Notes under the pieces: generated by a model
The model's input: only the letters and a program-made list of their open reading frames with translations
What the model was told of the DNA's origin: nothing
Databases searched by the model: none
NCBI GenBank assembly: GCA_013202295.1
Contig: JABMRT010000246.1
Location: 1 to 35,188, forward strand
Direction: 5' to 3'
Length of the DNA: 35,188 bases
DNA from: Candidatus Zhuqueibacterota bacterium
GTDB lineage: Bacteria > Zhuqueibacterota > QNDG01 > JABMRT01
Position numbers and translations under genes: made by a program
Part shown: piece by piece, positions 1 to 35,188 of the stretch
How the letters are laid out: the number at the start of each line of letters is the position of its first letter
Numbering within the stretch: position 1 is the first letter of the stretch

Positions 1-1410
1 ATCCAAACCCACATCATCATTCAACACATCCCAATCCCCGTCATTATCAATACCATCATCACGTCTTTCATCGATTAGGATATTATCCACTCCATCATTG
101 GTTTTATAATTAATATAATTCAAACCAAGATACAGATAACGTTCGATAGCACTTTCACCTTCACCGAACACCTCTCCATTGTTTTCATCAATAATGCCAT
201 TTAAATTGTCATCGATCAGATTGTTCTTTTGCTCGGGCAACGGAACGTTTGGTAAAAACAGAGTTTCACTTCCTAGGTAATTCACAGTGATTCCCTCTTC
301 AGGCATGGGTACCACACTCCGACTGAATTCATTCTGATAATCTATGACAACCACATCCTCACCGATCTGATAAGTGACCGGTTCAAACATAGACTCATCA
401 ATTGTGGATCCGCCGTTGAAACCACCATCCCCGTCATTATCTATGCCGTCATAGGGATTCCCCGGGCTTTCGAAATAGGCCAGGCCGTATAATCCAACAG
501 GAGACCAACCGCCTGCTCCTATATTATTCTCATCATAATGATACCCAAAATCCTCTTCCAAATCATATCGTCCACCGTCATCGGTATTGTCAGCGGCTGA
601 GGTTGTTGCTCCGATACCCGGACAAGACATGATTCCAAAATTGAGTTTATCATGATTATGAGTTCCGATGTTTTTAACATCATAAAGCATGAATAGAATG
701 TCTTCGACCAATACATTAGACCATTGAAAACCGCGGATTGTCACGCGCATCCCCAATCCCCGCCTGAGAGAATCTGTGGAATCGGGATAAAAGGCAAATT
801 CACGGTTGTTGTAATCATCAACGACATAATAGCTTTCTTGATCGGCATTCAGCACATTTTTTCCAAAATAACCGTTCCAGCTTTTAGACCAGCCCGGATC
901 AACCGGATCATCATACTTGTCAGGCCAGGTTTGCGGCCACGACCAGTCCCAGTGACTCATCGCGACTCTGGGCTTATCACTTTGCTCCTCGGTGGGCTCC
1001 ATATTTGCAAATCCAGGTAAGGGACAAAACGTCCACCATTCTCCATTTGGCCCCCAATCACCGTTACTTTCAGAATTATCCTGTCCTCCGGTCCGGGTTC
1101 CATTGGCCTCAGATTGAATATGTTTGGTTTCACCGTATATATCTTTCACTTCTCCCTGGACCAAAATTACCGTTTTAGCATTATAAGCACGCCCAGAATT
1201 GATAGGCCATTCACCCGGTATGTCTTCAGGGCTATTTACGCGCTGACCAAGCTGGCCATCATTCCAGAATGTAGTGCGAATCATGTTGCCAGAATGCAGG
1301 CCGCTCATGGAATAATTCTGATCACCGTGTAGGTCGTCCATCTGCGCCAGAAGCACAAGCGGCAGTGCCATTAAAAACACAATTGTGGGAATATATATAA
1401 ATCGTCTCAT
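1..1410 (-). CDS. Large secreted protein with Asp-rich 'GIDNDGD' repeats, C-terminus beyond the window
   Basis: The reading frame is open from an ATG at 1410 to base 1, giving 470 residues with no stop, so the 3' end lies outside the window. A GGAG ribosome site sits just upstream. Residues 1-23 form a signal peptide (short basic start, hydrophobic core, ending LLAQ). The mature part is rich in Trp, Asp and Asn. Asp-rich segments of the type DGIDNDGDG occur near residues 318-328 and 449-460, with a related LIDDNLNGIIDE segment near 396-408; such segments resemble calcium-binding loops of surface proteins. I recognise no enzyme domain. The start lies 31 bases after the stop of the TonB-dependent receptor, so the two are probably cotranscribed. 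It may be a surface partner of the receptor, filling a SusD-like or scaffold role, but that is inference from position. Confidence 0.85.
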   Translation of the reverse strand, partial: MRRFIYIPTIVFLMALPLVLLAQMDDLHGDQNYSMSGLHSGNMIRTTFWNDGQLGQRVNSPEDIPGEWPINSGRAYNAKTVILVQGEVKDIYGETKHIQSEANGTRTGGQDNSESNGDWGPNGEWWTFCPLPGFANMEPTEEQSDKPRVAMSHWDWSWPQTWPDKYDDPVDPGWSKSWNGYFGKNVLNADQESYYVVDDYNNREFAFYPDSTDSLRRGLGMRVTIRGFQWSNVLVEDILFMLYDVKNIGTHNHDKLNFGIMSCPGIGATTSAADNTDDGGRYDLEEDFGYHYDENNIGAGGWSPVGLYGLAYFESPGNPYDGIDNDGDGGFNGGSTIDESMFEPVTYQIGEDVVVIDYQNEFSRSVVPMPEEGITVNYLGSETLFLPNVPLPEQKNNLIDDNLNGIIDENNGEVFGEGESAIERYLYLGLNYINYKTNDGVDNILIDERRDDGIDNDGDWDVLNDDVGLD

Positions 1411-1441
1411 TGACTTCTCCTTTTTACATCCGCGCACTGAA

Positions 1442-4411
1442 TTAAAATCCTATCCTTAAACCAATTTGAACCTGCCGCGGTGGGATATACCAGTTCGGTT
1501 GGCGCACGAAATCAGTATAGGTGCCGATTCGGGTTGGATTGTATCCTGCATATTGTGCATCAATATTCGTACTGTATTTGGCTGTGCCGGTTTCAGAATA
1601 AACAGACGTTTCGCCTTTTTGATCGAACACATTATATACAGTGGAGAACACAGTCATATCCAGGCCATTGACATGGATGCGTTTTTGTAGGCGAATATCC
1701 AGACTGGATGTATTCGGAAGACGGGCACTGTTTTCACGCAGCCCCGTAAAAGTAGAACCACCAACAAACGTCCCGATTGCATATCCCGGTGTGTACGGCT
1801 GTCCCGAACTGTAATTCCACATCAGGGTGGTTACCCATCCTGCATACCCGGCTGTCACGACAGCATTGAGTGTGTGACGTTGATCCCAGCCAAGCGGGAT
1901 GAGATTAATACGAGGCTCCTCTTCATTATTGAGTGCCTGGAACGCATCATCGGGATTCGAATAGGTACCCTCCACAACTTGATACATATAATACAGATTC
2001 GCTCCAAAATGATTAGAGAATCGCTTTTCCAAATCCACCGTGATACCATACACATTGGCATACGCCTTGTTTTCATAAATCACATAAGCCACACCGGGAC
2101 GGACGGTCTCGATAAGCGGACTCGTATCGACCCAATCACGGATGTCCTTATAATAAAGCGATACATCCATAGCAATGTCTTTAGACAAGGCCTGCTGCAA
2201 TCCTATTTCATACTGTACGGTGCGCTCAGCATCAATATTTGCGTTTCCGATAATCGAACGGCCGCCACCACTGTTCAATTTGAAGTCAGGGCTGTAATAT
2301 ATATGCTGAAACTCAGGCATCTGGAAGAAATGCCCATAAGAGAAATGGACTGTACCGCGATCTGAGATGGGATAAGCGATACCCAAACGCGGACTGATCT
2401 GCCATTTGGCATCAGCCTCTTTATGCATGAATGCCCTGCGCTCATCTGCTGTATATTCTACACGAAGAGAATCGGGCGCATTGGGATTCATGTAACGGAA
2501 TTCATCTGTAAAGGGATCGTAAATATTTATATCTTTTGGATTGACTGGTACCACATAATTCGGATCAAAATAATCAAAACGCACACCGATGTTCATGATC
2601 AACTCTTTCAGCTCGAGTTTATCCTGCAGGTATGCAGAAATTTGCATGGGATTGCGATTATCATATTGATCATGGTAAATGCCCTCGATCGTGGGCACAG
2701 CCGGTTCATAGGGCACCACCTGCTCATCTCTGCCGGTGACCTGCTTAGGCTGCAGATCGAAGTTGTTCAGACTCAATTCATGCCGCTTGACTTCAATCCC
2801 CGCTTTAACTTGATGTGTTGAATTGACCTGACTGGTAATATCCAGTTTCCCAAGCCAGAACGCAGCGGTTCGGTTATCGTGGCTGTTTCTTGTACCAGCC
2901 CGCAAATAACTGTATGAAGCCGGAGTACTGAGTGAATCAGTATGCACATATCCCTCTGGGTCATTTGGATTGGCCACGTAATCATATGGAAGGCATTCCT
3001 GTTTTAAATATTCCCATTCTGTGCGATCATCTGGATTTTCAAGATCCAGGATATACGCCGGCGTATTAAGTACTGTATCGGCCGGGACATGAACCATCCA
3101 GTGCGGTGACAGACCAGGATCTTCATAGAGATACTGATAATAATCCTTGAACATTCTGGAGACACGTAACTCATAAAATGTCTTGGGCGATAGCACATGA
3201 TTCAACGCCAACATGTGCGTCTGATTCGATCCGCCCTGCTGCGGCCGACCTAATGGATTATATTTATGCTCATGACTATAAGTGTGCTCTTTATACCAGT
3301 CGCTAATAAAATAACTGTAGTTAAGCTTCATGTTCTGGGTCAGCTTATAGGTAAGCTTGCCCATGCCTGAATAGTTGCGATTGGGATCCATGGGTACGAT
3401 ACTGCTGTCGCCCGCAATGCCCTGGGGCAAATGCCAGTCACTGCCGTATAGGTATCCTTCATTTGAGAAATAACGACCATTCAGAAAGAAGGTCAATTTA
3501 TCACTGAGTCCCGGTATGGGACCACTGAGTGTGAAATCTGTATTGTAGGTCGGATTGAAATCCATCAGCGGATTGGTCACAGCCTCGCGTTCTTCGATGA
3601 CTGCATCGGTCTCAGGATTTCTAACCAGATCCACACCCTCAAGAACGGAATAAACATCGTGATTGCTGATATAATCTCCGATATAGGAGGAGAATTCTCC
3701 ACTGTATTGAGCACCACCCTCTTTGGTAATGATGTTCACAATACCCGACATGGCATCGCCGTATTCAGCATTGAATGTGCCGCTCACGACCTGAAGTTCC
3801 TGAATGGCACTGTTCTCAACGGTTACTGCATTACCACCGCTGAACACATCTGTTGTGGCCACACCATCAACCCAGAAAGCAACTTCACTGCCGCGGCCAC
3901 CACGGATATGGAAATCGTTACCATCACGCACGACACCGGCTTGGAGAGCAAGCACATCACCGATTGACTGCACAGGCAGATTTTCAATTTGATCGGCTCC
4001 GATTGTAGCCATTGATGAGGTCATATCCGGTTGTATCAGCTCCCGGTCTGCCACCACAGTAACCGCCTCATCGGTTTCCAATACTGTTGGCGAAAGATCT
4101 GCATTGATTGTGGTTGTCAAATCAATCGAAACGCGTACATTCTCCATTATGAGTGTTGTATACCCCATCATGGTAAATCGTACAGTATAAATCCCCGGAG
4201 GCAGGTTAAGAATCGAATACTTACCATCGAAACTTGCGGCTGCTCCGCGATTTGAGCCAACCACCATCACATTGGTCCCTGCAAGGGGATCACCAGTAGA
4301 CGCATCAGTAACAATCCCGGCTATCTTTCCTGTGGTTCCGGCCCACAATCCTTGCAGCCCCAGAAGCCCACACAGGATCAAAGTTAGGACAATCATCGCT
4401 TTTCTTCTCAC
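1442..4411 (-). CDS. TonB-dependent outer-membrane receptor with carboxypeptidase-regulatory N-domain
   Basis: This 989-residue outer-membrane receptor probably imports oligosaccharide fragments with energy from TonB. Residues 1-25 are a signal peptide. A carboxypeptidase-regulatory-like beta-sandwich follows (about 28-115, with the GKIAGIVTDASTGDPLAGTN and DGKYSILNLPPG segments). The plug domain covers about 125-235 and contains HIRGGRGSEVAFWVDG and EYGDAMSGIVNIITKEGG. The rest is beta-barrel and ends in a terminal aromatic residue (RIGF). The start is GTG, chosen because a strong GGAGG lies six bases upstream; the next in-frame ATG is five codons later without a ribosome site. No SusD-like gene is next to it, although the downstream repeat protein could be a functional substitute. 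The substrate cannot be read from sequence; the neighbouring hydrolases point to a complex polysaccharide. Confidence 0.95.
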   Translation of the reverse strand: MRRKAMIVLTLILCGLLGLQGLWAGTTGKIAGIVTDASTGDPLAGTNVMVVGSNRGAAASFDGKYSILNLPPGIYTVRFTMMGYTTLIMENVRVSIDLTTTINADLSPTVLETDEAVTVVADRELIQPDMTSSMATIGADQIENLPVQSIGDVLALQAGVVRDGNDFHIRGGRGSEVAFWVDGVATTDVFSGGNAVTVENSAIQELQVVSGTFNAEYGDAMSGIVNIITKEGGAQYSGEFSSYIGDYISNHDVYSVLEGVDLVRNPETDAVIEEREAVTNPLMDFNPTYNTDFTLSGPIPGLSDKLTFFLNGRYFSNEGYLYGSDWHLPQGIAGDSSIVPMDPNRNYSGMGKLTYKLTQNMKLNYSYFISDWYKEHTYSHEHKYNPLGRPQQGGSNQTHMLALNHVLSPKTFYELRVSRMFKDYYQYLYEDPGLSPHWMVHVPADTVLNTPAYILDLENPDDRTEWEYLKQECLPYDYVANPNDPEGYVHTDSLSTPASYSYLRAGTRNSHDNRTAAFWLGKLDITSQVNSTHQVKAGIEVKRHELSLNNFDLQPKQVTGRDEQVVPYEPAVPTIEGIYHDQYDNRNPMQISAYLQDKLELKELIMNIGVRFDYFDPNYVVPVNPKDINIYDPFTDEFRYMNPNAPDSLRVEYTADERRAFMHKEADAKWQISPRLGIAYPISDRGTVHFSYGHFFQMPEFQHIYYSPDFKLNSGGGRSIIGNANIDAERTVQYEIGLQQALSKDIAMDVSLYYKDIRDWVDTSPLIETVRPGVAYVIYENKAYANVYGITVDLEKRFSNHFGANLYYMYQVVEGTYSNPDDAFQALNNEEEPRINLIPLGWDQRHTLNAVVTAGYAGWVTTLMWNYSSGQPYTPGYAIGTFVGGSTFTGLRENSARLPNTSSLDIRLQKRIHVNGLDMTVFSTVYNVFDQKGETSVYSETGTAKYSTNIDAQYAGYNPTRIGTYTDFVRQPNWYIPPRQVQIGLRIGF

Positions 4412-4715
4412 TGGATTCCCCTCCTTGTTGAAATATTAAAATATATGACGAAGCCCCAGCATCCATTGTTGAACAAGGGGATTTAAATGCTGCCATATGG
4501 ACATTCAAGTCATCATCAAATTCAATTACCTTATTGAAAACTGTTAGTTCATTCAATGAACAAATTATAATTCTATTGCGTGAAAAAGTCAAGAGCTATT
4601 TGGTTCAGGGTATCCTAAAAAAAATATTCAATACCAAGATCAAGTTGAGCCAATTGATTTTTATATTTTTTTTCACAATAACACTTCAACAAACGTGCAA
4701 GTGAAAGTGCGGCTT
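4412..4715. other. Intergenic region upstream of the TonB receptor
   Basis: About 300 bases without a convincing gene. It holds the ribosome site of the receptor, long A/T runs, one copy of the repeated TTGGCTCAA-like element (minus strand, 4645-4656) and, at its right end, a hairpin overlapping the stop codon of the GH105 gene. The promoter of the receptor probably lies here, but I cannot fix its -35 and -10 boxes. Confidence 0.5.
4645..4656 (-). promoter_or_regulatory. Repeated CAATTGGCTCAA element upstream of the TonB receptor
   Basis: The minus strand reads CAATTGGCTCAACTTGAT. The same 12 bases (CAATTGGCTCAA) recur exactly upstream of GH105, and near matches occur upstream of the beta-helix gene and the two-domain secreted protein. 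It lies about 230 bases before the start codon. It could be a regulator site or part of a promoter; which one cannot be decided from one window. Confidence 0.45.
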
Positions 4716-4722
4716 TCACTTG
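4698..4722 (-). terminator. Hairpin at the end of the GH105 gene
   Basis: A perfect 10-base inverted repeat, CAAGTGAAAG and CTTTCACTTG, with a five-base loop, overlaps the last codons and the TGA stop of the GH105 gene. No U-run follows directly, so intrinsic termination is uncertain; it may instead protect the 3' end or attenuate read-through into the receptor gene. Confidence 0.45.
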
Positions 4723-5819
4723 TCGCTTTCAGTTGGTTGTTCGATCTTCAAAAATCTAATCATCTCGCATCCCGCCAACAGGAAGGCGCCAGTTCCGTAT
4801 GTTTCTGTATCTTCCCGTCTTAATTGTGTTGGCTGGTCTCCAACCTGCTGGACCCAACACAATTTCCCGCTGTTATCCACCGCGCTAACCAATGCGCTCC
4901 ACCCGTTCTGGACAACAGGCAAATACTTTTTCTTGGAAAGCAAATCCTGGTTTATTCCCCAAGTGAGCGCATAGGTAAAGAATCCTGTTCCGCTGCTTTC
5001 TCCAGCGGGATATAAATCCGGGTTCAATAAGCTTGCTCGCCAGAAACCGTCATCTTGTTGAAGGGAAGCCACTTTGGCCGACATCTGTTTGAACAATGAA
5101 ACGTATCTTTCCCTGTGAGTATAGTCATCGGGCATGTATTGCAGGACACGGCACAGACCTGCCAAGACCCAACCATTTCCGCGGCTCCAGAACACCTTCC
5201 GGCCATTCTTCTCCAGCATGGAGAAGAATCGCTCGTCACGGAAGTAAAGATGTTCTTTGGAATCATACAAATAATCCGTTGTGTCCCACCACATGGTATT
5301 CATAAAATCCAGATACTTCTGCTCGCCTGTTGCAGTCGCTAGTCGTGCCAGCGCTGGTGGGGCCATAAACAAGGCATCACACCACCACCAATCCTTTCGA
5401 CCGTCCTTCGGTGCATCCATGATTTCATCGAAAGTGTTCTGAATGGCTATAATCTTTCTTGAATCCTTCTCGATGAGATATAGTTCAATATAGGTTTGTC
5501 CAATACAATGATCATCCGCGTGACGAAGACGCTTCCCCGGGCGCCATTCGTTTCGTTCACCCATCTCCAATAAAACATCCAGATACTTTGAATCCTTAGT
5601 AGATTTGTAGAGCTCCATTATTCCCGCATACATTGCTCCATTATGCCATTCGGTATCTTCGTGTCTCGGGTGGGCAAGCTGCCAATCGGCGACCTTCTTC
5701 ATAATCGCAACAACTTCTGTAAGGGAAGAACTTGCGGGGGGGGTCTTGTCAGCGGTGAAAGCTGTCGTGGCAAAAGTGATAAAAAGTACTGATAGGATCA
5801 ATATCTTCAATTCTTGCAT
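4716..5819 (-). CDS. GH105 family unsaturated glucuronyl/rhamnogalacturonyl hydrolase
   Basis: This 367-residue secreted enzyme belongs to the GH88/GH105 alpha6/alpha6-barrel group. These enzymes hydrate and release the 4,5-unsaturated uronic acid left at the non-reducing end of oligosaccharides by polysaccharide lyases. A signal peptide covers residues 1-22. Family signatures seen are RHADDHCIGQTYIELY (about 99-114), DWWWCDALFMAPP (about 143-155, with D148 as the likely catalytic Asp), FWSRGNGWVLAGL, and the C-terminal GTGFFTYALTWGI and ETYGTGAFLLAG. The ATG at 5819 is chosen because GGAGG lies six bases upstream; the 24 upstream in-frame codons lack a ribosome site. Its presence implies the target polymer contains uronic acid and is cut by a lyase, yet no clear lyase is in the window apart from the beta-helix protein as a possible candidate. 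Confidence 0.92.
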   Translation of the reverse strand: MQELKILILSVLFITFATTAFTADKTPPASSSLTEVVAIMKKVADWQLAHPRHEDTEWHNGAMYAGIMELYKSTKDSKYLDVLLEMGERNEWRPGKRLRHADDHCIGQTYIELYLIEKDSRKIIAIQNTFDEIMDAPKDGRKDWWWCDALFMAPPALARLATATGEQKYLDFMNTMWWDTTDYLYDSKEHLYFRDERFFSMLEKNGRKVFWSRGNGWVLAGLCRVLQYMPDDYTHRERYVSLFKQMSAKVASLQQDDGFWRASLLNPDLYPAGESSGTGFFTYALTWGINQDLLSKKKYLPVVQNGWSALVSAVDNSGKLCWVQQVGDQPTQLRREDTETYGTGAFLLAGCEMIRFLKIEQPTESDK

Positions 5820-5835
5820 TGTTTTCCTCCTTCTT

Positions 5836-5944
5836 GAATCGAACCTCTGGCTAAGTGGTTTAAATACAACCGAAATTTTACCTTGTATCAAGTCATTCCA
5901 CTAAAAATTAAAAGCGCCTCAAAATCGAACGTGTTTAAAAAACC
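5836..5944 (-). promoter_or_regulatory. Leader of the GH105 gene, similar to the leader of the GH123-like gene
   Basis: On the minus strand this stretch has two blocks that recur in the same order before the gene starting at 16894. The first is GTTTTTTAAACACGT (5929-5944), matched by GTTTTTTAAACATGT at 16964-16980. The second is TTTAAACCACTTAGCC (within 5836-5870), matched by TTTAAACCAGTTAGTC at 16921-16954. The spacing between the blocks differs. Both sets lie within about 130 bases of a start codon, so they may carry shared control. Confidence 0.45.
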
Positions 5945-5956
5945 TTGAGCCAATTG
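5945..5956 (-). promoter_or_regulatory. Repeated CAATTGGCTCAA element upstream of GH105
   Basis: Exact copy of the 12-base element found upstream of the TonB receptor, here about 126 bases before the GH105 start codon and directly ahead of the shared leader block. Confidence 0.5.
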
Positions 5957-6010
5957 TTAGGGGCCGGTCAAATTTTAATTGTTTTAGATATTAAATACAA
6001 TCACTTTCTG

Positions 6011-7480
6011 TTAATTTTTCTCATGAGCAGGTTTCAGTGTCCAAAGTTGTAATTTTGTCAACTTAACAAGATGAGCCATATCAAGATCAGGGCGATGAAC
6101 CGGCCAGTTCTTACATTCTTCTACTTCTGATAGTATTGCTTTTTCATTTTCTTTCGGATAAGGATCAAAAGCGATTACTTTATACGACTCTTTTTGATGA
6201 TCGGAAACAATATCCAAAAACACATTACTAAATAAAACTAAAAGTGAGCCAGTACCTATCCGTTTACCTTCAATGCTCAGACAGGAAGGGAGGTAACCTT
6301 TATTTTGGATAGCCGAAAAGGCAGCGCTTGTTAATTCATCAATTTGGTCGATAGAAACATTTGATATTTCAGGAACCTCAAGAGGCATCTCCATTGGCCC
6401 AAGCGGACTCAACCGTTTTAATTTTGCAGGTATTTTCCCTCTCTGTGTAAATTCAGCAAGAGATTGTACGAGTGCGGTAAATACCTCTGCAGAAGAAAAA
6501 TAATCATCAATTACAATTGTTTTATTTGTCACAATCTTTGTCGTTATTTTCTGAAGATCCTTTTTATTTATAAAATCTCGTTGATGGGTAAATCGTTCCA
6601 TCAAATCACTTAATGTCGTCATTTTAATGTTATCTTGATTTTTAAGGAATTCCATCAATCTTTTGAAATTTTTCCTGGCAGTTTTCATAGTTTCCTTAGG
6701 GCGTAATACGGGTATTTTCAACTCATTTGAATCAGGATTAACGCCTTGATAAAAATTAAAGTCCCAAAACTGCTCGGTTCTTATCTTACATGGATGACTG
6801 CCAAAAAATGAGATAAAATCTACACCATCAATTGCCTTAGAAAATTTAAATTCAAGGCTATCAAAAACAGGATTAAAAAGTTCATCCTTATAATAAAAAT
6901 CGTCAAAATAGCCATACATACCATGGAAATTCAAAGTATTACAAAACCAAACAATATTATGTTTCGGAAGATGAATTGGAGAATAGACATATCCTTTACT
7001 CATTTCACCCAAAGCAGATACTAACTGAGGACCATATGAACCGCCATGCCTTGCCAGGGTTTTTACAGGGACCTTAAAAATACGTTCAAGCTCCTTAAAA
7101 CCAGCTGATTCATTTTTCAACATTGTCTGAACTCCTGATTCCCAATCGGCTTTTTCGAGGAGCTCTGTAACCGTTGGATGAATAGATCCATAATTTGTGT
7201 GACTACCGATGTCGTGTTTACTCATTGCAGCAATAACATCTTGACGGCCTCGTTTTTCAAGAGAGCGTGCTTTTTCGCCGATGACAAAAAAAGTGCCCGT
7301 AACCCCGACTTCAGACATGGTTTCGGCCAGCCATTTTGGAATTTCATCGATACCTTCATTTTCAGGAGTAATATAATCTTCTACGTCAAACACTATAGAA
7401 ACATAAGTTTTTTGAGGGGATTCACAACTTAAAACTAAAATAAACATGATACATACCACTAATAAAATTATTGTTCGCAT
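6011..7480 (-). CDS. Polysaccharide-deacetylase-like lipoprotein
   Basis: This 489-residue protein has a lipoprotein signal with LVLSC (C19), so it is probably anchored to a membrane. The N-terminal half looks like a NodB-type barrel: VSIVFDVEDY (D32, E34, D35), TGTFFVIGEKA, DIGSHTNYGSIHP (H94, H101) and LARHGGSYGP match deacetylase motifs 1 to 3 loosely. The spacing of the two motif-2 histidines is longer than the usual HxxxH, so metal binding may differ or activity may be altered. The C-terminal 200 residues match no domain I recognise. The ATG at 7480 is chosen over the GTG at 7489 because GGAG is eight bases before the ATG. A role in removing acyl groups from the substrate would fit the locus, but the family includes proteins of other function. 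Confidence 0.7.
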   Translation of the reverse strand: MRTIILLVVCIMFILVLSCESPQKTYVSIVFDVEDYITPENEGIDEIPKWLAETMSEVGVTGTFFVIGEKARSLEKRGRQDVIAAMSKHDIGSHTNYGSIHPTVTELLEKADWESGVQTMLKNESAGFKELERIFKVPVKTLARHGGSYGPQLVSALGEMSKGYVYSPIHLPKHNIVWFCNTLNFHGMYGYFDDFYYKDELFNPVFDSLEFKFSKAIDGVDFISFFGSHPCKIRTEQFWDFNFYQGVNPDSNELKIPVLRPKETMKTARKNFKRLMEFLKNQDNIKMTTLSDLMERFTHQRDFINKKDLQKITTKIVTNKTIVIDDYFSSAEVFTALVQSLAEFTQRGKIPAKLKRLSPLGPMEMPLEVPEISNVSIDQIDELTSAAFSAIQNKGYLPSCLSIEGKRIGTGSLLVLFSNVFLDIVSDHQKESYKVIAFDPYPKENEKAILSEVEECKNWPVHRPDLDMAHLVKLTKLQLWTLKPAHEKN

Positions 7481-7489
7481 TGTACACAC

Positions 7490-7635
7490 TCCTTTTTTTT
7501 ATCATGGATATAAAGGCGTTTCATTTCGCATATATTATCAGCAAAGGCACATAACCCAACCCCTGCGGCTAGGTTATCATCTGCAAATGCAATCAGATAT
7601 GTTCCATTTCCTGGTTCACCGTAAATATCATTTAT
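7490..7635 (-). pseudogene. Remnant of a GNAT-family N-acetyltransferase
   Basis: A minus-strand frame open from a stop at 7636 encodes about 48 residues that run NGTYLIAFADDNLAAG, then VGLCAF, then NICEMKRLYIHD. The run of a hydrophobic strand, a glycine-containing turn and (C/A)EMKRLYV is a hallmark of the middle of GNAT acetyltransferases. Both the N-terminus and the acetyl-CoA-binding RGxGxG part that should follow are missing. The fragment abuts the beta-helix remnant and runs into the ribosome site of the deacetylase-like gene. It is a leftover, not a gene. Confidence 0.6.
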
Positions 7636-7965
7636 TTACTACAATTCTTCTTGAAGTCATAAACCTATTATCCTCAGTATATGCTTTTGCAAAAATCATA
7701 GTTTTCCCGGTTATATTGTTCAAATCAATATCAAGCCAGAAACCTCTTGCCAAATTGTCTACAAACTTGTTTCTGCGTATTACTGTATTTCTTAAAATTA
7801 CACTTTTAGTGCCAGCTGGAAAATAATGGTATATTCCAGCATAGTGAGATCTTCAGCAATTGTATGATATTTCGCTATCTTCAAGGATACAATTATTAAT
7901 GTTAATAATTGATTCGTGTAACATACTTTTTCCTCCTGAATAGCCTAAATTCGATAAAAGAATTT
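7628..7965 (-). pseudogene. Remnant of a right-handed beta-helix protein with an in-frame TGA
   Basis: One minus-strand frame, open from a TAA near 7966 and ending at TGA 7628-7630, reads NLGYSGGKSMLHESIININN, then NCILEDSEISYNC, an in-frame TGA (7853-7855), then AGIYHYFPAGTKSVILRNT, RNKFVDNLARGFWLDIDLNN and TSRRIVVNK. The N-rich turns and RGFWLDIDLNN are typical of parallel beta-helix carbohydrate-active proteins. The TGA could be a former TGG (Trp). There is no signal peptide, and the GGAGGAAAAAGT-ATG that looks like a ribosome site at 7924 is probably just codons for GGKSM. Truncated at the 5' side and internally stopped, it is most likely dead. Confidence 0.65.
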
Positions 7966-8038
7966 TTTAATCGCACGAAAGTTGAACCCTCGCTGTTTGT
8001 GCGACCAGGGGCGAAATTTCAGGCCGCTCATAAATCGA

Positions 8039-8839
8039 CTATTGTTGTGCCTGATACTCCTGTACCGCCTCCCAGGCAATACGTTGCAGGAACGCAACTT
8101 CGTCCTTAGTTATATCCCATTGCTTCCTCTCCTGTTCAACTGAATCTCTGTCGATCTTATCCGCGAACTGGTAGGAAAGACCAACCGGGCTCTGTCCAAA
8201 TATAGTAGCGTAGAGTACGTATAGGGTGAGGCAGGTACCATATATGCTTGGATGCTCCCGGTCTGAGCCATACATGTCCAGATCGGGGCGTTCTTTCATC
8301 GCACGCTGCCAAGCAAGGCCGACCGGTGCAACGTCTACGCCAAGTTCTGTTGCAATATCGCGATGTGCCCGTGCAATCTCTTCCATCGTAATCCATCCAA
8401 GCCGCTCATATGACCAAGCCATGAATAGCACAGGTTCAGCTCCTGTCTTCTTGATTTCTTTAACGAACTTGCGTGCGTACTCGTGGAACGTATCCACATC
8501 TGTCTCAGGGATGTCTTCCTGCAATACGACCACATCATAGTCACCTTCGCCAATCAAATTAGGCGCCTTGGTGTATTCCCACATTGTTTTCAACGCCGCT
8601 CCACCCTTGACAATTGATTCCGCCTCGATGACCCATGGTGGATTGGCAGAAGCAGCCAATAGTTCCATATGGTAGTCTACACCTTGATTCCAGAAAGTAA
8701 AGCTGTTTCCGACAAATAGAATTTTGTCCGGCGGTTCCGGTGTCCCTGTCGGCTCTGGAGCAGAGATTAAAGCGCAGGCGCTCAAAAGAAACACCCATAT
8801 TAGCAATGTCATAATCAATCGGATCGTACTCGACATCAT
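8039..8839 (-). CDS. SGNH/GDSL-type hydrolase lipoprotein
   Basis: This 266-residue lipoprotein has the lipobox LLSAC (C22), followed by a Pro/Thr/Glu linker (PEPTGTPEPP). Block I of SGNH esterases is seen as ILFVGNSFTFWN (S46 nucleophile), and the DxxH block as GSDREHPSIYG (D193, H196). The family removes acetyl or other acyl groups from carbohydrates or lipids; next to polysaccharide hydrolases a carbohydrate esterase role is likely. Length is usual for the family. The start at 8839 follows GGAGG by four bases; a second ATG at 8836 has a seven-base spacing and is equally possible. Its codon use looks richer in G and C than that of the flanking genes, a weak hint of separate origin. Confidence 0.8.
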   Translation of the reverse strand: MMSSTIRLIMTLLIWVFLLSACALISAPEPTGTPEPPDKILFVGNSFTFWNQGVDYHMELLAASANPPWVIEAESIVKGGAALKTMWEYTKAPNLIGEGDYDVVVLQEDIPETDVDTFHEYARKFVKEIKKTGAEPVLFMAWSYERLGWITMEEIARAHRDIATELGVDVAPVGLAWQRAMKERPDLDMYGSDREHPSIYGTCLTLYVLYATIFGQSPVGLSYQFADKIDRDSVEQERKQWDITKDEVAFLQRIAWEAVQEYQAQQ

Positions 8840-8969
8840 TTGTCCTCCTTGAGACTCTTCAACCACTACAACACCACTCAGTCGAGAATTCTAACACTAT
8901 TTCAGCCTGACGCTTTCCAGAATATTGCAAGCATATTTTAACTCATGTTTTTATAACAACACCTGAAAG

Positions 8970-8999
8970 CTTGATACTATCCATAAAGCAGATATCAAG
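8970..8999 (-). terminator. Hairpin downstream of the GH2 gene
   Basis: CTTGATA and TATCAAG form a seven-base stem about 20 bases after the GH2 stop codon. The minus strand continues CTTTCAGG, so there is only a short U-stretch. A weak terminator is possible. Confidence 0.35.
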
Positions 9000-9020
9000 A
9001 TTGCTGTTTGATTTTTTTTC

Positions 9021-11090
9021 TCATTCTTTTAAAAACCATTCTATCTCATCTATAATTTTTTTGCCACTACTTTCTGCTTTTGCCTTTATGATATTCTTAC
9101 CTGGTTTTAACTTCACATTTTCAAAAACAAAGTGAACGCGGGTAGCGCCTGCATTTACGGTTGTTACTTCTTTTTCATTCACAAATAATTTAACATTCCC
9201 TGTATTGCAGTACACGTTCACAGTAGTCACTTCGTGAGTTCTTTCATTAACTCTTCTATCGGTGATATAGACCATAGCTACGGGATTCCAGTTGGCCTTG
9301 TACCAGTAAAAAACATCCTTTTTCCTTTTTCTGTCGAAGGTCACTATTCCTTTCATATTACGTGCGGGTACTCCACCCCGCGACCACATAGGCACTGCGA
9401 AATCAAACATAGTCCATAAATAAGAAGCCAGAATATATGGATGCTTTTCAATGATCCCCCACTGAATTTCATGGCATCTGGTTTCGTATGATTCAGGAAA
9501 AAACTGGTCATTGTATGGAATGCTTTCCGGAACATCCTCAATTTGTTGATCAATATTACCCTCGGCGCCATATTCTGTTAATAGGATTTTGTAATCCGGA
9601 TAGTTTGTTTCCAATCCTTCAATCCAGCCCAGAAGGTCCGGTGTCTTGCCTTCATACCATCCATAATAGCGGTTCATTCCCTGAATGTCTGCATTTAGGT
9701 TTATAGGGCGTTCCACGGTGCCGTAGCCACTCACACTCACCGTGTAGCGGTCAGGATCTATGGTTTTGGCAATTTCGTTTATTTCACGAGTGACAACGGC
9801 AGGATAATCAGCCGGTGTTTCACAATACACCTCATTATGTAAGCCCCAGGTATAAATTGATGGATGATTAAAATTCTGCTTTACCAGTTCTGTGATTTGT
9901 TGCTTGGCATTGGCAGCCTCTTTGCCGGTAGTTGTTCTCACAAAAGGTACTTCAGCCCAAATAATAAAACCCATGCTGTCGCATTTGGCATAGATATACT
10001 CTGCCTGCTGATAATGGGCAAAACGTATGGTTGTGGCGCCCATTTCTTCAATTATCGCCAAATCGGTTTCATGCTGTTTGTTACTCAGGGCATTTCCATA
10101 TCCCCACCAATCCTGATGTCGACAAACACCATGTAAGGGATATTTTTCATCATTCAGGTAGAATCCATCTCCGGCAACCATCTCAAACTTTCGCACGCCA
10201 AGTGTTTGTGTGACCTCATCAATGATTTTTCCTTGTTCATCGTGCAAGGTAACAACCAATTTATACAAATAGGGATCTATCTTTCCGTGCCATAAATGTG
10301 GCTTTTCCATTTCAAGCCTTTGGACAAAAGCTTGTCTTCCGTGAGGTGTTACTTTAATAGGATCGTTTTGTGATTGAACTAAATTTCCTTTATCATCATA
10401 AATGGAAGTCTTTATCATCACATTTTGAGTAGACTTATAGCGGTTTTCAATTTTTGTAGTTACCTGGATCTCGGCACTCTGTGCAGAGACGTTCTTTTGT
10501 CTTATATAGATACCAGCAGAAGCATCGTCAGTGGTCGTAATATTCAGTTTATCGGTAACAATGAGGGAAACCGGCCGGTAGATACCACCATAGATTCCAA
10601 ACAGAAAGTGATTGACGGGTATAATATCTGGTCTGGACTGATTGTTTACTTTCACCAGAAGTTTATTTTCATGTCTCAGTTTCAGGTCATAGGTCAATTC
10701 AAACACGAAAGCTGAATAAGAACCCTGGTGCTGACCAAGATAGCGGTCGTTGATATACAAATCAGCTACTTGGCCCACTCCTTCAAATCTGATAAATATT
10801 CTTTTTTTGGCCCACTCTGTCGGAGCAAACAACATTTTTTCATAATAAGCATCACCTTGATAAAAATCTTTCCCCATTTGCATATCTACTGCATTCCAAG
10901 TATGGGGGATACTGACTTCTTCCCATGTGGCTAATGACAGATCGTCCAGACTATTCGGCGCTTTGGTGAATTTCCAGTCTTTGTTTACTGGCACAACAAT
11001 ACGACTTCCCTTTTCAGCATGTAAAAAGGAGGTGAATAGCGATGAGATCATGATTATTACAATTAATGAGGTAATGGTACGGATTTTCAT
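9021..11090 (-). CDS. Glycoside hydrolase family 2, beta-galactosidase-like
   Basis: This 689-residue secreted enzyme has a signal peptide (1-25, ending LHA). A jelly-roll sugar-binding domain (about 30-180, with IPHTWNAVD and RFEGVGQVADLYIN) is followed by an immunoglobulin-like domain (about 182-300) and a TIM barrel (about 300-610). The acid/base Glu is E420 in YTWGLHNEVY and the nucleophile is E506 in ILLTEYGAEG, both standard GH2 positions. A beta-sandwich at the C-terminus (NVKLFVNEKEV) resembles DUF4982-type domains. The start at 11090 has GGAG six bases upstream and begins the signal peptide; the longer frame to 11189 has no support. GH2 includes beta-galactosidases, beta-glucuronidases and beta-mannosidases; I cannot pick one with certainty. 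Confidence 0.92.
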   Translation of the reverse strand: MKIRTITSLIVIIMISSLFTSFLHAEKGSRIVVPVNKDWKFTKAPNSLDDLSLATWEEVSIPHTWNAVDMQMGKDFYQGDAYYEKMLFAPTEWAKKRIFIRFEGVGQVADLYINDRYLGQHQGSYSAFVFELTYDLKLRHENKLLVKVNNQSRPDIIPVNHFLFGIYGGIYRPVSLIVTDKLNITTTDDASAGIYIRQKNVSAQSAEIQVTTKIENRYKSTQNVMIKTSIYDDKGNLVQSQNDPIKVTPHGRQAFVQRLEMEKPHLWHGKIDPYLYKLVVTLHDEQGKIIDEVTQTLGVRKFEMVAGDGFYLNDEKYPLHGVCRHQDWWGYGNALSNKQHETDLAIIEEMGATTIRFAHYQQAEYIYAKCDSMGFIIWAEVPFVRTTTGKEAANAKQQITELVKQNFNHPSIYTWGLHNEVYCETPADYPAVVTREINEIAKTIDPDRYTVSVSGYGTVERPINLNADIQGMNRYYGWYEGKTPDLLGWIEGLETNYPDYKILLTEYGAEGNIDQQIEDVPESIPYNDQFFPESYETRCHEIQWGIIEKHPYILASYLWTMFDFAVPMWSRGGVPARNMKGIVTFDRKRKKDVFYWYKANWNPVAMVYITDRRVNERTHEVTTVNVYCNTGNVKLFVNEKEVTTVNAGATRVHFVFENVKLKPGKNIIKAKAESSGKKIIDEIEWFLKE

Positions 11091-11224
11091 GTGTGTCTCC
11101 TTTGAATCATCAACTGACAAATGTGAATCAATGATCTTTGCTGCCGGGCAAAACTTGTTTATCCTTTTAAAATATCCTTTATTACGCAATGACTCGAGAA
11201 TGATAATCGTTCGCTTTTCATCTG

Positions 11225-11989
11225 TTATACATTCTCATATTTGTTTACAATATCTATCGCTTCTCTTGCTTCTTCAATAGAGCCGATGCCTAATGTGATA
11301 ATATCCGATTCTTTTGAATTTTCCAAAGCGAAAGATAAGCCTTCTTCTGGCGGAATGCGACCAGCCGCCAATGTTTTCATTAGTATGAACGGTTTTTCAA
11401 TACCTTTTACAGTAGCGATTCGATCACTAACTGATTCGTTGCCTTTATAGCCAGGACAAACAAACCCCGTAGAATTCAATGGAAACAAATATGTATCAAC
11501 ATCATACTTCTTTTCGCAAAGTTCAACTATAGCAATTTTATGAGCAGCTACTCCAACAATCAAATTAGCTTCTCTTATTTTATCAATTAGTCTTTCAAGT
11601 CCATTAATTTCATTAACAGAAGAAGGTCTCTCCACAAATTGAGCATGTATTACACAGACATCAGATTTATTATCTATTAAATATTTTAATTTTACTTGAT
11701 GACTTCTCATTTGAGATGTCTCATCAATTCTTGTGGAACCTATAGCTAACAAATCTCTGTTTTTACGAATTTTTCCAACAATATCCCATATTCGTTCATT
11801 GGCTGATGTTTCAATAGTATTAATACCATTATCGATACAGTAGTTAACAGTTTCTTCAATATAATCGTCTGTAAAACGAGTTTTATACTCACTATCTCGT
11901 GCATTGCTAAAATGAGATCTTGCATAAATTGCATTTGTCCCACAAATTAATTTTGAAAAAGCTTTATTACCAATAGTCACCTGTTTCAT
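11225..11989 (-). CDS. Aldo/keto-reductase-like protein
   Basis: This cytoplasmic protein of about 254 residues has an AKR-type TIM-barrel layout: MKQVTIGNKAFSKLICGTNA at the start, YIEETVNYCIDNGINTIETS, a central VCVIHAQF and a C-terminal IITLGIGSIEEAREAI. The family normally has a catalytic Asp-Tyr-Lys-His set. Here the usual DTA after GIN is replaced by ETS and no clear catalytic Tyr follows, so oxidoreductase activity is doubtful. It is also shorter than typical AKRs (about 280-330). Start uncertain: the ATG at 11989 begins a normal AKR N-terminus but has only a weak A-rich upstream region; the frame continues to a TTG at 12037. It follows the sulfatase closely. Confidence 0.65.
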   Translation of the reverse strand: MKQVTIGNKAFSKLICGTNAIYARSHFSNARDSEYKTRFTDDYIEETVNYCIDNGINTIETSANERIWDIVGKIRKNRDLLAIGSTRIDETSQMRSHQVKLKYLIDNKSDVCVIHAQFVERPSSVNEINGLERLIDKIREANLIVGVAAHKIAIVELCEKKYDVDTYLFPLNSTGFVCPGYKGNESVSDRIATVKGIEKPFILMKTLAAGRIPPEEGLSFALENSKESDIITLGIGSIEEAREAIDIVNKYENV

Positions 11990-12045
11990 AATCGTTTTCT
12001 TTTTTTGTATAACAACCTGAATCATCTGCAAGAACAATGGCGCAG

Positions 12046-13536
12046 CTATTTCTTGTCAGGTGAATTCTTTTGATCGTCATTATCCTGATATTTTCCAAAA
12101 CGAAACGTCTTAATTGCCGGGGTAGTTCGTTCCCGGAGCATTATATTTTCTATTTTATTTGCGATGTCCGGATGTTCTTTAACCACATTGTTGTTCTCAC
12201 CGATGTCCTCTTCCAGGTTGTATAACTCAAGAGGCGCATTAAGGTTCTCATTAAGTCCCTTCTTTATCCCTTTCCATTTCCCCATGCGAACAGCGATTTG
12301 CCCGCCATATCCGGCAAAATCCCAAATCAGGAAATCGTGTTTCTTCTGCTCATCCTGTCTCCCTAAGAGTACTGGGAGCATACTGATTCCATCTGTTTTC
12401 TGTTCAAATGATGTGCCTGCTAGTTCCGCCAGCGTTGCCGGCATGTCGTAGTGGGCCGAAAGATGATCCGAAATTGTACCGGCAGGAATCCGTCCCGGCC
12501 AGCGAACAACAAGTGGCACACGGATTCCACCCTCGTACAGGGATCCCTTTAGACCACGTAAAGGACCAACGCTCTCGAAGAAAGAATAGTCCACCTGCCT
12601 CTTCAGGAATGTGGTACCGTTATCGGAAATGAACAGAACAACCGTATTATCGTCAATTTCCAATTCCTTGAGTAATTCCATCAGGCGGCCAACTTGTCTA
12701 TCCATGAAAGTGATCATTGCTGCATAGCAAGACTTTGGTGTCGGATGCGGAAGATAGGAAACTTCGCCTTCTCCATCGTAAGGTTTTTCGTCCCACTTGC
12801 CTCTGTAAGCTGCAATATCTTCTTCTGGCGCCTGTAGAGCAAGGTGTGGCAGAACTGTCGGGTAATACACGAAGAAAGGATTGTTCTTGTTTTTCCGCAC
12901 AAATGTGAGCATCTCGTCGGCTATGCGCTGAGGAGCGTATGTCTGTCCCGTGATCCCTCGTGTATTCCCTTCGAGTTTCACATTCTTTTTATCACTCACA
13001 AGGTAATTAGGGTAAAGATTATGTGCATGCCGTTGGCAATTGTACCCGTAGAATCGGTCGAACCCCTGCTCCAACGGATCGCCGCTTGAGCCTACAGCTC
13101 CGAGTCCCCACTTCCCGAAGCAACCTGTCGTATATCCATGGGTTTTGAGCGTTTTGGCAATTCCCGGCGTATCCTTTTGCAACGGAGCCTGTCCACCGAA
13201 TATCCCTTTGGCCGGATTTTCTATTTCGACGTTGGCACGAATAAATGCATGCCCGCCATGTTTACCGGTCATCAGGTTGCAGCGCGAGGGCGCACACACA
13301 GCTGAGCCAGCATAGTATTGCGTGAATCTCATTCCCTCCAGAGCGAGTCGGTTAATGTGGGGTGTTTTGATCTTCTCCTGCCCATAGCATCCGAGTTCCT
13401 TCCAGCCGAGGTCGTCGGCCATAATAAGGATGATATTGGGGCTGCGACTACGACCTTTTTCAGCCATTAGCAATGTTGGCAGAGAAAACGCTACATTTGC
13501 AGCGGTTATATTCAACATAAATTGTCTGCGATTCAT
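12046..13536 (-). CDS. Type I sulfatase with Tat-like signal
   Basis: This 496-residue enzyme belongs to the formylglycine-dependent S1 sulfatase/alkaline-phosphatase superfamily and removes sulfate esters from the polysaccharide. Residues 1-25 begin with a twin-arginine motif (NRRQFML) followed by a hydrophobic stretch. Seen signatures are PNIILIMADDLGW (metal-binding D41, D42), SAVCAPSRCNLMTGKH (C81 is the cysteine converted to formylglycine), GCFGKWGLG, PFFVYYPTVLPH and VLFISDNGT. The length is normal. The start at 13536 has AGGAG five bases upstream. A truncated second copy lies at 14767-15087. A maturase is needed for the CxPSR cysteine; none is in the window. Confidence 0.95.
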   Translation of the reverse strand: MNRRQFMLNITAANVAFSLPTLLMAEKGRSRSPNIILIMADDLGWKELGCYGQEKIKTPHINRLALEGMRFTQYYAGSAVCAPSRCNLMTGKHGGHAFIRANVEIENPAKGIFGGQAPLQKDTPGIAKTLKTHGYTTGCFGKWGLGAVGSSGDPLEQGFDRFYGYNCQRHAHNLYPNYLVSDKKNVKLEGNTRGITGQTYAPQRIADEMLTFVRKNKNNPFFVYYPTVLPHLALQAPEEDIAAYRGKWDEKPYDGEGEVSYLPHPTPKSCYAAMITFMDRQVGRLMELLKELEIDDNTVVLFISDNGTTFLKRQVDYSFFESVGPLRGLKGSLYEGGIRVPLVVRWPGRIPAGTISDHLSAHYDMPATLAELAGTSFEQKTDGISMLPVLLGRQDEQKKHDFLIWDFAGYGGQIAVRMGKWKGIKKGLNENLNAPLELYNLEEDIGENNNVVKEHPDIANKIENIMLRERTTPAIKTFRFGKYQDNDDQKNSPDKK

Positions 13537-13585
13537 TTAATCTCCTATTGTTGAACGCCTTTGATCACTTGTGGCATCAACCAAG

Positions 13586-13660
13586 TCATAAATTTTTAAT
13601 CAAATCTATTTCAGCATAGCTTCCCACGCCACCAACAATTCCGATCATTTTATCTGCCAT
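13586..13660 (-). pseudogene. N-terminal remnant of an aspartate/glutamate-racemase-like gene
   Basis: A 24-codon frame begins at an ATG with AAGGA upstream and reads MADKMIGIVGGVGSYAEIDL before stopping soon after. MIGIVGGVGPxA is the characteristic start of aspartate/glutamate racemase-family proteins, and the rest of the gene is absent. The ATG overlaps the stop of a second short open stretch (about 13658-13745) ending in KEFKWQIK, probably the C-terminal tail of another lost gene. Confidence 0.5.
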
Positions 13661-13729
13661 TTGAATTCCTTATTACAGCTAACATTAGCATTCAGAAGCT
13701 CTGTATACGTCGTCTGGAATGCCTGGTTA

Positions 13730-14602
13730 TCAGTGTGTTTTTACTTTATCAGGAATTAGTGTAAGTGTAATGTATTTATTTTTTATAATCCCCCAAAGTA
13801 TAGGTTTTTCTGAAAATCGATCCCACGCAATGGCTTGTCCGTAAAAACCAACATCATTTTCAGTTCGTACATATATTAGTTTATCTATCTTATCAATCTC
13901 TAAAACATAGGCTTTTGCATGGTCGTGACCAGTGGTATAAAGATAACCATCGGATCCCCATGATCCTCCTGAACAGCTCATCTGTCCCCAGTGGGCTACT
14001 ACTTCTTTGGGAAACACCCAACTCTCGACTTCGACAAACTTTTTTTTCTTGTATTGGTACTTGACAAGTCTGGTATCCTTGTTTCTATTCTTGCCATAGA
14101 CGGCATAGCACATCCACCAAGAGCAATCACGATGCCTGTCAATCCACGTCAAAGATCCATACTTCCTTGGCATTTGAATGGTTTTTTCGTGCTTCAATGC
14201 TTCTTTTTCTACAGTCCAAATTTCAACTGTGTTGTCGTTTGGATCAATGCCATACCGTGAATGGGCACAATACAGCCTCCCCTCAACTACGGTGCCGCTG
14301 TTCATGTGTTTGAAGTGCTTATATGCAGAGTTCTCCCTGTCTGCTTGCCATGTTGCAATCACTTTACCGTTTTCCTTGTCACATTTGGTAATCCTGATGT
14401 TGTTGATCGCGTAGAAGTACTTTTCATCGACTGCAACTCCCTGACTGGCTTTGAATGGAATCCTCTTCAACACGGTATTTCTGGTATTAGAGGGAGGGTT
14501 CCCCTTTTCTTCCGCCATCAGACATGGAAGAAGAAACAAGATGGCATAGCCCCATACATAACAGAATCTTTTAGCAATAGTGTTCATTGTAATAATGTTC
14601 AT
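13730..14602 (-). CDS. Secreted beta-propeller-like protein (often named 'cycloisomerase')
   Basis: This 290-residue secreted protein has a signal peptide in the first 30 residues (ending PCLMAEEKG). The body has repeated strand segments such as QGVAVDEKYFYAINN, HMNSGTVVEGRLYCAHSRYG, GSLTWIDRHRDCSWWMC, RLVKYQYKKKK, SCSGGSWGSDGYLYTTGHD and GQAIAWDRF. This pattern matches a family of small beta-propellers common in polysaccharide-degrading bacteria and labelled 'cycloisomerase' in databases; I know of no proven reaction. It lies between the truncated and the full sulfatase, so it may act on the same substrate. The first ATG (14602) has an A/G-rich AGGAAAAAAGGACA upstream; a second ATG five codons later is possible. 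Confidence 0.7.
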   Translation of the reverse strand: MNIITMNTIAKRFCYVWGYAILFLLPCLMAEEKGNPPSNTRNTVLKRIPFKASQGVAVDEKYFYAINNIRITKCDKENGKVIATWQADRENSAYKHFKHMNSGTVVEGRLYCAHSRYGIDPNDNTVEIWTVEKEALKHEKTIQMPRKYGSLTWIDRHRDCSWWMCYAVYGKNRNKDTRLVKYQYKKKKFVEVESWVFPKEVVAHWGQMSCSGGSWGSDGYLYTTGHDHAKAYVLEIDKIDKLIYVRTENDVGFYGQAIAWDRFSEKPILWGIIKNKYITLTLIPDKVKTH

Positions 14603-14766
14603 TGTCCTTTTTTCCTGTTCCTGGAGCTTGAATACTCACAGTATGGTAATTCTTATATGAAGAAACAACTGCCCTCTAAAATTTTATTCTGATAACCGGC
14701 GTGTTTCAGTAGCTGTAAGCAAAAAGTTACTTTCCAATTATACAATTTAAGACCTAACTTTCAAAA

Positions 14767-15087
14767 TTAGAATTTAGTGGTGAGCGTTAACAATCCACTG
14801 CTAACGCTTTGCTTACTGGTCATCAGATTGCAGCGCGAGGACGCACATACGGCCGAGCCAGAATAGTATTGCGTAAATCTCATACCCTCTCTAGCGAGTC
14901 GGTCAATGTGAGGTGTTTTGATCTTCTCCTGCCCATAGCATCCGAGTTCCTTCCAGCCGAGATCGTCGGCCATCATAAGGATGATATTGGGGCTGCGACT
15001 GGAACCTTTTTCGGACATTAACGATATTGGCAGAGCAAACGCTAAATTTGCCGCGGTCATATTCAACATAAATTGTCGACGATTCAT
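14767..15087 (-). pseudogene. Truncated sulfatase copy (N-terminal 90 residues only)
   Basis: The frame starts with MNRRQFMLNMTAANLAFALP and follows the full sulfatase (start 13536) almost residue for residue to about residue 91 (LMTSK), then diverges into an unrelated 14-residue tail and stops. The formylglycine motif is CASSR, not CAPSR. The similarity continues upstream across the ribosome site. With over 80 percent of the enzyme gone it cannot be a sulfatase; it is a partial duplication or the remains of a second tandem gene. Confidence 0.88.
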
Positions 15088-15139
15088 TTAATTTCCTTTT
15101 GTCGAATGATTTTTGAATCATCTGTAAAAAATGGCTTGG

Positions 15140-16894
15140 CTATTTTTTTTCAGGTGGATTCTCTTGTTCGATTTCCTGAATTGTGATCTTTCGTGCAAGT
15201 TCTGTGAGTGCCGTCTTGGCGTTGTTCACTACCTTGGTGTGATCTGAATTTTTTATTGTTTGTAAAATCGCGTTTAGAGAAGCCAGGTGTGCCTTGCCGT
15301 ATTCTCCCTGTTTTTCGAATGTTTCACGAAGCACCCGGATTTTTTCGTAATCCTGGATGCCTTCACGCAGACGTTCAAAACGAATGGAGCTACGTGGTCC
15401 AGGGTAGATTAAAAAGCAATCGCCTGTCGGCCAGCTTCTGCGCGGATAATCAGTCGTCCTTAAGGGATCCTCTGTGTAACTGCATAGAGCCCATCGCAGT
15501 AAACCTGTGTATCGTTTGGATGCTGCATACCAACCCAGCCAGGTGCTTTCAGCTGGAAGACTGAAAGTGAAAGTGTTTGGGCGTTTAGGTACGCAGCATA
15601 CATAGGTTGTGGTTTGCTTTCCCTGTTCAGCGCGCTTAAGGTTGAGAACCGTATCGGGCTTGAATCCACTGAAGAAGCAATAATCATGCACTCGGTCGAT
15701 AATAGAAGTAAGGTTCTTATTGGCGGCCAAGGTTATTTTAAAATCCGGACTGACACTGTCGATTAAGGCAATCATGCTGTTCATGTCTTCGAGATGTCGT
15801 TCATCCATGGCGATAGTGGTTATATCAAACCATCCCTTTTTCTTCAGGTGCGTAGTGAAGTCTTTTAGAAATGGGCTCCAGTAGTCGTCATAAACTGCCG
15901 TTCCCGGCTTTGCGGTGATTTTCTTGTATTCCCCAGACGCTTCGTCCTGGTAATAGAGATTATTTCCAAAGGGAACCATAGAATAGCAATTGATTTGTTG
16001 GCTAATTCCGCATTTGAAACCAAATTCAACATATTTATCGAAAAGCGAATAGTCATAGGTCCAAGTCCCGTCAGTCCTTCTGGTAGGCCTGACCATTGTA
16101 TCGAAGGCATCATAGGTTTGCTGGCCCCAGGGACGATCGACAATAGTTGTTGTCAGGCACTTCTGTCCGGCATTTGCGACAAGGGTCAGTACATCTTTGA
16201 GCTTGGCCCAATGGTCGGGTGACCAAGGTTTGAGGCCATGAATACGGGCGATGGCCCATGGGTGCTGCCATAGATCCAAATGAAAAGTCCAGTCTTTGGG
16301 CCCTGGAAGCACCTGTGACAGCACTTCAACTTTCAGATTGAAATGAACAGAATGATCGGAAGCATCTTTAACTTGAAGCTGTCCTGAGTAAGTGCCAGGG
16401 ACCGCATCCACAGGAACGTTGATGCTCAACCATATCGGCCGTGTTGATGCGGCCGGTATGTCGATGGGCTTTGCTGGTTCAAGGATGTCTCCTTGCAATT
16501 GTTCTTTTCCCAGAGTGTAACGAACGTAGAAGGGAACGACACACTTGGCAGAGATCATGGCTCCGGAAGTGCTCATTAGATCGGTAGTCGACAGCGTCAC
16601 ATCTTTAAGGCCGGTTCCTGTCCATATGACAAATTGACCATGAACCCGCTCACCACGCCAAGCGGTGAATGAGCAATTTTTAGTCTCCTGCAGGTCTGGA
16701 AAGGTATCTCTTTCATAGCGGCGGTCAACAGAGGCAACTGATGCGTTCAAGATAATTGAAGCTGCATTATGAGGGATTATCTTTTTAACAGGAGCATCCG
16801 GTTCCCTCAGAGACTGGGCCCAGGCAGTGGTGTGCAACATAACCACTGCGGTGATAAAGGAGCAAGCTAAGATACGAGACCCTGTTTTTCTCAT
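15140..16894 (-). CDS. GH123-like / DUF4091 glycoside hydrolase
   Basis: This 584-residue secreted protein has a signal peptide (1-26, ending AWA). N-terminal beta-sandwich domains (about 40-195) carry SINVPVDAVPGTYSG, a typical line of DUF4091/GH123 proteins. A TIM-barrel follows (about 200-480) with TTIAMDERHLEDM, where D364-E365 matches the Asp-Glu pair used in GH123 substrate-assisted catalysis. The C-terminus has GDCFLIYPGPRSSIRFERLREGIQDYE, the hallmark of the DUF4091 module. GH123 members are beta-N-acetylgalactosaminidases, but many relatives are uncharacterised, so the substrate is open. The start has GGAGG ten bases upstream. The last codons and following bases resemble the 3' end of the sulfatase gene at 12046 (see findings). 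Confidence 0.82.
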   Translation of the reverse strand: MRKTGSRILACSFITAVVMLHTTAWAQSLREPDAPVKKIIPHNAASIILNASVASVDRRYERDTFPDLQETKNCSFTAWRGERVHGQFVIWTGTGLKDVTLSTTDLMSTSGAMISAKCVVPFYVRYTLGKEQLQGDILEPAKPIDIPAASTRPIWLSINVPVDAVPGTYSGQLQVKDASDHSVHFNLKVEVLSQVLPGPKDWTFHLDLWQHPWAIARIHGLKPWSPDHWAKLKDVLTLVANAGQKCLTTTIVDRPWGQQTYDAFDTMVRPTRRTDGTWTYDYSLFDKYVEFGFKCGISQQINCYSMVPFGNNLYYQDEASGEYKKITAKPGTAVYDDYWSPFLKDFTTHLKKKGWFDITTIAMDERHLEDMNSMIALIDSVSPDFKITLAANKNLTSIIDRVHDYCFFSGFKPDTVLNLKRAEQGKQTTTYVCCVPKRPNTFTFSLPAESTWLGWYAASKRYTGLLRWALCSYTEDPLRTTDYPRRSWPTGDCFLIYPGPRSSIRFERLREGIQDYEKIRVLRETFEKQGEYGKAHLASLNAILQTIKNSDHTKVVNNAKTALTELARKITIQEIEQENPPEKK

Positions 16895-16920
16895 TTCTAT
16901 CTATCCTCCATATTCTTCTT

Positions 16921-16980
16921 AATCCAACGGCCAGACTAACTGGTTTAAAAACTGTACGAAAAGACATGTTTAAAAAACAA
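16921..16980 (-). promoter_or_regulatory. Leader of the GH123-like gene, similar to the GH105 leader
   Basis: Contains GTTTTTTAAACATGT and TTTAAACCAGTTAGTC on the minus strand, in the same order as the GH105 leader but closer together. Just upstream is a stretch with no further clear motif. Confidence 0.45.
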
Positions 16981-17069
16981 TTCTACTAAAGGACTGGCCT
17001 GAATAAATACAACATGTCCCGATGCTTTTAAACTTGGGATAGGCTGATAATAATTGACATCTTCAAAAT

Positions 17070-18725
17070 CTATTTTTGCAGTAAAAGCTTACGACTCTCA
17101 CTAAAACGTTGTCCTGTCGCAGCATCCTCTGCCTGCATGCGGCAAAAATAGATACCGCTCGGCATATTTACGCCAGACCAGTGGATGTTATAAGCGCCGA
17201 AAACTCTGTGCCCGTTCACGAGTGTCGCCATCTCCTGTCCAAGCATATTTAAAATAGTAATTTTAATATGTCCTGCTTTTGCCATATGGTAGGAAATAGT
17301 TGTTGATGAGTTGAACGGATTGGGATAATTCTGCGTCAATTGAAAAGCAGCGGGATTCCGGAAATCATCAATCTTATCTTTATCATTTATTGATGTTGTA
17401 TTTAGATATTCATAAGCTCCTATGTCATATTCATCACCACTCGGTCTAATTACTCCATCAAAGTCAATAATGGGTGCATCTACTGAAGTACCATTGTCAA
17501 TAGCCGGTGAACCTGCTGTTAAATGGAAATCTCCAGAGCTGGCACTAATAAAACCGGGATTTCCAATAACGGGAAAGTCTCCATAATCAACATTCGAACC
17601 GTAAATTAAATTATACTCAAGCGTAACACTATCTATTAACGATGATTTAACATCAATTTGAGAAATATGATTTTGACTGCAAATATTATTGCGAATAAAA
17701 ATATCTCTTACATTTAAATTATTGATATAGATTCCTCGGTGTCCTTTACCATAAATGGTGTTATTAATAATATAAATATTTTCTAAAGGGCCGCTTTCTC
17801 CAAAATTTGCTGCCATTATTCCATCTTCTGTTGAAAATGGGGGTGAAGAATCATAAGCAATATTATTGTAAAACCAGATATCTTCTCCTAAGCATGAACG
17901 CTCTGAAGCCACTGCATAAGATATTTTACTGTTTACGACAGTGTTTTGATATACATGAATATTGTGAGATGATGCGTATAGAGGATCTGTATACCCTGCA
18001 TCGATATATATTCCTACCGCACCCGCATTCGAAACAAAATTATTATAAATTTGTCCGTTTGCGCATCCACTTTTGGCATCAATGGCCTCCTTCGGAGTAT
18101 TTTGAACTGTATTGTTAAAAATTGCAAATGTATCTACACTTCGAAATGAAATTGATTCGCGATGAATCAGGGAACAACTATCAAGAAAATTTCCTTTAGC
18201 AGTAACGTTTGTTGCCAAAGGGACACCCTCCCCACGAGAATATCCTACCCCGATACCCGTTGCCCCACAATTGGAAATATGGTTATTTTCTATATTGATG
18301 TGAGATGAGCCATAACGGCACATTATTCCTCCGCCCTCGCTGGAATTTCGAATAGTCAATCCAATTATATTGATATAGTGTTTGTCTTTTATATCAAACA
18401 CCCCACGGTCAGAATATTCTAAATAAGAAAATCCTGAACCATCAATTATTGACGTGTCACCAGAATATGCTGTATATGTAATGTAATTACTTGCATCTCC
18501 GGAATTTGCCGGAATAACGTATTCGTTATAGATACCTGATTTTATAAAAACGGTATCCCCCGCTTGTAACACATTTGCTGCTTTTTGTATAGTTTTATAT
18601 GCCTGGCCAAGTGAAAGTCCTGAATTATTGTTATCCCCTGATGGACTTACATAATAATTTGTCTCAGCATTACTAATAACTGTAAATGCCAAGACCGCAA
18701 TGATGTATAGCATTATCTTTTTCAT
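17070..18725 (-). CDS. Secreted right-handed beta-helix protein with type IX-like sorting domain
   Basis: This 551-residue extracellular protein has a signal peptide (1-20). A DUF1565-like start (YYVSPSGDNNNSGLS, then AYKTIQKAANVLQAGDTVFI, about 24-62) is followed by parallel beta-helix coils to about 420, with repeated segments such as INIENNHISNCGATGIGV, IWFYNNIAYDS and IYIINNTIYGKGHRGIYINN. The segment SPAIDNGTS...DIGAYEY (about 405-440) closes the helix. The last 85 residues are a C-terminal sorting domain with QNYPNPFNSSTTISY, GQEMATLVNG and PSGIYFCRM. The fold is used by polysaccharide lyases and some hydrolases; no catalytic site can be assigned, but a lyase would supply the GH105 substrate. 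The start has AGGAG nearby. Confidence 0.88.
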   Translation of the reverse strand: MKKIMLYIIAVLAFTVISNAETNYYVSPSGDNNNSGLSLGQAYKTIQKAANVLQAGDTVFIKSGIYNEYVIPANSGDASNYITYTAYSGDTSIIDGSGFSYLEYSDRGVFDIKDKHYINIIGLTIRNSSEGGGIMCRYGSSHINIENNHISNCGATGIGVGYSRGEGVPLATNVTAKGNFLDSCSLIHRESISFRSVDTFAIFNNTVQNTPKEAIDAKSGCANGQIYNNFVSNAGAVGIYIDAGYTDPLYASSHNIHVYQNTVVNSKISYAVASERSCLGEDIWFYNNIAYDSSPPFSTEDGIMAANFGESGPLENIYIINNTIYGKGHRGIYINNLNVRDIFIRNNICSQNHISQIDVKSSLIDSVTLEYNLIYGSNVDYGDFPVIGNPGFISASSGDFHLTAGSPAIDNGTSVDAPIIDFDGVIRPSGDEYDIGAYEYLNTTSINDKDKIDDFRNPAAFQLTQNYPNPFNSSTTISYHMAKAGHIKITILNMLGQEMATLVNGHRVFGAYNIHWSGVNMPSGIYFCRMQAEDAATGQRFSESRKLLLQK

Positions 18726-18801
18726 TATCTATCTTTCTCCTATGTTGGGAATGGTAAATAGAGTCTAACAAAAAACAATTCCATAAAAGAAATTTCTTGA
18801 A

Positions 18802-18813
18802 AAAAGCGCTTTT
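18802..18813. promoter_or_regulatory. Perfect palindrome AAAAGCGCTTTT
   Basis: A 12-base perfect palindrome with central GC lies about 77 bases upstream of the beta-helix start codon, just downstream of the TTGGCTCAA-like element. The form resembles operators of LacI-family regulators. No LacI-type gene is in the window, so the binding protein is unknown. Confidence 0.35.
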
Positions 18814-18822
18814 AAAATCCAG

Positions 18823-18833
18823 TTGAGCCATTT
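18823..18833 (-). promoter_or_regulatory. TTGGCTCAA-like element upstream of the beta-helix gene
   Basis: The minus strand reads AAATGGCTCAACTGGAT, matching the element upstream of the TonB receptor (CAATTGGCTCAACTTGAT) at 15 of 18 positions or so by eye. It is about 98 bases before the start codon. Confidence 0.45.
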
Positions 18834-18904
18834 ATCAGTCAGCCTCAAAATGTAATTCATTTACAATATATGAAATTGTCTAAAAGTGTCAATATTTAAT
18901 TAAC

Positions 18905-19756
18905 TCACTCACTGTAAACCTTTTCTAAAAAACGCATTACTATAGTTTGAAAAGCAACGGGTTGTTCTATATGATGCGCGTGCTTCCCGTTGGGAGCAAT
19001 ATATACATCAGCTTTTTTAATAAGCTCAGACATGTAAATGATATCTTCCAGTTTAACAGTAGAATCTTTATCTCCATGCGTCAACAAAACAGGGCATTGG
19101 ATATTTTGAAGGTCTATTTCATCTAATTCGGTTTCACTTTGCCATAGTTCTTTCACTTTATATACAAATCGATTCCAATCAGCTTCTGGATTTAATTCAT
19201 TATATTGGTTTTCAGTATTGCCCCATGAACGCACTGTATCCGGCGTTATTGTACTTATCCATCTATTACTTTCCGGGGACATGCCACCTCGTCCATCACG
19301 ACGAAAATTAGAACCAATAGTAATTAAACTCTTTACTTTCTCAGGATACTTCGCCGCCAATATAAAACCAATAATACCCCCATCGCTATGCCCGAGAACA
19401 GTGACAGGGCCAATATTGAGTTTTTCAAATAACATTACCATGTCATTAGCAAGTATGGGATATGTCATCTCTTCATCGTTTAGTGTAGATCTCCCATGTC
19501 CTCTGGTATCTACAGCAATGATCTGATATTTTTTTGATAAGTACTCAATTAGTAATGATTGAGAAGAAATATTACCATAGCCACCATGAAGAAGAAGTAT
19601 TGGCTCACCTTGGCCGTAAATTTCATAATATATTTTCACATCATTTATATCAGCATAATAACCCGCATTTTGATTGGATCCGTATTTAATCTGATTTTCG
19701 GCTTTTATACATCCAAAAAGGAAAATACTTAGCAAAATGAAGAGAATTTTTCTCAT
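18905..19756 (-). CDS. Alpha/beta-hydrolase lipoprotein
   Basis: This protein of about 283 residues has a lipoprotein signal (LFGC, C16). Features of the alpha/beta-hydrolase fold are clear: ILLLHGGYG (oxyanion region), VDTRGHGRS, the nucleophile elbow VLGHSDGG (S124), the acid region LLTHGDKDSTV (about 225) and NGKHAHHIEQP supplying the catalytic His near the C-terminus. It is probably a membrane-anchored esterase removing acyl groups, though the superfamily is functionally broad. The start is uncertain: the ATG at 19756 fits the signal peptide but lacks a good ribosome site; an ATG at 19789 in frame has GGTGAG upstream and would give an 11-residue longer N-terminus. Confidence 0.8.
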   Translation of the reverse strand: MRKILFILLSIFLFGCIKAENQIKYGSNQNAGYYADINDVKIYYEIYGQGEPILLLHGGYGNISSQSLLIEYLSKKYQIIAVDTRGHGRSTLNDEEMTYPILANDMVMLFEKLNIGPVTVLGHSDGGIIGFILAAKYPEKVKSLITIGSNFRRDGRGGMSPESNRWISTITPDTVRSWGNTENQYNELNPEADWNRFVYKVKELWQSETELDEIDLQNIQCPVLLTHGDKDSTVKLEDIIYMSELIKKADVYIAPNGKHAHHIEQPVAFQTIVMRFLEKVYSE

Positions 19757-19916
19757 AATTGAAACCCATTTTAGATTTGTTGAACCCATGTGCTCACCGG
19801 AAACGGACAGAATGTGTATTTACACAGATTAAAAACACATCAAAACTACTTGAAAAATAGAGCCCCTCCGTCGGGTGAAGTCACATTTAGAATTTGCAAC
19901 CATTGCTTGAAAAAGA

Positions 19917-19932
19917 TCCGTTCGATCACGGA
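19917..19932 (-). terminator. Possible weak intrinsic terminator after the GH-D gene remnant region
   Basis: On the minus strand TCCGT and ACGGA enclose a six-base loop and are followed by TCTTTTTC. The stem is only five bases, so the call is tentative. Confidence 0.35.
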
Positions 19933-19984
19933 ATGCTTTCATTTATCTTTTGCTGCGTTTGTAATATTTTTATGATTATGATCG

Positions 19985-20123
19985 TTATATTATTTCCGGG
20001 ATTTTGTTTTTTTTACGAACTGTTCTTCGTAACATTCTGTTAGCCGTTTCATCATTAATAAATTTCTGTTTTTGACGATCAAACTAAAATTGTCATCATT
20101 CATTCCGAGCCATCGATTTCAAT
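19985..20123 (-). pseudogene. 3' remnant of a Gfo/Idh oxidoreductase gene
   Basis: The minus strand here encodes FDRQKQKFINDETANRMLRR and then KIPEII with a TAA stop, nearly the same as the last 33 residues of the oxidoreductase at 33609 (FDRQKQKFINDEAANMMLRR ... EIPEII). Just before it the bases give IEIDGSE, a stop, and MMTI, matching the internal IEIYGSELMMTIG of the intact gene, which lies about 85 residues earlier there. So this is a second copy that has lost its 5' part and an internal segment. The stop of the GH-D gene overlaps the first bases. Confidence 0.85.
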
Positions 20124-22869
20124 CAACATTTATTGCACCCAGTTTTATATTTTCTTTAAAACTCCCTTTTTTTGCAATATGAGGTGGAAATATGCGATGC
20201 TCGCATTTATTGTTTGTCTCAATTTTTAGTGTAATACAGGGATTGAATTGATAATCTATCGACCAAATATCTATATCCCCACTCCACTTATTTTTCATAT
20301 CAAGGACCAGGTGATGCTTCCTTAATTCTGTCTGAATGGTATACCATCCCGACTTCTGATGAGACATATTAAATTTTTCATCCACAGGCGACCCATTGAA
20401 TTTTGGCTGTATTAATTCTCCATCAAGTATAAACTCTATCATGGGTAACTGAGCCTTTTGTCGATCTCTGGATTTTAAAAGGAAGCCAATCGTTGCATTT
20501 TCCGGTTGGTGACCCATTTCAAAATCAATTTCTATTTTCGAATCTTTTCTAACAGCAGAAAAATTAGTTATTATCTCATTCTCTTTTCTTGGCGGAACCG
20601 GTAAATTATCTGATGTTATTTTGTTGCCCTGATAATTGATTTTCTTAACAATCTTTTTATTAAGTAACTTGGGAGCTTCTTTGGTTTTGTAATAGCGTAT
20701 GATCCAATTGCCCTGATCATCCAATTGAGAATCAAAAGGGACCCCCGCAATGAAAGGTTCCTGACTCTCTTCTATCGGATAAATTTCATAAATGGCAGTT
20801 TCATATCCGTCTAATGGGAGAGATATTTTATCTCCGGATTTATAAATTTCAGGAGATACCCACCGGTATGGATAGACTTTTTCGAGTACTAAATTTTTCG
20901 CATCGTCATCCAAACCAAACTCAGGAGAGAGTTCTATTTCCAATTTTTGATTTTCAATGTATGGATTACGAGCAGCCACAATTCCTTTGTTTTCTTTTAA
21001 ATGCAAAAAGCCATAAGTTTGTTTCTTTCCCGGATCTCCCCCTACCATCTCGGTGTTCATAAGCACGGAAAAATTATCTTTTGCCCATTTTAATGAATGG
21101 GCAATTACCTGCCATTGTGCGTCATTCATATTATCAGGACTGGTATACAATTCATACATGGAAACGCCACGGGCGAAGTATAGAATAGCATTGTCCGCAA
21201 ATTTATCGAGTGATTCTCCCAAATACGGCACTTCTATTTTTCCCTTGATAAGGCCATGGGTCATCATGTTGCTGATAGGGAACCAGAATTTTTTCTTGTG
21301 GAAATCATCGTACAAGGTTAAATCCCGGTAGGTAATGGCGGCATCTCTTTGGTTGTATGAGGGCACATCTGCATATCCGTAATCTTGCCCCTGCATCCAA
21401 ATCTGATTGGCATATTTTAGCCACCAGGGGCTCAACCAGGTTCCCGAGGTGATGCTATGATAAACATTCGGATTCACTTGATGAATGGCATTAATCGTGG
21501 AAATTAATGTATCCAGAACTGCTATTTGTGAATACAATCCAATAGGGTGCCCATGATACGCTTCACTACAAGAAAACTGTATTCCGTCCCATTTGTAGAA
21601 TGCCACACCTTGTTTAACAAATTCAAGCGTACGTTTCTTAAAGAGTTTACTATAGTTTTTTCCTGCAAGGCACAGTTGAGCTCCTCCCCACTGTTTTTCT
21701 TCTCCAACCACCTCATATCCATTCTCTCTATACCAATTAATTCTTTTCATACGAGCTGAATAACCGCCCGTAGGGCCAAACCACATACCAAGCTGGGTGT
21801 TTCCTTGTTTAAACTCATCCACAATGGGTGACATCCCGTCCGGGAATGCTGTTTTATTCAATTGCCAATTGCTGGCATACACATCCCAACCATCATCCAG
21901 CACAAATGCATTTAACGGGACATCATATTTATCAATAAAGTTTTTTCTAATTGATTGGTACAGCCGTAAAACATTCCTTTTATTCATATAATTTTCTTCT
22001 TGAAGCCACTTGGTATATCCGCCTACCGGATAATTTTCACTTCTTAAGTCATACCAGGTATTGTAAAGTGTATAAGGTGTATTGGGAGCAACTTTTAAAT
22101 CATCGACATAATCCATAAACCATTTTTTAACATACGTGTCAGGAGTGAAACCCAATACAACCCAATCACTTTCAATCCAATCGCTGGATATTTTTTTTCC
22201 GACATATTTAGCACAAGTCAGTTGATACGAGTTTTCATTGTTTAATTTAATTGTATTGGTGGACGCAGGGTATTCGAGTCCGTAAAAGACACCTCTGTTT
22301 TTGAATTGAAAAGCTACGGGCTGACCAAACCCACCTTCCTTAATAATCTTAAGCTCTTCAGGAGGGTTCAGACGGGCATCTAATGGTCTAATCTGATGTA
22401 AAAAATGTTTTTGAAACAGAGTATCTCTAATTGCTATTTTTCGCTTCACATAATAATTGTCAGGTTCAATAAGGTAAGTCATTGACAGTTGTAAATGTTG
22501 ATTTCTACCTTTATAAAAAGCCTCAACTTGTTTTATTCCGTCAGGAAGATTATTTTCAAAATAGTTTACAAACTTAAAATCTTTTTTTGAGAGGGTTACA
22601 GGATTTTCAGCATTATTATCCATTCCAGGCGACATCCAATCCGTCCAAACGATTTCGAAAGCGAAATCACCATCCGTTTTTATCATTTCATTAAAATTAT
22701 TATCAGAGAAACTAATCTTTTCAGAATACAACATGCCTTTTTGACATTCAACCGTCAATTTAATTCGGTTGTTTTCAATCTGGAAGAGATTAAAGTCTTG
22801 ATTTTGCTGTGTGAAGCCAATATGGCTTATAATAATGAGGAGTATTGAGATAATTACATTTTTTCTCAT
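20119..22869 (-). CDS. Clan GH-D (GH27/GH36-like) alpha-galactosidase-type hydrolase
   Basis: This 916-residue secreted enzyme has a signal peptide (1-20, ending GFTQQ). An N-terminal beta-sandwich (about 28-260) precedes a TIM barrel with YNTWYDLRS (about 269-277), NAFVLDDGWD (320-329), LGMWFGPTGGY (360-370), FYKWDGIQFSCSE (D428, likely nucleophile) and IWMQGQDYGY, which may supply the acid/base Asp. These are the landmarks of GH27/GH36 enzymes, which remove alpha-galactosyl or related groups. About 170 further residues at the C-terminus form beta-rich domains not typical of the family. The ATG at 22869 starts the signal peptide and has AAGGA upstream. The in-frame extension to 22953 overlaps a terminator hairpin and is not real. 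Exact sugar specificity is open. Confidence 0.85.
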   Translation of the reverse strand: MRKNVIISILLIIISHIGFTQQNQDFNLFQIENNRIKLTVECQKGMLYSEKISFSDNNFNEMIKTDGDFAFEIVWTDWMSPGMDNNAENPVTLSKKDFKFVNYFENNLPDGIKQVEAFYKGRNQHLQLSMTYLIEPDNYYVKRKIAIRDTLFQKHFLHQIRPLDARLNPPEELKIIKEGGFGQPVAFQFKNRGVFYGLEYPASTNTIKLNNENSYQLTCAKYVGKKISSDWIESDWVVLGFTPDTYVKKWFMDYVDDLKVAPNTPYTLYNTWYDLRSENYPVGGYTKWLQEENYMNKRNVLRLYQSIRKNFIDKYDVPLNAFVLDDGWDVYASNWQLNKTAFPDGMSPIVDEFKQGNTQLGMWFGPTGGYSARMKRINWYRENGYEVVGEEKQWGGAQLCLAGKNYSKLFKKRTLEFVKQGVAFYKWDGIQFSCSEAYHGHPIGLYSQIAVLDTLISTINAIHQVNPNVYHSITSGTWLSPWWLKYANQIWMQGQDYGYADVPSYNQRDAAITYRDLTLYDDFHKKKFWFPISNMMTHGLIKGKIEVPYLGESLDKFADNAILYFARGVSMYELYTSPDNMNDAQWQVIAHSLKWAKDNFSVLMNTEMVGGDPGKKQTYGFLHLKENKGIVAARNPYIENQKLEIELSPEFGLDDDAKNLVLEKVYPYRWVSPEIYKSGDKISLPLDGYETAIYEIYPIEESQEPFIAGVPFDSQLDDQGNWIIRYYKTKEAPKLLNKKIVKKINYQGNKITSDNLPVPPRKENEIITNFSAVRKDSKIEIDFEMGHQPENATIGFLLKSRDRQKAQLPMIEFILDGELIQPKFNGSPVDEKFNMSHQKSGWYTIQTELRKHHLVLDMKNKWSGDIDIWSIDYQFNPCITLKIETNNKCEHRIFPPHIAKKGSFKENIKLGAINVD

Positions 22870-22906
22870 GGTGATATCCATCCTTAATTTAGGGTCATGA
22901 AGGAAT

Positions 22907-22945
22907 AGATAAAAGACAGACCCGGCAAAATTCACCAGGTCTGTC
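22907..22945 (-). terminator. Strong intrinsic terminator of the two-domain secreted protein
   Basis: GACAGACCCGG and CCAGGTCTGTC form an 11-base stem with one mismatch and a nine-base loop (22915-22945). On the minus strand a TTTTATC tail follows directly. It lies about 25 bases past the stop codon at 22971 and before the start of the GH-D gene, so it separates the two transcripts, at least in part. Confidence 0.8.
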
Positions 22946-22970
22946 AAACTCAAATTAACCTAAAACAGAA

Positions 22971-24326
22971 TTATTTTAGAAGCATCATCTTATGCGTCTG
23001 AACGTTGTGTCCCGCTTCCAACCGATAGAAATAGATACCGCTTGAAACCTTCATGCCATCAAATGTGACATGGTGAACACCCGCATTCTTATTCTCATTC
23101 ACTAATGACATCACTTCATTTCCCAGAATGTCGTACACAGTCAGCTGGACATCAGATGCAACCGGGAGCGTATAAGAGATAGTCGTGGTCGGGTTGAATG
23201 GATTCGGATAGTTCGATGCAGCCAGCTTGTAATCATTCACTTGAATTGGGCTTTCCACACTTGTATCTTCATCAGGATCGACCAATCTCACGTTATCAAT
23301 AAGCCACTCATCATCACCATCCGCTGCTTGATAGTCCGGCTGAATCACAAACCTGTCATAAAATTGCGGATCGGGATCGGCCACAGTGCCTTCAAACACA
23401 TCAAAGGTCAGCTCTTCCCATTCTTCGGCTACGGTTGTATAGGCGTTAACCTTGGTGGGATTGTCATGATTATCTTCCCATTTTTCTAATTTAATTGTGA
23501 CTTGGCGATCGATATCCGGAGCATATACCAACACTTTAAAAACCCATCTTCTATCAAAATCGAAATACTCGTATTTATTACACGTTCCGAATCCTTCCCA
23601 GCTGCAATCAGAAGAAGTTATAAACCAGCCAACCTTTTCACTGGTATTTATGCCAGACGGATACGGATTGTCAATAACAGCAAAATCCGATGCATCCTCG
23701 CCCCAGAAATAGAAAAAATTCGTATACTCATCAAAATCATAGAGTACGCCATTATTCTCATCAATAGAAATCGGTGGTTTGCCATGCTGGACATTTGTAA
23801 AATACCAGGATTCACCGACGTTTACTTCCCCATAATCAGGAAAAAGAGCAATTTGATCAAAAGTGCCTATGTTGGGATCGTCTTGAGCATCTGCAAAATC
23901 GAAAATCAATGTTTCCCATGCATTCGCAACGGTTGTCTGAGCCTCTACTGTGAAAAATGGATTGGGAGTGCCGAAAGGTTGAATTTTTACAGCGACTGTT
24001 CTTCCAACTTCAGGTGAATAGACCTGAACTTTTATCAAAGTGTGCACCGAAAAATCAAATGGTTCTTGTTGATCTTCGAGAATAACGCCCTCCCAGGTAC
24101 AGTCAGTTGTAATCACTTTACCCACTTGATAGGTGTCCCCATCCGGATTATCTACGATTTCAAAAGTTGCGGCATCTGCACAATCAAAAACTGTCCAGGT
24201 GTACGTATCACTGAAATCTGCGATGAGGCCGCTGTTTTCATCCGGAAAGCTATCACCCGGCAATTGAGCATACAAGCTTGTGCTTGAGAGTAAAGCCATG
24301 ATAAGTAGTAGTGTTCTGAACCTCAT
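22971..24326 (-). CDS. Secreted protein with two tandem beta-sandwich domains and type IX-like sorting domain
   Basis: This 451-residue protein has a signal peptide (MRFRTLLLIMALLSSTSLYAQ). It carries two related domains of about 160 residues each. Each opens with a (L/V)(I/L)(A/Y)DF segment and contains an ITT.DC.WEG / ITSSDCSWEG line, a VKVQVYSPEVGRTVAVKI / FKVLVYAPDIDRQVTIKL line, a TTVA..WE.L.FDF line and a final QIALFPDY / RFVIQPDY line. This layout resembles carbohydrate-binding modules that bind extracellular glycans. The C-terminus (SNYPNPFNPTTTISYTLP to MMLLK) is a sorting domain for export to the cell surface. The ATG at 24326 follows GGAGG by five bases. No catalytic site is seen, so it is probably a glycan-binding protein. 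Confidence 0.85.
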   Translation of the reverse strand: MRFRTLLLIMALLSSTSLYAQLPGDSFPDENSGLIADFSDTYTWTVFDCADAATFEIVDNPDGDTYQVGKVITTDCTWEGVILEDQQEPFDFSVHTLIKVQVYSPEVGRTVAVKIQPFGTPNPFFTVEAQTTVANAWETLIFDFADAQDDPNIGTFDQIALFPDYGEVNVGESWYFTNVQHGKPPISIDENNGVLYDFDEYTNFFYFWGEDASDFAVIDNPYPSGINTSEKVGWFITSSDCSWEGFGTCNKYEYFDFDRRWVFKVLVYAPDIDRQVTIKLEKWEDNHDNPTKVNAYTTVAEEWEELTFDVFEGTVADPDPQFYDRFVIQPDYQAADGDDEWLIDNVRLVDPDEDTSVESPIQVNDYKLAASNYPNPFNPTTTISYTLPVASDVQLTVYDILGNEVMSLVNENKNAGVHHVTFDGMKVSSGIYFYRLEAGHNVQTHKMMLLK

Positions 24327-24427
24327 TTTCTCCTCCATCAATAAAGTTTTAACTTTCTCCTGTTGAATCCTAATCTGTACTTCTTTTTTCCCTCCTTTAT
24401 TAAGATATAAGTGTAAAAAAGTATTGA

Positions 24428-24440
24428 GTTGAGCAATTTT
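24428..24440 (-). promoter_or_regulatory. TTGCTCAACT element upstream of the two-domain secreted protein
   Basis: The minus strand reads AAAATTGCTCAACTCAAT, a variant of the repeated element with one G missing. It is about 102 bases before the start codon. Some 30 bases further upstream there is also AAAATCAAATA (plus strand near 24457), which matches the inverted repeat found at the ROK repressor promoter. Confidence 0.4.
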
Positions 24441-24587
24441 TACAAAGTAAAGTAGAGTAAAATTTAAAATCAAATATATTGGTCCAAGAACTTATGCACA
24501 GGTTCTATATTTATGAATTCTGTTGATCCTTGCTATGCACCAGTATCATTCAGCCCTTAATGGAAATCTTGAATCCCTCGGTAAATT

Positions 24588-26219
24588 TCAATCATGCCCA
24601 TAGATTCTATCCCAAAACAGATAGCGGTCATCGTTTTTAGCGTCAATGGTCTTTGATTCCACGTTGAGGAGCATCACAGGGGGTGTCGCATCATCTACTT
24701 CAGCAGCCGGCCATTCAGGAAGATTTACTCCGTTCGGATTGCCCTTTAAGATGAAATTGGAAAAATAGCCCTGCATGGTTTTCGAAACGATATAATCTTC
24801 TTCTTCCCATGCAAACTCCGGAGCCAGATACAGGTTACCCATACAATATTCAATTTCATGGGCATGGGCTGCGCCCACAGGCTTACGTGGTGGAGAGGTA
24901 TTTTCATCTTTTTTCTTGGTTCCACCGGCAAGACCGGATGTGAGTGTTCTGTCCTTTAATGGAGGTTTTGGTCTATCAAACAGGTATCGATAAACCGGTT
25001 GCGAACTGTTCTTTCTGTGAAGGTCAAACCATTTCCATGTGCTGTACCCCATAAACCGGTCGGATGCAAGAGCTGTTGCTGAAAGCTCGATCTCTCTTTC
25101 AGATCCATATGGATAGAACTTCAAGACTGCCTCGAAATTTTCAGGATAAATTTCTTTCACTTTATTGATATAAACTTCTTTTATGAATGGACCCTTGGTA
25201 AAATCAAGGCCATCTATTTCAGCAGAGTTCCAGCCTAAAAGCAAAGGGATCTTGGCCTGCTCACCCGCCTTAAAGATTTCCACAAGCGTTTTTGGAAAGA
25301 AATATCCGTCGATGCATATTGGAAATCCAAATCGCCCGGATTGGACATAAATGTCGAGCAGCTCTTCTGTGCTTAGTGCCCGTAATTCCTTAAGGGTTGA
25401 ATAGCCATACTTTTTCGCGAATTCAACCCCTTCCTTTTCGGCGTCCTCCAAAAAGAACAGATCCTCCGTCGAATAGATCGTTGCGCCACTTTCTCCGATT
25501 GCACCTGCGATCAAATCCCTGGAAAGGGGAGATGCCATGTGTGCGCTGACCGAAATGGATCCGGCGGATTCACCGGCAATCGTGACTTTTTCAGGATCGC
25601 CGCCAAATGCAGCAATATTCTTCTGCACCCATTTTAACGCGGCAGCCTGGTCAAGCAGGCCATAATTGCCTGAAGCCTTGTACGACGCTTCGGCACTGAG
25701 CTCCGGATGAGCAAAAAAACCAAAAACGTTAAGCCGGTAATTCATGGTTAATGTGACCATGCCCTTTTGTGCCATGCTTGCGCCGTCGTATCGCGGTTCA
25801 GCGCCATCTCCGCACACAAATCCGCCGCCGTAAATATATACCAGCACAGGAAGCTTTTCTTTGCCTTTTTGAGCAGGTGTCCATACATTTAAGTAGAGAC
25901 AATCTTCGTCCATATCATCCGATCTGGAATTCATTTCACCCCAGATGTCAATCTGAACCGGCCTTAACCTGAATTTCTTTGTTTCAAGTATGCCGTCCCA
26001 ATTATCGACAGGTTGTGGGGCTTTCCATCTGAGTTCGCCCACCGGCGGCTTGGCGAAAGGAATTCCCAAATACATATAAAGATCTGTCTTTGCGTCATGA
26101 AAGCCCTCAACGACACCATTTTCAATTTTAGTGCGCACTGGCACCTGATTTTCATCCTGTGCCATAATGAGTGAGCTCAGCAAGCAGGATAGTGCGATCA
26201 GAGATATCCGTTTTTTCAT
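24588..26219 (-). CDS. Type-B carboxylesterase
   Basis: This 543-residue secreted esterase has a signal peptide (1-20, ending IMA). It shows the type-B carboxylesterase signatures YLGIPFAKPPVGELRW (about 50-65), EDCLYLNVWTP (105-115), YIYGGGFVCG (oxyanion hole, about 129-138), VTIAGESAGSISV (S218 nucleophile) and AAHAHEIEY (catalytic His). The acid residue is probably in the NSAEIDGL region. The family cleaves carboxylic esters; here it may remove acyl groups from the polysaccharide. The start has GGAG seven bases upstream. Length is normal. A 260-base gap separates it from the next gene. Confidence 0.93.
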   Translation of the reverse strand: MKKRISLIALSCLLSSLIMAQDENQVPVRTKIENGVVEGFHDAKTDLYMYLGIPFAKPPVGELRWKAPQPVDNWDGILETKKFRLRPVQIDIWGEMNSRSDDMDEDCLYLNVWTPAQKGKEKLPVLVYIYGGGFVCGDGAEPRYDGASMAQKGMVTLTMNYRLNVFGFFAHPELSAEASYKASGNYGLLDQAAALKWVQKNIAAFGGDPEKVTIAGESAGSISVSAHMASPLSRDLIAGAIGESGATIYSTEDLFFLEDAEKEGVEFAKKYGYSTLKELRALSTEELLDIYVQSGRFGFPICIDGYFFPKTLVEIFKAGEQAKIPLLLGWNSAEIDGLDFTKGPFIKEVYINKVKEIYPENFEAVLKFYPYGSEREIELSATALASDRFMGYSTWKWFDLHRKNSSQPVYRYLFDRPKPPLKDRTLTSGLAGGTKKKDENTSPPRKPVGAAHAHEIEYCMGNLYLAPEFAWEEEDYIVSKTMQGYFSNFILKGNPNGVNLPEWPAAEVDDATPPVMLLNVESKTIDAKNDDRYLFWDRIYGHD

Positions 26220-26965
26220 TTTCGGTCTCCGTTTGAATTTGTATTCATATAACTAAACCGTTGTGCATAATTACGTTTGATCATAACCTGGTCACATAAT
26301 TGCGAGAATATGGTTTCTATTCGTTTACAAAGTTTTCTAAAACAGCCAGATGTTTTTGATAGTCCTTTTGGTTTCATCTTTACAAGAGATAAGAAACACT
26401 TACGGAAAAATATAATCTAACCTGGATTATTTATAAATATCAAGATTAGAGTCCAAATTGCGTTAATTTTTAAAAATTTGCCTGATTTATCAGTCCGTTC
26501 AGCCATTTGCTCAGCCATTTTCAACTTGTCCCGGTCTTTTGAGATCCGGTCCATGACTTTGAAGAATTCGACATAATCCATAAAATGTCACGTATGAATC
26601 CTCCATCCATATTGGATATCACATCATCTTGGCATAAAAATAATCATAAGAAAAGGGATATTCAATCCCCGTTTCTGCTGATTTGATGGTTCAATGCAGG
26701 CAACCTGACGAACCTGGAATGGCAAGGTATTGTTAAACTGAAACTCTTGCTGAAAGATGGGATTGGGCACAGGCATATTCATAATATAATCAGGTTATTC
26801 TCAAGTGTTGCACTTACTCCTTGAATTCAGGTATCTGAACAATTGATATAAAAACTAAAATAAATCATCATGATAGATTCCTCAGTCCACGATTACGGTG
26901 ACGTAGCGAAATCGCTGACATAGCTGTTTTTACAAAGGTTCACCTATCAAAAGAGTGCATTAAAT
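26220..26965. other. Long intergenic region between the esterase and the ROK repressor
   Basis: About 745 bases. On the minus strand I see two doubtful stretches. One is a 54-codon frame (26417-26581) rich in Lys, Glu and Asp with a hydrophobic tail but no ribosome site. The other is a short frame around 26605-26665 ending GIEYPFSYDYFYAKMM, which looks like a C-terminal tail of a lost protein. The right part (26865-26965) has no clear gene. The promoter of the esterase must lie in the left part. Confidence 0.4.
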
Positions 26966-28162
26966 TTACCTATCTGTTTGATTGGGATTAAATAATTCAT
27001 TAAAAATAGTCGATGTGCCCCCCATAGCACCAGAATATCGGCCATGGGGTGAATACTGCACATGTGGCAATTCCAATCCGTATGAAAAACGTGTATTGAC
27101 AATCTCTTTGATCTCGGAAACCAGCCATGATTCCAACGGTAATTCAAGATCGGGAATATCACCGCCCAGAACAATACAATCGGGATCAATAAATGCGATA
27201 ATACGAACGATTTCTTCTGCAAGAGACGTGATGAAATGGTTAAAAATAAATGTAGCTGCTTCATCTCCATTCTGGACGGCCGAACCCAAAGCCTGAAATG
27301 AAATATATTTCGCTTCAGTAAACACAGGATGATGCATGATTTCCGAATATCCCGCTTCAATGGCTTGCTTGATCAACGCATTCCGATCCATTAAAGGAGA
27401 GGTTAAATCTCCCGCACTGCCGGACCGTCCTTCATAGAGTTGATTTTGCAAAATCAATCCGGCGCCATATTCAGGCGTTTCTTCATTGATATTGAAGTAA
27501 ACAATGGTCGAACAGCTGTTATCAGATCGCGGGAACCATTTCATCGCCAGAGCTCCAGCGTTGCAGTCATTGAGTATGATTACAGGCAGTTTGATTCTGG
27601 ATTCAAGTAAATGCTTGAGGGGATAAGAAGACAGTTGGAGCTGTCTTGAATAATGAACAACTCCTTTTTCACTATTTATGATCCCTGTAATTGCAATACC
27701 CAACCCCAAACACGCGCTGGGATCTTTACCAAGAGCAATGATTTGTCGATCCGCCTGTTTTTCAATTATCTCATCCCAATTAACAGGATGATGGTTCGTA
27801 TCGATTTCCTGAACAGAATGGTCCAACTGATGACCTGAGAAATCCATGACCAGAGAGAGCAGATGATAATGCGTTATTTCCATCCCGATAACATAGCCAT
27901 AATCTGGATTTAGCTGCCACAGAGTCGGCGGTTTTCCTCCTACACCCGTTGAGAGTCCTACTCCGCTCGTCAGAATCAGATTTTTATTCTTCAACGCCCG
28001 CAGGATATACACCATAGTCGATGCACTATATCCTGTTTCTCTGGCCAGCTGTGCTCCCGATAGTTCTTTATTCAGACGAAGCGCCTGCAGCACACGATAA
28101 TGACTGTTCTCTTTGAGATCTAAAGAGGCTTGATTGTTTGCTTGTAAGGTTTGTTCATTCAT
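26966..28162 (-). CDS. ROK-family transcriptional regulator (NagC/XylR type)
   Basis: This 398-residue repressor has an N-terminal winged helix (about 18-62: HYRVLQALRLNKELSGAQLA, ETGYSASTMVYILRALK) joined to a ROK sugar-binding domain (about 85-395). The ROK part shows VIGMEITHYHLLSLVMDFSG, GLGIAITGIINSEKG, the NDCNAGALA segment and the final DCIVLGGDIPD. The cysteine cluster that binds zinc in classic ROK proteins is absent; the matching region is YEGRSGSAGDLTS. It probably senses a sugar released by the locus enzymes and controls their genes. No ribosome site precedes the ATG; instead a consensus promoter ends seven bases before it, suggesting a leaderless mRNA. Confidence 0.92.
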   Translation of the reverse strand: MNEQTLQANNQASLDLKENSHYRVLQALRLNKELSGAQLARETGYSASTMVYILRALKNKNLILTSGVGLSTGVGGKPPTLWQLNPDYGYVIGMEITHYHLLSLVMDFSGHQLDHSVQEIDTNHHPVNWDEIIEKQADRQIIALGKDPSACLGLGIAITGIINSEKGVVHYSRQLQLSSYPLKHLLESRIKLPVIILNDCNAGALAMKWFPRSDNSCSTIVYFNINEETPEYGAGLILQNQLYEGRSGSAGDLTSPLMDRNALIKQAIEAGYSEIMHHPVFTEAKYISFQALGSAVQNGDEAATFIFNHFITSLAEEIVRIIAFIDPDCIVLGGDIPDLELPLESWLVSEIKEIVNTRFSYGLELPHVQYSPHGRYSGAMGGTSTIFNELFNPNQTDR

Positions 28163-28198
28163 TGAATTAACTATACAAAATTTTCAGATAATTGTCAA
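28163..28198 (-). promoter_or_regulatory. Consensus sigma-70-like promoter of the ROK gene, leaderless
   Basis: The minus strand has TTGACA (28193-28198), a 17-base spacer, then TATAGT (28170-28175). Only seven bases (TAATTCA) separate the -10 box from the ATG at 28162, so transcription should begin at or next to the start codon. There is no Shine-Dalgarno sequence. Confidence 0.75.
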
Positions 28199-28211
28199 GA
28201 ATAAAATTCTC

Positions 28212-28257
28212 AAAATCAAATAAAAATCATAAATATTCAAGATCCTTATTTGATTTT
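28212..28257. promoter_or_regulatory. Inverted repeat AAAATCAAATAA ... TTATTTGATTTT near the ROK promoter
   Basis: Two perfect 12-base arms (28212-28223 and 28246-28257) are separated by 22 bases, about 15-60 bases upstream of the -35 box of the ROK gene. A/T-rich inverted arms of this kind are known for NagC/Mlc-type ROK repressors, so it is a candidate operator for autoregulation. A matching half (AAAATCAAATA) lies upstream of the secreted protein at 24326. Confidence 0.5.
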
Positions 28258-28338
28258 AACAACAAACTTGTGCACAGATTCACAAAAAGGCCACAGTCAT
28301 ACCGTGCCCTTTTCTTTGAAAAATCCCCCTAATACCTG

Positions 28339-28357
28339 CACTCCCTATTTGGGAGTG
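28339..28357. other. Perfect hairpin CACTCCC-TATTT-GGGAGTG
   Basis: A seven-base perfect stem with a five-base loop lies about 270 bases past the stop of the URO-D-like gene. Neither strand has a U-run directly after it, so it may be a terminator without a tail or an mRNA-stabilising structure. Confidence 0.4.
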
Positions 28358-28624
28358 AAATATCCGTTATATTTTCTCATTCTCGTTTTCGGGTAATACA
28401 ATAGATTGACTGGTTTGCCTCAAAATGAAGAAAACATGAATCCTGTTCGATAACATATCTTGGCCGCTTTACATTTTTATAGAAACGAATCGCTTACAGA
28501 AGTTGTACAATAAGCGCTAACGAAGAATACCCTAAAAGTGCCTACAACAGTCGAAGATGGATTGAATCTGTCAGCGAGTGCCCAGGGATTGGAATGTATA
28601 GGCAATCAAACCGTGATACAAACA

Positions 28625-29704
28625 CTATCTGTAACTTTCAACCTTTTTATTAATTTCTTCTGCTTCTTTTTCATTTTTAAAATTGGCCAGCAGGTATACT
28701 CCCTTACCGCCTATTTCATCCAGCAGCGGAATAATATCTTCTATATCAATCTCCCAGATCTGCAAAGATTTACCAGATGCAAGAATTTTTTTATACATAT
28801 CATGCCAACAAGGATCTCCACCCCCACCTAATCCGGGCTGAGCGGTCCATTCAATCGCATCCAAAGAGTCTATTGATAAAAGATCATCAAGATGGATAAT
28901 AGCCTGGGTCCCGTCAAGATGATAGAGCGAATAATCAAGAAAGTCACACTGTTCTTTAATGAACGGTTTTACAAACTGTTTAAACATATCCGACGAGATC
29001 ATGGCAGAAGCATCACTCTGCAGTTTGCCTACCTTGCCGGGGCCCCATAATTCATAAGCCCAGAAAGCGGAACTGCCGTCTTCGGTTTTTATGATATCGT
29101 ATATTCTCTGGTAAGCTTCTAGCCAGGCAACATTAATCTCCTTCATTTTCTGTTCAACCCATTCCGGACGTTCTATCGTATCAAACATCATTGTTTGGGA
29201 ATCTCTTAACGATGCCAGAATATCAATATTTTCTATAAGGTCGGGGCATCCAACAAAATATTTGTCTTCCGCGAGTTTTTTGCTTTCCTTTAATGTGGCT
29301 TCCACTATTTTCCACCATTTACTTTCCGGATTAAATTTTAACGGCGGCAGTTTTTCCGGTTCTACACAGTCATGAAAAACAGGTTTGTACCATACTGTAT
29401 TTTCGTCAAATAGAGGTTCGCAGCCTAAAAACAGAGCAAGGGTTCCGGGGCCTATATCGGTATTAGTTATTGAAGGTACATCAGCAGGAAACACCTGTCT
29501 TGAAAATTCGTAATCATTGAATTGCGCACGTTGAATTGGATCTCTAAACAAACTTTCTTTATCTGCAGCTTTGGGGGGCATCTGTGTTTTTTCATGAATA
29601 AATTTATCCGTTTTTAGTCCTTCCCATGCTCCTAATATTAGATCATCCTGTTTCCACCAGCCAATAAAATGCCTTCGTATTTCTTCCCAATTCGATTTCC
29701 ACAT
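28625..29704 (-). CDS. Uroporphyrinogen-decarboxylase-like protein
   Basis: This 359-residue cytoplasmic protein has the URO-D/corrinoid-methyltransferase TIM-barrel pattern: IGPGTLALFLG in the first third, YFVGCPDLIENIDILASLRD in the middle, SYLYHLDGT-type line (DYSLYHLDGTQAIIHLDDLL) and DAIEWTAQPGLGGGGDPCWHDMYKKIL near the end. Residues for porphyrin decarboxylation are not obvious, and the HxC zinc motif of MtaA-type methyltransferases is replaced by HLDG. Such proteins are often found in sugar-degradation loci without a proven role. The ATG at 29704 follows GGGG by eight bases; the frame upstream starts with a TTG two codons earlier. It sits 84 bases after the symporter and is probably cotranscribed. 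Confidence 0.8.
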   Translation of the reverse strand: MWKSNWEEIRRHFIGWWKQDDLILGAWEGLKTDKFIHEKTQMPPKAADKESLFRDPIQRAQFNDYEFSRQVFPADVPSITNTDIGPGTLALFLGCEPLFDENTVWYKPVFHDCVEPEKLPPLKFNPESKWWKIVEATLKESKKLAEDKYFVGCPDLIENIDILASLRDSQTMMFDTIERPEWVEQKMKEINVAWLEAYQRIYDIIKTEDGSSAFWAYELWGPGKVGKLQSDASAMISSDMFKQFVKPFIKEQCDFLDYSLYHLDGTQAIIHLDDLLSIDSLDAIEWTAQPGLGGGGDPCWHDMYKKILASGKSLQIWEIDIEDIIPLLDEIGGKGVYLLANFKNEKEAEEINKKVESYR

Positions 29705-29787
29705 TTTCAAATCCCCTGAAATTAATAAATTTGATGGTATTTTATTTTATCCTTTATTTATTCCCTTTCCTTTGATTCGCTATAATT

Positions 29788-31152
29788 TCATGGATTTTTT
29801 GCTTTTTCTGCTCTTCTCTCGATTAATTCCTTTTCAATCTTTGACATTGTTTTATCATCCAGCTCATAAAAAACAGCAGCAATCGTGGCCACGACCAAGA
29901 GAACCGTTGGAAAAAAACTCATCATCAAACGAATTCCTTTGAGCGTTGTCTCGGATTGCTCAACATTGGGTACAAAACCATACACCGTCAGAAGATAACC
30001 CGCCAGACCGCCGCCAAGTGCAACCCCGAATTTTTGGGCAAACGTGCTTGCGGAAAAAATAAGGCCTGTGGCACGTCGACCATTTTTCCATTCAGAGTAA
30101 TCTGCTGTATCTGCATACATGGCCCAAAGCAGCGGACCCTGCGGCGCCATAACAAGGGAGATTAGAATATGAGCGGCAAAAACAAGGATGATTTGATCTT
30201 TTGGAATGAAGTAATACAGAAGCGTCAATAGGGACGTCAGCGACATAACAATCAGATATAATTTCTTTTTGCCAAGCATCTTTGTAAAGAATTGAGTGAA
30301 GCAAACACCCACGATGACAGCCACGGTACCCAAAACCATAAACAGCGAGGCTAAAATTTCATTGCCGATATAATATTTGAAATAGTACAGAATTGTACCG
30401 TTTCGAACGACAATGGATGCCAGAGTGAAAAAACCCATAAGGAGTAAAAATTTCCAGGGTCGATTGTGTATTAAATCATTTAGATCCTTCTTAAGCGGTG
30501 TCCTCTTATCAGTGGGAGGTTGAACTCGTTCATGGGTCGCTCTGAAGCTGAGGTAAAAGAAAATACATGCCATCACGCCGAATACAGCCATAGTGGCAGG
30601 GAATCCAACCGCCTGATTGCCCTTGCCGAAAAACTTTACCAGAGGCAATGTGGCTCCCTGAATAATGAATACACCCACAAAAGCCAGCACAAATTTATAG
30701 GTAGAAATACTTGTTCGTTCCTGAATGTTGGGCGTCATCACACCCATGAGAGCGGCAAAGGGAATATTGATAGCGGTATAAGCCATCATGATCAATGTAT
30801 AGGTGACATATGCATAAATGATTTTTCCGGTAAGACTTAAATCAGGTGTCATAAAAGTCAGCACACCGAGAATTGCCAATGGCCCGGATATCCAGATCAT
30901 ATAAGGACGGAATCGTCCCCATTTGCTCTTTGTTCGATCGGCAATGATACCCATCATGGGATCATTGATCGAATCCCAAAACCGCGAAATCAGGAGCATG
31001 GTTCCGGCTGCTGCTGCAGTAATACCAAAGACATCAGTATAGAAAAAGAGTAGAAAGTTGGTAAACATCGTCCAGTACAGATTGGACGCCGTGTCTCCGA
31101 GTCCGTATCCGATTTTTTCTTTGATTGCTAATTTGCCTGATGTCATGTTCAC
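29788..31152 (-). CDS. GPH-family sugar:cation symporter (MelB/YicJ-like)
   Basis: This 454-residue inner-membrane protein has about 12 hydrophobic segments and the typical motifs of the glycoside-pentoside-hexuronide symporters: GYGLGDTASNLYW at the N-terminus, FWDSINDPMMGIIADRTKSKWGRFRPY between helices 2 and 3, and AMYADTADYSEWKNGRRATGLIFSASTFAQKFG in the second half. It should import mono- or oligosaccharides or hexuronides with Na+ or H+. The start is taken as the GTG at 31152, five bases after GGAGG; an ATG two codons later is possible. It leads a short operon with the URO-D-like gene, and its substrate is probably a product of the surface hydrolases. Confidence 0.93.
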   Translation of the reverse strand: MNMTSGKLAIKEKIGYGLGDTASNLYWTMFTNFLLFFYTDVFGITAAAAGTMLLISRFWDSINDPMMGIIADRTKSKWGRFRPYMIWISGPLAILGVLTFMTPDLSLTGKIIYAYVTYTLIMMAYTAINIPFAALMGVMTPNIQERTSISTYKFVLAFVGVFIIQGATLPLVKFFGKGNQAVGFPATMAVFGVMACIFFYLSFRATHERVQPPTDKRTPLKKDLNDLIHNRPWKFLLLMGFFTLASIVVRNGTILYYFKYYIGNEILASLFMVLGTVAVIVGVCFTQFFTKMLGKKKLYLIVMSLTSLLTLLYYFIPKDQIILVFAAHILISLVMAPQGPLLWAMYADTADYSEWKNGRRATGLIFSASTFAQKFGVALGGGLAGYLLTVYGFVPNVEQSETTLKGIRLMMSFFPTVLLVVATIAAVFYELDDKTMSKIEKELIERRAEKAKNP

Positions 31153-31457
31153 ATTATCCTCCGAAAAATTAGTTGAATTATCCGTACACTTTGTATAAAG
31201 TCAGAGCACCCAATTACCGATGAAAACTTTCTCCAATAATGAATCTTCTTTTTTTCTTTCTTTTCGAAATAAATTATTTTAATCTTTCCATGCATATTAT
31301 AAGCGCTATTCCCTGAATTTACCCATTTCTTAAATCCATCTTCCTAACTATAGACTTTTTCATACACAATGCCATTTAATACACGAAAAGCATCATCCGT
31401 TTATTTAAAAATATAGTGTTTTTCAAACTGCGCTCATTTGATTTGCACTAGGCATTC
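31153..31457. other. Promoter region of the symporter operon
   Basis: About 305 bases, strongly A/T-rich, without a gene. On the minus strand a TATAAT box (31296-31301) is directly preceded by AGCGCT (31302-31307), a palindrome that also appears in other gaps of this locus. No good -35 box is seen at 17 bases, so an activator or another sigma factor may be needed. The rest holds a long pyrimidine run on the plus strand (about 31247-31265). Confidence 0.4.
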
Positions 31458-32348
31458 TCAGGACAGTTCATCGCGGATCTTTTCCAGTAACTTCTTGGTC
31501 AGCTTGATGCCTTCAACCTCTGTGGGCTTTCCCTTATACTTGGGCGGTCGAAGAGAATCAAATTCGATACCTACGTAACCATGGTAGCCGGCGTCTACCA
31601 CGATCTTCATCATGCGACGGTAGTCCGTATAGATCTCGTTACCTGACGCGTCGAACTCAGCACTCTTGGCACTGATGTGTTTGGCAAAGGGCATCAGCTC
31701 GGCAATGCCCTTGTAGTGGTCGTACAGCTTACCATCGCCCAGGTCGAAGTTGAAGTCCGGGCCGAAGTCGGGCAGAGTGCCGCAGTTGGGTAGATTGACC
31801 TTCTTGATGACGGAAGCCAGCCATACGGCGTTACCAGACATGCCGCCGTGGTTTTCCACAATGACGTTGATCTGATCGCGAGCGCATAATGCGGCCAGGC
31901 TGTGGAGACCGTCGACTGCCAGCTTAGTCTGCTCGTGGTAATCTCCGGAAGGTGGGCAGGAAGCACCGAACATGCCGCGGATTGAGGAGCAGCCGAGTAT
32001 CTTGGCGGGTTGGACCCATTTGTAGTGATTCTCAACTGCCTTTTTCCGCCTGGCATCGTCTGGGTCGTCCAAGTGGCCATCCCTGTCGCCACTCAGGATT
32101 ATCAACCCTTTGACCCCGTTGTCGTCGGCCCGTCTCTTAAGCTCATTCAGGTATTTCATATCCGTGGCGCTCTTAAATGCCATGCTCCAGTATTCAACAG
32201 CATCGAAGCCGTTAGCCCTGGCGAACTCGGGGAAATCGAGATGGTCGAACTCGCCGCCCAGAATCATTGTGCGCAGGGATGATTCCGCCAGGGCGATTTT
32301 GTAGAGCATCTTTTTCTCCATGCCCATCAGACAGTCGCCCGCCACCAT
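31458..32348 (-). CDS. Sugar phosphate isomerase/epimerase-like TIM barrel (body of an interrupted gene)
   Basis: The open part encodes an AP-endonuclease-2/xylose-isomerase-like TIM barrel: HLDFPEFARANGFDAVEYW, then LIILSGDRDGHLDD, SIRGMFGASCPP, VIVENHGGMSG, TLPDFGPDFNFDLGDG, FAKHISAKSAEFD and YHGYVGIEFDS. The Glu, Asp, His and Glu of these lines fit a divalent-metal site. Such proteins isomerise or epimerise sugars. Upstream the same frame continues to an ATG at 32468 and would encode a Tat signal, but a TGA at 32400-32402 breaks it. If the protein is still made, the best internal start is the ATG at 32309 (MLYKIALAE), six bases after GGAG; that product would stay in the cytoplasm. Confidence 0.8.
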   Translation of the reverse strand: MVAGDCLMGMEKKMLYKIALAESSLRTMILGGEFDHLDFPEFARANGFDAVEYWSMAFKSATDMKYLNELKRRADDNGVKGLIILSGDRDGHLDDPDDARRKKAVENHYKWVQPAKILGCSSIRGMFGASCPPSGDYHEQTKLAVDGLHSLAALCARDQINVIVENHGGMSGNAVWLASVIKKVNLPNCGTLPDFGPDFNFDLGDGKLYDHYKGIAELMPFAKHISAKSAEFDASGNEIYTDYRRMMKIVVDAGYHGYVGIEFDSLRPPKYKGKPTEVEGIKLTKKLLEKIRDELS

Positions 32349-32468
32349 GGCCAGCCATAGGCCAGCCGAGAGGTTACCGGCAGTTGTTAAGAAGTCACGT
32401 CAAGTTACCCTGGTTATTTTTTTGGTGTTCTCAAAGATTGAAAGTTTGTGGCAATTCTTGTTAGCCAT
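32310..32468 (-). pseudogene. Tat signal peptide of the isomerase, broken by an in-frame TGA
   Basis: From the ATG at 32468 (AGGAG upstream) the frame reads MANKNCHKLSIFENTKKITR, VT, stop, then RDFLTTAGNLSAGLWLAM and continues into the isomerase without a shift (337 codons in total to the stop). A CGA in place of TGA would give the twin-arginine motif RRDFL followed by the usual hydrophobic stretch, so one C-to-T change explains it. Confidence 0.85.
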
Positions 32469-32515
32469 GTCCTTTTTTATCTCCTGTGAATTAATAAGAA
32501 AACTCAAATGCGCTT

Positions 32516-33559
32516 TTATCGCACCATGAGCATCGTCTGTGTTTGTGAAAATTCAGCAATTTTTAACCTGGAAAAGTAGACGCCACTGGGGTAATGACTT
32601 CCATTCCAATGATAGGTATACGCTCCGCCCTCCAGTAATCCTGATTCTAAAATAGTAACAATTTGTCCCTGAAGATTCAACACCTCCAATGTAACATGTT
32701 CTCTTTTGGGCAGTAAAAACTCGATAGATGTCGTTGGATTAAAAGGATTGGGATAATTGTTTCCAAGTTTAAAAGGATTGGGTAAACAATTACCGGACTT
32801 GTCGATTGTTGTCGTGTTTGAAATTAGTCGATATACTTTAAAATTATCATATCTCACATGGGTATTCCAACCTCTAAAAGCAAACCAACCACTTCTGCAC
32901 GGGTCTGTATCCCATTTTTCAAAGTAAAGAGAATCATCGCATATATATTGTATAAGACTGCTGTCGGGGCCGTCACAATAAACCAATTGTATTTTATGAG
33001 GAAATGAAGGTGTAATCAAATAATAGTCATCTTCTAATAAACCCCAACTAATTCTGGTTCCGTTACCGCTCATGTCATGTTTTTGGAAAGTCGTTCTCAC
33101 ATTACGTCCCGCACCTTTACCTACATAATAACCGGGTAACTTCCAATAATTACTAAAACTCCCCCCGCGTGCTGCACTATCTGCCTGAATATCATTCGGA
33201 TTATTCAAATCAGACATCATCCAGAAGGAATTTATATCAGAAACCGAGTCCGCTACTCCGCCTATGGGCAAAGCAGTTGCATTATACTCTATCATAACAG
33301 AGCCTTCAAGTTTTTGAAGGAACCAGACAGTGGTGCCACCATTATTTGGCCCGAATGTTGATAAATCTAATTGGCTGTCTATAATTTGTGTAGCACTGGT
33401 AGCAAGAACCTCTATCTCTGGACTCCAATTTGACAAATCACCATCAAAAGAATCTGAAAACAAGATTTCACCTATCTCATATTCGTCACTTTGCCATTGA
33501 GCATACAAACTGATGCTTGAGAGTAAAGCAAAGATGAGTAGCAATATTCTGAACTTCAT
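32516..33559 (-). CDS. DUF6250-like secreted protein with type IX-like sorting domain
   Basis: This 347-residue protein has a signal peptide nearly the same as that of the secreted protein at 24326 (MKFRILLLIFALLSSISLYA). The body (about 25-245) is a jelly-roll-like domain with LFSDSFDGDLSNWSPE, WFLQKLEGSVMIEY, INSFWMMSDLNNPNDI, YYVGKGAGRNVRTTFQ and GWFAFRGWNTHVRYDNFKVYRL, the layout of DUF6250, a domain frequent in polysaccharide-utilisation loci. The C-terminus (NNYPNPFNPTTSIEF, YPSGVYFSRL) is a sorting domain. No catalytic site can be named; glycan binding or cleavage is possible. The ATG at 33559 follows GGAGG by five bases. It lies between the two genes with broken Tat signals. Confidence 0.85.
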   Translation of the reverse strand: MKFRILLLIFALLSSISLYAQWQSDEYEIGEILFSDSFDGDLSNWSPEIEVLATSATQIIDSQLDLSTFGPNNGGTTVWFLQKLEGSVMIEYNATALPIGGVADSVSDINSFWMMSDLNNPNDIQADSAARGGSFSNYWKLPGYYVGKGAGRNVRTTFQKHDMSGNGTRISWGLLEDDYYLITPSFPHKIQLVYCDGPDSSLIQYICDDSLYFEKWDTDPCRSGWFAFRGWNTHVRYDNFKVYRLISNTTTIDKSGNCLPNPFKLGNNYPNPFNPTTSIEFLLPKREHVTLEVLNLQGQIVTILESGLLEGGAYTYHWNGSHYPSGVYFSRLKIAEFSQTQTMLMVR

Positions 33560-33608
33560 TTTTTCCTCCTTGTTCAAGATGTGGATAGCATAAAATTAAT
33601 GTTTAGCG

Positions 33609-34868
33609 CTATATTATTTCCGGGATTTCGTATTTTTTTCGAGCGATTCTTCGCAGCATCATGTTCGCCGCTTCATCATTAATAAATTTCTGTTTTTGAC
33701 GATCAAACTTAACAGAGCGGTTACCAGTTCTATAAGCAATTATTGCAGCCAAAATCATGGCTAACGCTTTATGAGCTATTCTAATATCGGCTGTCGATTC
33801 TTTTCGCGATTTGACACATTCAATAAAATTTCGATAGTGATTGGCATCCGGAGTTCTGCCATACATCTGCTCCACGACTTTGCCGCCAGATGTAACAACT
33901 TGCCAGCCACCACCCATACGTCCAATTGTCATCATTAATTCCGAGCCATAGATTTCAATGCGAGTAGCGTTCTGAGTCCAATATGGAAACTCATCATTCC
34001 GCCGAATTGTGGCGGTTGTTTTTTGCATATATCGGGCATAATTCGTCATTTCAAAGTTTAATATAAAGTCATCAAACATATAACTGGCAGCTTGAACATC
34101 GGGCACTTCAGCATCATCCTTTAAAATGAAACGTCCTCCTGACGAAAATATAGTCTCTGGCATATCCGGATCGCCAAGTACGGCCATGGCCAAATCTAAT
34201 TGGTGTATACCGTCGACAGTCGAATCACCATTACAATAATCCCAGAAATACGACCAGCCGTGGTTTTGGTTTATTAAATCCTGATGAAACTGTCGGTCCG
34301 GAGCGGGTCCCAACCAGGCATCCCAGTCAAAATCAGCAGGTGGATTTCCCGGATCACCAAGTAGAAAAGGGTTACCTGATTTTAAATTGTAGACCTTCAC
34401 CAATCCAATTTTACCCAGCTTGCCACTCAGAACATAATCTTTGGCTGCGTGAACATACGGAGCACTTCTATTTTGTGTTCCAACTTGAACAATCCGATTA
34501 TATTTTTTGGCCGCTTCCACCATTTTATTACTTTCCCAAATGGAATACGCATGTGGTTTCTCAACATACACATCCTTACCAGCTTGACAAGCCAATACAG
34601 AAGGAAGTGCATGCCAATGATCGGGTGTGACAACTGCAACTGCGTCGATATCTTTGTCATCAAAAATGTGACGCATATCTTTGACGCGTTTAGGACTTTG
34701 TGACTGGACATCTTTGAGGAATTCTTCAAGACTTGCCATTTTATTCTCTTCCAGGTCACAAATATAAGCAAGGTTGGCTCCTTGTTCAATAAGTCCTCGT
34801 GCTACAAATCTTCCTCTTAATCCACATCCGATCAAGGCAAAATTGACTCTTTCATTCGCACCCATCAC
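33609..34868 (-). CDS. Gfo/Idh/MocA-family oxidoreductase (body of an interrupted gene)
   Basis: The open part encodes an NAD(P)-dependent sugar oxidoreductase: Rossmann motif VNFALIGCGLRGRF, IDAVAVVTPDHWHALPSVLACQAGKDVYVEKPH (with the family EKP), IVQVGTQNRS, DFDWDAWLGPAP, and the WDYCNGDSTVDGIHQLDLA line supplying the catalytic Asp and His. It is of the type normally exported by Tat and found beside secreted hydrolases. The frame continues upstream to an ATG at 34967 with a twin-arginine signal, but a TAA at 34929-34931 breaks it. The possible internal starts (GTG 34868, ATG 34865) have no ribosome site. A decayed second copy of the 3' end is at 19985-20123. Confidence 0.85.
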   Translation of the reverse strand: MMGANERVNFALIGCGLRGRFVARGLIEQGANLAYICDLEENKMASLEEFLKDVQSQSPKRVKDMRHIFDDKDIDAVAVVTPDHWHALPSVLACQAGKDVYVEKPHAYSIWESNKMVEAAKKYNRIVQVGTQNRSAPYVHAAKDYVLSGKLGKIGLVKVYNLKSGNPFLLGDPGNPPADFDWDAWLGPAPDRQFHQDLINQNHGWSYFWDYCNGDSTVDGIHQLDLAMAVLGDPDMPETIFSSGGRFILKDDAEVPDVQAASYMFDDFILNFEMTNYARYMQKTTATIRRNDEFPYWTQNATRIEIYGSELMMTIGRMGGGWQVVTSGGKVVEQMYGRTPDANHYRNFIECVKSRKESTADIRIAHKALAMILAAIIAYRTGNRSVKFDRQKQKFINDEAANMMLRRIARKKYEIPEII

Positions 34869-34967
34869 ATTCGTCGGGTTAAATATTTGTGCCTCATGAG
34901 CCAGTAATGCCCCAGCTGTAATTTTAGCTTAATTTGATAAGAAATTACGTCTATTGATTTGTTTCAT
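34869..34967 (-). pseudogene. Tat signal peptide of the Idh oxidoreductase, broken by an in-frame TAA
   Basis: From the ATG at 34967 (GGAG upstream) the frame reads MKQINRRNFLSN, a TAA stop, then AKITAGALLAHEAQIFNPTN and on into the oxidoreductase without a shift (453 codons in total). NRRNFL is a clear twin-arginine motif, so the stop lies at the start of the hydrophobic part of the signal. The ATG overlaps the TGA of the fragment upstream (ATGA). Confidence 0.85.
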
Positions 34968-35073
34968 TTTGAATTTCTCCAAATTTTAGTAGCGTGGATT
35001 TCATCAACATTTTCTTTAATAATAATTAAAGCCCATCCATCGAAACTAGAGCTAAACATAAACTTGATTTCAT
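34964..35073 (-). pseudogene. 3' end of a gene cut off by the insertion-sequence end
   Basis: The minus strand from about 35073 reads NEIKFMFSSSFDGWALIIIK, then ENVDEIHATKIWRNSK and TGA. The stop overlaps the ATG of the Tat-type oxidoreductase, the spacing expected of genes in one operon. The frame ends on the upstream side where the putative insertion sequence begins. The family cannot be told from about 36 residues. Confidence 0.55.
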
Positions 35074-35188
35074 TAGTGTCCGGTTAAAACATTAAAAAAC
35101 AAATAAAAAAGGCCCGATTAACCTCAAAAATTGTTATATTTTATTGCCCATAAACTATAACAAAACAGGAGGTTGTCAGGCCATGAAA
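35074..35188 (+). mobile_element. Putative left end of an insertion sequence with the start of its transposase
   Basis: The stretch begins with TAGTGTCCGGTTAAAAC, a sequence like the terminal repeat of IS4-type elements found in many FCB and proteobacterial genomes. It ends with a plus-strand AGGAGG (35167-35172), ten bases and an ATG at 35183, the only plus-strand gene start with a good ribosome site in the window. The transposase itself lies beyond the edge, so the family cannot be confirmed. Confidence 0.5.

Follow-up and report, generated by a model that had tools for sequence, protein, structure and literature searches.

Stop codons inside the Tat signals of two neighboring enzyme genes suggest recent decay of a predicted sugar-oxidation operon beside a probable IS4-type element

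The DNA analyzed here is a contig of 35,188 nucleotides from a Candidatus Zhuqueibacterota genome, referred to below as the window. Close to its end, the minus strand carries a gene for a Gfo/Idh/MocA oxidoreductase (33609..34967) that opens with an interrupted twin-arginine (Tat) signal. Read from the ATG at 34967-34965, the gene specifies a Tat precursor of 452 codons, premature stop included, with the N-terminus MKQINRRNFLSN-TAA-AKITAGALLAHEAQIFNPTNVMGANERVNFALIGCG. The in-frame TAA (34931-34929, minus strand) is codon 13 and lies at the junction of RRNFLSN and AKITAGALL, after which 439 codons remain open until the frame closes at TAA 33611-33609. Thus, an uninterrupted twin-arginine signal with its hydrophobic stretch is lacking, since RRNFLSN is followed directly by the stop. 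The remnant of the signal region (34869..34967, minus strand) retains its ATG, and because this is preceded by a Shine-Dalgarno match (TTTGGAGAAATTCAAA-ATG; duplex of -6.4 kcal/mol, with GGAG 9 bases before the ATG), we regard 34967 as a credible start. The enzyme body has both domains expected of the family, a Rossmann NAD-binding domain (PF01408, 3.3e-16) and a C-terminal alpha/beta domain (PF19051, 2.6e-18), each above the Pfam cut-off. It also keeps the EKP lysine motif (YVEKPHAYS), which aligns with the EKP of 8tdf. In a search of solved structures, the nearest chains were 8tdf ("Dehydrogenase") and 8tdh, while the glucuronide-3-dehydrogenase 8tdi was a weak match.

A second interrupted Tat precursor lies two genes on from the oxidoreductase. 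This xylose-isomerase-like TIM-barrel gene (31458..32468, minus strand; PF01261) starts at ATG 32468 and has an in-frame TGA at 32402-32400, which is codon 23 and occupies an arginine position of the Tat motif; translation shows the frame to be open afterward. Both stops, and the open enzyme frame behind the first, had been noted in a first-pass annotation, and translation bears them out. Between the two broken genes is an intact gene for a DUF6250 protein with a Sec-type signal and a T9SS sorting tail (32516..33577, minus strand; PF19763, PF18962). Beyond the isomerase, an MFS_2 (GPH-type) sugar transporter is likewise intact (29788..31152, minus strand; PF13347). The oxidoreductase, DUF6250, and isomerase genes form a predicted small operon, for which we infer both the operon structure and the class of substrate. 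In the fetched stretches, relatives of the oxidoreductase with 50 to 65% identity had no clear isomerase or transporter homologues alongside, and the gene order of the operon is thus not preserved in those stretches. Elsewhere in the window, some 740 bp between a carboxylesterase and a ROK regulator (26225-26960) hold no recognizable gene and are possibly an old remnant.

Comparison with homologues indicates that the signals are ancestral. The signal was uninterrupted, and comparably spaced from the Rossmann fold, in 29/29 fetched homologues of the oxidoreductase (approximately 31 to 64% identity), with RR in 28 of them and KR in one; none has the TAA. For the isomerase, an intact signal could be read in 17 of 18 homologues, the N-terminus of the remaining one being unreadable. 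The upstream stretches of both window genes align as twin-arginine signals with all readable homologues and are therefore not a chance reading of an intergenic frame. Judged from these alignments, both stops are private to the genome and derived, and the oxidoreductase has the form of a nonsense pseudogene, namely homologous upstream coding sequence cut by a stop that its homologues lack. No close strains were found among 99 relatives or in the genome collection searched, from which records very near the window were possibly left out. Two homologues in other genomes contain stops elsewhere. One (L020, G078:C616:2727-3956) has one TAA inside the matched region and an intact signal. The other, an isomerase homologue (L169, G043:C117:127161-127676), has many stops ahead of its match, which starts at residue 103, and may be a further decayed copy.

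The sequence past both stops can still be read as a normal hydrophobic signal, as would be expected if the stops were read through or recoded to yield the full Tat precursor. Yet readthrough would have to cover TAA as well as TGA, the oxidoreductase frame closes at a TAA of its own, and no homologue has a stop at either position; we regard readthrough as extremely improbable. In view of the two different stop codons and the termination of normal genes in TAA, we also reject an alternative genetic code or a suppressor.

From the two interrupted signals, the first-pass annotation had proposed selection against Tat export or recent parallel decay. The rest of the genome argues against the former. 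The check that it recommended, for intact tat genes and other Tat substrates, recovered TatC and two TatA/B proteins, along with 57 uninterrupted signals, nearly all on long frames. The profile search behind the latter figure inherently favors intact signals, and a count by enzyme body is less biased. Among the 37 Gfo/Idh matches in the genome, the Tat signal is intact in at least 21 others (18 by direct reading and 3 through profile matches in the same frames), and it is likewise intact in 6 others among the 16 TIM-barrel matches. In these families, stops within Tat signals were found only in the two window genes, and the 27 other Tat-type members are intact. Neither the tat genes nor the other Tat signals have been lost. 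Given the Tat genes, the 57 signals, and the 27 intact family members, we conclude that Tat export is not being lost, and we reject genome-wide selection against it. On three other contigs of the genome (C177, C35, and C218), Tat-type Gfo/Idh genes occur in several clusters of two to four, accompanied by TIM-barrel genes, and the genome is, as far as prediction goes, rich in periplasmic sugar oxidoreductase sets.

Nor is the damage strictly focused on export signals, as had been supposed. The window contains a third broken gene, a truncated sulfatase duplicate (14767..15087, minus strand; PF00884, 1-96, with a TGA and a TAA read through). It begins with an intact twin-arginine sequence (MNRRQFMLN), has a body that is broken after about 99 codons, and reads CASSR in place of the CAPSR form of the CxPSR sulfatase motif. 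Compared with the intact copy at 13536-12046, which has a twin-arginine motif and a signal free of stops, the fragment shows 89% DNA identity over 297 bp, where the match ends. In the fragment it is the body that is broken while the signal is intact, which marks the damage as a property of the locus rather than of export signals. The earlier claim that two Tat-type enzymes of the locus have stops in their signals holds for the two genes named, but its list was incomplete, as it omitted two twin-arginine sulfatases without such a stop. Among the 37 Gfo/Idh, 16 TIM-barrel, and 16 sulfatase matches of the genome, only 3 broken copies were found, all of them among the window's 4 members, a comparison that is post hoc in that these families were chosen for having members in the window. 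In the same genome, none of 46 ABC-transporter matches contained an in-frame stop. If one nonsense mutation were to strike each gene at random, it would fall inside the signal with a probability of 0.059 in the oxidoreductase and 0.123 in the isomerase, or about 0.7% for both together (post hoc). We treat this figure as a mild, suggestive hint because stops near the start are also the most easily tolerated.

It could be argued that one or two consensus bases are wrong, or represent a minority allele, owing to base calling, assembly, or a mixture of strains. The genome is available as a draft in 303 contigs, the records related to it are metagenome bins, and the TAA lies approximately 140 bp from a repeat junction where the contig ends. 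However, two independent substitution errors in a single operon, both creating in-frame stops, are improbable. No stops occur in the 27 other Tat-type copies of both families or in the ABC-transporter matches, and no error of the indel type was seen. We therefore consider an artifact unlikely.

The repeat in question is the start of a multicopy element, probably of IS4 type (DUF4372 transposase family; 35070..35188, plus strand). It sets in some 100 bp ahead of the oxidoreductase ATG, points away from that gene, and is cut off by the contig end. From 35070 onward, the window matches six other sites in the genome at 99 to 100%, all at or near contig ends, together with one copy at 74% on another contig. 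That these copies are nearly identical points to recent spread. At least seven such ends coincide with contig ends or lie close to them, which indicates that the element fragments the assembly. The shared stretch opens with TTAGTGTCCGGTTAAAAC and extends to the start codon of an outward-facing gene. The contig of the window stops short of the transposase body, and DUF4372 was detected only in the degenerate 74% copy (L046, G000:C20:16220-16442), where the domain (PF14294) directly follows the homologous stretch and is interrupted by TAG. DUF4372 is typical of some IS4-family transposases. A scan for a sigma-70-like promoter on the minus strand upstream of 34967 found none, which is weak evidence given that promoters in this phylum may differ. 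The case for a role of the element in the decay is circumstantial.

How long ago the lesions arose can be gauged from the enzyme bodies. In the oxidoreductase tree, the window gene has a root-to-tip distance of 0.47, where the homologues span 0.45 to 0.84. Of the 98 columns that are otherwise invariant, it departs at 6, which is within the homologue range of 0 to 8. Its body has no extra stop and no frameshift. A body that is not accelerated in this way speaks against any long period without constraint. In the isomerase tree, no end branch is longer than that of the window gene (0.70), although its root-to-tip distance of 0.92 is inside the homologue range. This gene departs at 12 of the 75 columns that are otherwise invariant, as against 0 to 3 in the others. 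It is either a divergent member of the family or under weaker constraint. Neutral decay of the enzyme bodies in related strains, which the first-pass annotation had named as an observation that would count against it, was addressed at the level of a tree of homologues, where the oxidoreductase body shows no long-term acceleration and the isomerase body has the longest branch. From the fraction of changes that would yield stops, and assuming indels at 10% of substitutions, we estimated that with neutral divergence above roughly 2%, the oxidoreductase body should show additional lesions. For this reason, either the gene was lost recently or its body remains in use.

Continued use is the basis of a different scenario, in which both enzymes are kept and made in the cytoplasm from internal starts (GTG/ATG 34868/34865 for the oxidoreductase and ATG 32348 for the isomerase). 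Their substrates would be sugars imported by the adjacent MFS_2 transporter, and loss of export would be tolerated or favored. The internal starts sit right at the onset of the Rossmann fold and the TIM barrel and would give complete domains; moreover, the bodies are open, the oxidoreductase shows neither an accelerated branch nor unusual deviation at invariant columns, and both stops fall within signals. However, translation from these starts looks inefficient. The first possible starts in the oxidoreductase, a GTG and an ATG (34863..34868, minus strand) 60 and 63 nt past the TAA, have no Shine-Dalgarno sequence and score +0.1 kcal/mol, compared with about -6 to -9 at most other window starts tested. 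The isomerase ATG, 51 nt past its TGA, has a weak match (-3.5). Bacteria commonly reinitiate translation, which is considered mainly over short distances. According to a review, more than 75% of intercistronic distances in Escherichia coli are under 30 nt (PMC5972666). Reinitiation after early stops has been described in a eukaryotic system (PMC4648390), which we do not take as evidence here. Based on these features, some leftover cytoplasmic enzyme is possible, and efficient production from internal starts is not suggested. In addition, the old ATG keeps a good ribosome-binding site and would waste initiation, the intervening DUF6250 protein retains its export signal, such that the pathway would be split between compartments, and the isomerase combines its many deviations with the longest end branch. 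Cytoplasmic retention of both enzymes is thus decidedly unlikely, and we would rate even lower, as quite improbable, a parallel move of both in a single lineage through stops in their Tat signals and new internal starts, by which a periplasmic pathway would have become a cytoplasmic one.

The reading that we prefer, with a probability of roughly 0.6, is recent, ongoing decay of a predicted periplasmic sugar-oxidation operon beside an IS element. It is favored by the private stops, the intact Tat system, the restriction of broken copies to the window, the IS end, and an internal start without a Shine-Dalgarno sequence. Against it stand the low joint chance of both stops falling in signals and the fully open enzyme bodies, although an open oxidoreductase body with a normal branch length is also what a young lesion would leave. 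In relatives, both Tat enzymes would be exported to the periplasm, where they would oxidize and rearrange sugars. In this genome, a recent loss-of-function mutation probably hit the first gene of the operon. Ribosomes would initiate at the old ATG and terminate after 12 codons, leaving little or no exported enzyme, and premature termination may reduce expression of both downstream genes by polarity. The IS4-type insertion may have severed the operon from its promoter and so have either begun the decay or followed it. Because the isomerase also carries a nonsense codon and a sulfatase copy is truncated, we infer that the operon and part of its neighborhood are under relaxed selection; the order of events and the loss of expression are likewise reconstructions. 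Of the two explanations raised at the outset, it is therefore recent parallel decay that gains support, from the private stops, the third broken gene, and intact Tat export. Cytoplasmic switching and consensus error are the live rivals to it.

Seen as decay, the locus is ordinary, being another instance of IS-associated gene loss at the level of a locus. Its setting is an uncultured phylum that has been little studied and in which sugar oxidoreductases exported by Tat are very numerous. Should the cells still be producing the enzymes, now in the cytoplasm, the locus would represent natural compartment switching through nonsense mutation. The oxidoreductase, DUF6250 protein, and TIM barrel of the window resemble periplasmic glycoside-oxidation gene sets, in which a Gfo/Idh dehydrogenase is found with TIM-barrel and lectin-like hydrolase partners, and the nearest solved chains (8tdf and 8tdh), with the weak match to 8tdi, fit this putative analogy. 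By the Pfam search, DUF6250 differs from the known hydrolase family of such sets, and the activity here is putative; a search of a literature collection on a 3-keto-glycoside pathway with DUF1080 yielded nothing directly usable. Glucose-fructose oxidoreductase, a Tat-exported Gfo/Idh/MocA precursor whose structure (PDB 1h6a) was matched by the oxidoreductase, shares the PF01408 fold family and the Tat signal found in all homologues, but the signal in the window is broken by TAA and the nearest chains are dehydrogenases rather than this enzyme. As for the mode of decay, pseudogenes of Sodalis glossinidius (PMC7067036) and Shigella (PMC7373316) are many, whereas only the window was seen to be affected in the families sampled here. 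What the locus shares with these genomes is single nonsense substitutions in otherwise open genes, expansion of IS elements, and decay that is clustered in a dispensable function.
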